In this document: positions 1 through 64,000 of the stretch, in pieces
Layout of the letters: each line of letters starts with the position of its first letter
Position numbering within the stretch: the first letter of the stretch is position 1
Assembly: GCA_903902705.1 (NCBI GenBank)
Contig: CAIUVX010000139.1
Span: forward strand, 1 to 64,000
Source: an uncultured Methylococcales bacterium
GTDB taxonomy: Bacteria; Pseudomonadota; Gammaproteobacteria; Methylococcales; Methylomonadaceae
Length of the DNA stretch: 64,000 nt
Direction of reading: 5' to 3'
Translations under genes and position numbers: made by a program
The notes under the pieces: generated by a model
Told to the model about the DNA's origin: nothing
The model's input: the letters and a program-made list of their open reading frames with translations, nothing else
The model's database searches: none

Positions 1-721
1 TACTAAACGGTAATTTAAGTAAATGTTCAGGCGATAAACATTTAAAAAGCGGAATTAGGGTTTTATCGCTTTCTTTATTGTCATTTTGCAGTGCAGTTTT
101 ATAATCGTGAAGCGTGAAATAAGTGAATTTTAATTCAGTTTTTATTTTTTCAATGGCGGGCGCGGCAATATTTTTATAAAAGAAATCTGTTTTATTACCA
201 CCTGATACGCCATTTTCAAAATCGATGAAATCCTTAACGAGTTGTTTATTATCTGTAAAAAATTTTTCAAACTCCTGAGCATCAAAAATAAACCATTCAT
301 TTATATTAGTGGCTATTAAATGTTTAATATGTATGTTTTTATGGGTAATCCGTTCACGCAAATAATATAAAACTAATTCCTGCATAGCTTTTTTATTGAT
401 ATTGTCACAACGCAACATTTCCATTTTGTTGGTTGGACTTTTTGCTTCAATAATAACACCAACAAAACTATCCGCGTCTTTGTCATTATGAATAACTAAA
501 TCATTACGCCCTTTGGTATTGATATAATGTTTATCTTTGTAATAAACATCTTTTAAAAAGTCAGCTAAACAATTTTTATGATATTCCTCGCTTTCATTTT
601 CTTTAATCGCATTGAGCAATTTATTCGCATGAGTTTTAAAATGCTCAATAGCGTCTCTATGCGGTTTTATTTTTAAAAAAGCAACATTAAGTGATTGTCT
701 TGGATTGAGTTTATTTAACAT
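1..721 (-). CDS. Type IIG restriction-modification enzyme, N-terminal part (cut by window edge)
   Basis: Reading the minus strand from the ATG at 721-719 gives 240 open codons running off the left edge. The start, MLNKLNPRQSLNVAFLKIKP, and later stretches such as TKGRNDLVIHN, VIIEAKSPTNKMEML and HLIATNINEWFIF match the N-terminus I know from large single-chain Eco57I-like (DUF7149) type II restriction-methylation proteins. The D...EAK pair, with Asp in GRNDLV and Glu/Lys in IIEAK, fits a PD-(D/E)xK nuclease core. The methyltransferase part would lie beyond the window. Such enzymes cut and methylate DNA in the cytoplasm and protect against foreign DNA. The gene follows guaB on the same strand. 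Its start is only about 30 bases from a palindromic repeat element, so any promoter of its own must lie in that repeat. Whether the gene is intact cannot be seen. Confidence 0.82.
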   Translation of the reverse strand, partial: MLNKLNPRQSLNVAFLKIKPHRDAIEHFKTHANKLLNAIKENESEEYHKNCLADFLKDVYYKDKHYINTKGRNDLVIHNDKDADSFVGVIIEAKSPTNKMEMLRCDNINKKAMQELVLYYLRERITHKNIHIKHLIATNINEWFIFDAQEFEKFFTDNKQLVKDFIDFENGVSGGNKTDFFYKNIAAPAIEKIKTELKFTYFTLHDYKTALQNDNKESDKTLIPLFKCLSPEHLLKLPFS

Positions 722-753
722 GATTTTTAATTAACTAAGGGAATTTTATATAG

Positions 754-859
754 CACGATAGGATGTGCTGAGGTACGAAGCGCATCGTTCGAGAAACATA
801 ACGCGAATGATGCGTCTCCTATTATCGTCGGCACATCCTATGCAGATCATCTTATCGTG
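754..859. repeat. Palindromic repeat element, copy 1
   Basis: Outer ends CACGATA (754-760) and TATCGTG (853-859) are inverted. Inside them ATAGGATGTGC (758-768) pairs perfectly with GCACATCCTAT (831-841), and a further inner pair, GCGCATCGTTCG and CGAATGATGCG, is nearly complementary. The whole unit can fold into one long hairpin, as expected of a small non-autonomous element or REP/MITE-like repeat. Further copies lie at 1073-1175 and 28015-28095. No transposase is near. Confidence 0.8.
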
Positions 860-889
860 TTTTTATGACTACCGTTTTTTATGCTGGTT

Positions 890-1175
<286 letters not shown>

Positions 1176-1205
1176 TTTTTATGACTACCGTTTTTTATGC
1201 TGGTT

Positions 1206-2678
<1,473 letters not shown>

Positions 2679-2813
2679 CTAAACAAGTCAGTAAAATAAC
2701 GGTGCATTATACGGTGTGTTAGCCTACTACTGCACAGAAATCGTGTAACGCGTTAGGGATTAAACATCAATTAAAACGACTGCCGAAAAAAATCGTTAAG
2801 TATTATTGAAATT

Positions 2814-3443
2814 TTAGTCGGTACTTTTAGCCACTGGAATCAGAATCTCATTTCGTCGTAAGAACCACGGTGTAAACGGCGCGTCATATCTAGCCCATAC
2901 TGCATCGCCCACGATGAGCAGCTTATTTTTGTTAATCCACGTTTCAAGTTGCGATTTGTTTTCAAGGTAACTTTTCTCACTCCAAAAACCTGAATAACGC
3001 ACTGAGGCAATTCGGTGAGCAGGAACTTGACGCAAGGTAACGTTAGAATTGTCTGGCACTGGAAGCGTTTCCAGCGTGTATGAATCAGGCATCATAAAAC
3101 TTACTGCCCATTTATTATCTACGCGTTGCTGCCCAACTGGAGCAGTCATATTAATTTTTTGACTCACTGGTTGTTGGGAAACTGGGGCAGTCATTGCCAC
3201 TTTATTGCGTGTATGGTTATCGCCAGAAATATAGCGAAAAAGACTATTGAATGCTTTGCTTCCCGCATTTTCAAGCTCACCTTCGACAATAATTTCAGCG
3301 AGAACATGAGGTGCATAGTCGCGTATCTCGAAGCTATTGTCTTTTTTTACCACAGTATATTTTGCCTCTTCGGTCGCCATCGTATTTCTCGCTCCAATAA
3401 GTATAAAAGCGGCGACCAGTACGATTCCAATTGAATGTTTCAT
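2814..3443 (-). CDS. SOUL family haem-binding protein, secreted
   Basis: 209 residues. A hydrophobic signal peptide (about residues 1-23, ending near NTMA) precedes a SOUL/HBP domain: FEIRDYAPHVLAEI, FNSLFRYISGDN, MTAPV twice, then VSFMMPDSYTLETLPVP and HRIASVRYSGF. SOUL proteins bind haem or tetrapyrroles; the bacterial role is not established. The short repeated MTAPVSQQ/MTAPVGQQ segment around residues 85-105 is normal for the family. Monocistronic: the neighbour on one side diverges and guaB lies about 145 bp downstream. Location is probably periplasmic. Confidence 0.88.
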   Translation of the reverse strand: MKHSIGIVLVAAFILIGARNTMATEEAKYTVVKKDNSFEIRDYAPHVLAEIIVEGELENAGSKAFNSLFRYISGDNHTRNKVAMTAPVSQQPVSQKINMTAPVGQQRVDNKWAVSFMMPDSYTLETLPVPDNSNVTLRQVPAHRIASVRYSGFWSEKSYLENKSQLETWINKNKLLIVGDAVWARYDAPFTPWFLRRNEILIPVAKSTD

Positions 3444-3562
3444 GATTACCGACTCAAAAAATGATTGACTGATTATTTGCCTAATGCTTTATTTAATACG
3501 GCAATCTGGTATCTTTGTCCACCAATTTTAATTCTTTATTCACCATACAACCGCATTCACCA

Positions 3563-3910
3563 ATGAAAAAATTATTCGCTTTATTATTGCTCATTACCAG
3601 TGTTTCTGTACTCGCTGAAGAGCTTGAAACGCCCAGTTATAACGTTACCATACAATCTAATTGTGCAGAAGGCGAAGTATCTTGTGATGATGTGTCTTAC
3701 ACAGGGATCAACAAAAAATCAGGAAAATCTATAATCCTGAAAGGCTCTACTTGGCATACTCTGTGTGCCGATGGTGTGACTCCCTGTCGTTTTTTGGGTT
3801 ATAAATTTAAAAACGGTGATGTGATCTATACGGTTTCAGAAGAAGGTATATTGGAAGTTGTTAAAAAAGGCAATAAGGTATTATTCAGTGAGCAAGGCAA
3901 CTGGCGTTAA
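3563..3910 (+). CDS. Small secreted protein of unknown function
   Basis: About 115 residues from the ATG at 3563, chosen because the next residues, MKKLFALLLLITSVSVLA, form a textbook signal peptide; an in-frame ATG at 3515 would bury it. The mature part has four Cys in two spaced pairs (SNCAEGEVSCDD and LCADGVTPCRF), consistent with disulfides in the periplasm, and ends with a predicted beta-rich segment (GDVIYTVSEEGILEVVKKG). I do not recognise the family. It ends 2 bases before the GTG of the next gene, so the two are probably cotranscribed. Confidence 0.7.
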   Translation: MKKLFALLLLITSVSVLAEELETPSYNVTIQSNCAEGEVSCDDVSYTGINKKSGKSIILKGSTWHTLCADGVTPCRFLGYKFKNGDVIYTVSEEGILEVVKKGNKVLFSEQGNWR

Positions 3911-3912
3911 GT

Positions 3913-4287
3913 GTGAACGGTGAGTTTATATTCGTCTACGGTACATTACGCAAAGCGTCAGGAACGGCTATGTCTCGTGTACTTGCTGATTACAGCGTGT
4001 ATGTCGATGACGCTAGTATACAAGCAGTATTATATGAAGTTGATGCCTATCCCTGTGCTATCGAATCGACTAATTCCAACGATAAAGTAGCTGGCGAGTT
4101 GTATAAAATCCTTGATAGCGAGACCCTGCTCCCCTTACTGGATGAATACGAAGAATGCACTGAACAATTCCCAAAGCCTCATGAATACATTCGCAAACCG
4201 CTACTTATTACACTGACAGACGGTAATTATGTTATAGCTTGGGTGTATGTCTATAACCATGATGTAAGCCAGTTACAGCGGATTTAA
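3913..4287 (+). CDS. Gamma-glutamylcyclotransferase-like (AIG2/YtfP fold) protein
   Basis: 124 residues beginning at GTG 3913. The N-terminal FIFVYGTLRKASG is the YGTLR substrate-loop signature. Next come DAYPCAI and AGELYKILDSETLLPLLDEYEEC, with the Glu of DEYEE in the place of the catalytic acid. Members cyclise gamma-glutamyl amines or peptides to 5-oxoproline, but the substrate of this one cannot be told. The stop codon overlaps that of the convergent gene at 4284-4526. Probably cytoplasmic. Confidence 0.82.
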   Translation: MNGEFIFVYGTLRKASGTAMSRVLADYSVYVDDASIQAVLYEVDAYPCAIESTNSNDKVAGELYKILDSETLLPLLDEYEECTEQFPKPHEYIRKPLLITLTDGNYVIAWVYVYNHDVSQLQRI

Positions 4288-4526
4288 ACTACAATATGTA
4301 GTGCCAAAAAAGGGACTAAATTAAACAGAAAAATGCTAATCTTGTAAAAAGCCATACCTGCATAGTGTATTGTGTCAAAATTTTCTGCGGGCAACTTAAA
4401 CCATTTGCTATGTAGCTGATACAGCCAATCATGAGCAAACATAAGCAGAAAAAACCACAGGGTCAAAATGCTCATATTAATGATGGTTGACCATCCTAAA
4501 ACTGCACTCAATATTTCAATTGTCAT
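4284..4526 (-). CDS. Small membrane protein, DUF6868-like
   Basis: 80 residues from the ATG at 4526, preceded by GGAG at good spacing (an upstream TTG would add four residues). Two to three hydrophobic segments are visible: LSAVLGWSTIINMSILTLWF, a middle segment around MFAHDWLYQLHSKWF, and ISIFLFNLVPFLALHIV. The pattern GW.TIIN, AHDWLY.LH..WF.L, FD.IHYAGMAFYK and FNLVP.LAL matches my memory of DUF6868, a family of unknown role. Convergent with the preceding gene, their stop codons overlapping. Confidence 0.7.
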   Translation of the reverse strand: MTIEILSAVLGWSTIINMSILTLWFFLLMFAHDWLYQLHSKWFKLPAENFDTIHYAGMAFYKISIFLFNLVPFLALHIVV

Positions 4527-4653
4527 ATCAATCTCCAAATGTCAGTGTTACCAATAAATACCATTTTAAAAGTTTCTACGCAAGTTGAGCAGATCAAAAC
4601 CAGACAGATTACAAAAATATAGCTGGTTTTTTGTATAAATCGCTCAATTATGA

Positions 4654-4702
4654 CATTGATATGACACTATCAATGACGACAGCTTTTTAAAAAGCATATA
4701 AT
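4654..4702 (+). promoter_or_regulatory. Candidate mtkAB promoter with overlapping inverted repeat
   Basis: TATAAT at 4697-4702 is an exact -10 box. ATGACG at 4673-4678 is a weak -35 match at 18-base spacing. A perfect inverted repeat, CATTGATA (4654-4661), 6-base spacer, TATCAATG (4668-4675), overlaps the -35. This arrangement fits an operator for a LysR-type or other dimeric regulator. The boxes are seen; the function is inferred. Transcription would start near 4709, about 40 bases before mtkA. Confidence 0.5.
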
Positions 4703-4749
4703 ACGCGGCTGTTTTTAGTGGTTATGATTTCAACACGATAGGAAAATTT

Positions 4750-5940
4750 ATGGATATTCATGAATATCAAGCAAAAGAAATTTTAAGCGGTTACGGTATA
4801 AAAATCGCGGAGGGCGGTTTGGCGTATAGCCCAGAAGATGCAGTGCAACGTGCCAGAGAAATCGGTGGACATATATGGGCAGTGAAAGCCCAGATTCATT
4901 CAGGGGCGCGTGGTAAAGCGGGCGGCATTAAAATCTGTAAAACCCACGACGAAGTAGAGGCCGCTGCTGATTATTTACTCGGTAGACGCTTAGTCACCCA
5001 TCAAACAGGATCGGCGGGTAAAGTGTGCGGCAGATTGTACATCGAAGCAGGGACTGAAATCGCTCAAGAATTGTATTTTTGCCTATTGGTAGACCGTAGT
5101 TCTGAACGCATTGTCATGGTCGGTTCAGCACAAGGCGGCATGGATATTGAAGAGCTTGCTGTAACCAATCCTGACGCAATCATTAAAATTTACATCGATC
5201 CAGCGGTAGGTTTGCAAGATTTTCAAGCGCGGAAAATGGCGTTTAAATTAGGCTTGAATGCCGAAGTGATTAGTCACGCAGTTAAAACCATTAAAGGTTG
5301 TTACAACGCATTACGCGCCTTGGATGTCAGTATGCTGGAAATAAATCCTTTAGTGGTGACCAAAAGTGGCGAACTGATTGCTTTGGATGCCAAAATGGGT
5401 TTTGATGATAACGCGCTGTTTCGGCAACTAAAAATTTCTGAATTACGCGATAAATCTCAGGAAGACCCCCGCGAAATGGCAGCGGCAGATCGTGGTTTAA
5501 GTTATGTCGGATTAGACGGTGACATAGGCTGTATGATTAATGGTGCAGGTCTCGCTATGGCGACTATGGACATGATTAAACTGGCTGGTGGCGAACCTGC
5601 CAACTTTTTGGACGTAGGCGGCGGCGCGTCAGCAGAACGCACCGAAAAAGCCTTTCGTTTAGTGTTAGCCGATAAAAATGTTAAAGCTATGCTAGTGAAT
5701 ATTTTTGCAGGTATTAATCGCTGTGATTGGATTGCCGAAGGCGTGGTACACGCAGTTAGAAAAATTGATATGAAAATACCGTTAATCGTCAGATTATCAG
5801 GCACTAATGTCGAAGAAGGGCGCAGAATTATTGCCGAAAGTGGCTTGCCCATTATTACCGCCGACACTTTAGCTGAAGCCGCTGAAAAAGCTGTGCAAGC
5901 GCGTAATGAAGTTGTCGCTAAAGAAGCCGCAGGAGCATAA
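4750..5940 (+). CDS. mtkA: Malate--CoA ligase (malate thiokinase) beta subunit
   Basis: 396 residues with the succinyl-CoA-synthetase beta fold: [12 protein letters not shown], an ATP-grasp domain in the first half ([18 protein letters not shown]) and a CoA-ligase Rossmann part ([32 protein letters not shown]). The variants [19 protein letters not shown] and [17 protein letters not shown] are those I associate with MtkA of serine-cycle methylotrophs rather than SucC, which has NIFGGI.RCD. With MtkB it makes malyl-CoA from malate, CoA and ATP. Starts with AGGA upstream and is followed 3 bases later by mtkB. SucC is the alternative, judged less likely. Confidence 0.85.
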
Positions 5941-5943
5941 AAC

Positions 5944-6831
5944 ATGGCTATATTAATTAACGAAACCACTCGCATCATTGTCCAAGGCTTTACAGGAAAA
6001 ATCGGCTCTTTTCATGCACAAGACATGATTAACTACGGCTCTAATGTCGTAGGCGGCGTGACTCCTGGTAAGGGAGGACAAACCCATTTAGGTTTACCTG
6101 TATTCAACACCGTCAAAGCAGCGGTCAAACAAGTGGGTGCAGAAGCCAGTATTATTTTTGTTCCGCCAGCGTTTGCCGCAGATTCCATCATGGAAGCCGC
6201 CGATGCAGGTATTAAATACTGTGTTTCTATTACTGATGGTATTCCTACCCAAGATATGATGACGGTAAAAAACTTTTTACGGCGTTTTCCTGTCGAAAAA
6301 CGCATGATCCTCACAGGTCCAAATTGCGCGGGAACGATTAGCCCAGAACGCGCCATGTTGGGTATTATGCCAGGGCATATTTATATGCGCGGCAATGTTG
6401 GAATTGTCGGACGTTCAGGCACGTTAGGCTATGAAGCAGCGGATCAAATGAAACGCTTAGGTATTGGTATTTCTACTTCGGTAGGTATTGGTGGCGATCC
6501 CATTAATGGTAGCTCCCATCGCGATATTTTGGAAATGTTTGAAAACGACCCAGAAACCAAAGTGGTGTTAATGATCGGTGAAATCGGCGGTCCGCAAGAA
6601 GTGGAAGCAGGTTTATTTGCACAAGCCCACATGACTAAACCAGTCATTGCCTATATCGCAGGGCTAACCGCACCCGAAGGTCGGCGCATGGGTCATGCAG
6701 GAGCGATTATTTCCTCTGCGGGTGAAAGTGCGGCGGAAAAAGTAGCGTTATTGCGTGAGATGGGAGTAACGATTTGCCCAACGCCTGCGGCGATGGGAGC
6801 TACAGTAGCCGAGGTATTGGCTAGATTGTAG
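5944..6831 (+). CDS. mtkB: Malate--CoA ligase (malate thiokinase) alpha subunit
   Basis: 295 residues. An N-terminal CoA-binding Rossmann domain (IIVQGFTGKIGSFHAQDMI, YGSNVVGGVTPGKGG) is followed by the ligase domain with GPNCAGTISP, GIVGRSGTLGYEAADQM, GIGGDPINGSS and GHAGAIISS; the His of GHAGA is the phosphorylated residue of the family. FHAQDMI, LRRFPVEKRM and HIYMRGNVGIVGRSG fit MtkB. Partner of the gene 3 bases upstream. Other serine-cycle genes (mcl, sga, hpr, ppc) are not in this window, so the pair stands alone here. Confidence 0.85.
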   Translation: MAILINETTRIIVQGFTGKIGSFHAQDMINYGSNVVGGVTPGKGGQTHLGLPVFNTVKAAVKQVGAEASIIFVPPAFAADSIMEAADAGIKYCVSITDGIPTQDMMTVKNFLRRFPVEKRMILTGPNCAGTISPERAMLGIMPGHIYMRGNVGIVGRSGTLGYEAADQMKRLGIGISTSVGIGGDPINGSSHRDILEMFENDPETKVVLMIGEIGGPQEVEAGLFAQAHMTKPVIAYIAGLTAPEGRRMGHAGAIISSAGESAAEKVALLREMGVTICPTPAAMGATVAEVLARL

Positions 6832-6937
6832 ATCATCCCTTGTGGTTTCCTTCACTACTGGTATGGCTAGGCAATGCACAAGGTGGATGGTGGTATCAAT
6901 CAGCGGGTAATTGGGTGCAGAAATAAATCATTGTCAG

Positions 6938-6966
6938 AAGTGGGCGCGAATGAATTCGCACCCACT
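6938..6966 (+). terminator. Hairpin downstream of mtkB
   Basis: AAGTGGGCGCGAAT and ATTCGCACCCACTT form a 14-base stem with one mismatch, about 107 bases after the mtkB stop. Only a weak T-rich stretch (TCATTTTATAG) follows, so termination is likely but not certain. Confidence 0.45.
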
Positions 6967-6991
6967 TGTCATTTTATAGTTAGTCAAACCA

Positions 6992-7069
6992 CTGTAGTTC
7001 GACAATGCTCTCCTGAGGTATCGAAGGACTCACCACGAACGCTATCATTTTATTGTGTGTTAGCTTTAG
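6992..7069. repeat. Diverged copy of the TTCGACA...ACGAACG dispersed repeat
   Basis: Shares CTCACCACGAACG and ATCATTTTATTGTGTGTTAGC with copies at 43221, 50267 and 52884. Its right end runs into the rsmD reading frame, so the rsmD stop codon and last residues are encoded by repeat-like sequence. Confidence 0.65.
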
Positions 7070-7640
7070 CAACGCGCTCGAACAAGTGATACATCACTTC
7101 ACCTGCGGTTTTTTGTTTTAACAATCGCCAGTTTTCGGGTATCTCTTGAAGTTGAAAAACACCTTGTGTGTCAACATTCGTCCTTTCAGTTTCAACATAA
7201 ATTTTCGCATAAGAAGCTAACCAGCCTTTATCTTCTAACCATTGGCAGGTTTGCGCCGCTAAGTTTAGGTTAAACGGCGGGTCAATAAACACGATGTCAA
7301 AGGCTTGTGCATCACTCGCTAAATAACGAAACACATCTGATTGGACGATTTTTACTTGTTCCGCACCTAAACTAAGCGCGTTGGTTTTTAGACTTCGACA
7401 GGCGATAGGATTATTTTCAACTTGAATCACCGATTTCGCACCCCGCGAGGCGGCTTCAAAGCTTAACGCGCCACTGCCTGCGTATAAATCCAGACAGTGG
7501 CTACCAAGTATGTCGTATTGCAACCAGTTAAATAAAGTCTCGCGTACTCTGGCAGGTGTTGGTCGTAAACCGTCTGCATCTTCAAAACTAATCTTACGAC
7601 TACGCCAGTTGCCACCAATGATGTTCAGTTTATTTTGCAC
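7050..7640 (-). CDS. rsmD: 16S rRNA (guanine966-N2)-methyltransferase
   Basis: 196 residues. Class I SAM-dependent fold: LNIIGGNWRSRKISF, LRPTPARVRETLFNWL, motif I CLDLYAGSGALSFEAASRGA, then VQVENNPIACRSLKTN and the N6/N2-methylase motif FIDPPFNLN near residue 120. It methylates G966 of 16S rRNA in the assembling 30S subunit. The start overlaps the end of the upstream M16 gene by 11 bases, so translation is probably coupled. The last residues (about VAKANTQ) lie in a dispersed repeat, suggesting the original end was altered. Confidence 0.93.
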   Translation of the reverse strand: MQNKLNIIGGNWRSRKISFEDADGLRPTPARVRETLFNWLQYDILGSHCLDLYAGSGALSFEAASRGAKSVIQVENNPIACRSLKTNALSLGAEQVKIVQSDVFRYLASDAQAFDIVFIDPPFNLNLAAQTCQWLEDKGWLASYAKIYVETERTNVDTQGVFQLQEIPENWRLLKQKTAGEVMYHLFERVAKANTQ

Positions 7641-8943
7641 TTTTTTCTGCCGTTTTACCGACAGTAACCGTTTGTAATAGATTTAAATCAACACGGCGTT
7701 TAAAGGCATCGGTAATGGAAGCAGCCGTAAGCTCTTCAACTTTTTGCTGAAAAGTATCCAAATAATCCAATGGCAACTCATAAAAACCTATCATACCAAC
7801 GTAGTTTGCCAATTTTTTATTAGTATCAAAACGGGTGGCAAAACCACCGATAATATTTTTCTTGGCTGCACTTAACTCAGCTTCACTAGGACCTTGATTG
7901 ACATAATCACTCAGGGTTTTGTTTAGCACTTCTAAGGCTTGTTGGGTTTGATCGTTGCGTGTTTGTAGTGACACAGTAAAAGGCCCTTGTTTTAACATCG
8001 GTGCAAAGCCACTGCTGGCACTGTATGCCAAGCCGCGTTTTTCCCGTACTTCATCAAACAATTTAGACACCAGACCGCTACCACCAAGAATATGATTACC
8101 AACATAGAGATTAAAATAATCAGGGTCTTTGCGATAAGTCCCCGTCAAACCAACTAAAACATGGGTTTGTGATGATGGAAATTCAATGTGTTGTTGGCTA
8201 GATTTTGTCAGTGCGGCAACATCGGGTATGGCTTCTGGTTTTTTTCCAGTAGGTAAGTCTTTTAATAAGGTGATTGCGGTTTGATCGGCTTGCTCTTTAG
8301 ATAAATCACCGACAATAACGACAGTGGCATTTGCTGCTACATAGTAGTTTTTATAAAAATTGCGTAAGTCAGCAACTTTAAGCGCAGTAACGGTTTTGAT
8401 GTCGCCTGCATCTTGATGAGCGTAAGGGTGTGTACCATATAACGCTTTACTAAAGGCAATACCAGCGACAGCAGCAGGCAATTCTTGTTGCTGTTTTAAA
8501 CCTGCTAACGTTCTATTTTTTTCCCGTTTAAAATCGGCTTCATTAAACCGTGGCTGAGTCAAAATAGTCTGTACCGTTTCCAGTGACTTATCAAATAGAG
8601 CTTTATCGGTCAGTGTGCGTAATGTCAGAGTCGCCATATCCGCTGAGGTAGACGCGCCAAACACTGCACCAACACTTTCAAATCGTTGGGCAATATCATC
8701 GGCATTCCATTTACCCGCACCTGTATCAAGCACGCCTGCCGTAAGAGCGGCGACACCAAATTGTTGTCCGTCCCTAGCACTGCCCGCATCAAAAATGATT
8801 GCAATATCTGCCATCGGTAAACCTTCGGTACGCACATAAAACACCCGACTACCTTGTGGTGTTTGCCAGTTATCAATTTTTGCCGCCGCAAAACTGATAG
8901 AACTGCACAGTAATAACAGTAAACCTACTAAACGAATAGTCAT
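7630..8943 (-). CDS. M16 family peptidase-like protein, inactive partner subunit
   Basis: 437 residues with a signal peptide (MTIRLVGLLLLLCSSISFAAA). Two M16 halves are visible. Where active members have HxxEH this one has FGVAALTAGVLDTG, so the zinc site is missing. The C-terminal half keeps DEVREKRGLAYSASSGF, the R/Y motif typical of the non-catalytic chain. Such proteins pair with an active M16 subunit, as in the mitochondrial processing peptidase. Its ATG overlaps the stop of the active partner directly upstream, supporting a heterodimer. Periplasmic by its signal peptide. Confidence 0.9.
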   Translation of the reverse strand: MTIRLVGLLLLLCSSISFAAAKIDNWQTPQGSRVFYVRTEGLPMADIAIIFDAGSARDGQQFGVAALTAGVLDTGAGKWNADDIAQRFESVGAVFGASTSADMATLTLRTLTDKALFDKSLETVQTILTQPRFNEADFKREKNRTLAGLKQQQELPAAVAGIAFSKALYGTHPYAHQDAGDIKTVTALKVADLRNFYKNYYVAANATVVIVGDLSKEQADQTAITLLKDLPTGKKPEAIPDVAALTKSSQQHIEFPSSQTHVLVGLTGTYRKDPDYFNLYVGNHILGGSGLVSKLFDEVREKRGLAYSASSGFAPMLKQGPFTVSLQTRNDQTQQALEVLNKTLSDYVNQGPSEAELSAAKKNIIGGFATRFDTNKKLANYVGMIGFYELPLDYLDTFQQKVEELTAASITDAFKRRVDLNLLQTVTVGKTAEKSAK

Positions 8944-10334
8944 TATTTTACTCCCTTGGCGTTGGTGGTTGATTGTTGAGTCGCTTGCGGTTCAAGGTTA
9001 GTGGTTGATTGTTGAATCGCTTGTGGTTCAAGATAGCCAACGGTTAAATGGTCTTCGAGCAAATATTTTTTTGCCACATTCTGCACTTGTTCGGCAGTGA
9101 CTTGATTGATTTTATCGACATATTCATCGGCTTTTTGCCACGGTAAGCCTACGGATTCTAATGCACCTAACTGCATGGCTTGATAAAAATTGGAGTCTTT
9201 TTCATACACTGCACTGGCTAATACTTGCGCCTTAATACGCTGTAGCTCTTCTGTACTGATTAAGGTTTGCTGTAACACGTTCACTTCCGCTTTTAAGGCT
9301 TTTTCTAAATCGGGTAGCGTTTTACCTTCGACAGGTGTCGCTTCTAATTCAAATAAACTGTCCAATCTGGATGTTAAGCTATAACTGGCACTGGCGGAGA
9401 CTGCTAGTTGCTTGCCGCGTACTAAATTAGCCGATAATCGCGCACTATTACCCCCATCTAACACACCCGCTAATACTTCCAGCGCGTAAGCTTCACTTTC
9501 ATCAGTGGTCGTTTTTAAACTGGGTACTTTATAGCCTAGCACTAGCACAGGCAATTTAGCAGGTGCTTTTACAGTCAGTCTCCGTGCGCCTAATTGTTCA
9601 ATTTCAGATAGCGGTTTTAAGGGTTTAATCTCGCTAGTTTTTAGCTCAGCAAACTGTTTTTCCGCTAAATCAAATACTGCTTGAGTTTGCACATCACCCA
9701 CCACCACCAAGATGGCATTATTTGGCGCGTACCAACGTGAATACCACGCTTGCAAATCCTCTACTTGATAATTGGCAATATCCGATGGCCAACCAATAAT
9801 AGGATTTTTATAAGGGCTATTGGTATAAGCAACTGCTGAAAAATATTCGCCTAGTTTGGCTTGTGGATTATCATCAGTACGCATACGACGTTCTTCCGTC
9901 ACCACTTCCAGTTCTTTTTTTAATTCTTCGGGCAGAAGATGCAAATATCGCATTCTATCAGCCTCCAATTCAAAACTAACTTCTAACTTGGATGCTGCCA
10001 TAGTTTGAAAATAAGCAGTATAGTCCTGTGCGGTAAAAGCATTTTCATCGCCACCATTTTCAGCAATAATTTTAGAAAATTCCCCCGCTGGATATTTGTC
10101 CGTACCTTTGAACATCATGTGTTCCAGCATGTGGGAAATCCCTGTGATACCGTTAGGCTCATAACTAGAACCCACTTTGTACCAGACTTGAGACACTACC
10201 ACAGGTGAGCGATGATCTTCTTTAACCAACACTTTTAAGCCATTTTTTAAAATGTGTTCAGAAACTTTGCTTGCTGTGGCGTGTGCTACCACAGGCAGAC
10301 ACAGCAACACAGTACATAATAATCGTTTGTTCAT
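8943..10334 (-). CDS. M16 family zinc peptidase, active subunit
   Basis: 463 residues with a signal peptide ending near VVAHA. The inverted zinc motif HMLEH is at residues 68-72, and the distal acidic ligand lies in EVVTEERRMR near residue 148. The mid-region has the usual WYSRWYAPNNAILVVVGDV. It degrades short peptides in the periplasm, probably with the inactive homologue that starts at its stop codon (TAATG overlap). An odd point: the C-terminal tail carries a 12-residue in-frame tandem duplication, LEPQAIQQSTTN then LEPQATQQSTTN (DNA about 8962-9033), likely recent. First gene of an M16-M16-rsmD operon. Confidence 0.93.
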   Translation of the reverse strand: MNKRLLCTVLLCLPVVAHATASKVSEHILKNGLKVLVKEDHRSPVVVSQVWYKVGSSYEPNGITGISHMLEHMMFKGTDKYPAGEFSKIIAENGGDENAFTAQDYTAYFQTMAASKLEVSFELEADRMRYLHLLPEELKKELEVVTEERRMRTDDNPQAKLGEYFSAVAYTNSPYKNPIIGWPSDIANYQVEDLQAWYSRWYAPNNAILVVVGDVQTQAVFDLAEKQFAELKTSEIKPLKPLSEIEQLGARRLTVKAPAKLPVLVLGYKVPSLKTTTDESEAYALEVLAGVLDGGNSARLSANLVRGKQLAVSASASYSLTSRLDSLFELEATPVEGKTLPDLEKALKAEVNVLQQTLISTEELQRIKAQVLASAVYEKDSNFYQAMQLGALESVGLPWQKADEYVDKINQVTAEQVQNVAKKYLLEDHLTVGYLEPQAIQQSTTNLEPQATQQSTTNAKGVK

Positions 10335-10415
10335 AACGTCCTTTGGAAATAAATGTTGAAGGTCAATTATATTTTAGCTCATGTTTACCATAGTATCCTG
10401 AAACGAACAATGTTA

Positions 10416-10444
10416 AGGAATCAAAAAACTGTTTTTTGACTCCT
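10416..10444. terminator. Bidirectional terminator-like hairpin
   Basis: AGGAATCAAAAAAC and GTTTTTTGACTCCT pair over 13 of 14 positions, with A- and T-runs inside the stem. It sits between the start of the M16 operon and the 3' end of the cytochrome/substrate-binding gene, and fits termination of the latter. Confidence 0.6.
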
Positions 10445-10450
10445 CTTGTA

Positions 10451-11995
10451 TTAGTTTGACTGTAGTGCTGGAACAATAGAAACATCAACTGACCCGATAT
10501 GTCGATTTGCACCATAAGATAATGCTGGCAATAATCCAGTATCGAATTGATAAATATGCTCTATGCTCTGAACAAGTTTCTTTCTGCTTAATTCTCGTCC
10601 CGTCTTTTGTAATCCTTCCACTAATAATTTAGCCGCGCTATAAGTAACTGCTTGTGCTGTTAAATGGTGTGTGCTGAGATTATTTTGTTTTATTAGCCGA
10701 AAAAAATCTTCTGCGTTGCTTTGATTCTGAGATGCTGCTGGGGAAGACAGAAAAATTTTATCGTGAAATTGTTCATTAACACCCTTGGCATTAGTCAAAG
10801 AACTGGAGATAAACACATAAGGTTTTGTCTTCAATGTTTCGATGCTTTTCAATAAAACACTCAATTCATCACTCGTGCCAAAAAAATAAATAACATCGGG
10901 CATTTGCTTAATTAATTTGGCAGTCAGTGCTTGAGGCTGAAATGTGCTAGGTGAATAAACGAAATGAGTAACCGCGCCTGAGCCACGCATTTGACTTTGT
11001 TTTTTGATGGCTTTAGCTACCTTGCGAATATAACTGTTTTCAGGACTAATGACCAGAGACTGACTGTTTTTCAAGTGCAATTCATTCGCTGCATAATCAA
11101 CCATAGCGCGGGATTCATTGTTAAGCCCTGGCAACAGATAAAAAGTGAATTGGCTACGACTTGATTTATCTTCAGGAAACAGCGTATAAGGAGCAATCTG
11201 AGGAACGCCTAATCGTTCAGCCAGTAACAAAATGTCTTGCTCTATGTTACTAGAGAACGGGGCTATCATGGCAAAAACGGATTCTGTTTCCAGCAAACGG
11301 CGAACATTTTTTAGCGTTGACTCGCTATCGCTTGTGTATTCGGTAACGTCTAATTGTATTTTACGATTATAAATACCGCCCTGTGCGTTAATTTCATTAA
11401 AATAAGCTAATAATATGTTTTTCATAGCCAATCCCATATCGGCTAATGAACCTTGCATTGGTAGTAATGTAGCAAGACGAATCGTGGTGTCAGTCAAGCC
11501 CGCATCCGCATCACTGGATAAACGTTTTAAGTAGGCGATTAGATCGGCACTGTCACTATCAGGCAGTGTATATCGGGGCATGGCAACATCTAATCGATTA
11601 CTCGCTGAATCAATGCCGCTGCTGATTGCTCTAACAAATGTATCGGGCGTAAACGCGGGATGTTTTCTGCCATTGTCGTGCTGATGACCATAAGACAGCG
11701 CAAGATATTCAAAGGTAATGTTGGTTGGTACGATATTGCCTTCGGGTCGCCCTCGTCCATCTTCACCATGACAGGAAACACAAGGAACTTGAGTGCTAGG
11801 TAGTTCGGTCGATTCCAAGCCTATATGGGCGGTAATAACGTTGCCAGAAGGACTTGCGCCCGTCATATAAAGTTGCTTGCCGCGTGTTTCCGACTCAGTT
11901 AATGGCGCGGCTGATAGACTGTTTGCTATCAGGATCAAGCCGATCAGCAGCATCTTACCGTTAGGATTTTTCACGGCGGGCAAGTAATAATTCAT
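10451..11995 (-). CDS. Cytochrome c domain fused to periplasmic substrate-binding protein (Peripla_BP_6 type)
   Basis: 514 residues. A signal segment (LLIGLILIANSLSAA) leads into a cytochrome c domain with haem motif CVSCH near residue 75 and a candidate Met ligand in AMPRYTLPDSDSADLIAYL. From about residue 170 a branched-chain amino-acid-type binding protein follows: IRLATLLPMQGSLADMGLAM, FNEINAQGGIYNRKI, then a C-terminal lobe. No permease or ATPase gene is near, so import is unlikely; electron transfer or sensing tied to ligand binding is possible. The ATG at 11995 overlaps the SCO gene by 35 bases; an ATG at 11953 is the alternative but gives an n-region without positive charge. Last gene of the copper-redox cluster. 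Confidence 0.8.
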   Translation of the reverse strand: MNYYLPAVKNPNGKMLLIGLILIANSLSAAPLTESETRGKQLYMTGASPSGNVITAHIGLESTELPSTQVPCVSCHGEDGRGRPEGNIVPTNITFEYLALSYGHQHDNGRKHPAFTPDTFVRAISSGIDSASNRLDVAMPRYTLPDSDSADLIAYLKRLSSDADAGLTDTTIRLATLLPMQGSLADMGLAMKNILLAYFNEINAQGGIYNRKIQLDVTEYTSDSESTLKNVRRLLETESVFAMIAPFSSNIEQDILLLAERLGVPQIAPYTLFPEDKSSRSQFTFYLLPGLNNESRAMVDYAANELHLKNSQSLVISPENSYIRKVAKAIKKQSQMRGSGAVTHFVYSPSTFQPQALTAKLIKQMPDVIYFFGTSDELSVLLKSIETLKTKPYVFISSSLTNAKGVNEQFHDKIFLSSPAASQNQSNAEDFFRLIKQNNLSTHHLTAQAVTYSAAKLLVEGLQKTGRELSRKKLVQSIEHIYQFDTGLLPALSYGANRHIGSVDVSIVPALQSN

Positions 11996-12584
11996 CGATT
12001 TTTGCAGCTAGGGTTTCTGGACGAGTGAAACCGTCAAAGCGCGTCCATACGCCACTGATTGAATCGCCAACCAAAATGACGGGCGTATGGTTGCTGTAAT
12101 CCGCACTATAAACACCTAGCCCCTTTAATAAATCATCAACTGGCTTTTTTTCACCCGTCAACCAGACCCATTCAGGCTTAGCATTAAAATGTGTTGAGTA
12201 TGTTTTTAAGCTTTCAGGTGTATCTGTTATCGGATTGATACTTAACGACACCATGCGCACGTCTTTTTGCAGTTTTTCACCCAGTTGATTTTGTAGTTTT
12301 GCAAAAATCGCTGAAACCACGGGGCAAGCTGTATGGCAGTCGGTATAAATAAAGTTAATGGCGATAATTCTGTCACCCACTATATCGCTGATAAATTTGA
12401 CCTGTGTGCCGTTTTGATCCAATAGCTCAGTATTCAACAGTTTGACAGTAGTCGATGATACGGGACGCGCCATCTGTGGCGATTCAAGCTCAGATGAAGT
12501 TTGCGGAAAATCTGACAACACAGCAATCACGACTCCAGCCACCGCTAACAAGGCGATCATTATTTTTAATTTGATCCCGTTCAT
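11961..12584 (-). CDS. SCO1/SenC family copper chaperone
   Basis: 207 residues. An N-terminal membrane anchor (IMIALLAVAGVVIAVLSDF) precedes a thioredoxin-like SCO domain. The copper-binding CxxxC is in YTDCHTACPVV near residue 90, and the distal His is in SNHTPVIL near residue 165. SCO proteins deliver copper to, or reduce thiols of, copper enzymes at the outer face of the inner membrane. Its start overlaps the stop of the propeller gene (ATGA type), so it belongs to the same operon. Likely client: the multicopper oxidase of this cluster (inference). Confidence 0.9.
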   Translation of the reverse strand: MNGIKLKIMIALLAVAGVVIAVLSDFPQTSSELESPQMARPVSSTTVKLLNTELLDQNGTQVKFISDIVGDRIIAINFIYTDCHTACPVVSAIFAKLQNQLGEKLQKDVRMVSLSINPITDTPESLKTYSTHFNAKPEWVWLTGEKKPVDDLLKGLGVYSADYSNHTPVILVGDSISGVWTRFDGFTRPETLAAKIDELLLARREKS

Positions 12585-14509
12585 TGCCCTGCACCCTTAA
12601 CAGCACGAAAAGTCAGGATAGGTTGATCATGAAAAGTAAAGTTTAGCGTGGGCGATTGAACGAAAACTTGATAAACGCCTGTTTCTTCTGGCGTAATCTC
12701 CACTTGATAAATGCTATTGCCCTGTGCTTTGGCAATCATGCGTCGTTGCCCTTGTCCAGGAATACGAAAAATCAGCACTTGCAGGTCTTTAACGCTGTCT
12801 TTAATGCGTTCTTGGTCGGGATGATTCAATTTTATTTGAATCGGCACTGATATTCCAACGGGTACTTCTTTGTTAGTCAACAAGTAGTCAACAGTGACAG
12901 CTTGCCCACTTTGTTTCACTAGCTCTGGATTAGGCGCGATTTGAGTGTTAAAGCAATGATAAACTGATGGATTGTCCAGTAGTATCGATACATTGTAATT
13001 GCCAGCAGGGGGTAGTTGCGTTGAACTTGTATAAATTCCAGCGGCGGTTTCCTGTACACTTCGATTGACTATCATGACGGCCATTGGTTTTAAACCTTGG
13101 TTTTCAAAATTGCCCATCGGTGCCGCCATACCTTCCATGTAGTAATAAACAGTTTTATCAGCTGGATTAGCCACCACTACCGCATTGCGTTCGGGGGTCG
13201 GCACAATAGCATCGGTCAGTAGTGCGTTGTCTTGATCGGGGGCGGCTTGTCCCGCTGGAAAAGTAGTAACGGGTACAGTTCCCTCTTTATCCAATGAATC
13301 GAGTTGAATCATGTGGACTATTTCACTGCCAGTTGAACGAATGTAGGCAAAATGATCGGTAAATGCAATTTGATCGGGTGCATTACCTACATCAACAGTG
13401 TGAGCTAAGCGATTCAGTGATGAATCGATAATAAATACTTTGTTGGCAGTTTGACTGAGTGCAAAACCCCAGCGACCGTCGGCAGTAAAACGTAACGTTT
13501 TTAGTGGCGACCCCGTGTCAAGCGTTGTATTTACCGTGCTGTTGATAACCAGCAGATTGCCGTTTTCAGCCGCCACATACACGGATTTACTTAATGTTGA
13601 AAAAGCCAGCGCGATGGGCGGTGCAGGACTTTTAAGCGTTTGCTTAATGGACAATTGCTCAATGTCGATAATGGCAATTGATTGATCGTTTTTATTGCTG
13701 ACATAGGCGGTGCGGCTATCATCGCTAAAAGCAAACTCATGATGACCTGCGCCCGTTACCAACAATTGAGTTACTGCCATTTTTTCGGTATCGATGACAC
13801 TGACACCCATCGGTGATTTTTCATCAAGCGTTTCTAGTCCGACCCATAGATATTTACCGTCTGGCTGTAGTGCCAATCGTGTAGGCGTGGCATCAAAGGG
13901 AAGGACATTAATGACTGTCCACGTTTGTGTGTCAACCACCGCAACTTGATGGGTGAGTGGTGTGGAGACATAGAGTTTTTTGTGATCTTTGCTTAATGCC
14001 CAATCTTCGCCTGCACTGTTTAGCTTAATACGCGCCATTAATTTACTACCGCCAAAGCCGTTAATCGGATCGATGACTGAAATACTGGCATTATTATTCA
14101 TTGCCAGTACAAAATAAGAATTCAAGCTAATCTCTGGTTTAAAAGTCATTTGAGTTTGTAGATAGGAGCTGATTCTATCTTTGCAAGAAACAGCTTTTTC
14201 TTCTGGGTTTTCTCGTTCTAACCAAACAGAGGGATGCAAACCTTTAATAGGCTGCTTGTTAGCTGCTTGTTGTATGGTAAATTGTAAGTGAGCGGGCTGC
14301 CCTTCGAGCAGATTTTGCGCTGGGTTTTTATCGGTGGAAATCGAGTCGATAGCCATGGCAATACTGAGACCTTCCTTGATAATCAAGTTGCTTGCTTGAT
14401 TTTCTGTTGGTTTGTCAATCAGTACCAGCTCTTTAGCCTTGAACACCCAGAAAATGCTTGCGACAACTATCAGCAATAACGCTAAGCTCCAATAAATTTT
14501 TTTTTTCAT
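12581..14509 (-). CDS. Membrane-anchored beta-propeller (YncE-like) protein
   Basis: 642 residues. One N-terminal transmembrane segment (WSLALLLIVVASIFWVF) precedes a short extracytoplasmic lead. At about residues 130-440 a YncE-type propeller has repeated blades of the form K.LYVSTP...VAVVDTQTW, YLWVGLE..., TAYVSNKNDQSIAIIDIEQL and KVFIIDSSLNRL. The remaining third is beta-rich (NYNVSILLDNPSVYHCF, TGVYQVFVQSP) and may be Ig-like. Propellers of this kind often attend periplasmic redox enzymes; the role here is unknown. It lies 91 bases downstream of the multicopper oxidase, after a strong hairpin, and overlaps the SCO gene by 4 bases. Confidence 0.8.
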   Translation of the reverse strand: MKKKIYWSLALLLIVVASIFWVFKAKELVLIDKPTENQASNLIIKEGLSIAMAIDSISTDKNPAQNLLEGQPAHLQFTIQQAANKQPIKGLHPSVWLERENPEEKAVSCKDRISSYLQTQMTFKPEISLNSYFVLAMNNNASISVIDPINGFGGSKLMARIKLNSAGEDWALSKDHKKLYVSTPLTHQVAVVDTQTWTVINVLPFDATPTRLALQPDGKYLWVGLETLDEKSPMGVSVIDTEKMAVTQLLVTGAGHHEFAFSDDSRTAYVSNKNDQSIAIIDIEQLSIKQTLKSPAPPIALAFSTLSKSVYVAAENGNLLVINSTVNTTLDTGSPLKTLRFTADGRWGFALSQTANKVFIIDSSLNRLAHTVDVGNAPDQIAFTDHFAYIRSTGSEIVHMIQLDSLDKEGTVPVTTFPAGQAAPDQDNALLTDAIVPTPERNAVVVANPADKTVYYYMEGMAAPMGNFENQGLKPMAVMIVNRSVQETAAGIYTSSTQLPPAGNYNVSILLDNPSVYHCFNTQIAPNPELVKQSGQAVTVDYLLTNKEVPVGISVPIQIKLNHPDQERIKDSVKDLQVLIFRIPGQGQRRMIAKAQGNSIYQVEITPEETGVYQVFVQSPTLNFTFHDQPILTFRAVKGAGQ

Positions 14510-14544
14510 ATCGTGTCTCGGTTTAATCTTTGTTTCAAGTAGCC

Positions 14545-14577
14545 ATAAAAAAGAGTGCAGCCTAAAGGCTGCACTCT
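14545..14577 (-). terminator. Rho-independent terminator after the multicopper oxidase gene
   Basis: AGAGTGCAGCC (14552-14562) and GGCTGCACTCT (14567-14577) form a perfect 11-bp stem with a 4-base loop. Read on the minus strand it is followed directly by TTTTTTAT. It lies between the oxidase gene and the propeller gene, so downstream genes either depend on read-through or have their own promoter. Confidence 0.9.
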
Positions 14578-14600
14578 CATACTACGGCTTACGGTGCGTT

Positions 14601-17600
14601 TTATTCGACTCGGAAAATTCCCCATAAACCATTATCAAATTGGAACGATGCTTGATCTCGATACAGGTAATCACCTTTAGTACCATAATAGCCGCCCGCA
14701 CCATTAGTCAACATCAGATTAAGATGGCTACCCGCGCCTATGCCAGCCTCAGAACCCATCCACTCAGACCAGTTATTTTTACCCATGACGGTTGAGCCAT
14801 TGGTAAACGATGCTTCTTGCCAACCATGTCCATGTACCTGAAACACATGGTTGCGTGCATGACCACCTGGATGTAGCACACGCAATCTCACAGGATCGCC
14901 CGCTTTAGATTTGAAAATGGGTGTTTCTGGATCGCCTTTCAACACGGCACTGAAGTCTTTATTATGTGTTAAGGATAGCGGGGTATTAGCTGCGTATCCC
15001 ATTCTTGCCCACAAAGGTTCGGTTCGGTAGTTAAAGCCTTTTTGTCCAGAATCTTCGGGGTCTTCTGACTCGGCGGTGTTGGGTACTGCCACGCCATTTT
15101 GCTGTAAATTTAAATCATCTTGGAAAATCAACACATGCTCTCTGAAATAACCCGCGCCGTTAGCCTGTGTCACCGTTGCCGAAGCGCGTGAATTCATATC
15201 TTCGACCCACGTTGAACCCAAAGGCTCAATAACCAGCGCGGCGATAGCTCCTTTGCTGGTTTGTTTGATACGATCCGATGGCATCAAATTGACAGCACCG
15301 TATTCCACTGGCTCAGCAAAGCGGTTACCGTTTTTGACTATTTCTCTACCCGCATACCATTTATAGTTAACGGTTTGACCTGGTGCTGCGGTAGCAGGCT
15401 TTCCAGCCGTCCACAATTTGGGATTATGTCCGATATTCAAACCGCTACCAGTCAAAGAATCAAACTCCAGCAACTGTGGTGTTAGCCCTACATAACTGGA
15501 AGGTAATATGTCGTTATTGTTAAAGCCTTCGACTATCATCGGTAGCGTACTATAACCATCGGCTTGAGTGCTGCTTAGGTCTGCTGGAAGATGATTGACC
15601 AACACCATTGTAATACAGTCGCCTGCTCTAGCGCGAAGCATTAGCGGCTCAATAGGCACCCCCGTTTTTAAGCGAGTGACAGTGGTTTTAGTCGTAGTCT
15701 TAACACCATTAACTTTAGCCGTCGTTGTCGTTGTGGTGGTAGCGAAGTCTCCATCACGAACATACATAATAGCTCCTGAGTCTGACAGCCCCGCCATTTT
15801 ATTATAAACCAGAGGCCCGCCGAGCAGATCTTTTGCCAAGAACGCATGAACCTTAAAGTTGATGGCAGGTGCATTACTTGGACAAATACCATCATAAGTT
15901 ACACACGTTGGATCAACTAGTGTTCCATCCGCTTTTTTGGCGCAGGTCATAACAGGCAATACGCCCCCCTTTGGATTGCTCGACAATTTAGCCAACGTCG
16001 GCGCGGGATATTGAGCATCAAAAGCCCCTTTACCATTATAGGTTCTCATAATGCCCCACAGACCATTCCAAATATCGTCTGTTGCCGAACCTGGAAAGTA
16101 GGCGGTATCCGACCATGGGACATTGGCTTTAACTTTATCTACCGCTTCAACTTCAAACTCGAAATGTTCAGAAATACCGACCATTTGAGAGCCTTTATAG
16201 CCTGAATCTTTCAGTGAAGGTTCAAACAGCCATTTCATATTATGCGCACTAAAGTTATGACCTTCTTCATGCGCACCTTGTAAAATTCTGATTTGAACTT
16301 TATCACCTGCGTAGGTTTTCAATAATGGGGTGAACGGGTCGCCGCCCATGACATTGTTAGTCAATGGTGGCGGGGTTTTAGTCGTCGCGTCAAATTTAGG
16401 CTGACTATTCAGCTCTGGAATAGCACGATCGGTGCGTGATTCAAAAGCGAAAGAAAGATCACCCGCTAGACCAGCCGTTTGCTTATTTGCACCATTGTTG
16501 ATACGCGTTGCAATCGGTTCATTTCTATAGTTAACGGTCATTGTACCTGGATCATCCGCAGAAATCGCTTCTGGGCAAGGTCTGGGCGCACCTCCAGGAC
16601 AAGTTGCAGCTAAAGAGACCAAATTATGTAAACCATCTTCTTCTCTTCCAGGCGGATTAACAGGTGTCTTATCTGCTCGGTAAGCAAGTGAGAAATCCCC
16701 CATTTCCAGTAAAAATTCACGATAGGGTTTTTGACCGCTGGGTGGTTCAATAATCGCTTGCCACGTTGTTGGACCGCCGTCGTTTCTAGCACCTAGAGCG
16801 ACACCTGATTCATTATGCTTCCATTTTGAACCTGCGGGTTCAATCACCAGCCCCGCATAGAGTCCAGGATGTTGATGTGTCGAAGGGCCAAAATGATCAT
16901 GAGAGAAAACTGTGCGTAGTGTTCTATCTTCGCCTATGTTATTGGTAACATCATCAGCATACCAACGTTGCACGGTGGTTTGAATACAATCGCCGCCACC
17001 TTCTTTAAAATTAGCTAGCGTGCAAACTTTCGGTTTTTGAACTTGACTTTGGTTAACTGCGTATGGCTCTTGCCATGCACCTTCGGGTGTATTGATCGCT
17101 TCAAGACGTTCATGCACTTCTTGAGGGCTAAACGTACCGTCTTCATAATTCCAACCGTTGCCAGAACCGTCAGAAGACATCACATCGAATTTAACCAAGT
17201 GAATATGCTGACCAATAATATCAGTCGGAGTGGTGACTTGGAAATCATCCTTTTCGTAGGTATTAGGCAGTAAATTAGTGTGTTCAAAGGTAATACAATC
17301 ACCACTGTTGGCTCTAAAGAACATCGGTTCTGGGGGTTTTATACCTGCCAGCGTATCAGAGACATCATTGAATAACGTCAGAATACGTTGTTGTGGAAAG
17401 TGCCAGCCTAACTTGTTCATTTTGACATCTAACTGAATAGCCGCTGCGTGGTAAAAACGATCTTTACCAGTCACAGCTTGTTGAGCATCATCAATACAGG
17501 GATCGGCGAAAGGTGCGCCTGGTTTTGCTGGCAAACCATTAACCTTGAATGTACCTCCACTGCCATCTGGTTTGGGTGTGGCGTATTGTTTCGGTCCTAC

Positions 17601-19913
17601 TGTCGTACCGTCGCCACCATGAAATATCATGGCTTGTCTTTCCCAAGGTGTACCGTTTTCGGGCAGTTTTTTTGCTGCCATTGTATCGATGATTTTATTA
17701 AAGTTTTCACGGTCTTGACGGCTGGTTGCAGTACCGCCAGTGACAACATGGCGAGGTAAACCACCATCTTTAACAGTGTCCATTGGTGGATGTGGTGGAC
17801 GATGTCCTGTTACACCTGCCACAAAAAATGGATAACCTGGATTACCTAACGCAGGTTTGTCTAGCGAAACGTCAGGAAGTTTAACTTCACCTGTAGGTGT
17901 TAGTTTGCCGTCTGCGCCTGCAACATATTCAATTTCTGCTTTCGCACTAGGTTGTGGTGCCATTGCCATTGTAGGCATAGGGACTACCGCAGGTATCGGT
18001 GTTCCCGCTTTGATTTCATGATCGGGCAATGCTCTCGCACCTTGTGCAGGTCTACCGTCTGCATCCAGTACAGTACCCGTTTCTAGTACATCATGTACCC
18101 GCCACAATTCCCACATACCTTGGGCAAAATGGGTGTAAAAATGGCAGTGAAATATCGAGTCGCCTATAGTATGGTTACGATTGCCGCTACCATGATGGGC
18201 AATTTCATAAGTATAACCACTACCTGCTCCTAGACTTTGACTATCTAAATAGGCAGAGTTATCACTATCGGGGCTGTGTAACCATTGGTGTGCGTGCAGG
18301 TGGAAAATATGATGTTCTTTAGGTCCAGCGTGTAAATTTCTGAATTTTACGCGGTCATTAAGATAGCTATGATGTACATTGGACGGATCGTCTGGAAAGT
18401 AAACTTTGGTTGCAAACTGGGGATTATCAACAACGCCCTTGCCATTCGCGTTAACGCTGGCAGGCATATCAACGATCATTGCGGGATCACCCATCACCCA
18501 TGAAGTTAAAAAGAATTCTTCACCTTTACACTCGACACAATCTTTCATAGGACCAAGTCCTAAGCGGTTGGCTATAATTTCTGAACCGATACCACCTGTT
18601 CCATAATTGATGCCAAAACCATCTCTAACTGCGTGCAAGGTATGGATAAGAACGGGGTCGTTATACCAAGCAGGGAACGCCTGTACTGCTTTGATTTCAT
18701 CGTGAAAGATAACGGTAAACTCACGGAATGGATCGGTGCGATCAGGATAAATCGCGTTTTTAGGTTCTTCCGTCGCGTCAAATGCTCCTCCAGTGCTTCC
18801 AGTGATGATGGCATTAAGGTCGGAATGAACAATACTGCCACTGCTATCACGCATATTCAAAATAGGTATGCCTGCTAAAGGATGCGAAACACTCCCCTCA
18901 ATTTTCCAACTATAAGGTGGTATTTCACTAGCAAAAGCATCTATAACCGTCACTTTAGCTGAACCATCGGCGAAAACTTCATCAATCCGCGCTTTGCCTA
19001 TTGTTCCAACCAGCGTTTTACCTATATCGGCAGCAATAAAACCAATATGACTACTTAGGCTACTCATGGTCGCCTTAGTCGAGCCATCTGGATTACTGGT
19101 TAAAATAAGCTGTTCGGGCAGTTTGCGGGTTTCAACAGCAGGATAAACCGCATTGTAATCAATAACGGGGTAATATTTTCCGTTTGACAGGGTAGAACTG
19201 GTTGTCGCTAAGGTCATATCCTGCTCAGTCACTTGACTGCGATACCATTCAGAACCTTTGTTTTCTACGTTGACTGCACCAAACAAACCATGTGCCAGAG
19301 AACCGCCATTGCCTTCACCACCTGTGGTTGCTGCGGTACTGTAGGCAAAATAAGTGCCTTCTTTTTGTGCGTAAAACGTATAAGTTTTGCTTTCGCCTGG
19401 CGCGGCTAGACCGCTTGTGTTGTTGCCAACATTAGACGCATCGGAAATAATGTCACTCGCCTGCATACCCATCACATGGAATGATGCGCTGCGCGTAGCA
19501 GGACCACTATTTTCAGCACCCGCAGGGTCAGCTACAACTGGTTCTACCGCGCCAGCTACATGAGGAGCAGCGGGATGTGGGACAATTGGATTTAATAAGT
19601 TGGTGAAATTAACGGTTAAACAATCGCCTTCGTTGACGCGCAGCACTAAAGGACGTGGTCTTTTATCAGAACGCAACCTAACATTGCCAGCAGTTAGCCC
19701 TGAACCACTTGTAGAAGAAACAACATCACGCTTCAAAGCAAAAATCATTCCCGAAGGATTCATTGCGCCGAGACGGTTGTAATAAAAAACTTGATCCAGC
19801 GCAACCACGTCGGCAGTGACGCAAGCTTGAGCCAAATTGGCTAGCCCAAATGTCAGTATTAACAAACACGACTTGGCGAGGGTACACACGGATATGTGAT
19901 TAGATACTGACAT
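14601..19913 (-). CDS. Giant secreted multicopper oxidase (MofA/MnxG-like, possible Mn(II) oxidase)
   Basis: 1770 residues with a signal peptide ending near LAQA. Cupredoxin starts recur (EGDCLTVNFTN, SGDCITFEHTN, AGDKVQIRIL, AGDCITMVLVN, AGDPVRLRVL), suggesting about six domains. Copper ligands: HLHAHQW near 540 and HCHFYTHFAQGMW near 589, the latter the only Cys-type T1 site; GQHIHLVKFD near 903; HDHFGPSTHQH near 1009; GAHEEGHNFSAH near 1218; HARNHVFQVHGHGW near 1690. Length and layout recall the long bacterial manganese oxidases (MofA about 1660, MnxG about 1220 residues). That link is from memory, and other metal or organic substrates are possible. Start: ATG 19913 with AGGAG upstream. 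A perfect hairpin plus U-run ends the transcript. Confidence 0.85.
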   Translation of the reverse strand: MSVSNHISVCTLAKSCLLILTFGLANLAQACVTADVVALDQVFYYNRLGAMNPSGMIFALKRDVVSSTSGSGLTAGNVRLRSDKRPRPLVLRVNEGDCLTVNFTNLLNPIVPHPAAPHVAGAVEPVVADPAGAENSGPATRSASFHVMGMQASDIISDASNVGNNTSGLAAPGESKTYTFYAQKEGTYFAYSTAATTGGEGNGGSLAHGLFGAVNVENKGSEWYRSQVTEQDMTLATTSSTLSNGKYYPVIDYNAVYPAVETRKLPEQLILTSNPDGSTKATMSSLSSHIGFIAADIGKTLVGTIGKARIDEVFADGSAKVTVIDAFASEIPPYSWKIEGSVSHPLAGIPILNMRDSSGSIVHSDLNAIITGSTGGAFDATEEPKNAIYPDRTDPFREFTVIFHDEIKAVQAFPAWYNDPVLIHTLHAVRDGFGINYGTGGIGSEIIANRLGLGPMKDCVECKGEEFFLTSWVMGDPAMIVDMPASVNANGKGVVDNPQFATKVYFPDDPSNVHHSYLNDRVKFRNLHAGPKEHHIFHLHAHQWLHSPDSDNSAYLDSQSLGAGSGYTYEIAHHGSGNRNHTIGDSIFHCHFYTHFAQGMWELWRVHDVLETGTVLDADGRPAQGARALPDHEIKAGTPIPAVVPMPTMAMAPQPSAKAEIEYVAGADGKLTPTGEVKLPDVSLDKPALGNPGYPFFVAGVTGHRPPHPPMDTVKDGGLPRHVVTGGTATSRQDRENFNKIIDTMAAKKLPENGTPWERQAMIFHGGDGTTVGPKQYATPKPDGSGGTFKVNGLPAKPGAPFADPCIDDAQQAVTGKDRFYHAAAIQLDVKMNKLGWHFPQQRILTLFNDVSDTLAGIKPPEPMFFRANSGDCITFEHTNLLPNTYEKDDFQVTTPTDIIGQHIHLVKFDVMSSDGSGNGWNYEDGTFSPQEVHERLEAINTPEGAWQEPYAVNQSQVQKPKVCTLANFKEGGGDCIQTTVQRWYADDVTNNIGEDRTLRTVFSHDHFGPSTHQHPGLYAGLVIEPAGSKWKHNESGVALGARNDGGPTTWQAIIEPPSGQKPYREFLLEMGDFSLAYRADKTPVNPPGREEDGLHNLVSLAATCPGGAPRPCPEAISADDPGTMTVNYRNEPIATRINNGANKQTAGLAGDLSFAFESRTDRAIPELNSQPKFDATTKTPPPLTNNVMGGDPFTPLLKTYAGDKVQIRILQGAHEEGHNFSAHNMKWLFEPSLKDSGYKGSQMVGISEHFEFEVEAVDKVKANVPWSDTAYFPGSATDDIWNGLWGIMRTYNGKGAFDAQYPAPTLAKLSSNPKGGVLPVMTCAKKADGTLVDPTCVTYDGICPSNAPAINFKVHAFLAKDLLGGPLVYNKMAGLSDSGAIMYVRDGDFATTTTTTTAKVNGVKTTTKTTVTRLKTGVPIEPLMLRARAGDCITMVLVNHLPADLSSTQADGYSTLPMIVEGFNNNDILPSSYVGLTPQLLEFDSLTGSGLNIGHNPKLWTAGKPATAAPGQTVNYKWYAGREIVKNGNRFAEPVEYGAVNLMPSDRIKQTSKGAIAALVIEPLGSTWVEDMNSRASATVTQANGAGYFREHVLIFQDDLNLQQNGVAVPNTAESEDPEDSGQKGFNYRTEPLWARMGYAANTPLSLTHNKDFSAVLKGDPETPIFKSKAGDPVRLRVLHPGGHARNHVFQVHGHGWQEASFTNGSTVMGKNNWSEWMGSEAGIGAGSHLNLMLTNGAGGYYGTKGDYLYRDQASFQFDNGLWGIFRVE

Positions 19914-20472
19914 GATACGTCTCCTAACTAATGTTTAAAATATTGAATGCGTTTGTGTGACATTAACGTAGTCACCCTCGGCAGTTCGACTTTCCAAACA
20001 CTTTGGATTCGTAACTTTCCGCCCCTAGCTTACGATAGATTTGGCTTTAAATGTATTTACTGTGTTCAATAACATTAGGTATTTAATTTCTGAAAACACA
20101 ACAATTACTACAACAATAATTTATAACTAGCGGCACACATCCATTGATAACCAGTCCAAAACTTGTAACTAGTCTAACAACAAGACTGATTCGCAACAAT
20201 GGCATGATCTTATACTATTGGTTTTTATTTTTATTTGTAATTAACTCCTAACATACTGAAATTTAAATAAAAAATATATTTCTCATCTTCTCAATAAATT
20301 TGTATATTTAAAAATAGAAATCGTCCCTATTTATTCTATGTTTTTTGTATCCCTAATAAATTTACCCTTATAAACTATAAGTGTATAAGTTAAATCGTGG
20401 ATGAATTTGCTAATTTGAATTCGCGGGTTAATATAATCAATCGAAAGAACTGAATTACCATGAGTTGCTCTT
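19914..20472. other. Gene-free stretch upstream of the multicopper oxidase
   Basis: 559 AT-rich bases between the start of the oxidase gene and the 3' end of mutS. It must contain the oxidase promoter, which I cannot fix, and a compact set of helices at 19966-20034. I see no open frame, no clear mutS terminator and no dispersed repeat here. Confidence 0.6.
19966..20034 (-). promoter_or_regulatory. Candidate structured 5' leader of the multicopper oxidase mRNA
   Basis: Three adjacent helices can form in the minus-strand transcript: CGTAA/TTACG (20034-20030 with 20014-20010), a perfect TCCAAA-loop-TTTGGA hairpin (20007-19993) and AGTC/GACT (19991-19970). The block lies 53-121 bases upstream of the ATG and is far more GC-rich than the surrounding DNA. 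Local motifs such as GCGGAAAG and CTGCCGAGGGTGACT faintly recall GEMM-type c-di-GMP riboswitches, but I could not match a known class. Confidence 0.3.
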
Positions 20473-23028
20473 TCAAACCATGTCTTTAAGCTGATACAGC
20501 AAAGCCAACGCCTGCTTAGGGCTTAGCTCATCGGGGTTTAGGTCTTTGAGTTTATCCACTGCGGGATGAGCCTCTTTGCTGGAAAATAAATCTAGTTGCT
20601 GTGAGCCTTCTTCGGCTTGTTGTTCCAAATAGGCGTTGTCTTCAAGTTGGCGTAATTTCAATTTAGCTTTATCAATCACCGAACGCGGCACGCCTGCTAA
20701 TGCGGCAACTTGTAAACCGTAACTTTGATTCGCCGCCCCGTCTTTGACGGCGTGTAAAAAAATGATTTTGTCGCCGTGTTCCATTGCGTCTAAATGCACG
20801 TTATGAATACTGCGCTGTTCATCGGCTAAGGTGGTTAATTCAAAATAATGAGTAGCAAATAACGTGAATGCTTTGGTGGTTTTTGCGAGGTAATCCGCGC
20901 AAGCATAAGCCAGTGATAATCCATCAAAAGTGCTGGTACCGCGTCCGATTTCATCCATTAAAATTAGACTTTTTGCGGTGGCGTTGTGTAGGATATTGGC
21001 AGTTTCTGACATTTCCACCATGAAGGTAGAGCGACCACTAGAGACATCATCAGACGCGCCAATACGGGTGAATATTTTATCAATCGCGCCGATGGTAGCG
21101 GATTTTGCAGGCACATAACAACCGATATGCGCCATTAAAACGATGAGTGCAGCTTGTCTCATGTAGGTGCTTTTCCCCCCCATATTTGGACCAGTAATCA
21201 CCAGCATTCGTCGCGTGTTAGAAAAGCTTAAATCATTGGGGACAAAAGGAATCTCTGACACTTGCTCGACCACTAAATGCCGTCCGCCTTCGATGTGAAT
21301 GCCTGATTTAGTCACTAGCGTGGGTTGCGACAAATTCAGCGTGTCGGCGCGTTCAGCAAAGTTGACTAGCACATCGAGTTCTGCCAACGCAGTGGCGCAA
21401 TTTTGCAAGGCAACGGTATCAGCGGCGATAGTAGTTAGTAACGCATCGTACAAAAACTTTTCAAATACCAAGGATTTGCCTCGCGCACTCAACACTTTAT
21501 CTTCAAAGGCTTTGAGTTCTTCGGTGATGTATCGCTCCGCGCCTTTTAGAGTTTGTTTGCGTAGATAATGAGCGGGGACTTTTTCAGAATGTAATCGGGA
21601 AATTTCGATGTAATAACCGTGAACGCGGTTGTAACTCACTTTTAAATTCAAACCTGTGGCAGCTTTTTCACGGTTTTCTAATTCAATTAAAAATTGGTCA
21701 GCGTTTTGGCTGAGATTGCGCAGTTCATCTAATTCAGCGTTATAGCCGTCAGCAATCACACCACCATCACGAATTAATACAGGTGGGTTGTCGATAATCG
21801 CAGTTTGTAATAACGACACTAAGTCGGGTTGCTCGCCGATTTGTTGGCTTAAACGATTGAGTTGTGGGTTATCACTGGCGGCTAACGTGTGTTGCAAATC
21901 AGGCAACACGGCAAGCGTATTGCGTAACACCAGCAAATCACGCGGACGTGCAGATTTTAACGCAATACGCGAACTAATCCGTTCAATGTCACCGACATGA
22001 CGTAAATGCGCTTGCACCGCTTGGTATAACTGATTATTGAGCAGACTATCAATGCAGGCGTAACGGTGGTTGAGTACCGTTTGATCGCGCAGTGGACGGT
22101 GTAACCAACGCCGTAAACAGCGACTGCCCATTGCGGTGACGGTGTTGTCCAACACGCCAAACAGCGTGTGTTGCAACTGCCCAGACGGGTGAAAATCCAG
22201 TTCTAAATTACGCCGACTGGCGGCATCCAGCAGAATAGTATCGTTACTGCTTTCGGTGGTAATGCCTTGAATATGCGGCAACGCGCTTTGTTGCGTGTCT
22301 TTAACATAGTGTAATAACGCGCCCGCAGCGGCAATGGCGACGGGTAAGTTTTCACAGCCATAACCTTTTAAATCCAGCGTGTTAAATTGTTTTAACAGTT
22401 GTAATCTTGCGCTTTCACCATCAAAATGCCACACAGGACGGCGACATAAACCACTGCGTTGTTTGACACTGGCAGGCAGAATCCAGTCTTCGCTATAGAG
22501 CAGTTCGGCAGGATTGAGGCGTTCAATTTCACTGAGTAATAAATGTTCAGCATCGACCTGTTGCAGAATAAAACGTCCGCTGGTTAAATCTAAACTGGCT
22601 AACGCATAGTGCTTATCAAGCTGACACACAGCCACTAATAAATTATCTTTTCGGTCTTCCAATAAGGCTTCGTCGGTGACAGTAGCAGGCGTTACCACGC
22701 GCACGACCTTACGTTCCACAGGACCTTTAGACGTAGCAGGGTCGCCGATTTGTTCACACATTGCCACCGATTCGCCGTGGCGTAATAATTTAGCTAGATA
22801 GTTTTCGGCGGCATGATAAGGAATCCCCGCCATCGGAATGGGTGCGCCTGCCGATGAGCCGCGACTGGTGAGCGTTATATCGAGTAACTGTGAGGCTTTC
22901 TTTGCATCATCAAAAAACAATTCATAAAAATCTCCCATGCGATAAAAAACCAGCGTATTGGGATATTGCGCTTTGATACGGTGATATTGTTGCATCATCG
23001 GGGTATGCGGGTTTTGCTCTATACTCAT
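20473..23028 (-). CDS. mutS: DNA mismatch repair protein MutS
   Basis: 851 residues, full length. The N-terminal mismatch-binding domain has [15 protein letters not shown] and the F-x-E wedge in [15 protein letters not shown] near residue 35. Connector, lever ([17 protein letters not shown]) and clamp follow. The ATPase has Walker [14 protein letters not shown] near residue 618, the [16 protein letters not shown] loop, Walker [13 protein letters not shown] and [11 protein letters not shown]-terminal tail with [13 protein letters not shown] supports dimer/tetramer formation. It recognises mispaired bases and recruits MutL. It diverges from pncC with only 22 bases between the start codons, so their promoters must lie within or beyond each other's 5' ends. 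Confidence 0.98.
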
Positions 23029-23050
23029 GGTTTTTTAGTCGGGGAAAATA

Positions 23051-23527
23051 ATGGATGCTGAATTAATCGCATTGGCAACACAACTGGGGCTGTATTTAAC
23101 GGCGAATGGCAACATGATAGCCACCGCTGAATCCTGCACGGGCGGTGGCATTGCATACACATTGACCGAAATTTCAGGCAGTTCTAGGTGGTTTGACCGA
23201 GGTTTTGTCACTTATAGCAATCTTTCAAAAGTACAAATGCTGGCGGTTAAACCCGCTACCTTAGAAAAGTATGGTGCAGTCAGTGCAGAAGTCGCACTGG
23301 AAATGGTTCGTGGCGCGTTAGCACACAGCACTGCCGATTGCGCGGTTGCCGTAACAGGTATTGCTGGACCTGACGGCGGTAGTGTAGAAAAACCAATCGG
23401 TACGGTATTCATTGCATGGTGTTATAAAAATGAAGCCGCAACCGTTATTAGAAAATCCTTTATCGGCAATCGGCATCAAATAAGAACGCAAACGGTAAAA
23501 ACTGCGTTGGAATGGCTGTTATTATAA
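23051..23527 (+). CDS. pncC: Nicotinamide-nucleotide amidase (CinA C-terminal domain)
   Basis: 158 residues, the single-domain form. Key motifs: ATAESCTGGGIAYTLTEISGSS, FVTYSNLSKVQMLAV, YGAVSAEVALEMV and AVTGIAGPDGGS, the Ser of AESCTGG and the GIAGPDGG loop being the active site. It deamidates NMN to NaMN in pyridine nucleotide recycling in the cytoplasm. Divergent from mutS. In many gammaproteobacteria it stands next to recA, which is not seen here. Confidence 0.94.
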   Translation: MDAELIALATQLGLYLTANGNMIATAESCTGGGIAYTLTEISGSSRWFDRGFVTYSNLSKVQMLAVKPATLEKYGAVSAEVALEMVRGALAHSTADCAVAVTGIAGPDGGSVEKPIGTVFIAWCYKNEAATVIRKSFIGNRHQIRTQTVKTALEWLLL

Positions 23528-23552
23528 AATTAAGGAAGGGATAATCGTGCCA

Positions 23553-23783
23553 TTAAAAGCCAAATTCAGAATCATCAAAGTCATCAAACTGCTCTTTTAA
23601 GCGTTTTTTTTCCCAATAAATTTCAATTTTTCTGCGGGCATCTCTTTTTACCGTTTCGTCATCAAGAACAGGTAATGGTGGAACAAACTCACCGCTATCA
23701 AAAAGCTCATCGTCATCAGCTTCGGGTTCAGCAGTGGTTTGTGTGCTGACCTTAGGCGCAGATTTTATAGTTGTTTTAGTCAT
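23553..23783 (-). CDS. Small acidic protein, PA3496-family-like
   Basis: 76 residues from the ATG at 23783, which has GGAG nine bases upstream; an ATG five codons earlier would overlap that site. The N-terminus is Thr/Lys rich, the middle very acidic (EPEADDDELFDSGEF), and the C-terminal half has RRKIEIYWEKKRLKEQFDDFD. This RRK-IE..WE.K.L...L.D pattern matches what I remember of the PA3496 family, described only as a putative envelope-integrity protein. Convergent with pncC. Probably cytoplasmic; no membrane segment. Confidence 0.68.
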   Translation of the reverse strand: MTKTTIKSAPKVSTQTTAEPEADDDELFDSGEFVPPLPVLDDETVKRDARRKIEIYWEKKRLKEQFDDFDDSEFGF

Positions 23784-24028
23784 AGTTAAATACTCCATAT
23801 ATTATGTTTTTTTAAATCCTATCATAATCACTTATAAAGCAAAAAATATTATTGTCATAACACGGATTTAAGGGAAATAGAGGGTTGATATTGAATTTTG
23901 TTAGTCCCTATTATCAGCAGCCAAGATAATGGGGCGAAATAGTCACTTATTCAAGTAACCGCTATTAATGTAAAAAATTTTCTCACTCCCATCGTATCAA
24001 ATCATAATCACGGACAATTTTCTTCTTT

Positions 24029-24454
24029 ATGCCAACAAAAAAATACCAGCAGCCACTAAGATTAGAAATTGGCGACTCTAAACGCTTAAATAGACTCATG
24101 ATATTGATACACAGCTTGGCTTTGCTGGCAAGCATCATGAATAGCTTGCCCATTATTTTAAAATGCGTTTTGTTGCTTGCTGTTAGTTGCCATTTTTATA
24201 TTTTACATAAACAGTTAAAAACCAAGCACTACCGTATTGAGCATAGTGAACAAGGATGGATATTAGCAGAGGATGATAAGTTTGATGCGATACGCATTTT
24301 ACCCTCTACTGTAATCAGTGTTTTTGCGATATTTTTACACGTTAAAATCGATGATAAGCCTAAGCAAACACTTGTTATTGCCAGTGATTCCTTAAGCGAT
24401 GATGATTATCGATGTTTGATTGTGTGCCTAAAAACTACACTGTCTAATGAATAA
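24029..24454 (+). CDS. YgfX/CptA-like inner membrane protein
   Basis: 141 residues. An N-terminal basic part (PLRLEIGDSKRLNRL) precedes two adjacent transmembrane helices (about residues 24-37 and 42-59), then a soluble beta-rich part with GWIL and SLSDDDYRCLIVCLK. This layout, including the final DSL.DD.YR.L.V.L, fits the YgfX family (CptA in E. coli, reported as a toxin acting on MreB/FtsZ). The usual partner gene sdhE is not adjacent. No clear Shine-Dalgarno sequence precedes the ATG. The similarity is remembered, not computed. Confidence 0.55.
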   Translation: MPTKKYQQPLRLEIGDSKRLNRLMILIHSLALLASIMNSLPIILKCVLLLAVSCHFYILHKQLKTKHYRIEHSEQGWILAEDDKFDAIRILPSTVISVFAIFLHVKIDDKPKQTLVIASDSLSDDDYRCLIVCLKTTLSNE

Positions 24455-24541
24455 AAACAACAAACTTTATTGAGAAACTAGAACCATTGAATGGTCAAAT
24501 TAATGGTTTCCTGTATTTCTATTGTATTTTTAGGTTAAAAT

Positions 24542-24747
24542 ACTCACTTTCGATGCTGGATGAGTGAGTGGCGATGGTGACTTTTAGAATGCCCCCTCAC
24601 TTGGTTTTGAACTAGCTGCTTGACTTCCTCATTTTTGCCTTGCCACTACGGTCTTAGGTTTATGGCTGTAGAGCATAGTGCAATTCTAAAACCCCAGTCC
24701 GAACCCTGCTGAGTGACTACTCAAGGGCGGTCGCCAACTCGTTTTTT
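24542..24747 (+). ncRNA. Candidate structured RNA or leader upstream of fusA
   Basis: This fills the 315-base gap before fusA. Visible helices: GAGTGGCGA (24566-24574) with TCGCCAACTC (24731-24740, one bulge), immediately followed by GTTTTTT; a perfect 9-bp long-range pair, TTTTAGAAT (24582-24590) with ATTCTAAAA (24683-24691); and a bulged hairpin, CCCT-TGAGT/ACTCA-AGGG (24704-24727). A competing hairpin, ACTCACT/AGTGAGT (24542-24569), would occupy the left closing strand. The result is either a free RNA of about 180 bases or a transcription-attenuating leader of fusA. I compared it mentally with 6S, tmRNA, RNase P and SRP RNA and found no match. Confidence 0.42.
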
Positions 24748-24769
24748 ATGCCAACTTTAGAGTAAACAC

Positions 24770-26860
24770 ATGACAGATTTAGCTCATTATAGAAACATCG
24801 GTATTTTCGCGCACGTTGACGCGGGCAAAACCACCACCACTGAACGTATTTTAAAACTCACAGGTAAAATTCATAAAATCGGTGAAGTACACGATGGTGA
24901 AACCACCACTGACTTCATGGATCAAGAACGTGAGCGTGGGATTACCATTCAGTCTGCGGCAACGACTTGTTTCTGGAAAGATTACCGCTTCAACATTATC
25001 GACACCCCAGGACACGTTGATTTCACCATTGAAGTGTATCGTTCATTAAAAGTATTAGACGGCGGTATCGGCGTTTTTTGTGGTTCAGGCGGCGTAGAAC
25101 CTCAATCAGAGACCAACTGGCGTTATGCGAATGACTCTAAAGTGGCGCGTGTTATCTATGTCAACAAATTAGACCGTATCGGTGCTGATTTCTACCGCGT
25201 GGTAAAACAAGTTGAAGAAGTGCTAGGTGCAGTGCCTGTGGTCATGACTTTACCGATTGGTACAGAAGACGAATTTGTGGGTGTGGTTGATTTATTAACC
25301 GAAAAAGCGTGGGTATGGGATAACTCAGGCGATCCAATGAACTACACCATTCATGACGTTCCAGCCGATATGGTTGAACTGGTCAAAGAATGGCGTGAAA
25401 AAATGATTGACCAAGTTGCTGATCAATTTGACGATGTCATGGAAGCGTATCTTGAAGGCGAAACTCCAGATATTGACACTATCAAACGTTGTATTCGTAA
25501 AGGTACAATTCATCTTGATTTCTTCCCAACATTCTGCGGTTCTGCCTTTAAAAACAAAGGTGTGCAGTTGGTATTGGATGGCGTAATTGATTATTTACCT
25601 TGCCCAACTGAAGTGAATCCACAGCCTGAAGTTGATTTAGAAGGCAATGCCACTGGACTGTTTGCGACGGTTGATGCGAGTAAACCACTTCGCGCCTTAG
25701 CATTCAAAATCATGGATGACCGTTTTGGCGCGTTGACCTTCTTGCGTATTTACTCAGGCAAGATTGAAAAAGGTACCAACGTATTAAATACCTTCACAGG
25801 TAAAACTGAACGTATTGGTCGTATCGTGGAAATGCACGCCGATACGCGTAACGAATTAGAATCAGCGCAAGCGGGTGATATTGTTGCCGTATTGGGTATG
25901 AAAAATATTCAAACAGGTCATACCCTGTGTGATCCAAAATTCCCAGCGACTTTAGAGCCGATGGTATTTCCTGAGCCTGTAATTTCTTTAGCGATTAGCC
26001 CTAAAGACAAAGCAGCGTCAGAAAAAATGGGTATTGCTCTAGGCAAAATGATTCAAGAAGATCCATCATTCCACGTTGAAACGGATGAAGACAGCGGTGA
26101 AACCATTCTGAAAGGCATGGGCGAGTTACATCTTGACATTAAAGTCGATATTTTAAAACGTACTCATGGCGTTGAAGTTATCGTTGGTAAACCCCAAGTG
26201 GCTTATCGCGAAACTATCACTAAAACCGTTGAAGACGAATACACCCACAAAAAACAATCAGGTGGTTCAGGTCAATACGGCAAAATCAGCTACCGCATTG
26301 AGCCAGGTGAACCTGGTTCTGGTTATGTATTTGAATCAGCGGTTACAGGTGGTAACGTACCGCGCGAATTCTGGCCAGCGGTTGATAAAGGCTTCAAGTC
26401 TATGCTGGATAAAGGCGTATTGGCTGGCTTCCCATGTTTAGACTTCAAAGTAGTTTTATTAGACGGTGCATTCCACGCGGTGGATTCGTCTGCAATCGCG
26501 TTTGAAATTGCGGCAAAAGCGGCATTCCGTCAAACCATTCCAAAAGCGGGTCCACAGTTAATCGAACCGATTATGAAAGTAGACACCTTCACCCCATCGG
26601 ATCACGTTGGTGATGTTATCGGTGACTTAAACCGTCGTCGCGGTATGATTACATCCCAAGATGCGGGTGCCAGTGGTGTGCGTATTAAATCACAAGTACC
26701 TTTAAGCGAAATGTTTGGTTATATCGGCGACTTGCGTACCATGACTTCAGGTCGTGGACAGTTCTCTATGGAGTTCTCACACTATCTGCCATGCCCTAAA
26801 AACGTAGCGGAAGAAGTGATTAAAGAAGTGATTGAACGTAATAAAGCGAAAGCGAAGTAA
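24770..26860 (+). CDS. fusA: Elongation factor G, second-type paralogue (FusA2-like)
   Basis: 696 residues. The GTPase domain has [40 protein letters not shown] and NKLDR; then domain II, III ([12 protein letters not shown]), IV and V follow as in all EF-G. The opening [19 protein letters not shown] lacks the usual MAR.TP lead and, with [12 protein letters not shown] and [17 protein letters not shown], matches the extra EF-G copies I recall from Pseudomonas and Vibrio rather than the str-operon enzyme. It catalyses translocation or ribosome recycling. It stands alone, without rpsL, rpsG or tuf, behind a structured leader, which also argues for the paralogue. Confidence 0.9.
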
Positions 26861-26948
26861 TTGTGTGTTGGTTGGGTTGCCGTTTTTTGCAACCCAACAT
26901 ATCCCGTTGATTTGTTGGGTTGGCTATCGCCAGCCCAACCTACGCCGC
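26861..26948. repeat. TTGGGTTG-type palindromic repeat, also fusA terminator
   Basis: GTTGGGTTGC (26871-26880) and GCAACCCAAC (26889-26898) pair perfectly over 10 bp around a loop containing TTTTTT, 11 bases after the fusA stop. A second pair, TTGGGTTGGC and GCCAGCCCAA, follows. Related sequence occurs near 27304, 50363 and 55841. Confidence 0.7.
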
Positions 26949-26985
26949 TTCAAAGACAGTCCATCCACTATCAGAATGATAACTT

Positions 26986-27291
26986 ATGGCAACAATATTT
27001 TTTGCACGAACAGGAACAGACCCAAACAGAGCAAGTAACGGTCAGGATGTATCTATCGGAACAGTCATCGACAAGCTTGTTGGATACTCGTCTCAATTTC
27101 GGTCAGATCCACCAATCATCAATCCTGACGACAATCCTTCCCCATATTCCTCGTACACGCTTACTGTGGTCGAAGTCGAGTTATCCGAAACTTCCTCGAT
27201 GTTCCCTAATGCTGGGTTTTACTGGTTTCCTGATGTTTCACCCGAGTTGTGTTGTACCCTTCTCGGTTTTCGTGAGCCACCGAGCAAGTAA
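26986..27291 (+). CDS. Small hypothetical protein, doubtful
   Basis: 101 codons starting MATIFFARTGTDPN. Apart from the C-terminal FREPPSK the composition looks protein-like (YTLTVVEVELSETS, FPNAGFYWFPDVSPELC), but I know no family. There is no clear Shine-Dalgarno sequence. It sits between two TTGGGTTG repeats in accessory DNA, and a competing frame of 148 codons overlaps it. It could be a real orphan gene or a decayed one. Confidence 0.4.
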   Translation: MATIFFARTGTDPNRASNGQDVSIGTVIDKLVGYSSQFRSDPPIINPDDNPSPYSSYTLTVVEVELSETSSMFPNAGFYWFPDVSPELCCTLLGFREPPSK

Positions 27292-27454
27292 CGCGATAAG
27301 TCAGTAGGTTGGGTTAGCGATAGCGTAACACGACATTTTCGGCTACGAAACTACGAAACCGATTTTCAACGACAGAGACATTTTCAAAAAATGCAAGTTT
27401 TTCAATACACGCGGGTGTTACTCAACTACATCCAATTAAATAAAGGTTTAAGGA

Positions 27455-27838
27455 ATGGCTACAACAAACTATGATTTGGCGGGAACTTTTCAAATACGTT
27501 TTCCACATACCTTTAACTCGTTGCAGAAACTTATTATGGCTATGGCTACTTATCAAAAGAATCGTGGAAAAAAAACGCTATTTGGGAAAGATAAAGGATT
27601 GGACTCATACAAAAAATTTGAGAGTGTTCTTCGGGACACTTTGCTAGCAATGGTCGTAGATGGTGTAGTAGCAAGAAACATAAAGGAAAAAGAATGCCGA
27701 GAAACTCTTACAGAAATGATCGCTGCTTTTGCGAAAGTATTCCCAAATTGGCAGGACGCTTACTCATTTGCAGATGAATATTTTATAGTGAACGCTGTTG
27801 TTGCCGAAGATAGAATACGCGATATGTTGCGTCAGTAA
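27455..27838 (+). CDS. Hypothetical protein
   Basis: 127 residues with a good ribosome site (TTTAAGGA before the ATG). Mostly alpha-helical and soluble. The middle holds YQKNRGKKTLFGKDKGLDSY and the C-terminus FPNWQDAYSFADEYFI. I do not recognise it. It ends 12 bases before a palindromic repeat and precedes the toxin-antitoxin pair, in DNA that looks acquired. There is no signal peptide or membrane segment. Confidence 0.6.
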   Translation: MATTNYDLAGTFQIRFPHTFNSLQKLIMAMATYQKNRGKKTLFGKDKGLDSYKKFESVLRDTLLAMVVDGVVARNIKEKECRETLTEMIAAFAKVFPNWQDAYSFADEYFIVNAVVAEDRIRDMLRQ

Positions 27839-27850
27839 ACGCGGTAAGCA

Positions 27851-28274
27851 AAGCCCGCATGGAGCTTGCGGAATGCGGGGGCTTTTCTGTTCCCCGTGTT
27901 CCGCTACGCTCCACACGGGCTACAATTGCTATAACTGGTTTTAAAGAAACTATGCGTGTGATTTCCAAGAGACCTATTAACGCGATAAGATGGGCATAAC
28001 GCGATAAGATGGGCATAGGATGTGCTGAGGAACGAAGCGCATCGTTCGAGAGACTTGACGCGAATGATGCGCCTCCTATCGTCGGCACATCCTATGGCAC
28101 TGAATTGGCATAATCGGTGTGCAAGCAAGTAGCCCGCATGGAGCTTGCGAAATGCGGGGCTTTTCGTTGGTAATGTCTGTTCCCCGTGTTCCGCTACGCT
28201 CCACACGGGCTACAATTGCTATAACTGGTTTTAAAGAAAAGAAACTATGCGTGTGATTTCCAAGAGACCTATTA
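27851..28274. repeat. Direct repeats flanking a palindromic element at the toxin gene start
   Basis: Bases 27851-27979 and 28131-28274 are diverged copies, the second with two short insertions. Each starts with a long imperfect palindrome (AGCCCGCATGGAGC to GCTCCACACGGGCT; 27851-27921 and 28131-28211), continues through TACAATTGCTATAACTGG and ends with the first nine codons of the toxin gene (ATG at 27952 and 28247). Between them lie a 19-base tandem repeat (AACGCGATAAGATGGGCAT, about 27979-28016) and a third copy of the guaB-locus palindromic element. No gene is supported in 27839-28246. Confidence 0.8.
28015..28095. repeat. Palindromic repeat element, copy 3
   Basis: ATAGGATGTGC (28015-28025) pairs perfectly with GCACATCCTAT (28085-28095). 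The 81-base core differs from the copy at 1077-1157 at only about five positions. As at guaB, it is bordered by duplicated sequence that includes the end of a gene. Confidence 0.85.
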
Positions 28275-28537
28275 GAGAATTCTGTGAGTGTCATCCAGAA
28301 TCCAAATCCACTTTGGAAGAATGGTTTCACAAAGTTAGCCGACTTACGGCAACTTCTTTTTCCGAGTTGCGGAAAACATTCGGTTCAGCGGATTACGTTG
28401 ATGGCTACACATTATTTGATGTCGGTGGAAATAAATATCGAATTGCAAGCGTTATTCACTATGACAAACAACGGCTTTATGTCCGTCAAGTTATGACCCA
28501 TGCAGAATATGACAGAGATGACTGGAGAAAAAAATGA
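28247..28537 (+). CDS. HigB/RelE-like toxin (HigB_toxin family)
   Basis: 96 residues. Starts MRVISKRPIREFCECHP and continues LEEWFHKV, FSELRKTFGSADYVDGYTLFDVGGNKYRI, VIHYDKQRLYVRQVMTHAEYD and DDW, which is the complete pattern of the HigB_toxin family (PF09907), mRNA interferases of the RelE fold. The stop overlaps the antitoxin start by 4 bases, as in higBA operons. The first nine codons and upstream region are duplicated at 27952. The toxin looks intact although its partner is not. Confidence 0.88.
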   Translation: MRVISKRPIREFCECHPESKSTLEEWFHKVSRLTATSFSELRKTFGSADYVDGYTLFDVGGNKYRIASVIHYDKQRLYVRQVMTHAEYDRDDWRKK

Positions 28538-28761
28538 ACGCTGTACTTGATGTTGAAAAACTCGTTCCCGCTTGGCAAGCACTCCGATTAGCTGCCCCCA
28601 TATCGCATATCGAATCCGAAAGTGATTATGAACAAGCGACGGAATTATTGAATAAGTTGCTCGATATTGTTTTGGACGATGTGACTCATCCGCTCTATTC
28701 ACTTGTTTCTGTCGTTGGGGACTTGATCGAAGCGTATGAAATTGATCTGGAGCCTGTTTAA
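28534..28761 (+). CDS. HigA-like antitoxin lacking its DNA-binding domain
   Basis: 75 residues. ISHIESESDYEQATELLNKLLDIV, then HPLYSLVSVVGDLIEAYE, is the N-terminal half of the HigA-type antitoxin that accompanies this toxin family. Full-length members run to about 120-130 residues, with a helix-turn-helix after a segment like EHEPVPEASP. Here the frame stops right after LEPV, and a palindromic repeat begins 12 bases later, so the DNA-binding half has been lost. The remaining part may still neutralise the toxin, but autoregulation should be impaired (inference). Confidence 0.78.
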   Translation: MNAVLDVEKLVPAWQALRLAAPISHIESESDYEQATELLNKLLDIVLDDVTHPLYSLVSVVGDLIEAYEIDLEPV

Positions 28762-28772
28762 CTCGTAGCCCT

Positions 28773-28888
28773 GTAAGTCGGAATAAGCCTGTTTGAGCGT
28801 AAGCGAAAATAGGTGTTTCCGACAAACTTATGCGATGTCGGAAACGCCCGTCCTGCGCTACCGCTTGGACGGTCTTATTCCGACCTAC
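28773..28888. repeat. GTCGGAATAAG-type palindromic repeat
   Basis: GTAAGTCGGAATAAG (28773-28787) and CTTATTCCGACCTAC (28874-28888) are inverted, with further inner complementarity (TGTTTCCGACA and TGTCGGAAACG). It starts 12 bases after the premature end of the antitoxin and ends 25 bases before the next gene. Confidence 0.75.
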
Positions 28889-28913
28889 TAACTATCATAC
28901 TTGAGGACACTTT

Positions 28914-30272
28914 ATGGAAACCTACCTGCCCCTGATTCTAACTACGCTGACTGAATGGTTGCAACTAACCATCGAGCATCCTTTATACGCCGCCGCGTTA
29001 GTCATCGGTGTGTGGTTACTAACCGCACTGCTGTATAGCATCAGAATTTCTGGGCTAACTAAAAATAATGTTGCCATTGAACAGGCGAAAATTGCCGCAG
29101 AAGCTAATCTCACTACTGCACAACAACAACTCCAGCAAGCACAAGACCAGTTAACCACAGTTACTGAACAACAAACGCAAAGCCAACGTTTGGCGGACAC
29201 TGAAAAACAACGTGCTTCAAGCGCGGAACAGCAACTGATTAAACGTAATCAACAAATTGGTGTGATTATTCAAAATCTAGCCAGTAGTTTTGATAGTGGA
29301 GAACGTCCATTACCTGTCACCGAAGACCTTAACGCTGACGATTTGTGGCAACAGCACGATAAAATTATTCATCAATTGATTGAACGTTTGCATACAGAGC
29401 AACTTGCCAAAACAGAATTACAAAAATTTTATCAAGCAGAAAAAGATAAAGTTTCTGCAACAGACGCACAATTATCAAGCTTGCACGCTCACTTGGATAG
29501 CCAAAATAGCTTGATTTCAACGTTGCAACAACAATTGACCAACGCACTACAACATCAAACCAATCTAGCGCAGATTACGCCAGTTGAAACGGGTAACATT
29601 GAGCAAACAACGCCCACTTCCAATAACCTAGCATCGGTTGATGAACCAGCTGAAAAACTCAAAAGCTTATTTAAAAAGCCTGTTCAGCAACAGCCTTCAA
29701 TTACGCCAGTACAAAACATCGCGCCTCCTATCGTAACTCAGACGGCAACGGTTTTAGTGGACGATAAAAAAATAGCAGCCGAGCCTGAGCCAGTGGTAGC
29801 ACCAAAACCTGCACCTGTTGAAGAGATTGCTGAAAAAACCAGTAATGTCGCTGCATTAAAAGGTTTGTACCAAAAATTCACCACAGCAAAACCAGACGCT
29901 GTTAAACCTGAATCAGTGGTAGCATCAAAACCTGCACCCGTTGAAGAAGTTGCTGAAAAAACCAGTAATGTTGCTGCATTAAAAGGCTTGTACCAAAAAT
30001 TTAGCACGACTAAAGCAGAACAAGTAGAAATCGTTCCTGAGCCTAAACCACAAGTAATAGAGCCTGTTGTAAAAATAATTGAGGAAACCGCCGCTCCAGT
30101 TGAACAAATAAAACCAGCGGCACCTCGTAGCTTTACGCCGACTAAACGTCCTGAAGTCAAACCACTCACTATTGAACCGTCTAGTCGTATCGATGAAGCC
30201 GCCGATCTAATTACTGAAAAAGTCGATAAACTGAAAAACTTATACGGTAAATTCTTCTCCAAAAAAGATTAA
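28914..30272 (+). CDS. Membrane-anchored coiled-coil protein with repeated LKxLYxKF motifs
   Basis: 452 residues; family not recognised. One transmembrane segment near the N-terminus (AAALVIGVWLLTALLYSI, about 26-43) is followed by a Gln/Ala-rich coiled coil to about residue 220, a low-complexity Pro/Glu/Val region and a Lys-rich end. A roughly 40-residue module is repeated twice (about 290-370; KPAPVEE(I/V)AEKTSNVAALKG). A short motif occurs four times: EKLKSLFKKP, ALKGLYQKF twice and KLKNLYGKFF at the C-terminus. It resembles a scaffold with docking motifs. GAGGACACTTT precedes the ATG. A hairpin after the stop separates it from cysD. Confidence 0.75.
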   Translation: METYLPLILTTLTEWLQLTIEHPLYAAALVIGVWLLTALLYSIRISGLTKNNVAIEQAKIAAEANLTTAQQQLQQAQDQLTTVTEQQTQSQRLADTEKQRASSAEQQLIKRNQQIGVIIQNLASSFDSGERPLPVTEDLNADDLWQQHDKIIHQLIERLHTEQLAKTELQKFYQAEKDKVSATDAQLSSLHAHLDSQNSLISTLQQQLTNALQHQTNLAQITPVETGNIEQTTPTSNNLASVDEPAEKLKSLFKKPVQQQPSITPVQNIAPPIVTQTATVLVDDKKIAAEPEPVVAPKPAPVEEIAEKTSNVAALKGLYQKFTTAKPDAVKPESVVASKPAPVEEVAEKTSNVAALKGLYQKFSTTKAEQVEIVPEPKPQVIEPVVKIIEETAAPVEQIKPAAPRSFTPTKRPEVKPLTIEPSSRIDEAADLITEKVDKLKNLYGKFFSKKD

Positions 30273-30289
30273 CAAATAGGCGAGTTCTA

Positions 30290-30318
30290 GCGTGAAGACG
30301 TTGCACTGCAACGTCTCA
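30290..30318 (+). terminator. Terminator hairpin after the coiled-coil gene
   Basis: AGACGTTGCA and TGCAACGTCT (30296-30316) pair perfectly, the stem extending outward through GTGA/CAC with a bulge, and TTTTC follows. It lies 18 bases after the stop codon. Confidence 0.75.
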
Positions 30319-30467
30319 CTTTTCAAACATACCGCCACCCGCGTTAAACAATCAATACTGCTAACTTCACAACTGCACCGATTTTTATCATCCTGATAAT
30401 TACTGTAGAATACCCAGTTTTATTGAGCTTGCTCTCCTCATGACATCACCCTCCCGATGGATTTTTA

Positions 30468-31376
30468 ATGACCGATTATAAATTAACCCACCTGAAAGAA
30501 CTCGAAGCGGAAAGCATCCACATCATTCGTGAAGTTGCCGCTGAATTTGAGCGTCCTGTGATGCTGTACTCCGTCGGTAAAGATTCTGCCGTCATGTTAC
30601 ATCTGACCATGAAAGCGTTTTACCCCGCAAAACCGCCCTTCCCGATGATGCACGTTGACACCACTTGGAAATTCAAAGAAATGATTGAATTTCGCGATTA
30701 TATGGTAAAAAAATTGGGGCTAGAACTCATCATCCACGTCAATCAAGACGGCGTAGATCAAGGCATCGGACCATTCACCCACGGCAGTAAAAAACACACT
30801 GACGTGATGAAAACCGACGGCTTAAAACAAGCCCTAGACAAACACCAATTTGATGCCGCTTTCGGTGGCGCAAGACGTGATGAAGAAAAATCCCGCGCAA
30901 AAGAGCGTGTATATTCTTTCCGTGATAAAAACCACCGCTGGGATCCAAAAAATCAACGCCCAGAATTGTGGAATATCTACAACGGCAAAATCGACAAAGG
31001 CGAAAGTATCCGTGTATTCCCCTTATCCAACTGGACAGAATTGGACATCTGGCAATACATCCACTTAGAAAGTATTCCCATCGTGCCGCTCTATTTTGCC
31101 AAAGAACGCCCTGTGGTTGAGCGTGATGGAATGTTAATCATGGTCGATGATGAGCGTATGCCCATCGGTGAAAACGAAAAAGTGGAAATGAAAAAAGTAC
31201 GTTTTCGTACGTTAGGCTGTTATCCGCTCACAGGCGCAGTTGAATCCGAAGCCACCACGCTACCCGAAATCATTCAAGAAATGCTGTTGACCACTACTTC
31301 TGAAAGACAAGGACGCTTAATCGACCACGACCAAGCTGGATCTATGGAACAGAAGAAACGCGAAGGGTATTTTTAG
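30468..31376 (+). CDS. cysD: Sulfate adenylyltransferase subunit 2
   Basis: 302 residues, normal length. [21 protein letters not shown], the PP-loop [28 protein letters not shown] and [20 protein letters not shown] are all typical. With CysN it makes adenosine 5'-phosphosulfate from sulfate and ATP for cysteine synthesis. In most gammaproteobacteria cysN follows directly; here 2.3 kb with three genes comes between. A leader of nearly 200 bases precedes it, with TAGAAT near 30407 as a possible -10. Confidence 0.97.
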
Positions 31377-31406
31377 TCAACTTTACCGATTAAAAGGAGA
31401 AGTAAT

Positions 31407-31868
31407 ATGGCGGCAACACGAAGTTTATATGACAGTGATTTTTACGCATGGGCATTACACAACGCTGCTTTGCTAAAAGCCAAACGCTTTGATGAGTTGG
31501 ATTTCGATCATTTGGTTGAGGAAATAGAAAGCATGGGCAAAAGTGAAGGGCGTGAATTAAATAATCGCTTAAAAGAATTATTGATGCACTTGCTAAAATG
31601 GCAATATCAATCCGAGCGTCAAAGCCGCAGTTGGCTTAACTCTATTAATAAACAACGGATTGGTATTGACGAAGTATTGGATGAAAATCCCAGTTTGAAA
31701 TACGAGCTTGAAGACCGTTTTCAGCAAAGTTATAAATATGCCCGCCGTTATGTTGCTACTGAAACGCGATTGCCACTAAGCACTTTTCCTGAACAATGTC
31801 CTTATTCTTTGCAAGAAGCATTGGATGCTGATTTTTTGCCCGATACAGAAAATTTAAGTCATGATTAA
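31407..31868 (+). CDS. DUF29 family protein
   Basis: 153 residues. LYDSDFYAWALHNAALLKAK, FDHLVEEIESMGKSEGRELNNRL and LLMHLLKWQYQ are the DUF29 hallmark. The function is unknown; such genes are common, often multi-copy and mobile in cyanobacteria and gammaproteobacteria. A strong AAAGGAG precedes the ATG, 30 bases after cysD. It overlaps the start of the ATPase gene by 8 bases. Whether it is a functional part of the ATPase module or separate cargo cannot be decided here. Confidence 0.88.
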   Translation: MAATRSLYDSDFYAWALHNAALLKAKRFDELDFDHLVEEIESMGKSEGRELNNRLKELLMHLLKWQYQSERQSRSWLNSINKQRIGIDEVLDENPSLKYELEDRFQQSYKYARRYVATETRLPLSTFPEQCPYSLQEALDADFLPDTENLSHD

Positions 31869-33009
31869 CCGCGCTGAACTCAAAAATTTTGGGCCAATAA
31901 AAGAATTGGATTGGCAGAATTTAGGCAAAATTAACCTTATCATTGGCAATAACGGTTGTGGTAAATCATTTTTGCTTAAAGCTTTATATAGCGCGGTTCG
32001 TACTTTGGAAGACTACAGACGTGGTGATAATCCAGAGAGTGCTACTGATATTTTGACAAAAAATCTCCGTTGGACATTTCAACCTGATGAAATCGGTGAT
32101 TTGGTAAAAGACCAAGAGATTGTGGTTAAAGAAGAATACATAGAACCAAACGTAGAGTTTTTGGATAAGGAAGTATTATTATCGTTCAGTATGTTTTTTA
32201 ATCAACAAAACTTTAGCTATGAATTTGCTAATGATTTTAGTAGACCTAATATTTCAAAAAACCAAGTAACCCCACGAACAGATAATTCCATTTTTTTACC
32301 TGCCAAAGAAGTCTTATCACTGCACCATATTATTTTAACAACTGTATTACGGGATAGATTATTTGGTTTTGATAATACCTATTTTGATTTAGCGATAGCG
32401 TTGCAAACACCTCCATCAGATATTCCTGTGTATTTCGGTTTTGCAGAGGATGTAGATTCAAAAGGATTTTGTCAAGCACCATTTTACAATCAGGAATCGC
32501 TAATACGAGGACACGGTTCTAACGATTTCAATCAGGTACGAAATCTTTTAGAAGGTATGATTGGCGGTAGAATCGAGTTTAATGAAGTTAGAAAACGTTG
32601 GTATTTCAGACAAGGAGAGCAACGTTTTCCTATGGGAGTAACTGCCGAAGGCATTAAAAAAATTGCCATATTGGATACATTGCTAGGTAATGGCTATTTA
32701 AATGAAAATTCTATTATTTTTATTGATGAGCCAGAATCAGCCTTGCATCCAAAAGCTATTGCTGACCTGCTTGATATTATTGCCGTACTCGCTAATCACG
32801 GCATTCAATTTTTTCTAGCTAGCCATTCCTATTTTGTCATCAAAAAATTATTTTTAATTGCCCAAGAACAACAAATGTCCATTCCCGTGCTTTCTTATCA
32901 AAATGATGAATGGGTACAATCTGATTTAAAAAATGATTTACCAGATAATCCAATCATTGATGAATCTATTAAATTGTATGAACAACAATTAGACCTATCT
33001 GACTGTTAA
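31861..33009 (+). CDS. AAA (ABC-like) ATPase, candidate defence-module sensor
   Basis: 382 residues. RAELKNFGPIKELDW leads to Walker A GNNGCGKS at residues 29-36. A signature-like VTAEGIKKIA lies near 260, Walker B IIFIDEPESALHP near 286 and the H-loop ASHS near 320. This is the compact SMC/RecF-type fold of AAA_15/AAA_21 proteins found in OLD, Septu PtuA, PARIS AriA and Lhr-like defence ATPases. The insert between the motifs is short and lacks a Toprim domain, so the effector must be separate. The next gene begins at the very next base after the stop, implying strict coupling. AT-rich compared with cysD and cysN. Confidence 0.85.
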   Translation: MINRAELKNFGPIKELDWQNLGKINLIIGNNGCGKSFLLKALYSAVRTLEDYRRGDNPESATDILTKNLRWTFQPDEIGDLVKDQEIVVKEEYIEPNVEFLDKEVLLSFSMFFNQQNFSYEFANDFSRPNISKNQVTPRTDNSIFLPAKEVLSLHHIILTTVLRDRLFGFDNTYFDLAIALQTPPSDIPVYFGFAEDVDSKGFCQAPFYNQESLIRGHGSNDFNQVRNLLEGMIGGRIEFNEVRKRWYFRQGEQRFPMGVTAEGIKKIAILDTLLGNGYLNENSIIFIDEPESALHPKAIADLLDIIAVLANHGIQFFLASHSYFVIKKLFLIAQEQQMSIPVLSYQNDEWVQSDLKNDLPDNPIIDESIKLYEQQLDLSDC

Positions 33010-33651
33010 ATGCGAAAAACAATTGATGACCTTGGTCAAATTACAATTGAAGAATCAGGTATGCGTTTTGGTTCATATTCAAGTGATGAAATTTTTGATA
33101 TTGAAGAAAGCAGTATACACAAGGGTATACGGCAAGAAGGTGTTCAAACCGCTGAATTTTTATTATTTAAAATCAAAAAAAATAAACCAATAGTGTTGAT
33201 TATTGAAGCAAAACGAACTGCTCCAAAAGTTCTAAATCAAACACGAATTGATAAATTCGTAAAAACTGAGAAAGAAAAAATAAAATCAGAAACAAATATA
33301 ACCTTTTTCTTTGATACGCTTGAAAAACGATTAAAACACGATGAATTTTTCAATGACATAAAAGGAAAATTCAGAGACACACTTGCACTATTTATTGCTA
33401 TGCGTTTGAATCGACATAACGAAAAAAGTGACGCATTACCCCCAAGATTTACACAAATTGACTTGTCAGAAATATGTTTTGAATTTGTCCTCGTTATCAA
33501 AGAGCAAGACCCAAGCTGGCGACAAGATTTACAAAACAAAGTTGAAAAGGAACTAAACCCAATACTTAAAATATGGAACTTGTCACCAACCTCTGTTCAA
33601 GTTATTGATGAAGCAAGAGCTAAAAAACGCGGCTTAATTGCGAATAACTGA
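33010..33651 (+). CDS. PD-(D/E)xK nuclease-like protein, candidate effector
   Basis: 213 residues; no family recognised. Residues 42-70 read as a nuclease core strand pair: QTAEFLLFKI, then PIVLIIEAKRTAP, with E49, E66 and K68 fitting the acid...ExK pattern (Glu where Asp is more usual). Two Lys-rich helices follow, then a C-terminal domain with FCFEFVLVIKEQ-like strands (SEICFEFVLVIKEQDPSWR). It has no signal peptide. It starts immediately after the ATPase stop with no gap and is very AT-rich, which suggests acquisition together with that gene. A nuclease effector controlled by the ATPase is the working idea; it could also be a non-catalytic accessory. Confidence 0.65.
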   Translation: MRKTIDDLGQITIEESGMRFGSYSSDEIFDIEESSIHKGIRQEGVQTAEFLLFKIKKNKPIVLIIEAKRTAPKVLNQTRIDKFVKTEKEKIKSETNITFFFDTLEKRLKHDEFFNDIKGKFRDTLALFIAMRLNRHNEKSDALPPRFTQIDLSEICFEFVLVIKEQDPSWRQDLQNKVEKELNPILKIWNLSPTSVQVIDEARAKKRGLIANN

Positions 33652-33691
33652 GTTTTGCAACTTTAAAATATTTTTTAGGAAATAAAAAACC

Positions 33692-35320
33692 ATGTCCCAC
33701 CAATCCGATTTAATCAGCACTGATATAGATGCTTACTTAGCACAACACGAACGCAAAGAATTATTACGTTTTTTAACCTGCGGCAATGTCGATGATGGAA
33801 AAAGTACCCTCATTGGGCGTTTGTTATACGATTCTAAAATGATTTATGAAGACCAGTTGGCTGCGGTGCAATCCGATAGCGTCAAATCTGGTACGACAGG
33901 CGCGGGTAAAATCGATCTCGCGTTGCTGGTCGATGGTTTGCAAGCGGAGCGCGAGCAAGGCATTACTATTGACGTGGCTTACCGTTATTTTTCGACCTCA
34001 ACACGCAAATTTATTATTGCCGATACGCCAGGGCATGAACAATATACCCGCAATATGGCAACAGGTGCGTCTACCTGTGACTTGGCGATTATTTTGATTG
34101 ATGCCCGTTATGGTGTGCAAACTCAAACTAAACGCCATAGCTTTATCGTGTCTTTATTGGGCATTCAACACGTCATTGTTGCTGTCAATAAGATGGACTT
34201 GATGGGCTACAGTGAAGACGTGTTTAATAAAATTAAGCAAGATTATTTAGCTTTTACCCATAGTTTAGATTTACACGATATTTGTTTTATTCCGATGTCA
34301 GCATTAGATGGCGATAACGTGGTCAATGCTAGTGAGAATATGCCTTGGTTTACGGGTGATTCATTAATGACAGCTCTTAATAGCATCAAAATTGCCGACG
34401 ATCACAATTTTGTCGATGCACGGTTTCCTGTGCAGTATGTCAACCGCCCTAATTTAGATTTTCGTGGCTTTTGCGGTACAGTCGCATCGGGTGTGTTTAA
34501 TCAAGGCGATACCGTTACAGCATTACCGTCGGGTAAATCCAGCAAAATTAAATCTATCGTTACATACAACGGTGAAATAGCACGCGCATTTCCACCGATG
34601 GCAGTCACATTCACATTGGAAGATGAAATTGATGTCAGTCGTGGTGATACATTAGTCGGCAATCAAACCATCCCTGCAACCATTACCGATAAATTCAAAG
34701 CTACCTTGGTGTGGATGACAGAACAGCCGTTAATTGCAGGACGGCAATATACGATTAAATTAGCAACCCGCAGTGTATCAGGTTCGGTGTCACTGATTCA
34801 TCACCGTATTGATGTCAATACCTTAGAACATCACGATGCCAAAGAGTTAAAACTCAATGAAATTGGCTCTTGCACGGTATCGGTTAATGCACCCGTGGTG
34901 ATAGACCCGTACAAAACCAACAAAGGCACGGGCGCGTTTATTATCATCGACCGCTTAACCAATGGCACAGTGGGCGCGGGTATGATTACGGGCATTCATG
35001 ACGATGAGATGCACACACCTGTTAGCTTAGAAGAACGTGCCGCCCGTTTTAGCCAAGTACCGACCGCTGTTTCATTGATAGGTTCTTTGCGTAGCGACGT
35101 GGCTTATCAATTGGAGCGACGCTTATTTGATAACGGTCATGCAACGACGGTGTTAGAAACTGAGGCGACGGCTTTATTGATTAACACGATTAAAAACGCG
35201 GGCTTGATTGGTTTGTTTACTAACAGTCATACTGATTTAGCTGGAGTGATTTTTGATACCGATAAGCAAACGCTGGATGAAATTTACGCGTTGTTGAAAG
35301 AGCAAAAAATCATTTATTGA
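33692..35320 (+). CDS. cysN: Sulfate adenylyltransferase subunit 1 (GTPase)
   Basis: 542 residues. G1 [15 protein letters not shown], switch [16 protein letters not shown]3 [12 protein letters not shown] and G4 NKMDL, then the EF-Tu-like domains II and III. It drives APS synthesis by CysD through GTP hydrolysis. It is about 65 residues longer than the E. coli protein. The C-terminal part, from [22 protein letters not shown], resembles the start of an APS kinase whose P-loop has decayed. TAGGAAATAAAAAACC precedes the ATG. Separated from cysD by three unrelated genes. Confidence 0.95.
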
Positions 35321-35330
35321 TTGTTATAGC

Positions 35331-35362
35331 AGGAGTCCAATAGCTGAAGCTATTGGACTCCT
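35331..35362. terminator. Bidirectional terminator between cysN and sdhA
   Basis: AGGAGTCCAATAGCT and AGCTATTGGACTCCT form a perfect 15-bp stem with a 2-base loop between two convergent genes. The core CCAATAGC/GCTATTGG recurs at 53006-53031 (shorter) and 54393-54412, so it is also a small repeat family. Confidence 0.8.
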
Positions 35363-35372
35363 GTATCAGTGC

Positions 35373-37151
35373 TTAATAAACCCGTTCTTTCGGGGGAATC
35401 ATCTCCACATCATCAGTCAGCGTGTATAAATGCACGGGGCGATAAGCGATTTTGACTTGCTCATCAATCAGCCATGTTAGCGTGTGTTTCATCCAGTTGG
35501 TATCATCACGGTTGGGATAATCTTCTCTGGCGTGTCCGCCTCGACTTTCATGACGATTGCCAGCGGCATTAATAGCGACCTTGGCTTGTGCGAGTAAATT
35601 ATCCAATTCTAAGGTTTCAACTAAATCAGTATTCCAGATTAGCGATTTATCTTTAACGCCGACTTCTGCAAAGGTTTTGCTGATGTCTGCCATTGCCGAG
35701 ATACCTTCATCCAGTGTGACTTGGGTTCTAAACACCGCTGCTTTGCTTTGCATGGTTTTTTGCATCGCTAAACGAATCTCCGCCACATTGCGGACACCGT
35801 TGGCATTGCGAATGCTGTCAAAACGCGCCAGTGCTGCATCGCAAGCAGTGGCGGCGAGTGGTTTATGTGGAGTTCCTAGTTGAATTAGTTCGGCGCAACG
35901 AATAGCGGCAGAGCGTCCAAAGACCACTAAATCCAGCAATGAGTTTGAGCCTAAACGATTTGCACCGTGTACCGAGACACACGCGGCTTCACCAATCGCC
36001 ATTAAACCTGTCACCACTTTATCGGGATTATCACCGTCTAAGGTAACGACTTCGGCTTTGTAATTAGTCGGTATGCCACCCATGTTGTAATGCACGGTAG
36101 GCAAGACAGGAATTGGCTCTTTGGTGACATCAACACCCGCAAAAATGCGTGAAGTTTCAGCAATTCCAGGTAAACGCTCGTGTATCAACGCGGGGTCTAA
36201 GTGTTCTAAATGCAGATAAATATGATCTTTATTTTTTCCTACGCCACGTCCTTCATGAATTTCAATGGTCATTGCGCGACTGACCACATCACGCGAAGCT
36301 AAATCTTTAGCAGACGGTGCGTAGCGTTCCATAAAACGTTCGCCTTCGGAGTTGGTTAAATAACCACCCTCCCCTCTTACGCCTTCGGTAATTAAACAGC
36401 CAGAACCATAAATGCCTGTGGGATGAAATTGAATAAATTCCATGTCTTGTAACGGTAAGCCAGCGCGTAATACCATTGCATTACCATCACCTGTGACAGT
36501 ATGCGCAGACGTACAGGAAAAAAACGTGCGCCCATAACCGCCTGTCGCTAACACGGTGACGTGGGCTTTAAATAAATGCAATGAACCATCATCTAAACAC
36601 CACGCTAATACACCACGACATTCACCGTCCTGCATGATTAAATCCAGCACGATGTATTCGACAAAAAACTCAGCGTTATTTTTTATCGCTTGTTGATACA
36701 GGGTGTGCAGAATGGCATGACCTGTTTTATCAGCAGCGGCACAAGTACGTTGTGCTGTGCCTTTGCCATAATGGGTCGTCATACCACCAAAAGCACGTTG
36801 ATAAATTTTGCCGTCTTCGGTACGCGAAAACGGCACGCCATAATGTTCCAATTCAATGACTGCGTTCATGGCTTCGCGACACATATATTCAATCGCGTCT
36901 TGATCGCCTAACCAATCCGAACCTTTGACTGTGTCATAAAAATGAAATCGCCAATCGTCTTCACCCATATTACCGAGCGCGGCACTAATACCACCTTGTG
37001 CAGCGACAGTATGACTACGCGTTGGGAAAACTTTAGAGATACAAGCGGTTTTTAAGCCTTTTTCTGCCATGCCCAATGTAGCGCGTAAACCCGCACCACC
37101 TGCACCGACAACGATGACATCGTATTCGTGTTCTATGATTTTATAAGTCAT
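35373..37151 (-). CDS. sdhA: Succinate dehydrogenase flavoprotein subunit
   Basis: 592 residues from the ATG at 37151, chosen because it lies 2 bases after the sdhD stop and has AGTAGG upstream, and because [21 protein letters not shown] is the family start; a further 27 in-frame codons upstream overlap sdhD. The FAD is attached to the His of SHTVAAQGG. Substrate residues are in [11 protein letters not shown] and [16 protein letters not shown]-terminal [10 protein letters not shown] and YRPVHLYTL are normal. It oxidises succinate to fumarate as complex II. sdhB, normally next, is absent; cysN ends 52 bases away on the opposite strand. Confidence 0.96.
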
Positions 37152-37153
37152 GC

Positions 37154-37534
37154 TTAGCCTACTGAAATAACGCGCAACACGGCAAGCACACCCGCCAATG
37201 CTAACAAAAAGAAAACTATATTTACCGTCCAAATGGCTGTTATTTTCATGCCTTCGACAGCAACATAATCTTCAATAACGATTTGTAAACCTAAGGCAGC
37301 ATGATAAAAAACCGCCAATAGCCAAGCGATAATCAGCGTACTGTGTAATGGCGCGGCTAACCACGCCAAGGTTTCTGGATAAGACGCGCTAAAACTCAAA
37401 TTGAGTAAATGAATGGCGACTAATGATAAAGGAATTAGGGCAACAGCGGTGACGCGCTGCATCCACCAATGATGAGTACCTGATTGAGCTGATCCTAAGC
37501 CACGAGCGCGGCTTAATGGTGTTCTGTAGTGCAT
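37154..37534 (-). CDS. sdhD: Succinate dehydrogenase membrane anchor subunit
   Basis: 126 residues from the ATG at 37534, which has GAGGATTTT directly upstream. [24 protein letters not shown] is the typical start. Three transmembrane helices follow. [15 protein letters not shown] contains the haem and quinone-site His/Asp-Tyr residues. It anchors SdhAB in the inner membrane and passes electrons to ubiquinone. Starts 7 bases after the sdhC stop and ends 2 bases before sdhA. Confidence 0.92.
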
Positions 37535-37541
37535 AAAATCC

Positions 37542-37913
37542 TCACACAAGAGCAATAAAAGTTAAGACGACTGAAGCCGCCAATTCAATCAAGGCATAGC
37601 GTTCTAGCGTTTCTTGCTCAAAGCTGCGTCCTGTATCCCAGATTAAATGCCGCACACCGTGACATAAATGAAAAAACAGCGCGTAAATAAACCCCCAATA
37701 CACCAGTTTTATCAACCAAACATTAAGCAATTGTTGCATAGAAGTATAATCAGCCGCGCCGCCTGCAATTTCCAACAAAATATAAATAACGGCAACTAAG
37801 CCAACGGATAAAAATACCCCCGTCATGCGATGAGTAATAGAAATAATGCCTGTCAGTGGCAATCGATAAGCTTGTAAATGCGGGGAAATTGGTCTGTTAC
37901 TGTGAGTAGGCAT
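37542..37913 (-). CDS. sdhC: Succinate dehydrogenase cytochrome b556 subunit
   Basis: 123 residues. RPISPHLQAYRLPLTGIISITHRMTG is the family signature with the quinone-site Ser/Arg. Three membrane helices are visible, and HLCHGVRHLIWDTG carries the haem b His. First gene of sdhC-sdhD-sdhA. Confidence 0.93.
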   Translation of the reverse strand: MPTHSNRPISPHLQAYRLPLTGIISITHRMTGVFLSVGLVAVIYILLEIAGGAADYTSMQQLLNVWLIKLVYWGFIYALFFHLCHGVRHLIWDTGRSFEQETLERYALIELAASVVLTFIALV

Positions 37914-38030
37914 AATATTATCCAGTGGTTGATTTTTATAGTAAGGGTTCTTTGAGTAAGTCTAAACTATAACGGCTTTAAATTATCAGTTATTTAAGTT
38001 TGTGATAAGTTCATCATAATAAATAAACAC

Positions 38031-38072
38031 CGTCATTCCAGCATGGATTCTGGCATCCATGCCAGAATGACG
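38031..38072. repeat. GTCATTC...GAATGAC palindromic repeat
   Basis: CGTCATTCCAGCATGGAT and ATCCATGCCAGAATGACG are complementary at 16 of 18 positions. This is a well-known style of dispersed repeat in proteobacteria. It lies just downstream of the 1270-residue signalling gene and may help end its transcript. Confidence 0.75.
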
Positions 38073-38112
38073 GGCTTGAAGATTGTCATCTCTAGCAAAA
38101 ATTGAGCAATTT

Positions 38113-41100
38113 TTATACCGTAGCCTTATGCAATAACTCAACAAAGGCTTCTGCTGTAATTGCTGGACTATAGAGAAAACCTTGGTAACTATCACAACCG
38201 CGTCTTTGTAAAAATACCAGTTGTTCAGCTGTTTCCACGCCTTTTGCTAATACTTTAAACCCTAAATTATGCGCCATATTAATCATGGTGCTGGTAATAA
38301 TCATATCATTGGCTAACAAGGGAATATCTTTGATAAAGCTTTTATCAATTTTTATAATGCTCAGTGGAAAGTGTTTAAGAGCTGAGAATGATGAATAGCC
38401 TGTACCAAAATCATCAATTGCCAACTGAATACCTTGATTGTTTAGATCAGTGAGAATAGCCAGTGCTTGATCTTGATTTGCCATTAAACCCGCTTCGCTT
38501 ATTTCCAATTCTAGTTGGGTAGCAGGAAAATTCGTTTCTGCCAATACCCTAGCGATTTCGCTGCTAATATCACGATGACGAAATTGTTGCGGCGACAAAT
38601 TAACCGTTAAAGTCAGCGGTGGCAAACCTGCATTCAGCCATTGCCGCCCTTGCTTGCAGGTTTCTGTTAATATCCACGCATCAATAATGGAAAATAAATC
38701 GGTGGTTTCGGCAATTGGCATAAAGTCATCGGGGAAAATCAGCCCTATCTTGGGGTCTTGCCAACGAACTAAAGCTTCCGCGCCGATGATGCTGTTGCTG
38801 GTAATATCGATTTGTGGCTGATAATACACACGCAATTCCTGATGTTTGATTGCCAGCCGTAACCGTGCTTCCAGAACAATACGTTGTTGTGCAATCAGGG
38901 TTAATTGTTCAGAAAAATAGGCAAAACAACCGCGTCCTTGTTTTTTAGCCAGATACAGCGCGGCATCGGCGTTATCGATGAGTGTTTCAGGATTATCGCC
39001 ATGCTGCGGATATAAGCTAATACCAATACTCGCACCAATTTGCACCGTGTCATTCTGACTCAGTAAAAACGGCTGAGCTAAGGTTTTAATAATGTCTTTA
39101 GCGACGCGCTCAATATTCACGGGGTGGCTAACATCATCCAGCAATATCACAAATTCATCACCCCCTAAACGCGCCACCATATCAATATCCCGCAAACGGG
39201 CTTTAATACGCTGCGCCACTTGTTTCAATAACTGATCCCCCGCTGCGTGTCCGAAATTATCGTTGACGGGTTTAAATTTATCCAAATCCAGCATTAACAC
39301 CGCCATCAGCTTATTTTCTCGCCGCGCTAAACTGATGCTATATTTCATACGCTCGGACAAGGCGCGACGATTGGGCAGATTAGTTAATACATCGTAGAAA
39401 GCGAGCTGTTTTATGTTTTCCTCGGCAGTTTTACGCTCAGTAATATCAGTCAGTGTTGCTACATAATGAGTCACTATTCCTTTATGGCTGGATTTTATTG
39501 CGGTGATAGTCAGCCATTGCGGATAGATTTCACCGTTTTTACGCTTATTCCAAATTTCACCCTGCCACATATTGGTACTCTCAATGCTTTGCCATAACAC
39601 CGTGTAAAACGCATCATCGTGTCGTCCCGAACGTAACAAACGGGGGGTGTGTCCGATTGCTTCATCAGGCGAGTAACCAGTAATTTTAGTAAACGCGTGA
39701 TTAACTTTGACAATAATTCGCTCGGCATCGGTAATAAACATCCCCTCTTGGGATTCAAAAATGGTTGCTGCAATGCGTAATTCGGTGTCTGCCTGTTGGC
39801 GTTCTAATTCACCTGCGGCGCGTACCGCTACCAATTTAAGCAACATTTCCGCTAACAATCTATTCTTCAAGGGTTTGCGACTAATGAGCGCGATTAATCC
39901 ATTGGGTTGACCATTAAAATCCAATAATGTCGTGCCAATATAACTTTCTGCTCTCATTTCTTGCAGCACACTATCATTTGGAAATAAATGGCACACATTG
40001 TCAGCAAAGCAACAAATCATATTACCGACCACGTTAGCGCAAGGCGTGTCATACAGGCTATAAGAGACATTATCTTCAAAATGACCATCACTATAAATCG
40101 CCACAGTTTCTGCGACTAAACCATCTGGTTTCAATCTATCAATACAGACATAATCCATCTCCAATGTTTCGGCAAGATAACGCGCCAGCGAGGCAAAAAA
40201 ATCTTCACCCGATTGCTGATAGCCGCATTCAAACAGAAACAATTGCGTAGCGTCCAGTTGTTTGCGTTCGGTAATATCTTCGATAATACAGTGATGATGC
40301 GGGTAGTTTTGATTTTCAACCTGCATCGGTGCGACCGTTAAATTAACCCAGACTATACTGCCATCAGGACGAATCAAACGTTTTTCCATAGTAAAACCGT
40401 TGATTTTTCCTGCAAGCATTAATGCCATATTCGCCAAATCTTTCTGCTCATCCTCAGGATGGGTAAAACTAAGCCGACCGATACAGGTGACCTCTTCCAC
40501 CGTTCTGCCTACAATTTTTGCAAACATCGCATTGGCTTCAAGAATTCGCCCTGTTAGTGAATCAACCACTGCGATACCCAATGGGGCTTGATTAAAAATA
40601 CTTTTAAAGCGTTCTTCACTGTCGCGTATTACCGACTCCATGCGTTTACGTTCGCTAATATCACGCCAAGCTACATGAATAATCATATCACCCTGTAGTT
40701 TGATTTTACTGAGCGTGACTTCAACAAAAAGAGGAGAACCATCGGCGCGTAGATGACACCAATCAAAACGATAATGCCCCTTCTCTAGTACGATGGCGAT
40801 TATTTCAGCGGATTTTTGTTCAGAATCACGCCCGTCTTCTTGATAAGGCGGCGATAGCTTACTAGGGCTATGATTAATTAATTGCGCTTTGTCAGCATAG
40901 CCCAGTAATTTTAAAGTAGCCGCATTGCAATCAATAAACAGCGCATTTTTAATCAATAGTACTGCATCATTGGAGTCTTCAAACAGGTGGAAAAAAGTTT
41001 CTTTACTTTCGCGTAATTCCCGCTCTATTGAATCGCGCTTATCAATATGAATCGCTAACGCGACACCGACTAACGATAAACTAATGCTGTAAAAATAAAA

Positions 41101-41925
41101 ATTAATCAGCTGTGCTTTTTCCAAATCATCGGCGAAAAAGCCAACACCGTGGGTCGCCCCCAGCATGGCTTGCACGACTACCATCAATAAAACAACCAAC
41201 GTACCGTGTCTGCCTAATTGAGTTGCTACTAAGGTGATAATGGCAAATAACCAATAACCTTTAGCAGTCATACCTAAAATTTCAAGAAACCAACCGAGGA
41301 AAATAATTTGTCCGACTAGCCACGTTCCCGCTACGATAAGAGCTATTTTTAGTCTATTTTTTGCGATTAGTAAGGGAGCTGGCATTTTTTGCCATACTAA
41401 AATTAACGGCGTAATTAAAACAACGCCCAAGACATCGTCAATTAGCCAGCGGAGCAGTTCCATAAAATAATGATCTGGCTTAATTATATTCGCCAGTTGC
41501 AAGGTGGTTGTTCCTATCAACGCACCGATACTGCACCCCAAAAAACCGCCAAAAACAATCAGGCGCAGATAGTCAGGCAAAGAACGGAGTGATAAATCAA
41601 TGTTGTTTTTGTAAGTGACGAAAGTTGCGCCTAAAACCGCACTCAGCGTACAGCCCGTGGCAATGTTAAGGGCTATCCAAAGGTCAATTCCACTCAACAG
41701 ATTGGCAATCATACTGCCGAAAAAAATACTTAGTGCGTAAACTCTACCGCCTAAAAGCAGTGCGGCTAAAGCGATACCTGTGGCGATAAAAAATAGATTC
41801 GTGCTTCCTTGAGGGGCTAAATAATCACCAACAAAGCGATACGCAAACACATAAAGTGCCGACACACTCAGTAATTTTAAAAATTTCAATCGCTGTGATT
41901 GGATTTCAAACGTTAATAGCGACAT
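38113..41925 (-). CDS. MASE1-PAS-PAS-GAF-PAS-GGDEF-EAL c-di-GMP signalling protein
   Basis: 1270 residues. Residues 1-300 hold about eight membrane helices of MASE1 type (FRFVGDYLAPQG-like start, AYRFVGDYLAPQGSTN). Next come PAS domains at about 310-430 and 435-560, a GAF domain at about 575-720 (QQSGEDFFASLARYLAETL) and a third PAS at about 730-850. The GGDEF domain (RLGGDEFVILLDD near 945) and EAL domain (GAEALVRWQDP near 1070, DDFGTGYSSFSALK near 1180) both have intact catalytic motifs, so it can potentially make and break c-di-GMP. The signal is unknown. No partner gene is adjacent. It ends at a palindromic repeat. Confidence 0.93.
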   Translation of the reverse strand: MSLLTFEIQSQRLKFLKLLSVSALYVFAYRFVGDYLAPQGSTNLFFIATGIALAALLLGGRVYALSIFFGSMIANLLSGIDLWIALNIATGCTLSAVLGATFVTYKNNIDLSLRSLPDYLRLIVFGGFLGCSIGALIGTTTLQLANIIKPDHYFMELLRWLIDDVLGVVLITPLILVWQKMPAPLLIAKNRLKIALIVAGTWLVGQIIFLGWFLEILGMTAKGYWLFAIITLVATQLGRHGTLVVLLMVVVQAMLGATHGVGFFADDLEKAQLINFYFYSISLSLVGVALAIHIDKRDSIERELRESKETFFHLFEDSNDAVLLIKNALFIDCNAATLKLLGYADKAQLINHSPSKLSPPYQEDGRDSEQKSAEIIAIVLEKGHYRFDWCHLRADGSPLFVEVTLSKIKLQGDMIIHVAWRDISERKRMESVIRDSEERFKSIFNQAPLGIAVVDSLTGRILEANAMFAKIVGRTVEEVTCIGRLSFTHPEDEQKDLANMALMLAGKINGFTMEKRLIRPDGSIVWVNLTVAPMQVENQNYPHHHCIIEDITERKQLDATQLFLFECGYQQSGEDFFASLARYLAETLEMDYVCIDRLKPDGLVAETVAIYSDGHFEDNVSYSLYDTPCANVVGNMICCFADNVCHLFPNDSVLQEMRAESYIGTTLLDFNGQPNGLIALISRKPLKNRLLAEMLLKLVAVRAAGELERQQADTELRIAATIFESQEGMFITDAERIIVKVNHAFTKITGYSPDEAIGHTPRLLRSGRHDDAFYTVLWQSIESTNMWQGEIWNKRKNGEIYPQWLTITAIKSSHKGIVTHYVATLTDITERKTAEENIKQLAFYDVLTNLPNRRALSERMKYSISLARRENKLMAVLMLDLDKFKPVNDNFGHAAGDQLLKQVAQRIKARLRDIDMVARLGGDEFVILLDDVSHPVNIERVAKDIIKTLAQPFLLSQNDTVQIGASIGISLYPQHGDNPETLIDNADAALYLAKKQGRGCFAYFSEQLTLIAQQRIVLEARLRLAIKHQELRVYYQPQIDITSNSIIGAEALVRWQDPKIGLIFPDDFMPIAETTDLFSIIDAWILTETCKQGRQWLNAGLPPLTLTVNLSPQQFRHRDISSEIARVLAETNFPATQLELEISEAGLMANQDQALAILTDLNNQGIQLAIDDFGTGYSSFSALKHFPLSIIKIDKSFIKDIPLLANDMIITSTMINMAHNLGFKVLAKGVETAEQLVFLQRRGCDSYQGFLYSPAITAEAFVELLHKATV

Positions 41926-42068
41926 ATTCTCTACCTACATTGTACAAAGTACATGATAGCGGGGAGCGCGGATTTAATCAAACGCAGGTCAAATAGGGTA
42001 TGGGCTTTATTACCTTTGTCTAAGCTTGTATATTAATCACATTACTAATTTTTGCGTAGGAGCATAAC

Positions 42069-42356
42069 ATGAATAACTGTCGAGTTTGTGGTCATGAGCG
42101 TAGTACCTCGGAGATAAGATGCCTTGAATGCGGCGAGTTTTATCCAACGATTGCTGAATTGATTGCCGAAGAGGAGGCTTACGAAGCGGCGCATTCTTTT
42201 CGCGGACATTATCAAAAAATTTTGGACGCACCCGATAGAAAGCAAGCTTTGTTGGCAGAATTAAAACAATTTGCAGCGGGATTATCTACACGCGCATGGT
42301 TTACACTGTTTGTGATTTTTGTATTTGTGTTTGCGTTGGTTATTACTGTCTTATAA
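42069..42356 (+). CDS. Small zinc-ribbon membrane protein
   Basis: 95 residues with GTAGGAGC before the ATG. Two CxxC knuckles, NCRVCGHER and RCLECGEFYP (residues 4-7 and 18-21), form a zinc ribbon. An acidic/helical middle leads to one C-terminal transmembrane helix (WFTLFVIFVFVFALVITVL). Function unknown; likely a tail-anchored inner membrane protein with a cytoplasmic zinc ribbon. It diverges from the signalling protein. Confidence 0.78.
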   Translation: MNNCRVCGHERSTSEIRCLECGEFYPTIAELIAEEEAYEAAHSFRGHYQKILDAPDRKQALLAELKQFAAGLSTRAWFTLFVIFVFVFALVITVL

Positions 42357-42437
42357 ATAGTTGCGTCAAAAGAGTGTAATATGCCCGTACATGGTAAAAC
42401 TGGTAGTGTATTAAATCTGTTATTTTTACTTTTGAGC

Positions 42438-42471
42438 ATGACTGCCAGTCCTTTAAAGGACTGGCAGTCAT
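42438..42471 (+). terminator. Terminator-like perfect palindrome
   Basis: ATGACTGCCAGTCCTTT is followed at once by its exact complement, AAAGGACTGGCAGTCAT, a 34-base perfect palindrome 81 bases after the zinc-ribbon gene. T-runs lie upstream rather than downstream, so it may act on both strands or serve as a protein-binding or repeat site. Confidence 0.6.
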
Positions 42472-42518
42472 TAATATCGCTATAACAAGTTTAACCCATT
42501 ACCGTAAAACTAAGGAAA

Positions 42519-43142
42519 ATGATGAAAATTTTGCGTAACAGTCCCCATTTTTTGTGTGTTATTTTAATGATAACTATCGCGTTATTAGTTGCTGCTTGTG
42601 CCACCAACACAAACCCTGAAAACGAAAAATTTGCGCAATGGGAGCAAGATGCACAAGCGGGAAAAGCGGATGCTCAATATAAACTGGGAGCGATTTATGC
42701 GTCAAGACACGATTATGTCAACGCATTGGTGTGGTTACAAAAGTCAGCTAATCAAGGAAACGCCCCCGCGCAAAATGGCTTAAGCGTGATGTATTTAAAA
42801 GGTTTAGGGGTAGCGAAAGACGAAAGGAAAGCTCTGGATTTGCTACAAAAATCAGCGACTCAGGGCTATCCCAAAGCGCAATATAATTTAGGGATTTTGT
42901 ATAAAAACGGGCGTGTTGTGGCAAAAAATGAAACACAAGCCGCCGCGTGGTTGCAGCAAGCAGCGTTGCAAGGTGATGTTAAAGCACAAACTGATCTGGG
43001 CATTATGTATGAGCTGGGAATCGGTGTGCCGCTTAATACCAGCACGGCTATTGAGTGGCTACAAAAAGCAGCCAGTCAAGGTGATATCGAGGCAAAAAAC
43101 AGGCTGGGAAGTATTTATGCGAAAAGTCTTAATAACCAATAG
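42519..43142 (+). CDS. Sel1-repeat lipoprotein
   Basis: 207 residues (an ATG one codon later is equally likely). The signal peptide ends in a lipobox LVAAC with Cys27. Five Sel1/TPR-like repeats follow, each with A..LG.(I/M)Y and A..WLQKSA.QG, the last partial. Sel1 proteins are solenoid scaffolds in envelope signalling. AAGGAAA precedes the start. No partner is evident next to it. Confidence 0.88.
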   Translation: MMKILRNSPHFLCVILMITIALLVAACATNTNPENEKFAQWEQDAQAGKADAQYKLGAIYASRHDYVNALVWLQKSANQGNAPAQNGLSVMYLKGLGVAKDERKALDLLQKSATQGYPKAQYNLGILYKNGRVVAKNETQAAAWLQQAALQGDVKAQTDLGIMYELGIGVPLNTSTAIEWLQKAASQGDIEAKNRLGSIYAKSLNNQ

Positions 43143-43220
43143 CTCTGGAGTAACACGCTTTAACTGTTTTGTGTCTATTGGACACATGATAAGGTTAGAG
43201 CTAAAACAGTATTTGTGATT

Positions 43221-43310
43221 ATAAAACCGTTCGCACTGAGCTTGTCGAAGTGTGAACGTGGTTCGACTGTTCGACAAACTCACAGCTCACCACGAACGGT
43301 ATCATTTAGC
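43221..43310. repeat. CCGTTCG...CGAACGG palindromic repeat
   Basis: AAACCGTTCGCACTGAGC to GCTCACCACGAACGG, a nested palindrome with TTCGACAAACTCA inside. Close copies are at 50267-50351 and 52884-52979, with a diverged one at 6992-7069. This copy carries a short extra duplication (GGTTCGACTGTTCGACA). Confidence 0.8.
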
Positions 43311-43311
43311 T

Positions 43312-43818
43312 CTATTCCTCTAAAGACCGCACGTCAGTAATCGAAATTAAATGAGCGGAATCTGCGCTAAGTTGCGTCCAATCATCAGGCAGCTCTAGTC
43401 TGGCTAACGCGCAAGTAGATAACAATTTATTTCTATCGGCAATAACACTTAAACCGACTAAGTGAATTAACAAATCTTCTAACTCTGGATTATGCCCGAC
43501 TAATAAAACACGCTGAGCGTCTACGGGACATTCGGCTAATACAGTTTTTAAACGTTCAAAACCTTGGGCATATAAACGGGTGTCCTCGGTAATAGTTAAG
43601 TCAGTTTCGATTGCTTTAATTACTTTGTTGGCTGTTGAAATAGCTCTTTTTGCAGGCGAACTGATGATTAAATCAGGTATTAATAACTGTTGTTTTAGCC
43701 ATTCGCCCAACTTTAGAGCATCTTGCTTGCCGCTTTTTTTTAAGGCGCGATCAAAATCTTCACCATGCTCGTCGCGCTTCGCTTTTGCATGTCGAAGTAA
43801 CCATAATTCTCTGCTCAT
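43312..43818 (-). CDS. sixA: Phosphohistidine phosphatase SixA
   Basis: 168 residues. The histidine phosphatase fold with catalytic LWLLRHAKAKRDE (RHA near residue 9), FDRALKKSGKQDALKLG, LIISSPAKRAISTA and VLLVGHNPELEDLL is the SixA arrangement. It dephosphorylates His on phosphotransfer proteins in the cytoplasm. It diverges from a CHAD protein 91 bases away; SixA and CHAD genes are often neighbours. Confidence 0.92.
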   Translation of the reverse strand: MSRELWLLRHAKAKRDEHGEDFDRALKKSGKQDALKLGEWLKQQLLIPDLIISSPAKRAISTANKVIKAIETDLTITEDTRLYAQGFERLKTVLAECPVDAQRVLLVGHNPELEDLLIHLVGLSVIADRNKLLSTCALARLELPDDWTQLSADSAHLISITDVRSLEE

Positions 43819-43909
43819 ATTGTTACCTATAGGGTTTTACAACAATTTCCATTGTTATTTTATGTGAATAGGGTATTGTTAAGTCACCAATCCATTATCT
43901 TACCGTGCT

Positions 43910-45400
43910 ATGACTATATCATTACAATTTAAATTTCCCGTTAACTTAACGGTGCAACAGTTTATCACTCAACTCAGTGAGTTAGTAGATAATCAACTTG
44001 TTTTCCCACACTATTATTTAAAAACTTATTACGATAGTTTTGACTGGCGGCTTTATTCCAATAAAGTTATTGCTGAGTTTAGTGATTCCACATTTATTTT
44101 AAAATCATTTGAAAATGGTTTGATTATTGCCAGCACAGAATTAAATGAAGTACCTAAGTTTTACCAGCAATTTGAACAGAGTGAAATTCGCAATAAACTT
44201 GAATCGATGCTAGAAATGCGGGCATTATTGCCAATTTGTACAGTGGCGGTTCAATCTCAGCAGTTTAATATTATTAATAGCGATAAAAAAACTACGCTAC
44301 GACTGATTGTCGAAGAATATGAACACATTAAGCATCGGGTTTTATTACAACCAATAAAAGGTTATGACCAAGAAGCGGAAGCTATAAGTAATCTGCTAAT
44401 TTCACAATTAGGTTTAATAGCGACTAGAAAATCGGTATTACTTGAAGCGTTAAAACAAGAGAATAAAAGTATTTATTTACCCAAAAAAGTTATTTCTTTA
44501 ACGCCTGAGATGCCTGCCGATATTGCTATTAAAATTATTTATAGCCAATTATTAAAAACTATTAAATACAATGAACAAGGGACTATCAATAATACTGATA
44601 GCGAATTTTTACATGATTTTAGAGTGGCGGTGCGTAAAACCCGCTCAGCACTCAGTCAATTGAAAAAAATATTACCCAATGATATTAATGCCCATTATGC
44701 TCAATTTTTTTCTTGGTTGGGGAGTATTACCAGTGAAACACGCGACCTCGATGTTTATTTGTTAAACTTTGAGCAGTATAAAAATGATTTACCGCTGGCT
44801 ATGCGTGAACATCTCAATCCATTTCAAGATTTTTTGTACAAAAAACAGCAACAAGTTCAACAAGCACTGGCTAATGAATTACGCTCCAATCACTATTTAT
44901 CAAGCTTGTCCGCATGGGAAAACTATCTTGAACAGCCAGCACTTATCGCATCAGAACTTAGCATCAAGGAATTAGCCGATAAAAGAATACGGAAAAATTT
45001 TCAACGGGTATGGAAAGAAGGCAAAGCAATTACCGATCAATCACCTGCGGAAGATTTACATGAGTTAAGAAAATCGTGTAAAAAATTGCGCTATTTAATG
45101 GATTTTTTTCAAAGCCTTTACCCGCAAAATAAAATAAAACAGTTGCTTAATGCTTTAAAAAGCTTGCAAGAAGTATTAGGAGATTTTCAAGATTGTTCGG
45201 TTCAAGAAGAACATTTAAAACAATTCAGTGCCGAAATGCGGGCGATGGAAACACCTACCGATACCCTGTTAGCTATCGACAGCTTGATTGAAAACCTCGA
45301 TAACCACAAAGCCGAGATTCGCAGTCATTTTGCGTTAAAGTTTGCGGAATTTACGCAGGAAGAAACACTGAATACGTTTAAGTTATTGTTTGGAAACTAG
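43910..45400 (+). CDS. CHAD domain protein with CYTH-like N-terminus
   Basis: 496 residues. Residues 1-180 look like a divergent CYTH/triphosphate-tunnel domain (YYDSFDWRLYSNKVIAEF, TTLRLIVEEYEHI), lacking the usual ExExK start. Residues 215-490 are a CHAD domain: FLHDFRVAVRKTRSALSQL, TSETRDLDVYL, DLHELRKSCKKLRYLMDFF and LQEVLGDFQDC, with its conserved His/Arg/Lys helices. CHAD domains bind polyphosphate and are often found on polyphosphate granules. Divergent from sixA; a perfect hairpin follows the stop. Confidence 0.88.
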   Translation: MTISLQFKFPVNLTVQQFITQLSELVDNQLVFPHYYLKTYYDSFDWRLYSNKVIAEFSDSTFILKSFENGLIIASTELNEVPKFYQQFEQSEIRNKLESMLEMRALLPICTVAVQSQQFNIINSDKKTTLRLIVEEYEHIKHRVLLQPIKGYDQEAEAISNLLISQLGLIATRKSVLLEALKQENKSIYLPKKVISLTPEMPADIAIKIIYSQLLKTIKYNEQGTINNTDSEFLHDFRVAVRKTRSALSQLKKILPNDINAHYAQFFSWLGSITSETRDLDVYLLNFEQYKNDLPLAMREHLNPFQDFLYKKQQQVQQALANELRSNHYLSSLSAWENYLEQPALIASELSIKELADKRIRKNFQRVWKEGKAITDQSPAEDLHELRKSCKKLRYLMDFFQSLYPQNKIKQLLNALKSLQEVLGDFQDCSVQEEHLKQFSAEMRAMETPTDTLLAIDSLIENLDNHKAEIRSHFALKFAEFTQEETLNTFKLLFGN

Positions 45401-45413
45401 GCATGGAGTCACT

Positions 45414-45436
45414 GAGTGCAAGCAAAGCTTGCACTC
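45414..45436. terminator. Bidirectional terminator
   Basis: GAGTGCAAGC and GCTTGCACTC form a perfect 10-bp stem with an AAA loop, between the convergent CHAD and OmpA-like genes; the outer CATGGAGT/CTCCATG can extend it. Similar text (TTTGCAAGCAAAGCTCTTGC) is at about 48011 after the SulP gene. Confidence 0.75.
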
Positions 45437-45459
45437 CATGACCTACAATAAAGTGTAAA

Positions 45460-46362
45460 TTATTGTGGATAGCCTTGTTGCTGCTGAGGATAACCTTGTT
45501 GTTGTGGGTAGCCTTGTTGTTGCTGTTGAGGATAACCCTGTTGTTGTGGGTAGCCTTGTTGCTGCTGAGGATAACCCTGTTGTTGTGGATAGCCTTGTTG
45601 CTGCTGAGGATAGCCCTGTTGTTGTGGGTAGCCTTGTTGTTGCTGAGGATAACTCTGTTGTTGTGGTTGTGGTTGTGGTTGTTGAGGTGCTGCGCCTTGT
45701 TGCGCTCCCGCATTATTATTAGCCACAATTGCTAATTCTACACGGCGATTTTGCGCCCGATTCATATCATTAGTATTCGGCACTTTAGGCTGACTTTCGC
45801 CCATGCCTTGTTTGTGAAGACGCGATGGATTAACACCTTGTTGCGCTAAATAATTGGCTACGCTGGTGGCACGATTTTGTGACAAAATTTGATTATTACT
45901 ATTTGAACCCACATCATCAGTGTGTCCAGTAACCATAATCGTTGAGTCTGGGTATTGATTTAATATCGTCTTAACCGTGTTCAATGCGGTTTGCGCTTGG
46001 GGTGTTAAAGTGGATTTACCCGTTGCAAAGGTAATGCTATCAGGCATTGTTAGGTTAATCGTATTTTCAGCCGTTCTTTGTACTTGTACGCCTGTGCCTT
46101 GCAAGGATTGCTGCATTTCTTTTTCTTGGCTATCCATATAGTAGCCGATACCCGCGCCCACTGCCGCACCTGCTAACGCGCCTAAACCTGCATTTTTAAG
46201 ATCATTACCACCAAATAATGTACCCGCACCTGCACCAACAGCCGCGCCACCTAAGCCACCAATGGCTGCTTTGCTCATACTAGATTGTCCCGTGTTAGGA
46301 TTAGTAACACAGGCAGTTAACAGAATTGAGCTTATGCTCAACATTAATAATTTTTTTTTCAT
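45460..46362 (-). CDS. OmpA-family lipoprotein with glycine zipper and Gln-rich tail
   Basis: 300 residues. A lipoprotein signal with Cys18 (ILLTAC) is followed by a Gly/Ala-rich glycine-zipper region (about 32-75; GGLGGAAVGAGAGTLFGG). An OmpA-like peptidoglycan-binding domain spans about 105-220 (TITFATGKSTL-type DSITFATGKSTLTPQA, VTGHTDDVGS, NRATSVANYL, NRRVELAIV). The tail from about 225 is almost only Gln, Pro, Gly and Tyr in alternating GYPQQQ and GYPQQQQ units. It links the outer membrane to peptidoglycan; the tail is prion-like in composition and may mediate self-association. Confidence 0.9.
   Translation of the reverse strand: MKKKLLMLSISSILLTACVTNPNTGQSSMSKAAIGGLGGAAVGAGAGTLFGGNDLKNAGLGALAGAAVGAGIGYYMDSQEKEMQQSLQGTGVQVQRTAENTINLTMPDSITFATGKSTLTPQAQTALNTVKTILNQYPDSTIMVTGHTDDVGSNSNNQILSQNRATSVANYLAQQGVNPSRLHKQGMGESQPKVPNTNDMNRAQNRRVELAIVANNNAGAQQGAAPQQPQPQPQQQSYPQQQQGYPQQQGYPQQQQGYPQQQGYPQQQQGYPQQQGYPQQQQQGYPQQQGYPQQQQGYPQ
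45463..45657 (-). repeat. In-frame tandem repeats coding (GYPQQQ/GYPQQQQ)n
   Basis: Units of 18 and 21 bases alternate, about 39 bases per pair, one unit having an extra CAA codon. Such runs are prone to slippage and unequal recombination, so tail length probably varies between strains. The reverse-strand frames across it are artefacts of the repeat. Confidence 0.85.
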
Positions 46363-46466
46363 AAATAGACAGCCTCTGGCTAGTTTTAAAAGGCTTCATA
46401 ATGAAACCTACATGATGTCTTTGAAATTCAAAGACGAAATTTATTTAGACGGTCGGTATTTTAGCA

Positions 46467-47930
46467 TTATTTACTCTTTCGTCTTTCAAACAACGCGACC
46501 GTCAATAAGTAAAGCGACATTAACGCGCCCGACATTAACCACGATTGCCACTCAACATAAGTGAGCAAAGGTTGTTTTGCAAAATACAAGCCTAATCCCA
46601 GAACAATATAAGCTAACAGCCGCTTAACGTCATAGGCAACAGGATAATAATACCGCCCTAATGAATAGGAGATGAACGCCATACTGGCATAACACGCCAA
46701 TGTTGCCCACGCAGAACCAACATAACCAAACTCAGGAATCCACCACACATTCAATGCTATCGTTAATACTGCCCCCGCTAACGATACGGCCGCCCCCAGC
46801 AATGTTCTATCTGTCAGCTTGTACCAAATCGATAAATTGACATAAATGCCTAAACACAAATTTGCCATCAATAAAATCGGTACAACTTCAAGCCCTACAC
46901 GAAATTCTGCACCGACAAAATATTGGAAAAAATCCAAAAACAACGTCACTAGCAAAAAAATCGCCATGCAAAAAATGACAAAGAAGTTAAGCACGTCCGC
47001 GTAAACTTTCCGCGCATCGCTTTTATCTGCGTAGGCAAAGAAAAACGGTTCAGCGGCATAACGAAACGCCTGAATAAATAATGACATGAGTATCGATAAT
47101 TTATAACACGCGCCATAAATTCCCAGCATTTTTAGATTAGTATTTAGATCATAAGGCAATAAATATTTTAATAAGGCACGGTCTAGCATTTCATTAATAA
47201 TACCTGCAAAACCAATCACGACTATCGGTAATGAATAACGCAGTAGGCGAATAAATAATTGCTTATCAAATCCCCATGCTAAGCCTTTTAACTCAGGACT
47301 AAGTAATAAAAATTTACAGCAACTGGCAATTAAATTAGCAATAAAAATATAAGCAATACCTAGTGTCGGATCATAAATAATTGTTACCCAAGACTGTGGA
47401 TTTTCTGTGTATGCTTTAGGGCAGTAAACAATAAAAAATAAACTAAATCCCACCGTGGTTAGTATTTCCAATATTTTAATTCCCGCAAACCGCCATGCTT
47501 TGTTTTCCGCACGAAGCTTAGCGAATGGAATCGCCGCAATAGCATCTAGGGTTAAAATCAGAGTAAAACATAATATATATTCTGGATGATCCGCATAATT
47601 CAATGCCGCTGATAACCAGTTATTACTAGCTAAAATGAGTAAGAAAAAACCAATATTAATTAATAATACGAAAATTAACGCAGTTGAATAAGTAGTATCT
47701 CTACCCTGCCCTGTTTTATCACGAAACCGAAAATAACCCGTTTCAAAACCCAATAATAAAAACACTGACAAAAAGCCAGCGTAAGCGTAAAACTCAGACA
47801 CCACCCCATATTCAGCAGCGGTAAAATAATAGGTATATAACGGAACTAATAGATAATTAAGGAATCGTCCAAAAATACTGCTAAGACCATAAATCGCAGT
47901 TTGCGAAGCTAGTTTTTTTATAATGCTCAT
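46467..47930 (-). CDS. Polysaccharide flippase (Wzx/MOP superfamily)
   Basis: 487 residues, about 12-14 membrane helices. ASQTAIYGLSSIFGRFLNYLL, LVPLYTYYFTAAEYGVVSEF and PFFFAYADKSDARKVYADVL are typical of the polysaccharide transport family that flips undecaprenyl-linked units across the inner membrane. No glycosyltransferase or polymerase gene is near, so it is an isolated member and its glycan is unknown. Confidence 0.85.
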   Translation of the reverse strand: MSIIKKLASQTAIYGLSSIFGRFLNYLLVPLYTYYFTAAEYGVVSEFYAYAGFLSVFLLLGFETGYFRFRDKTGQGRDTTYSTALIFVLLINIGFFLLILASNNWLSAALNYADHPEYILCFTLILTLDAIAAIPFAKLRAENKAWRFAGIKILEILTTVGFSLFFIVYCPKAYTENPQSWVTIIYDPTLGIAYIFIANLIASCCKFLLLSPELKGLAWGFDKQLFIRLLRYSLPIVVIGFAGIINEMLDRALLKYLLPYDLNTNLKMLGIYGACYKLSILMSLFIQAFRYAAEPFFFAYADKSDARKVYADVLNFFVIFCMAIFLLVTLFLDFFQYFVGAEFRVGLEVVPILLMANLCLGIYVNLSIWYKLTDRTLLGAAVSLAGAVLTIALNVWWIPEFGYVGSAWATLACYASMAFISYSLGRYYYPVAYDVKRLLAYIVLGLGLYFAKQPLLTYVEWQSWLMSGALMSLYLLTVALFERRKSK

Positions 47931-48049
47931 GGGAATTTGGAGTTAAGTGCGAGAGGGCTTTAATCTACGCGGTTAATATTGCTGAACGCAGGAGGTTTGG
48001 CTTTGCCTGATTTGCAAGCAAAGCTCTTGCACTCCCAATAGATACAAAT

Positions 48050-50221
48050 TTATTCTAAAACCCAGCTAGGGTCAAAGAATGTTACTCGTCCCGTTTCTAC
48101 ATCGTACATACCGCCAATAATGCCGACTTCACCGCTTTGAATTAGGGTTTCCAGCACCGAGCTTTGCAGTCTGATTTGTTCAACCATCAGTAGCACATTT
48201 TTTTCGGCAACTTTTTGTACCAGTTCTTCGGTCGAAAACACACCTTGCGCTGTCACCGCTGTGACCGCAGGTTGAATTTTAGCCAGTAAACCCGTGAGAT
48301 GATCTAATTTTACCTCTGCACACGCGCCTTTTATCGCGCCACAATGCGTATGCCCTAATACGACGATTAATTTAGATCCCGCTACTTTGCAGGCGTATTC
48401 CATACTACCTAACATATCGTCATTGACAATATTACCCGCTACTCGTGCGCTGAATACATCGCCTAAGCCTAAGTCAAAAATCAATTCCACTGAGGTGCGC
48501 GAATCCATACAGCTTAAAATAATAGCAATAGGGAACTGCCCTTGCTGGGTGTCGTTGACTTGCTCCAGTAAATTACGATTGGCTTCGAGGTTATTAATAA
48601 AATGCTCATTGCCATACAGCAAAATCGTTAAAACTTGCGCTGGGGTTAATGATTGCTGACTGTCATAGGTGTGGCTACTCGCTTTTTCAATCGGCTTAAG
48701 GATACCAAAGCCACGCATATTTTCTAGCGTCAGTTTGATGTTTTTGAACTGCGCTTCATTTTTAAAATCTTCGATCACTTCATAGACATCGTAATCCATG
48801 TATTTTGAACGCGTGGCATCAATGACCACGTCAGAATTAGCAGGGACGTGTTCCAACGTGCGTTTAATATTGGCTTTATTCAAAAACGAAACGTGTTCTG
48901 ATAAGCGAAAAATGATTTTATTGCCGATGACCGCTTCACGGAAATACGAAGCACTTTTGTAGTTTTCCAACAGAATTGCAAACAACGCACAGCTTAAGCC
49001 GATGAGTATGCCGATTAATAAATCGGTGAACACTAAACCCAAAATAGTGGCGCAAAACGGAATGAAATGATAAAACCCCGCTTGGTACATGGTTCTAAAC
49101 AAGGCAGGATTAATCAGTTTATAACTAACCACTAATAACACACTGGCTAGGGTGGCTAACGGAATTTCGTTTAACCATTCGGGTATAAATTTGACTGCCA
49201 GTAACATGAGAACACCTTGAATTACTGCCGCTGTTTTGCTTCGCGCCCCTGCTTGAATATTAATAGAGCTGCGCACAATCACTTGGGTTAATGGTAATCC
49301 ACCAATCAAACCACTGCCGATATTGGCTAAACCTTGCGCCATCAGTTCACGATTGGTCGAAGTGACACGCCGATACGGGTCTAATTTATCAACCGCTTCA
49401 ACACAGATTAGGGTTTCTAAACTAGCGACTAGCGCGAGAGTTGTCGCTATCCAATAAACTCTGGGCTGGTCAAACAGGGAAAAATCAGGGGTATGAAATT
49501 GTGCCAACAAGCCCGCAAAATCGTTAAAAACAGGAATCATCACCAAGTGAGTGTCTTTTAATGCTAACTCAGGGGCAAAATGAACCAAGTATTGATTGCT
49601 GAATATGCCTAACAGCACCGCTAACAATATGCCTTGATAGACACGACTATAGCGCAGTGATTTGATGAAAGGCTGTTCCCATAAAATAAGCGGGATGAGT
49701 GAAATCAGCGCGATAACAATCGCCGTTGGTGAAATAAATTCAACGGCATTGACTAACTCAGAAAATGAGGAAGTGTGATCGAATTGAGAAAAACTAAAAT
49801 CGCCTTCGTAGTCGCTGTCATAACCCAAGGCATGGGGAATTTGTTTTAAAAATAAAATAATACCTATGCCCGATAATAGTCCGTTAATGACTGAAGACGG
49901 GAAATAATGCGCAATCACCCCCGCTTTCAGCAAGCCTAATAAAATCTGCAATAGCCCTGCAATAACCAACGCTAACAAAAAGCCATTAAAGCTTAATTCG
50001 TTAATAGCGGCTAATACCAATACTGACAAACCTGCCGCCGTGCCGCTAATCGCCAATTGCGAACCGCTTAACGGTGCGACAACCAACCCACCGATAATGC
50101 CTGTGATTAACCCTGAAAACAACGGTGCGCCTGACGCTAAGGCAATGCCCAGCGACATCGGTATCGACACTAAAAACACCACGATACCCGCTGGTAAATC
50201 GACTTTTAAATTTGCTAACAT
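48050..50221 (-). CDS. SulP transporter fused to beta-carbonic anhydrase
   Basis: 723 residues. The SulP membrane domain (about 1-410; LPAGIVVFLVSIPMSLGIALASGAP, GLIGGLPLTQVIVRSS) is followed by a STAS domain (about 430-510; VVIDATRSKYMDYDV) and a beta-carbonic anhydrase (about 520-723). The last has its zinc site in SCMDSRTSVELIFD near 572 and GHTHCGAIKGA near 626. The fusion couples anion (probably bicarbonate) uptake to CO2/HCO3- interconversion at the inner membrane. A paralogous SulP without the anhydrase lies upstream. Confidence 0.93.
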   Translation of the reverse strand: MLANLKVDLPAGIVVFLVSIPMSLGIALASGAPLFSGLITGIIGGLVVAPLSGSQLAISGTAAGLSVLVLAAINELSFNGFLLALVIAGLLQILLGLLKAGVIAHYFPSSVINGLLSGIGIILFLKQIPHALGYDSDYEGDFSFSQFDHTSSFSELVNAVEFISPTAIVIALISLIPLILWEQPFIKSLRYSRVYQGILLAVLLGIFSNQYLVHFAPELALKDTHLVMIPVFNDFAGLLAQFHTPDFSLFDQPRVYWIATTLALVASLETLICVEAVDKLDPYRRVTSTNRELMAQGLANIGSGLIGGLPLTQVIVRSSINIQAGARSKTAAVIQGVLMLLAVKFIPEWLNEIPLATLASVLLVVSYKLINPALFRTMYQAGFYHFIPFCATILGLVFTDLLIGILIGLSCALFAILLENYKSASYFREAVIGNKIIFRLSEHVSFLNKANIKRTLEHVPANSDVVIDATRSKYMDYDVYEVIEDFKNEAQFKNIKLTLENMRGFGILKPIEKASSHTYDSQQSLTPAQVLTILLYGNEHFINNLEANRNLLEQVNDTQQGQFPIAIILSCMDSRTSVELIFDLGLGDVFSARVAGNIVNDDMLGSMEYACKVAGSKLIVVLGHTHCGAIKGACAEVKLDHLTGLLAKIQPAVTAVTAQGVFSTEELVQKVAEKNVLLMVEQIRLQSSVLETLIQSGEVGIIGGMYDVETGRVTFFDPSWVLE

Positions 50222-50266
50222 TTTTCCTCGCTTGATCGACTAGAGCTAGTACAGTTTAAATTGATT

Positions 50267-50447
50267 AAAAAACCGTTCGCACTGAGCTTGTCGAAGTGTG
50301 AACGTGGTTCGACAAGCTCACCACGAACGGCATCATTTTATTGTGTTTTAGCCATATAACTACCGTAGGTTGGGCTGCCGTTTTTTGGCAACCCACCATT
50401 TACCGTCAATGTGTTGGGTTACGAAATAGCAGCAGCCCAACCTAGAC
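50267..50447. repeat. Two dispersed palindromic repeats side by side
   Basis: 50267-50351 is a CCGTTCG...CGAACGG copy nearly identical to 52884-52979. 50363-50447 is a GTAGGTTGGGC...GCCCAACCTA copy of the TTGGGTTG family with TTTTTT in the first loop. They fill the 250-base gap between the two SulP genes. Confidence 0.75.
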
Positions 50448-50471
50448 AATTAATTGATTCGTTGGTATTTT

Positions 50472-52073
50472 TTATTCAGTCCTTTCTTTCAGTACGACCA
50501 GTGGCTGATGATTGACGTTAAGCGTTTCTTTACCATATAAATCAATTAGTTCCACTGAAATATTATCATCGGGTGCAGTCTTTAAAAAATCTGCCACGGT
50601 TTCTAAAATATCGTGATCGATAAAGTGGGCTTTGCGAGCATCAATGACTACTGTGCTGTTTTCTTTGATATGCAGAATGAATTTTCTCAGCAAGGCTTTA
50701 TTTAAAAACGACACATCTTTATTAAACGCTAACAGATAATGCGAGCCGTCTTGCGTCAGGGTAATTGCCGCGTGATAATTAGCACGCATCACAAACACCA
50801 AGCCAATGGCTAAACCGATGGCAATACCGATTAATAAGTCAGTCACTAAAATAGCGGCGACCGTAATCACAAAGGGCAAAAACTGGCTCATGCCTTTTGC
50901 ATAATGTTCTTTGAATAACGCGGGTTTAGCTAATTTATAGCCTGTGTGTAACAAAATAGCGGACAAACAAGATAGCGGAATGACGTTTAAAAACTGCGAG
51001 AAAAACAAGACGCTCAGTAATAACAAGCCACCATGCACAAAACACGACAAACTGGTTTGACCACCCGCGTTAATATTGGCAGAACTTCTAACAATAACTG
51101 CCGTAATCGGTAAACCGCCTAATAAGCCGCTAATAATATTACCCACACCTTGGGCTTTTAATTCGCGGTTAGTCGGTGCGAGGCGTTTTAATGGATCTAA
51201 TTTATCGGTCGCTTCTAGGCTTAACAAAGTTTCTAAACTGGCAATAATCGCGATGGTAATTGCCACGGTGTACAGCTTTGGATTAGCAAAGTGATCCAAA
51301 TAACTGAGATTGGGGAGCATAAAATTATTAAAAAAATCACCGATATGCTCAGGGACGGGCAAGCTCACTAAATGTTTGGCACTGACAGCAAAATCGGGCG
51401 CGTATTCGTTGGCTAAAAAATTATAAACCACGCCCCACAGCACAGCGACCAGCGGCGCGGGAATCAGTTTTAAATAACGTTTGCGTTTAATCCACGCAGA
51501 ATCCCACGCCAGTAAAATGCACAACGCCATCACACTAATAATGGTTGCACCTAGTGAAAACGCATTTAACGCGTCAAACAATTCATGAAAACTGGATTCT
51601 GCCGTTTCCATCATATAACTTTCGTCACCTTCGTAGCTGGTATCGTAGCCTGTCGCGTGCGGCACTTGTTTAATAATTAAAATTAAGCCAATCGCCGCTA
51701 ACATCCCTTTAATCACCGACGCTGGAAAAAACGCCCCGATAATCCCCGCTCTTAAAAAACCAAAGATTAATTGCAACACCCCCGCTAAGATACACGCCAC
51801 TAATAAGCCTTGAAAACTGCCCAGTGTGTCAATTGCGTTAAACACGATTACCGTCAAACCTGCGGCGGGTCCTGAAACACTCAGTTGCGAACCACTGAGC
51901 CATGAGACCACTAAACCGCCGACCATGCCTGCAATTAATCCAGAAAACAGCGGTGCGCCCGATGCCAAAGCTACCCCTAAACATAAAGGTAAGGCGACTA
52001 AAAATACCACCAAACCTGCGGGTAAATCATCTTTAACATGACGTAAATAAAATTGAACGTGCTTATGAATCAT
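50472..52073 (-). CDS. SulP family anion transporter with STAS domain
   Basis: 533 residues. It shares LPAGLVVFL and SMSLG-like motifs (VALPLCLGVALASGAPLFSGL), GGQTSLSCFVHGG and GLLGGLPITAVIVRSSANINAGG with its neighbour at 48050. The STAS domain is near the end (VVIDARKAHFIDHDILETV). It lacks the carbonic anhydrase. Probably a bicarbonate or sulfate importer in the inner membrane; with the adjacent fusion gene, bicarbonate is the better guess. Confidence 0.92.
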   Translation of the reverse strand: MIHKHVQFYLRHVKDDLPAGLVVFLVALPLCLGVALASGAPLFSGLIAGMVGGLVVSWLSGSQLSVSGPAAGLTVIVFNAIDTLGSFQGLLVACILAGVLQLIFGFLRAGIIGAFFPASVIKGMLAAIGLILIIKQVPHATGYDTSYEGDESYMMETAESSFHELFDALNAFSLGATIISVMALCILLAWDSAWIKRKRYLKLIPAPLVAVLWGVVYNFLANEYAPDFAVSAKHLVSLPVPEHIGDFFNNFMLPNLSYLDHFANPKLYTVAITIAIIASLETLLSLEATDKLDPLKRLAPTNRELKAQGVGNIISGLLGGLPITAVIVRSSANINAGGQTSLSCFVHGGLLLLSVLFFSQFLNVIPLSCLSAILLHTGYKLAKPALFKEHYAKGMSQFLPFVITVAAILVTDLLIGIAIGLAIGLVFVMRANYHAAITLTQDGSHYLLAFNKDVSFLNKALLRKFILHIKENSTVVIDARKAHFIDHDILETVADFLKTAPDDNISVELIDLYGKETLNVNHQPLVVLKERTE

Positions 52074-52172
52074 GGCGTATTACTCCCTAAAGCAGTGAGA
52101 TTATAATGGCAAAAAAACCAAGTAACTTGTAGGTTTAATCTAGCTGGCTTTACTATCAATGTCCAGCATAAA

Positions 52173-52835
52173 TTATGACAATTTAGAGGGGGCTGGTTTT
52201 TGAAGTTTACTTTTAACCACATGCACTATCATCGGTAAAAACGACACAAACACAATGCCCAAAACGATTTTTTCAAAATTAAGTTTTACCCATTCATTAG
52301 AACCTAAAAAATAACCTGCCAATGTTAAGCTCGTGACCCATAAACTCGCACCCAGTATGCAGAACAAAATATATTTACTGTATTTCATACTGCCAGCACC
52401 TGCAACAAACGGCGCGACGGTGCGAATAATCGGTACAAAACGGGCGGCAATTACCGCTTTGCCACCGTGTTTATGGTAAAACTGTTCGGTTTCAATCAGG
52501 TATTCATGTTTGAAAAATAAAATCCGCTCACGTTTTCTAATGAAGCGGCTAAAATGTTTACCGACATAATAATTGACGTTGTCACCCAATAATGCTGCAC
52601 CAATCAGCAAAGGAATCAGTATTTGTAAGTCCAGTTGCCCAGTTGATGAAGCCAATAATCCAATGGCAAACAGCAAGGAATCACCAGGTAATATCGGCAT
52701 GACTATCAGCCCTGTTTCAACGAAAATAATCAGCGCGACTACTAGATAAGTCAGGGTTTGATAATGGGTTAAAAAATCTTGCAAAGTTGCCAATGGGTCT
52801 TTTAGCAAGTGAAATAAAAAGTTAATAATATCCAT
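52173..52835 (-). CDS. DedA family membrane protein
   Basis: 220 residues. VALIIFVETGLIVMPILPGD, NYYVGKHFSRFI, FYHKHGGKAVIAARFVPIIR and FVAGAGSM are the DedA/SNARE-assoc motifs. Members flip undecaprenyl phosphate or other lipids and support membrane homeostasis. It lies about 100 bases upstream of the second SulP gene on the same strand. Confidence 0.93.
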   Translation of the reverse strand: MDIINFLFHLLKDPLATLQDFLTHYQTLTYLVVALIIFVETGLIVMPILPGDSLLFAIGLLASSTGQLDLQILIPLLIGAALLGDNVNYYVGKHFSRFIRKRERILFFKHEYLIETEQFYHKHGGKAVIAARFVPIIRTVAPFVAGAGSMKYSKYILFCILGASLWVTSLTLAGYFLGSNEWVKLNFEKIVLGIVFVSFLPMIVHVVKSKLQKPAPSKLS

Positions 52836-52883
52836 AATGTCTGTTGTCAGTGTTGAACGGCAAGGTATAACTAACAGTCAAAA

Positions 52884-52979
52884 ATGATTAAAAAACCGTT
52901 CGCACTGAGCCTGTCGAAGTGTGAATCTGGTTCGACAAGCTCACCACGAACGGTATCATTTTATTGTGCGTTAGCTTTA
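52884..52979. repeat. CCGTTCG...CGAACGG palindromic repeat
   Basis: Nearly identical to 50267-50351 and in the same orientation, so the two copies bracket the SulP-DedA pair. It ends with ATCATTTTATTGTGCGTTAGC, shared with the copy at 6992-7069. Confidence 0.8.
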
Positions 52980-53005
52980 GGTGGCATAATTATATAGAAA
53001 ATAGT

Positions 53006-53031
53006 CATCCAATAGCGTTAACTATTGGATG
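53006..53031 (-). terminator. Terminator-like hairpin after Asp-box lipoprotein 1
   Basis: CATCCAATAG and CTATTGGATG, a perfect 10-bp stem with a 6-base loop, followed on the minus strand by ACTATTTTC. Core shared with 35331-35362 and 54393-54412. Confidence 0.6.
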
Positions 53032-53060
53032 TGAAACCGCTAAAACTGATTTATGGCTGA

Positions 53061-54302
53061 TTAAAAATTAATTTTTTGTAATCGATAATCTTGCTGTAGT
53101 ACTTGCCATGACACATAAATCGCTTGTCCATCGCTGATTAAAAACGGTGTATCAACGCCTTTAGCGGCTTCGGCAATGACTTCTGGTTTACTCCATGTGT
53201 TGCCAGCATCCGTTGATTTTATTAACTGCAAAACATTTTTTTTGCCATCAAATTCTTCCCAAACAATAGCGATATTTTTCCCCAACGTTTTTACATGGGG
53301 ATGCGTTGCGCCCGCGCCACCAAACGCCATAGGCTCAGAAAAATGTTTGCCGCCGTCATTGGAATGCGCATAAAACAAGCCTTTTTTGACATCAGCATTA
53401 CTAAACCACACTTCGTGATATACGTCTGTGTCAGAAATTGCTAAACCAGGCCCGTGATGTGGGCAAGCATCGATTTTCCAATTTTCTTGTCCGACACGTT
53501 GCAACTCAGCGGGGGTATTCCAATCGGTAAATTTAACGAGGGCGTGATCGCGGATACCGCCATCAAAAATATGTCTCCAAGTAATGACGGGGGTGTTGTC
53601 TTTAGCAATAGCGGTTTGTAGGCGGCAACATTGGCAGACATGAGCGGCGATACGTTTATTTGGATAAAAAGACTTGCCACCATCGTTTGACCAAGTGTAA
53701 TACAGCGACGATCCTTCAAATTTCTGTCCTGCTTTTTTGGCAGCAACGGTGTCACGCGCATCTAGCCACGCAATAAAAATTTCACCATTTTGTCCAATTG
53801 CCATTGAGTCAAAAGAATGTCCAATCACATCCAAATCATCATTGACGGTGATGGGCGCGGAAAACGATTTACCGCCATCGGTGGAACGACTAAAACGAAT
53901 GTAGCCTGCATGGTGTTCACCCAGTGATAACGCCCAAGTGATATAAATATTACCTTTCGCATCCAATTTTATTTTCGGACGATTTTCGCCTTTAGCGGTC
54001 ACTTTTTCTGCAATCGCATTGACTATAACGGGGTTTCTGAAATGTTGCCCTTTATCAGCGGATGACTGCACATAAATATGCTCGTTATTTGCCCAAGTAA
54101 TCCATAACACACCATCGGGGGCAAATTCCGCAGCCACGGTATTGGAACATTGACTCGATGGTTTAGCGCACACAGGAGCTTTTTCGCCATGTTGACTATG
54201 CTCGTTGTGTTGCGGGGTAGCAGTTTGTTCTACCGTGCTGTCAGTTGCGCAACCTGTGATTGCCAAGAATGCTGAAAATAAAAAATAGCTAGGAGATTTC
54301 AT
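53061..54302 (-). CDS. Asp-box (BNR, sialidase-like fold) lipoprotein 1
   Basis: 413 residues from the ATG at 54302, chosen because MKSPSYFLFSAFLAITGC is a lipoprotein signal with its lipobox; 22 upstream codons would disrupt it. A His/Cys-rich lead (HNEHSQHGEKAPVC) precedes a six-bladed-type propeller with at least five Asp-boxes (STDGGKSF, SNDGGKSF, SNDGGKHF, STDAGNTW, SADKGQHF). Two unusual motifs are VCQCCRLQTA near 224 and ACPHHGP near 281. The sialidase catalytic Arg triad is not evident, so hydrolase activity is doubtful; the Cys/His motifs hint at metal or haem. Paralogue of the next gene. Confidence 0.8.
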   Translation of the reverse strand: MKSPSYFLFSAFLAITGCATDSTVEQTATPQHNEHSQHGEKAPVCAKPSSQCSNTVAAEFAPDGVLWITWANNEHIYVQSSADKGQHFRNPVIVNAIAEKVTAKGENRPKIKLDAKGNIYITWALSLGEHHAGYIRFSRSTDGGKSFSAPITVNDDLDVIGHSFDSMAIGQNGEIFIAWLDARDTVAAKKAGQKFEGSSLYYTWSNDGGKSFYPNKRIAAHVCQCCRLQTAIAKDNTPVITWRHIFDGGIRDHALVKFTDWNTPAELQRVGQENWKIDACPHHGPGLAISDTDVYHEVWFSNADVKKGLFYAHSNDGGKHFSEPMAFGGAGATHPHVKTLGKNIAIVWEEFDGKKNVLQLIKSTDAGNTWSKPEVIAEAAKGVDTPFLISDGQAIYVSWQVLQQDYRLQKINF

Positions 54303-54392
54303 GAGTATGCCAAGTAAAAGTCTAAAAATATGAACGAAAATTGGGAGGTGGGTTAAATTTGGAGTCAAAAAGCTTTAGCTTTTTACGATTTG

Positions 54393-54412
54393 CCAATAGC
54401 TAAAGCTATTGG
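54393..54412. repeat. CCAATAGC/GCTATTGG hairpin
   Basis: CCAATAGCT and AGCTATTGG with a 2-base loop, between the two Asp-box lipoprotein genes; the flanks GAGTC and GATTCC resemble the hairpin at 35331-35362. It may terminate the upstream gene. Confidence 0.6.
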
Positions 54413-54517
54413 ATTCCTGATAGTTTGTTAAAAAATAGATTTAACCCACTACTGAAAATTGTAACACTAAAAATAAGTTGGGGGTTCGCAGAGCTTCACC
54501 CCCAATCTACGCCTGAA

Positions 54518-55813
54518 CTATTTAATAGCGATGAGTTGATAGTCTTTTTGTGCGACTTGCCAAGATAGATAAATACGCTGCCCATCACTGACTAGAAATG
54601 GCTCATCCGCCATTTCTGTGGTTTCTGCAAGCACTTCAGGTGCTGACCATGTTTTGCCTTCATCGGTGGATTTCATGGTTAACGCACGATTAGTTTTACC
54701 GTCAAATGTTTGCCAAGTAACCAGCACTTGTTTATTCATCGCTAGCACTGATGGATGACTCGCGCCTTCTTTAGCAAAGTTAATGGATTCGGAAAAGCTT
54801 TTACCTGCATCGGTGGAATAGCCGTAGAACAAGCCTTGTTTAGATTCCGCACCACTAAACCATACCGCGTGATAAATACCCGATTCGGCAATAGATAAAG
54901 CGGGGCCATGATGTGGGCAAGCGTCTATTTTCCAGTCTTCATAACTCAAGCGTTGCACCGTGTCAGGTGTTTGCCAATCTTTAAATTTAACCAGTGCGTG
55001 ATCGCGAATACCGCCGTCAAAAATATGTCGCCACACCACCACAGGCGTGTTATCAGGGGCAATCGCGGTATCTAACCGACAACATTCGCAGACGTGATCG
55101 GTAATGGATTTGTTAGTTGCAAAATGTTTGCCACCATCGGTGGAGCTGCTGTAATACAACGATAGCCCTTTAACCTCTTTACCTGCTTTTTTTGCCGCTT
55201 CGGTGTCACGCGCATCTAGCCAAGCAACAAAAATTTCGCCATTTTTACCGACCGCTAAACTATCAAAACGATGACGAATCACTTCCAAATCATCATTGAC
55301 GGTCACAGGGGTAGTGAATGATTTTCCGCCATCAGTTGAACGACTAAAACGCACATAAGTGCTACGCTTTTTATCCAGCGTAAGTACCCACGTTAGGTAG
55401 ATATTGCCTTTGGCATCAACTTTTATTTTTGGGCGACTTTCGTTTTCAGCCGCGACTTTTTCAGGCTTGGTATTGACTAATACGGGGGCTGTGAAGCTAT
55501 TGCCTTTATCCGTCGATGACTGCACATAAATAGAGTCGTTGTTTGTCCACACTGCCCACAGCGTACCTTTGTTATCAAAAGTGGCGGTGACGGTCTCGGC
55601 ACACAGACTTAACGGTGGGGCTTTGGCATCGGCACACACGCCTTTCTTTTCATGTTTATGAGACATTTTGGCTTTGTCAGCCGATTTGCTTTTGTCGGCA
55701 GGTTTACTAATGGTTTCTTTCGAGGCGGGTGTTTTTGCAGTGCTGTCGTTGGTAGCACACCCTGAAACCATGAAACCAATAGCCATTATCAGGTAAAAAA
55801 GAGGAGCTTTCAT
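54518..55813 (-). CDS. Asp-box (BNR, sialidase-like fold) lipoprotein 2
   Basis: 431 residues. Lipoprotein signal MKAPLFYLIMAIGFMVSGC with Cys19, then a Lys/Ser-rich linker with KMSHKHEKKGVC. Asp-boxes include STDKGNSF, STDGGKSF, STDGGKHF, STDAGKSF and STDEGKTW. It has the same CECCRLDTA (near 242) and ACPHHGP (near 299) motifs as lipoprotein 1 and clear end-to-end similarity to it. It follows the TonB-dependent receptor at 55915 on the same strand, about 100 bases away, so the products probably act together at the outer membrane. Confidence 0.82.
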   Translation of the reverse strand: MKAPLFYLIMAIGFMVSGCATNDSTAKTPASKETISKPADKSKSADKAKMSHKHEKKGVCADAKAPPLSLCAETVTATFDNKGTLWAVWTNNDSIYVQSSTDKGNSFTAPVLVNTKPEKVAAENESRPKIKVDAKGNIYLTWVLTLDKKRSTYVRFSRSTDGGKSFTTPVTVNDDLEVIRHRFDSLAVGKNGEIFVAWLDARDTEAAKKAGKEVKGLSLYYSSSTDGGKHFATNKSITDHVCECCRLDTAIAPDNTPVVVWRHIFDGGIRDHALVKFKDWQTPDTVQRLSYEDWKIDACPHHGPALSIAESGIYHAVWFSGAESKQGLFYGYSTDAGKSFSESINFAKEGASHPSVLAMNKQVLVTWQTFDGKTNRALTMKSTDEGKTWSAPEVLAETTEMADEPFLVSDGQRIYLSWQVAQKDYQLIAIK

Positions 55814-55840
55814 GATGAATCCAAGAGAAAAAGCTTGGTA

Positions 55841-55896
55841 GATTGGGTTAGCTGTAAGCCATGAGTTTGTCGAATGGACGAACAGCGTAACCCAAC
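55841..55896. repeat. TTGGGTTA-type repeat
   Basis: GATTGGGTTAGCTG at 55841 and CAGCGTAACCCAACAA ending near 55896 form inverted arms around GTTTGTCGAATGGACGAAC. It fits the family at 26861 and 50363, and lies between receptor and lipoprotein genes. Confidence 0.55.
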
Positions 55897-55914
55897 AATT
55901 TAGTTAACGGTTGC

Positions 55915-58335
55915 TTAGTAGTTGAATTTCAACTCAGCAAAGTAAGTACGCATGGGGAATGGATGGAAAATCCAGTATTCATTGTTGTTGACGTTATCAA
56001 TACCACCCGCGACCGCTAATTGTTTGGTGATTTGGTATTTTGTGCGTAAATCAACCACGAAGAATGCGGTGTTTCCCGTGTAAGTGCCGCCATTGGTGTC
56101 TGCGTTATTCAGCGCACTAAATTGTTTGCTGCTGTAGCGCATACTGACGGAGTTAGTCCATTTATCGGTTGGACGATAGGCAACAGTGGCACTGGCTCGC
56201 CATTCAGGAACACGCGGTTGACGACTACCTACGGTAGGTAAGTTAGCATAAGGATTGGCAGCGTTGAACGGTTGGCGAGCAGCGGCGGCATCGGCATCAC
56301 TATTTTTAGTGATGCGCGAATCTGCCCATGTTGCATTACCTGATAAATCAAGTCCTGCTATACCGACATCGGATTTTTCACCCGCAAACTCGACACCATA
56401 AGTTTCAATTTGGCGAACGTTTTGCGGTGAGTTAATCACTGCGCCTGTTGAGGTGATTCCAGGTTGTGAATAAATGGCGTTATTGATACGCTCTTGGAAT
56501 AAGCTCAAGCGTAATTTACCTTTATCCAACAAGTATTCGGTTGCCAGTTCAGACGATAGGGCTTCTTCGGGTTTTAAATTAGGATTGCCGTTGGTGATGG
56601 TGGTTTGACCACCTACGGTGACTTGGTTGGTTTGGAACAGTTCAGTGGCGGTCGCAAAACGATAGGCTTGGGCAACAGATGCACCAATTTTTACTCGATC
56701 CATTGGCTCCCACGTCAGTTTAAACTTGGGTGAAAAATGGGTAACGTTGTTATTGGCTTGATTAACGGTTTGCAGTCTGCCATTCACGGTTGCACTGTTG
56801 ACACCATCGTAAGCGTGCCAGCTTTCTAAACGCCCACCTAAGGTTAGATTCCAGTTTTTATAAAAGTCCCACGAATCTTGCGCCCAATAGGCTTCGGTTT
56901 GGGTTTTGCCTTTTGAAAGGCTAGTAGGAACACCCGTGCCATTCGTGCCTGTCCAGTTATTCGCAACGGTATAAATGGGGTTGTTTAGCTCATACAAATC
57001 ATGATGAAAACCAAAACTGACTTCATGTTGTCCCATAGCAGTGGGTCGCCAAATACCTTTCGCATCCGCAGTATGCCAACCTGTGCCTGTTAAGCTGGTA
57101 ATCGTACCCGCGCCGTTTTGTGAGGATTGCAGCGGAGTTCCTGTGGATGCACGGGCGATGTCTTTGCCATAGTCAACGACGCTACCCGATAAATCCCAAT
57201 CGAAAATACCACCTGTATTGGATTTGATGTTCATGCCGTGTGACCAGTGCATTTGTTCGGCACGCGATTCACCAAAGGCATTAGGCGCAAGAGTGTAACG
57301 CATTCCGTTGATATTAACGTTGCCATTAGTAACAACTGCGCCTGTTCTTGCGTTGGTTAAAAAACTGTCAGAGCTGATGTGATTATCATTTTGCCATAAG
57401 CCCAAGGTATACGCCGCTTTGATAGTCGGGGTGATGTCATAAGCCAGCTTCCATTTAAAAGTATCTTGGACAGTGTGATTGAAATTACCCGCACCTTGTA
57501 CTTGGGCAGATTGACCAAAAGGATTTAAGTTAGCGACTGCACCATTAACAGCGACATCGGCAGCGGTCGCTTTCGTAGTTGAAGTCAGGGGATTTACATA
57601 GCTAATCGGTTGACTGTGTGCATCAAGATGGCTGACATCAAAACGCCATGAAAAATCTTTCATGCGGTCGCCTAAATTGAAGGCATATTCCTGAGTGTCA
57701 AAGGTTTGGTTATGTCCATAATTGCCGTAGGTCTGCCAACTGCTTTTTATATCAGCCCCCGCTTCAAATTTTTCGGGCATTTTGGTAGTCATTTCGATAA
57801 CACCGCCAATAGAGTTACCTGAGTATGCCGCAGAAAATGGACCATACATCACATCAATCCGTTCAATTTCATTGGGCGATACCATGTTCCAGCGTGGCGA
57901 ACCTGTGTTGCCGTTGTTGTTGCCCAGCAAGGAAGACAGCATAATGCCATCGGCGTAAATCAAGCCACGCGCACTTAAACCTGTACCTGAGGTACGCCAC
58001 GCCACAGGCGCGTTAGTATCACCCGCATAACGCTTACGCACGGTGATACTGGGCATATATTTAATAATATCCTCTGTACTCATCGCGTTGATGGTGTTGT
58101 CTATTTTTTCGCTGGTGATACTTTCGGTAGTCGCAGGCAGTTTGTATCGCTCTTTAGAGGTCTCTGCGGCAATGGGTGTACGTTGATCTTCAACTGTCAT
58201 TTCTGGCATGACTTTAGTGTTGTCAGTCTTCGCAGGGGCTTTAGTTTCAGCAATAGCAAAGGGGGAGCTTAACAGTAATGCACACAGTAATACACGACGT
58301 GGATTGAGTGGAAACGGGGGATTAATTTGATTCAT
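55915..58335 (-). CDS. TonB-dependent outer membrane receptor 2
   Basis: 806 residues. Signal peptide ending near FAIA; TonB-box-like PEMTVEDQ near residue 45; plug domain with STEDIIKYMPSITVRKRY, RGLIYADGIMLSS, NEIERIDVMYGPFSAAYSGNSIGGVI; then a 22-strand barrel ending in Tyr (FAELKFNY). The plug resembles that of siderophore, metal-chelate and copper receptors (OprC-like), but the ligand cannot be told. 71 bases downstream of a paralogous receptor and upstream of the two Asp-box lipoprotein genes. Confidence 0.9.
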   Translation of the reverse strand: MNQINPPFPLNPRRVLLCALLLSSPFAIAETKAPAKTDNTKVMPEMTVEDQRTPIAAETSKERYKLPATTESITSEKIDNTINAMSTEDIIKYMPSITVRKRYAGDTNAPVAWRTSGTGLSARGLIYADGIMLSSLLGNNNGNTGSPRWNMVSPNEIERIDVMYGPFSAAYSGNSIGGVIEMTTKMPEKFEAGADIKSSWQTYGNYGHNQTFDTQEYAFNLGDRMKDFSWRFDVSHLDAHSQPISYVNPLTSTTKATAADVAVNGAVANLNPFGQSAQVQGAGNFNHTVQDTFKWKLAYDITPTIKAAYTLGLWQNDNHISSDSFLTNARTGAVVTNGNVNINGMRYTLAPNAFGESRAEQMHWSHGMNIKSNTGGIFDWDLSGSVVDYGKDIARASTGTPLQSSQNGAGTITSLTGTGWHTADAKGIWRPTAMGQHEVSFGFHHDLYELNNPIYTVANNWTGTNGTGVPTSLSKGKTQTEAYWAQDSWDFYKNWNLTLGGRLESWHAYDGVNSATVNGRLQTVNQANNNVTHFSPKFKLTWEPMDRVKIGASVAQAYRFATATELFQTNQVTVGGQTTITNGNPNLKPEEALSSELATEYLLDKGKLRLSLFQERINNAIYSQPGITSTGAVINSPQNVRQIETYGVEFAGEKSDVGIAGLDLSGNATWADSRITKNSDADAAAARQPFNAANPYANLPTVGSRQPRVPEWRASATVAYRPTDKWTNSVSMRYSSKQFSALNNADTNGGTYTGNTAFFVVDLRTKYQITKQLAVAGGIDNVNNNEYWIFHPFPMRTYFAELKFNY

Positions 58336-58406
58336 TTTTCTCTCGGTTATTATTATAAGTAGGGTGGCATTGCTGCATACCCTACTGGGTTTAGTAAATT
58401 ATGTTA

Positions 58407-60779
58407 TTAATATTTAAGCGACATACTGACATAGTAAGAACGTTGCGACAGTGGATTATTTTCATAACGATCTTGATCCAGAATGTTATCAACCCCTGCT
58501 GAGAGGGTGCTTTTCAGTTTTGGGTGTATGGGCAATTGATAAGAGGTTTTGAAATCTACAAAAGTGTATTCATCCGAACCACTGAACACATTTTTTGCCG
58601 CATAATCGTTGTTTTCAAAGCGTTGGAATATATCACTACGATAACGCACACCTACCGAAGAATCCCATACTGGCAAGATATGGTAGGTTAATGAGGCATT
58701 GGTTTGCAGTTTAGGAATACGCGCCCATTCATTACCGACCAATGCGGTGTTGTTAGGGTTTTTGGTAATTTGCTTATTCATGAACGTACCATTCGCCATT
58801 AAATCAATCGGCAATCCAAACAGACTATTTTGGTTGAAAATCAATTCTGTACCAATGGTTTCCGTTTGCCCTATCGATTGAAAGGTACTGATGTTCTGAC
58901 CACCGAATGTGTTTGAAATTGAGATTATTTCATCGTTAACGAGGTTATAAAAGAAATTAGCCTGAATATAACCGCGTGGAATATTGTATTGCGTCAAAAA
59001 GTTATGAAAATAACCGTTTTCTGGACCTAAAGACGGATCAGGAATATTCTGCGACAGAAAGGTATTGCTGGCGGCAAATAATTCTTCGGCAACAGGGAAA
59101 CGATAGGCTTTAGAAAATGAATAGCGGAATGTCCATTTATCAGGGGTAAATTCCAGTGACGCTTTCGGTGAAATGCGTGTAGCTTCACGGTCTGCAAATT
59201 CACTCTGAATTTTAGGTGTTGCTGCTACGCGGTTGTGACCACCAATGGATTGCCAATGATCCAATCTAACGCCCGCCATGATGCTCCAGTCTGGCAGAAA
59301 CCGCCAATCCAACTGTGAAAACACGCTATTAATTTGAGTTTGACCACCCGCATCACTGCGCTGAGAATCTTTAGTCGCTTGGATATATTTTTTGGTATCG
59401 TAGACCTTAATGTTATTGCTACCACGAACAAATTGATAGCCGCCCATGAATGATAAATCATCACGCCCCAAAAATTTATCGGTTGCTAATTTGCCATCGT
59501 AAGTCGCCCACCATGTTTGGGTGTCCGTCACTAAACCTTGTCCCGTATTGGCGCGATTAGGGTCTTGAGGTGCGTAGGTTGAAGCAACCGCGAGATTTTT
59601 AAAAGGATCGTAGAAACTGGCAGTGGTATCAATATTCCAGTTATCAGAAATCTTACCTTTTAAACTTAAGCCATAATTGAGTGCTTGACGTTGCAGAATA
59701 TTGGCACCAAAGGCATTATTTGGTAGCCTGAATTGCTGTCCATTTTGATTGACTAGACCACCCGTCGCGTTTGCACTAACGGTACTGCTATAAACAGGCT
59801 TCCCCGCTGCATCCTTTATTAACACCAGCGGCTCATTATTGCGATTGTCGCGTTCTTCATAAGCAATGGTAAAACGGGCTTGTAACTCTTCCGTTAAGTC
59901 ATAAGCCATTTTGAGCTTGAATAAATCGGTAACAACGTGCTGTGTGCCGTTATCGCCGAATATAATGGCAGGCGTGGGGAATCCGCCTGCGATAGCTTGT
60001 GGTTGCTCGGTCAATTGCCCACCAGTGACTTTAGTTCCCGTCGCCGCTTTAGTGAGTGCCGCTGTATCAATCGGATCCATCGGCTGTCCATCATTTTCCA
60101 GATGGTTATAAAAACCGTAAACGCTGAATTTATTGATACGGTCACCACCCGAAAGAAAAGTTCTAAAACCGCTGAGCAATTCATTACGCCCACCTCTGTG
60201 CATATCCTGAAACATACCCGTGGCGTTCATTTCCGCTTCAAACTTTTCAGGCATTTTGGAGTTTAGGTTAACAACACCCCCCATAGAACCACCGCCATAT
60301 TGCGCAGAAAAAGGACCGTAAAGCACTTCGGCAGTGCCAATTTCACTGGGAGCCATCATAGACCATCTCGGAACACCGTTAAAACTGACATTCACAGGAT
60401 TATGCAAAGGCATACCGTCACCGAAGACCATGTTCTGAGCGGTCTGAAGGATATTAGTACCGCGTATGCCCATCATGGCATTTTGATCGCCGATATAACG
60501 TTTACGCATGTGTAAGCTGGGTGCATATCTAATAACGTCTTCCGAAGTTGTGTAATTCACTCTTTCTTCAAATTGTTCCTTATCAATTGTATAAGTAGGC
60601 GTTGCTTTAGTCGTGTCTGGAAAAGGGGTACTAGACGTTTTCTCTGATACCGTCATTTCAGGCATTTCTTTAACTGCCGCAGGTGATTTATTGACTACGA
60701 TAGCTTTAGACTGTGCAGGCTCTGCGGCGATAGCACCGCTCAAATAGCTCACACCTAATAATAAGACAACTTTTTTCAT
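58407..60779 (-). CDS. TonB-dependent outer membrane receptor 1
   Basis: 790 residues. Signal peptide ending near GAIAAEP; TonB-box-like PEMTVSEK; plug with TSEDVIRYAPSLHMRKRYIGDQ, RGTNILQTAQNMVFGDGMPL, SEIGTAEVLYGPFSAQYGGGSMGGVVNL; barrel ending YYVSMSLKY. The plug shares RKRYxGD, YGPFSAxYxGxSxGGV and KMPEKFEA with receptor 2, so the two arose by duplication. First gene of a four-gene co-directional set. AAGGAG lies just before the ATG; the promoter must lie in the AT-rich 293 bases upstream, where I see no Fur-box-like palindrome. Confidence 0.9.
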   Translation of the reverse strand: MKKVVLLLGVSYLSGAIAAEPAQSKAIVVNKSPAAVKEMPEMTVSEKTSSTPFPDTTKATPTYTIDKEQFEERVNYTTSEDVIRYAPSLHMRKRYIGDQNAMMGIRGTNILQTAQNMVFGDGMPLHNPVNVSFNGVPRWSMMAPSEIGTAEVLYGPFSAQYGGGSMGGVVNLNSKMPEKFEAEMNATGMFQDMHRGGRNELLSGFRTFLSGGDRINKFSVYGFYNHLENDGQPMDPIDTAALTKAATGTKVTGGQLTEQPQAIAGGFPTPAIIFGDNGTQHVVTDLFKLKMAYDLTEELQARFTIAYEERDNRNNEPLVLIKDAAGKPVYSSTVSANATGGLVNQNGQQFRLPNNAFGANILQRQALNYGLSLKGKISDNWNIDTTASFYDPFKNLAVASTYAPQDPNRANTGQGLVTDTQTWWATYDGKLATDKFLGRDDLSFMGGYQFVRGSNNIKVYDTKKYIQATKDSQRSDAGGQTQINSVFSQLDWRFLPDWSIMAGVRLDHWQSIGGHNRVAATPKIQSEFADREATRISPKASLEFTPDKWTFRYSFSKAYRFPVAEELFAASNTFLSQNIPDPSLGPENGYFHNFLTQYNIPRGYIQANFFYNLVNDEIISISNTFGGQNISTFQSIGQTETIGTELIFNQNSLFGLPIDLMANGTFMNKQITKNPNNTALVGNEWARIPKLQTNASLTYHILPVWDSSVGVRYRSDIFQRFENNDYAAKNVFSGSDEYTFVDFKTSYQLPIHPKLKSTLSAGVDNILDQDRYENNPLSQRSYYVSMSLKY

Positions 60780-61073
60780 AATACTCCTTAGTTGTTGTAA
60801 TTTTTATACAATTTGTGGTAACAGAGCAATAATAAAAGCAAATTTTATGCCAAGCTAGGGCTACACCCTATTTACCTAGTAAAGCACTATAAAAAATAGA
60901 GAATGACGATTATTTTTAGAAAAAATAAGCGATATAACGGGATTTTTTTCGGTTAAATAACATAGTTTAATAAATTCTTAAATAACCGTAGTGAGGGATT
61001 AGTTGATAGGCGATTGTTAATGCAGATGTTTTTAAAGTTGTACTAACCGACATAATTACTCAGGCAAGAGAAA

Positions 61074-61898
61074 TTATTTTGAGGGTTTTTTATAGCCAGG
61101 ACAATCAATGCTGATACGCTGCACAGGATTATCTAATTTTAACGCGGTTAACTGACCACCCCAAAGACAGCCAGTGTCAATCGCATAACAATTCGTTCCT
61201 TCGTAATAACCCAGCGTAGACCAGTGACCGAAGATAATACGCATATCAGCATTTTTACGATTAGGCACATCAAACCACGGCAGTAAATTTGAGGGCTGCG
61301 AACCTACTGGACCGCTGTTAGCAAAATCTAATCGCCCGTCTTCATCGCAATAGCGCATTCGAGTAAAGCAGTTAACAATAAAGCGCAACTGTGCTGTTCC
61401 TTTCAAACTGGATGACCAAAGATTAGGTTTGTTACCATACATTTGTTTTAAAAAATTCTGATAATCAGGTCGTCTTAATGCTTGTTCTGCAATTAACGCC
61501 ATTTTTTTGGTTTTTTTAAAGTCCCATTGTGGTGGTAAACCCGCATGAACTAAGCAAAAATTATTGTTGTAGTGAAATAACGGTTGATGCCTTAGCCAAT
61601 CAATCAGTTCGAGGCTATCGGATGATTCTAGCACTTGATTTAAGGCATCTTTTTTATTATTGGTTCTTTCAATACAGGAGACAGCCAACAAGTGCATATC
61701 ATGATTGCCCAGTACGGTAACTGCCGCGCTACCCAATGATTTAACAAAGCGTAGTGTTTCCAAGGATTTAGGTCCACGATTAACCAAATCGCCCGCAAAC
61801 CAAAGCTGGTCTTTATTTTGGTCGAAAGAAATCGCATCCAGCAGCCTTAATAAATCATCAAAACAGCCTTGAACATCACCGATAGCGTAAATAGACAT
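61074..61898 (-). CDS. apaH: Bis(5'-nucleosyl)-tetraphosphatase, symmetrical
   Basis: 274 residues. The metallophosphoesterase motifs IYAIGDVQGCFDDL, WFAGDLVNRGPKSLETL and VLGNHDMHLL, then FCLVHAGLPPQWD and IIFGHWSTLGYY, define ApaH. It cleaves Ap4A to two ADP and acts as a decapping enzyme on NpnN-RNA. It starts 5 bases after the apaG stop, as in the common apaGH operon. Confidence 0.96.
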   Translation of the reverse strand: MSIYAIGDVQGCFDDLLRLLDAISFDQNKDQLWFAGDLVNRGPKSLETLRFVKSLGSAAVTVLGNHDMHLLAVSCIERTNNKKDALNQVLESSDSLELIDWLRHQPLFHYNNNFCLVHAGLPPQWDFKKTKKMALIAEQALRRPDYQNFLKQMYGNKPNLWSSSLKGTAQLRFIVNCFTRMRYCDEDGRLDFANSGPVGSQPSNLLPWFDVPNRKNADMRIIFGHWSTLGYYEGTNCYAIDTGCLWGGQLTALKLDNPVQRISIDCPGYKKPSK

Positions 61899-61903
61899 TT
61901 AAT

Positions 61904-62281
61904 TTAGTGTAAAACTCTGGGAATAGATAAAGTAAATTGGGGAATAGTGGCATTAAAATCATCACCGTCATCCGAACGCATTGTGTAATAACCTTGCATA
62001 ATACCTACAGGCGTTTCCAGTATCGCACCACTGGTATAGCGAAAACTTTCCCCTGGTTTCAAATAGGGTTGCTCACCAATCACCCCTTCGCCACGCACTT
62101 CCTGAATTTTACCGTTGGCATCGGTAATTAACCAATAGCGTTGCAATAATTTTGCAGGCAACGCGCCTTCATTGGTAATAGTAATGGTGTAAGCAAACAC
62201 ATAACGACCTTTTTCGGGGGCGGATTGTTCGGCAATAAAAAAAGGCATTGCATCAACAACTATATTATTTTTTTCGGTCAT
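61904..62281 (-). CDS. apaG: ApaG protein
   Basis: 125 residues, one fibronectin-III-like beta domain: [50 protein letters not shown] and [10 protein letters not shown]. Biochemical role uncertain; associated with cobalt/magnesium homeostasis and Ap4A. First gene of apaG-apaH. rsmA, often upstream, is absent; a divergent signalling gene is there instead. Confidence 0.95.
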
Positions 62282-62519
62282 GAGTAAATTAATTCGAGTG
62301 ATATGTTCATTATTTCATGGTAACTTTTTGTTAAACGACAGCAAGAAGTAGTGGAGTGACAGATTATCATATCAACTCAAATCCTGATACAGCTTATAGA
62401 GAGTGATGCTTAAGGTACGCAAAAAATGTAAACGCTTTATTTGCGTAGTGAGTATTTTTTGCGACACAGTGCTATTCTACTCGCTAGACTCCGATTTTAC
62501 GGATTATCAAAAAAAATTT

Positions 62520-64000
62520 ATGACCTATATAGGAAAAAAGACCGCTAATCTACTTTTTATTATCATTGTGATAGTAGCAACTGCTTTTATGTTGTCTAGC
62601 TTTGAAATAACAAGGCATAAACAAAGGCAGCTTTCCGAGCAAAAACTGCTCCAAGAAGCGATTGCGCATTTTGATAATATGGTGGTCACGCGCAGTTGGA
62701 GTGCGATGTATGGCGGTGTTTATGTCAAACAAAATGCAGAGCTAAACCCTAATCCTTATTTGAAAGACAACTTCATTTTAGATAGCGAAGGTAACACGCT
62801 AATCAAAATTAATCCTGCGTGGATGCTGCGCCAAATTTCAGAGCTGTCCAATCAGCACAGTCATTATTTTTACAAAATCACCAGCTTAAAACCCGTAAAC
62901 CCTCATAATGCCGCCGACGCGTTTGAAACGGAAGCCTTGCAATATTTTGAAAATCATCGCGATAAAAAATATTATTATCGCTTGAGTAGCGATGATAAAG
63001 CCTTTGATTTTATGGGGTCGTTAAAAGTAGAACCTGCTTGTCTTGCCTGTCATGACAATCAAGGGTATTCGATAGGCGATGTGCGCGGCGGGATTCGAGT
63101 TTCCATACCCACTGATATACTTCAACAAGAAATACAATTGTTACAGCAATATACGGTAAGAAATCAAATTTTTGTCGTGTTGGGTGCGATGATTGTGTTG
63201 AGTATTTTTTCCTATTTTCTCAACATAATTTATCGTTATCAGAAAAATATTGAACAACTGAATAAATCGCTAGAAGCCAAAATCGCTGAAAGAACACGCG
63301 GTTTAGAAAAAATGTACCAGCATGAAAAATACCTTAAAGACTTGTTGGCTATCGTATCTGATGTCAACGAATTATTATTGACAGCTATTTCTGTGCAGGG
63401 GGCGTTACAAAATAGCGTAGAAGAATTGGCTAAACATCCGCATTATCACGCCATCTGGGTTGGACTTATCGATAACAAACAACTGGAAATTGTCCATAAA
63501 ACTGATAAAAATAACGCTATTCTTAAGCAAACGACTTATAGCCTAGACGCGGAGCTTAGCAATCAACCCGTATCGGTAGCTTTACAGGCAATATTGCACA
63601 ATCGCACAATTATCGAACGCTGTAATCCATGTTTACAAGAACAACATCAAGAAACTGATGCTGTTCTGCATTGGTTGCTCACCATTCCCTTGCAATGCAC
63701 GGAGGATAAACAAGTATTAGGCGTATTTGCTCTCTATTCAGACCGTGCCGAGGGTTTTGAAGTCGAAGAAGTACATATACTGGAAAGACTGGCAATGGAC
63801 GTGGCGTTAATCCTACGTTCACATCAACAAAAAGCCATGTTAGCCGCAATGGAAACCAAGCGAATTGCCAACTATGAAGAAACTATACTGGCTTTTGTGA
63901 ATATTATTGAACAACGTGACACTTATACCGCAGGTCATACTATTCGAGTTGCAGAGTATTGTAAAAAAATTGCTGGTGCGTTAGGTATCAATGCAGAAGA
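62520..64000 (+). CDS. Haem-sensor (DUF3365) - GAF - HD-GYP signalling protein, partial
   Basis: About 494 codons to the right edge. An N-terminal membrane helix (NLLFIIIVIVATAFMLSSF) is followed by a periplasmic Tll0287-like/DUF3365 domain with SWSAMYGGVYV, FKITSLKP-like HYFYKITSLKPVNP and the haem motif CLACHD near 179. A second helix lies at about 219-240. Then come a coiled stretch, a GAF domain (about 285-435) and the start of an HD-GYP domain (FVNIIEQRDTYTAGHTIRVAEYC). HD-GYP domains degrade c-di-GMP; haem may sense redox or gas. No clear ribosome site precedes this ATG; an in-frame ATG at 62406 would add 38 residues. Confidence 0.85.
   Translation, partial: MTYIGKKTANLLFIIIVIVATAFMLSSFEITRHKQRQLSEQKLLQEAIAHFDNMVVTRSWSAMYGGVYVKQNAELNPNPYLKDNFILDSEGNTLIKINPAWMLRQISELSNQHSHYFYKITSLKPVNPHNAADAFETEALQYFENHRDKKYYYRLSSDDKAFDFMGSLKVEPACLACHDNQGYSIGDVRGGIRVSIPTDILQQEIQLLQQYTVRNQIFVVLGAMIVLSIFSYFLNIIYRYQKNIEQLNKSLEAKIAERTRGLEKMYQHEKYLKDLLAIVSDVNELLLTAISVQGALQNSVEELAKHPHYHAIWVGLIDNKQLEIVHKTDKNNAILKQTTYSLDAELSNQPVSVALQAILHNRTIIERCNPCLQEQHQETDAVLHWLLTIPLQCTEDKQVLGVFALYSDRAEGFEVEEVHILERLAMDVALILRSHQQKAMLAAMETKRIANYEETILAFVNIIEQRDTYTAGHTIRVAEYCKKIAGALGINAE

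Follow-up and report, generated by a model that had tools for sequence, protein, structure and literature searches.

The purpose of bacterial Mn(II) oxidation is an open question, and the locus described here raises it for a methane-oxidising bacterium. A 64,000-nucleotide stretch of DNA from an uncultured Methylococcales bacterium (contig CAIUVX010000139.1 of assembly GCA_903902705.1, positions 1 to 64,000, hereafter the window) encodes a very large multicopper oxidase, for which the first-pass annotation had suggested a role as a possible Mn(II) oxidase. Which metal would such an enzyme oxidise, and with which partners? McoA of Pseudomonas putida GB-1 and MofA of Leptothrix discophora are large Mn-linked multicopper oxidases, and ceruloplasmin-like multicopper metallo-oxidases act on Fe(II). 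Published hints of Mn oxidases in methanotrophs are thin: our search of the open-access literature found no description of an mnxG operon in a methanotroph, and a 2025 Methylobacter survey annotated a 'moxA manganese oxidase' (PMC12810054). The enzyme type itself is well known; it is the methane-oxidising host that would link two element cycles. We consider it likely that the window locus is an mnxG operon whose oxidase is secreted and oxidises Mn(II), with the electrons passing to O2.

The host

The host genome (3.97 Mb in 210 contigs, 99.8% complete) carries a PQQ methanol dehydrogenase and a pmoC that stops 180 bases short of a contig end. A search of the assembly for pmoA (PF02461) did not find it. 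This gene was present in 31 of 41 sampled genomes of Methylococcales; several close relatives also lacked it, and in one the gene was limited to a fragment at the edge of a contig. Because there are relatives without pmoA and pmoC lies near a contig end, we do not read the missing pmoA as a true absence. With pmoC at a contig end, the methanol dehydrogenase in place and pmoA in most of the Methylococcales genomes sampled, the earlier description of the organism as a probable methanotroph holds, and its identity as a Methylococcales methanotroph is supported.

The window also encodes a 1270-residue MASE1-PAS-GGDEF-EAL protein (38113-41925, minus strand), which has a 63% relative in the Methylobacter-type locus L024, where it lies upstream of the oxidase at a distance of a few kb. 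Cyclic-di-GMP is reportedly linked to Mn oxidation in Pseudomonas, and by analogy a link between this protein and Mn oxidation is possible.

A multicopper oxidase of the MnxG family

14601..19913, minus strand: MnxG-family multicopper oxidase of 1770 residues, with a signal peptide and six cupredoxin-type domains (ORF list, profile, structure search)

The 1770-residue reading frame on the minus strand is real. It starts with ATG, with the ribosome-binding-like sequence TTAGGAGACGTATCATG 5' of the start, and 559 bases, holding no listed ORF of at least 80 residues, separate this start from mutS. The N-terminus, MSVSNHISVCTLAKSCLLILTFGLANLAQA followed by C, reads on inspection as a Sec signal peptide, in agreement with the secreted protein that had been proposed. 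The conserved Cys31 was also considered as a lipoprotein site, and was rejected because a lipobox-like sequence occurred in just 5 of 75 cases.

No placement in a clade of characterised non-manganese oxidases, the outcome named beforehand as speaking against the annotation, was seen in the comparison with solved structures. The sole strong relative there was a Mn oxidase, Bacillus MnxG (9bxa; E=1.4e-105), and the aligned segments are spread over the full length of the protein. The NCBIfam MnxG model NF041487 gave the oxidase 1323 bits, below its equivalog cut-off of 3100. None of the homologues tested, those with the full operon included, reached this cut-off (best 2515), and a search with the same model found nothing above 3100 in 369 sampled genomes of the class. 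Since 1323 bits falls short of 3100, the membership that we claim is of the wider MnxG family and not of the NF041487 equivalog; we conclude that the oxidase belongs to the MnxG family as one of its distant members. That it is instead an ordinary laccase-like or CopA/CumA-type copper oxidase, acting on phenols or in copper tolerance and merely large, is extremely improbable. A small laccase was indeed the second sequence match among solved structures (E=0.023), and the fold of two domains is shared by small laccases; yet the Pfam copper-oxidase models stayed under threshold (best Cu-oxidase_3, E=0.09, 13.3 bits where 21 are required), the protein agrees with MnxG in six-domain layout, length and operon, and the genome has separate ordinary copper oxidases at other loci.

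The fold agrees with the placement in the MnxG family. The oxidase was modelled as two halves, residues 28-1100 (mean pLDDT 75) and residues 1060-1770 (mean pLDDT 85), and 9bxa was the top structural match of both, at Z 21.5 over 636 residues for the N-terminal half and Z 25.1 over 533 residues for the C-terminal half. The halves align with MnxG residues 1-776 and 622-1204, respectively, and combined they give nearly complete coverage of the MnxG chain; the C-terminal half can further be aligned with ceruloplasmin, a protein of six domains, and these alignments fit the six cupredoxin-like segments first noticed in the sequence. Ceruloplasmin, coagulation factors and two-domain laccases were the next matches after 9bxa, as expected for the fold.

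The likeness to ceruloplasmin bears on the substrate. An MnxG-fold oxidase whose natural substrate is Fe(II), Cu(I) or a mixture would serve detoxification or iron oxidation rather than form Mn oxide. Such an enzyme would fit a large family with hosts of diverse lifestyle, and ceruloplasmin, an Fe(II) oxidase, shares the six-cupredoxin architecture and aligns with the C-terminal half at Z about 22. We nevertheless judge it unlikely, as MnxG ranks first both by sequence and by fold, and the gene order follows the P. putida mnxG operon. Compared with ceruloplasmin, the window oxidase has one T1 copper only, in domain 2, and a trinuclear site between domains 2 and 3, and there is no sequence match.

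With MnxG of Bacillus sp. PL-12, solved in the MnxE3F3G complex (9bxa), the window oxidase shares full-length homology, copper ligands and the whole-chain fold. It is about 540 residues longer, and whereas the Bacillus protein is spore-borne, the window oxidase is exported by a Gram-negative cell. The Bacillus enzyme requires MnxE/F; no MnxE/MnxF-like small genes were found among the neighbours of the window oxidase, where the 559 bases upstream are followed by mutS.

Copper sites

18294..18311, minus strand: HxxHxH, residues 535-540 (H535 T1, H538 T2, H540 T3), invariant in 85 homologues
18114..18149, minus strand: HCHxxxHxxxxM, here HCHFYTHFAQGM, residues 589-600, invariant in 85 homologues
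17199..17207, minus strand: HIH, residues 903-905 (H903 T2, H905 T3), invariant and aligned with HIH of 9bxa
16893..16901, minus strand: HDH (H1005 and H1007, both T3), invariant and aligned with HDH of 9bxa

The single T1 site and the HxH sites of the first-pass annotation were recovered as one complete T1 motif together with HxxHxH, HIH and HDH. Within HCHFYTHFAQGM, H589 and H591 are T3 ligands, C590 and H595 are T1 ligands and M600 is the axial T1 ligand, the T1, T2 and T3 roles being assigned by the canonical multicopper oxidase motif. All 12 ligands, making up one T1 copper and one trinuclear centre, occupy MnxG positions and are invariant in the alignment of 85 homologues, which includes MnxG of Priestia megaterium (1705 bits to 9bxa; its gene follows two small ones in the order mnxEFG). 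H595 corresponds to residue 340 of 9bxa, which reads Ala there, the title of the entry being 'Mnx H340A'. Against a Mn-specific reading, copper ligands and SCO partners are common to many copper enzymes.

A conserved operon

12581..14509, minus strand: beta-propeller of YncE / cytochrome d1 type with an N-terminal membrane anchor (Pfam, homologous loci)
11961..12584, minus strand: SCO1/SenC copper chaperone with a CxxxC motif, CHTAC (Pfam, sequence)
10451..11995, minus strand: exported fusion protein joining a mono-haem cytochrome c (CVSCH; one CxxCH) to Peripla_BP_6 (Pfam)
14551..14578, minus strand: terminator-like hairpin with a perfect 12-bp stem and a T tail, between the oxidase and propeller genes

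The SCO chaperone, the propeller protein and the cytochrome c fusion that had been reported beside the oxidase are all three downstream of it and on the same strand; two genes that read by inspection as M16 peptidases follow the fusion gene. P. putida mnxG is sigma-54 dependent. A search for a sigma-54 promoter upstream of the window oxidase gave weak signals and no clear site. In P. putida GB-1 the operon consists of mnxG, a 40-residue YVTN propeller, SCO1, a second SCO1, a substrate-binding protein with a cytochrome c domain, and SurA (PMC11409713 Table 4). The series oxidase-propeller-SCO-fusion is found here in identical order and strand, and the NCBIfam MnxG model (1323 bits) puts the two oxidases in the same family. 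The window locus differs in having one SCO gene instead of two, in the absence of SurA, in an oxidase score under the narrow equivalog cut-off and in the lack of a clear sigma-54 site. The window propeller is the counterpart of the YVTN propeller, and the window fusion that of the 'substrate-binding protein, cytochrome c domain'.

Two other large Mn-linked oxidases are set apart by their neighbours. The mof cluster has the order mofA-mofB(mip)-mofC(cytochrome c), whereas the window cluster has no mip/FKBP-type gene and carries its cytochrome c as part of a binding-protein fusion. The mcoA operon runs mcoA-SCO-diguanylate cyclase-phosphonate binding protein-integrase (PMC11409713), so that McoA of P. 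putida GB-1 is distinguished by gene order, its downstream genes differing from those of the window. Because, apart from the missing second SCO and SurA, the downstream genes match those of P. putida GB-1 mnxG, we read the locus as being of the MnxG-operon type rather than of the McoA or MofA type; the original comparison with MofA/MnxG was right and is sharpened in this way. In P. putida itself, deletion of mnxG slowed Mn removal about tenfold, and an mnxG mcoA double mutant lost it altogether (PMC11930936).

The same neighbours recur well outside the host's order. For the count we used named homologous loci in which the oxidase is followed by 7 kb or more of sequence (n=50), drawn from Methylococcales, Acidobacteriota, Nitrospirota, deltaproteobacterial, beta- and alphaproteobacterial, myxobacterial and other records, and compared them with the upstream side (n=49). 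The propeller lay downstream in 41/50, SCO in 32/50, the fusion in 28/50 and all three in 27/50; upstream, the corresponding counts were 3/49 for the propeller, 4/49 for SCO and 2/49 for the fusion. In homologous loci CxxxCP was kept in 62 of 68 SCO genes and CxxCH in all 35 of 35 fusions.

The constancy of the cytochrome c suggests a further route, an energy-conserving Mn(II) pathway in which electrons would pass through the propeller and fusion to the respiratory chain and not only to O2. The fusion is conserved alongside the oxidase in different phyla, its haem motif always kept, and cytochrome c maturation genes influence Mn oxidation in Pseudomonas (PMC11409713). We regard such a pathway as very improbable, given that several Methylobacter-type relatives have neither the propeller nor the fusion beside the gene; and because the trinuclear, O2-reducing site is fully conserved, an outside electron acceptor is not required.

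Several loci of the family show other arrangements. In the Methylobacter-type relatives (L165 11174-13360, L024 15407-17593, L010 6455-8962 and L009 9773-11701) the large oxidase without propeller and fusion has smaller Cu-oxidase_2 proteins and SCO proteins nearby, one SCO being fused to a cytochrome c. Two near-complete methanotroph genomes have two large-oxidase copies close together on the same strand (L155 4997-18821 and L164 6140-17152), and in L155 the propeller and SCO genes sit between the two copies.

The hairpin behind the window oxidase is kept in the closest named record (L008) and occurs in changed form in L027. As the terminator scan overall gave a count no higher than in shuffles, the case for this hairpin lies in its stem and its conservation. 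With such a structure in place, the oxidase may be produced in excess over its partners.

Phylogeny and distribution

In our tree, which was built without the named Pseudomonas MnxG, McoA, MofA and CumA sequences, the Methylomonadaceae oxidases formed one clade (support 1.0) that grouped with sequences from Acidobacteriota and with a single additional record (0.95). The best scorers with the MnxG model (2180-2515 bits) formed a separate clade (0.999), and the deeper order was weakly supported (0.28). No sequence that could be named as MofA was found in 399 genomes of the order of L036.

The oxidase is patchily distributed: of 301 Methylococcales genomes sampled, 28 carried it, with just two carriers among the eight genomes of the host's own genus. 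A search of seven genus mates recovered mutS in every one. Two mutS neighbourhoods lacking the oxidase were read, and there the gene order past mutS differs, so that no clean insertion site could be made out. GC content is even across the window and hence gives no compositional sign of recent transfer.

The closest named record is a Methylococcales MAG from Lac Pavin (L008), with 96% identity over about 20 kb around the operon, which lies in the same place. Two genes of this record are interrupted, the propeller gene by an in-frame stop (15393-17321) and mutS by a frameshift (9146-9439); either may reflect decay or an assembly error. Another homologue (L031) belongs to a MAG that its depositors named Mn-Methylococcaceae-1. 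This MAG (L031, L076) has two different large oxidases of the MnxG family.

Proposed mechanism and significance

From homology and synteny we infer that Mn(II) is the natural substrate, and the mechanism that we propose is modelled on the canonical multicopper oxidase sites. The oxidase would catalyse the conversion of Mn(II) to Mn(III) and on to Mn oxide, and we infer that the mineral would form outside the cytoplasm. Electrons from Mn(II) would enter at the single T1 copper of domain 2 (H535, C590, H595, M600) and cross the His-Cys-His bridge to the trinuclear cluster between domains 2 and 3 (H538, H540, H589, H591, H903, H905, H1005, H1007), where O2 would be reduced to water. Mnx proceeds by one-electron steps via Mn(III) (PMC5622069). 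The SCO protein probably loads or reduces the oxidase's copper sites; the remaining conserved partners are the propeller and the fusion of cytochrome c with a binding protein.

A broader reading would make the oxidase-propeller-SCO-fusion module a multi-protein Mn(II) oxidation system of many phyla, in which the fusion returns electrons to the respiratory chain. We hold this to be decidedly unlikely; were it true, a methanotroph could gain extra energy or protection from Mn(II) at an oxic-anoxic boundary, and methane and manganese cycling would be directly coupled.

To conclude, the likely function of the locus, that of an mnxG operon passing electrons from Mn(II) to O2, draws attention to two conserved yet unstudied parts of the Mn oxidation machinery, the propeller and the cytochrome c/binding-protein fusion. 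An mnxG operon in aerobic methanotrophs offers a testable route to Mn oxides at oxic-anoxic interfaces, and Mn oxides made by methane oxidisers would act on carbon and metals and possibly on the anoxic oxidation of methane.

What the first reader, a model, noticed from the sequence alone, without database searches (positions are those of the whole stretch)
31407..33651. ATPase plus nuclease-like gene pair inserted between cysD and cysN: candidate phage-defence system
cysD and cysN normally lie side by side. Here 2.3 kb with DUF29, an SMC/RecF-type ATPase (Walker A GNNGCGKS, Walker B with DEPE, H-loop ASHS) and a 213-residue protein with an E...ExK nuclease-like core (E49, E66, K68) separates them. 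The genes overlap by 8 bases or abut with no gap, so they are translated together. The layout (compact ATPase plus separate nuclease) is that of Septu, PARIS and similar two-gene systems, but I do not recognise the second protein as any known effector. The insert is visibly more AT-rich than the cys genes. The motifs are seen; the defence role is inferred.
Basis: partly seen in the sequence, partly recalled or inferred. Interest (0 to 1): 0.72.

Follow-up and report, generated by a model that had tools for sequence, protein, structure and literature searches.

The report
Defence gene pair inside sulfur operon
Between two sulfur-metabolism genes of a methane-eating bacterium sits an ATPase-plus-nuclease gene pair already listed as a candidate anti-virus system, and in many relatives the same gap holds other immune-type gene cassettes that appear to be exchanged there.

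Summary
In detail: DUF29, a RecF/SMC-type ATPase (A) and a 213-aa protein (B) lie between cysD and cysN, overlapping or abutting, AT-rich. But A and B match a named candidate system, PADLOC HEC-02 (E 2.3e-137 and 8.1e-50), so the pair is a new member of a known kind. B keeps E49/E66/K68 in 77/78/76 of 78 relatives. Its predicted fold (pLDDT 92) matches restriction-type nucleases best, weakly (Z up to 6.1). B follows A in 83 of 85 loci examined; 10 of 80 named-genome loci lie at cysDN, all from methanotroph records.

The newer part is the site. In the methanotroph family, 62 of 121 measured cysD-cysN gaps hold at least 300 bp, against 4 of 63 for one control pair. Contents include HEC-02 (14), HEC-01 (8), GmrSD, HicAB, Fic/Doc, IVP and Excalibur genes; 99 of 99 ORFs of 100 aa or more run with cysDN. 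In one relative A is 98% identical but B only 44%; that B is 75% identical to one in another genus at the same site. Effectors thus seem to be swapped under a kept sensor. Defence activity and mechanism are inferred; nothing was tested at the bench.

The parts
30468..31376 (+). cysD, sulfate adenylyltransferase subunit 2; left border of the slot
   Evidence: PF01507 1.4e-59
31407..31868 (+). DUF29 gene, accessory passenger; present in only some HEC-02 slots
   Evidence: PF01724 4.6e-52; with HEC-02 in 2 of 14 HEC-02 slots and alone in one other slot; 4 copies in this genome
31861..33009 (+). HEC-02A, RecF/SMC/OLD-type ATPase, inferred sensor and regulator
   Evidence: PDLC04214 2.3e-137; AAA_21 1.1e-22
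31945..31968 (+). Walker A GNNGCGKS, residues 29-36 of HEC-02A
   Evidence: sequence, alignment
33010..33651 (+). HEC-02B, inferred PD-(D/E)xK nuclease effector
   Evidence: PDLC04221 8.1e-50; model pLDDT 92.1, pTM 0.87; fold rows
33154..33213 (+). inferred catalytic stretch of HEC-02B, E49 to E66-A-K68
   Evidence: 77, 78 and 76 of 78 relatives
32965..33668 (+). segment that differs from genome G006 while both sides stay about 90-100% identical: the exchanged B cassette (borders approximate)
   Evidence: windowed DNA identity
33692..35320 (+). cysN, sulfate adenylyltransferase subunit 1 (GTPase); right border of the slot
   Evidence: GTP_EFTU 4.3e-45

Best explanation
The insert is a HEC-02 two-gene candidate anti-phage cassette (A ATPase, B nuclease) with a DUF29 passenger, lodged in a recurrent cassette slot inside the cysD-cysN operon of methanotrophs. 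Inferred working: the genes are read from the cysD transcript; A, a RecF/SMC-type ATPase, binds and restrains B and senses an infection-linked DNA state or phage component; ATP-dependent change in A then frees or positions B, which cuts DNA with its E49/E66/K68 site, of the phage, the host or both. Shown by computation: identity, pairing, conserved core, fold resemblance, recurrence of the slot, orientation and B exchange. Inferred: co-transcription, A-B complex, trigger, nuclease activity, defence.
For: Direct profile match of both genes to HEC-02. B follows A in 83 of 85 loci, 57 of 82 measurable starts with a 4-base overlap. E49/E66/K68 in 77/78/76 of 78. Model of B at pLDDT 92.1; the ten best rows of VIA-align are all restriction, nicking or defence nucleases (FokI, N.BspD6I, BsmI, EcoO109I, Can2). 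Immediate neighbours outside the slot include type I specificity subunits (4 of 65 upstream) and type I restriction enzymes (4 of 64 downstream). Slot: 62 of 121 gaps of 300 bp or more against 4 of 63 for a control pair; 19 against 3 in the same 38 genomes. 99 of 99 insert ORFs of 100 aa or more share the cysDN direction. In the window region the promoter-like matches are fewer than in shuffles (6 against a mean of 15) and no terminator-like site lies in the insert on +.
Against: No activity is shown here or, as far as the held papers go, elsewhere for HEC-02. Fold matches are weak: no Foldseek match reached 0.001 and Z stayed at or below 6.5, in a range the tool calls common; with the first, shallower model Rag GTPases and other non-nucleases were among the ten best rows. 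The neighbour survey had no random-gene control. One control gene pair only, measured between alignment ends. Few phage or plasmid copies: 1 plasmid record, 0 phage records, 0 viral contigs. Some relatives have damaged B genes (L040, L071, L090, L103).
Confidence: 0.72

Rival explanations
1. The pair serves sulfur assimilation or its regulation and sits at cysDN for that reason.
For: 14 of 69 slot inserts in the family hold HEC-02, and slot-resident A proteins form one clade, as expected of a long-kept neighbour.
Against: 70 of 80 named-genome loci show no cysD-cysN frame around the pair in the DNA held; 52 of 121 cysDN gaps in the family are under 100 bp; unrelated immune-type genes occupy the same gap.
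Confidence: 0.05
2. A DNA-repair or recombination pair in the manner of Rad50-Mre11 or RecF, not a defence system.
For: A is of the RecF/SMC class (SMC_N 6.7e-07); some weak fold rows are SbcCD/Rad50 chains.
Against: Patchy presence: 3 of 61 relatives and 4 of 369 genomes of the class carry a B match; neighbours include restriction genes; B varies strongly while A is kept.
Confidence: 0.1
3. A selfish or toxin-antitoxin-like cassette that persists by addiction, defence being secondary or absent.
For: The slot also carries HicAB and DUF2281-Fic/Doc pairs; all inserts are small and turn over.
Against: B is followed or preceded by no small antitoxin-like partner; the direct match is to a defence candidate; B genes are found damaged beside an intact A, which would also fit a toxin.
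Confidence: 0.13

Closest known systems
HEC-02 (PADLOC Hma-embedded candidate 02)
   Same: Both genes, their order and their sizes; PDLC04214 for A and PDLC04221 for B
   Different: Lodged in a housekeeping operon rather than in a defence locus, with DUF29 in front; B is longer than the models (213 against 171 positions) by an insertion around residues 76-110
HEC-01 (PADLOC; AAA_21 ATPase plus DUF4276)
   Same: Same design and the same slot in 8 of 69 inserts
   Different: Different partner protein (DUF4276, PF14103) and a different ATPase family; not present in the window's insert
Septu (PtuA ATPase, PtuB HNH nuclease) and PARIS (AriA ATPase, AriB Toprim)
   Same: Two-gene ATPase plus effector nuclease design; A is a distant relative
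   Different: A scores far lower on PtuA and AriA than on HEC-02A; B matches neither PtuB nor AriB models. The HNH and Toprim labels of the partners are recalled
Hachiman (HamA nuclease, HamB helicase)
   Same: HamA is among the best fold matches of B (Foldseek rank 1 and 3, E 0.026 and 0.057); a sensor motor restrains an effector nuclease (abstract of PMC12278908)
   Different: The sensor is a helicase, not a RecF/SMC-type ATPase; VIA Z is only 3.9-4.7

Membership tests
HEC-02 | ATPase gene matches HEC-02A models | tested here: met
   PDLC04214 2.3e-137 over residues 1-379
HEC-02 | Partner gene matches HEC-02B models | tested here: met
   PDLC04221 8.1e-50, PDLC04225 1.6e-34, PDLC04230 1.3e-20
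HEC-02 | A and B adjacent, same strand, A first | tested here: met
   31861-33009 then 33010-33651; also in 83 of 85 loci
HEC-02 | Embedded in Hma or another defence locus | tested here: not met
   In the window the pair lies between cysD and cysN; relatives elsewhere have type I restriction genes as neighbours in 4 of 65 and 4 of 64 cases. This is how the candidate was named, not part of its gene content
HEC-02 | Anti-phage activity | not testable with these tools
   needs plating assays; naming preprint 10.1101/2024.01.29.577857 seen only in a reference list and not held
PD-(D/E)xK nucleases | Acidic residue plus (D/E)xK conserved | tested here: met
   E49 77/78, E66 78/78, K68 76/78 (two R)
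PD-(D/E)xK nucleases | Shared core fold | tested here: inconclusive
   Ten best VIA rows are restriction, nicking or defence nucleases, Z 4.7-6.1; no Foldseek E under 0.001
PD-(D/E)xK nucleases | Metal-dependent DNA cleavage | not testable with these tools
   needs purified protein
Septu | PtuB-type HNH partner | tested here: not met
   B matches only HEC-02 models up to E 1 in PADLOC and nothing in Pfam up to E 1
PARIS | AriB partner | tested here: not met
   as above

The most novel reading that the evidence does not exclude
The cysD-cysN junction of methanotrophs is a promoterless, operon-embedded immune slot: compact cassettes enter in the direction of the operon, are expressed by read-through, can be stacked (HEC-01 with HEC-02 in G484; HEC-02 with a DUF2281-Fic/Doc cassette that carries a broken 5' end of cysN in L037, L038 and G559), and are exchanged between genera through the conserved flanks. 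Within HEC-02 the ATPase A stays while the nuclease B is replaced, so the resident sensor is re-armed with new effectors.
Probability: 0.55. Interest if true: 0.66.

Novelty: new member of a known kind. Interest (0 to 1): 0.5.

Why it matters
The gene pair itself adds a member, and about 80 named relatives, to a candidate system that still lacks a described mechanism. It gives concrete residues to mutate. The site matters more: a housekeeping operon that takes up small immune cassettes in reading direction would show how defence genes can be acquired without promoters, integrases or large islands, and the A-kept, B-swapped pair in two close relatives is a natural experiment on which protein recognises and which one acts.

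Tried and rejected
Two scans of viral contigs, one with B and one with the A alignment, found pattern matches but no relative; A has no match in phage records and one in plasmids at 1e-30. B has no PDB relative by sequence up to E 10. NCBIfam and PHROGs gave nothing useful for B. DUF29 as a part of the system was rejected: it accompanies HEC-02 in 2 of 14 slots, and in the 82 loci searched it was found near the pair in L031 (the same genome as G006) and, 40% identical and on the other strand, in L078. A single deep gain with purely vertical descent was rejected for B: slot B genes do not form one clade, whereas slot A genes do, with one non-slot member, L035, inside (several inner nodes weakly supported). 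Folding of an IVP insert as single-stranded DNA gave a z-score of -2.18 and is not used. A test of whether the B exchange is an assembly artefact was not possible without reads; both genomes are draft assemblies and G006 is a metagenome assembly (L031 title).

Papers: 9 searches. Seen only as listings, except passages of PMC8565338 and PMC12988326 and the abstract and outline of PMC12278908. No listed title describes a cysD-cysN cassette slot (7 papers with at least 5 of 6 terms; 9 papers); this does not prove that none exists.

Full report
What is there. The five genes, their borders, the 8-base overlap, the abutting start and the AT-richness are as described. The ATPase has Walker A, DEPE and ASHS motifs; the 213-aa protein has E49, E66 and K68.

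Identity. Against PADLOC the ATPase is HEC-02A (PDLC04214, 2.3e-137) and the 213-aa protein HEC-02B (PDLC04221, 8.1e-50). HEC means Hma-embedded candidate; a 2026 paper states that several HECs including HEC-06 showed antiviral activity in assays and cites a preprint (passages of PMC12988326). Whether HEC-02 was tested I could not see: the preprint is not held and no held paper has both HEC-02 and PADLOC.

Relatives. A scan of one genome per species with the A alignment gave 143 relatives, of which the best 80 were kept: proteobacteria, Verrucomicrobia, cyanobacteria, Bacteroidia, archaea and others by record title. Of 85 loci examined (these 80, the window, and L002, L003, L026, L027; L003 and L031 are one genome, and L026 and L056 have identical proteins), 83 have a B match beside A; L068 ends at A and in L090 most of B is deleted. 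Of 82 measurable starts 57 overlap A by 4 bases. In 78 loci with B of 140 aa or more, E49 is kept in 77, E66 in 78, K68 in 76, E15 in 74, E32 in 76. Four B genes look damaged: L040 and L103 by broken frame, L071 and L090 by truncation.

Fold of B. With 5 sequences the model has pLDDT 85.2, with 57 it has 92.1 and pTM 0.87. Foldseek gave no match under 0.001; FokI and HamA lead at 0.03-0.06. That these enzymes are PD-(D/E)xK nucleases, and that FokI uses D450, D467 and K469 at the same spacing as E49, E66 and K68, is recalled. I take the PD-(D/E)xK reading as likely but not proven.

Neighbours elsewhere. In 10 of the 80 loci the pair lies between cysD and cysN, all in methanotroph records or records whose cysD is about 90% or more identical to the window's. 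In the other 70 no cysD and no close cysN was seen in the DNA held; some contigs are short. Of 65 upstream neighbours 4 match type I specificity subunits, single ones match PglX, type IIG, type IV and HEC-01A models; of 64 downstream neighbours 4 match type I restriction enzymes, 2 PDC-S05 and 2 PDC-S23 (only the 25 commonest families are printed; no random-gene control was run; whether the specificity and restriction hits come from the same loci is not shown).

The slot. In the window's genus all eight genomes have cysN; the cysD-cysN interval holds DUF29+HEC-02 in G000 and G006, HEC-02 alone in G003, a PD-DExK gene plus HEC-01 in G001, Excalibur genes plus a shortened HEC-01A and HEC-01B in G005, an IVP gene in G002 and an Excalibur gene in G007; in G004 the two genes are on different contigs. 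In a family-wide survey of 201 genomes, the printed lists hold 150 cysD and 150 cysN places; 121 genomes have both on one contig and strand. The gap is under 100 bp in 52, 100-299 in 7, 300-799 in 29, 800 or more in 33. The control pair (two M16 peptidase genes, window 7630-10334) has 300 bp or more in 4 of 63; in the 38 genomes with both pairs it is 19 against 3. The control gaps were measured between alignment ends, which can only lengthen them.

All 69 inserts of 100 bp or more were fetched. By sequence match they hold HEC-02 A+B in 14, HEC-01 A+B in 8 (one of these, G484, has both), IVP in 19, Excalibur in 14, DUF29 in 3, the 205-aa PD-DExK gene in 3. HEC-01 labels beyond G001 and G005 rest on similarity to G001's proteins. 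Others: G509 GmrSD type IV restriction, G015 a PtuA-like ATPase with a PIN protein, G498 HicA and HicB, G541 DUF2281 with Fic/Doc (similar pairs seen by eye in G498, G559 and G472), G032 a gene just under the Mrr_cat cut-off with a 179-aa partner without a family (a similar pair in G022 and G484). Of the 99 ORFs of 100 aa or more all run with cysDN.

Exchange. Between the window and G006 the DNA is about 86-100% identical per 50-base bin from DUF29 to about 32965, 46-70% through B, and 86-98% again from about 33668. A is 97.6% and B 44.8% identical; among the 25 pairs with the most similar A, the next lowest B value is 64.5%. G006 B is 75% identical to the B of G470, another genus, whose A is 63% identical to that of G006. 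Slot A genes form one clade with support 0.98 that also holds non-slot L035; slot B genes do not: those of L032, G554 and G484 group with non-slot B genes. This fits exchange of B by recombination within the slot.

Scars. A broken cysN 5' end of about 38-43 codons lies inside the slot of L037, L038, G559 and G576 (69 insert interiors and two named loci searched; no cysD fragment in the 69 interiors). In L037, L038 and G559 it stands between HEC-02 and a DUF2281-Fic/Doc cassette with a shared junction, and so probably reflects one cassette; G576 has another junction. At least these cassettes arrived together with a cysN 5' end.

How it likely works. A senses and restrains, B cuts; see Best explanation. 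The comparison with Hachiman, where the motor HamB holds back the nuclease HamA until DNA damage is met, rests on that paper's abstract. Expression by read-through is inferred from orientation, tight spacing, and the lack of promoter- or terminator-like excess.

Verdict. The pair is ordinary in kind and already named; the recurrent slot and the effector exchange are, within my searches, undescribed.

Noticed in passing
cysD-cysN inserts of 19 genomes with an IVP gene, e.g. L160 (G033), L165 (G532): IVP (four-helix, 23S rRNA-intervening-type) cassettes carry inverted AGGTTCAAGGT-like ends: both ends within 2 mismatches in 10 of 19, right end in 12 of 19; 0 of 21 HEC inserts (chance about 1.4% per right end). 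Six of 13 Excalibur inserts keep only the right end, as if they had replaced an IVP cassette.
   Followed up: partly
L037:2716-2829, L038:5410-5529, inserts of G559 and G576: Broken cysN 5' ends inside the slot, in three cases between HEC-02 and a DUF2281-Fic/Doc cassette.
   Followed up: partly
L147 (G484:C239:2781-7422): A stacked slot: an Mrr-like gene and its partner, then HEC-01 A+B, then HEC-02 A+B, all in one direction.
   Followed up: partly
L118:72-608 (G032), L121 (G022), L147 (G484): A 179-186-aa protein beginning YFVVEG(N/K)NDE, with no Pfam or PADLOC match in the copy scanned, always after the Mrr-like gene; it looks Toprim-like to the eye and may be an undescribed defence pair.
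   Followed up: no
PADLOC models PDLC04145 and PDLC04146: The labels HEC-02A and HEC-02B look interchanged for these two models: PDLC04146 (B label) matches the ATPase, PDLC04145 (A label) weakly matches the B protein. PDLC04144 shows the same for HEC-01.
   Followed up: no
G444, G030, G451, G014 between the two M16 peptidase genes: Gaps of 641-1018 bp in the control gene pair; contents not looked at.
   Followed up: no
window 28914-30272: The gene just upstream of cysD is about 92% identical in G006 but only 43-48% in five other members of the genus or family at the same place (G001, G002, G003, G007 among them), a fast-changing repeat-rich protein.
   Followed up: no
window 53061-60779: Two similar lipoprotein-like genes (53061-54368, 54518-55813) beside two similar TonB-receptor-like genes (55915-58335, 58407-60779), apparent duplications.
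   Followed up: no
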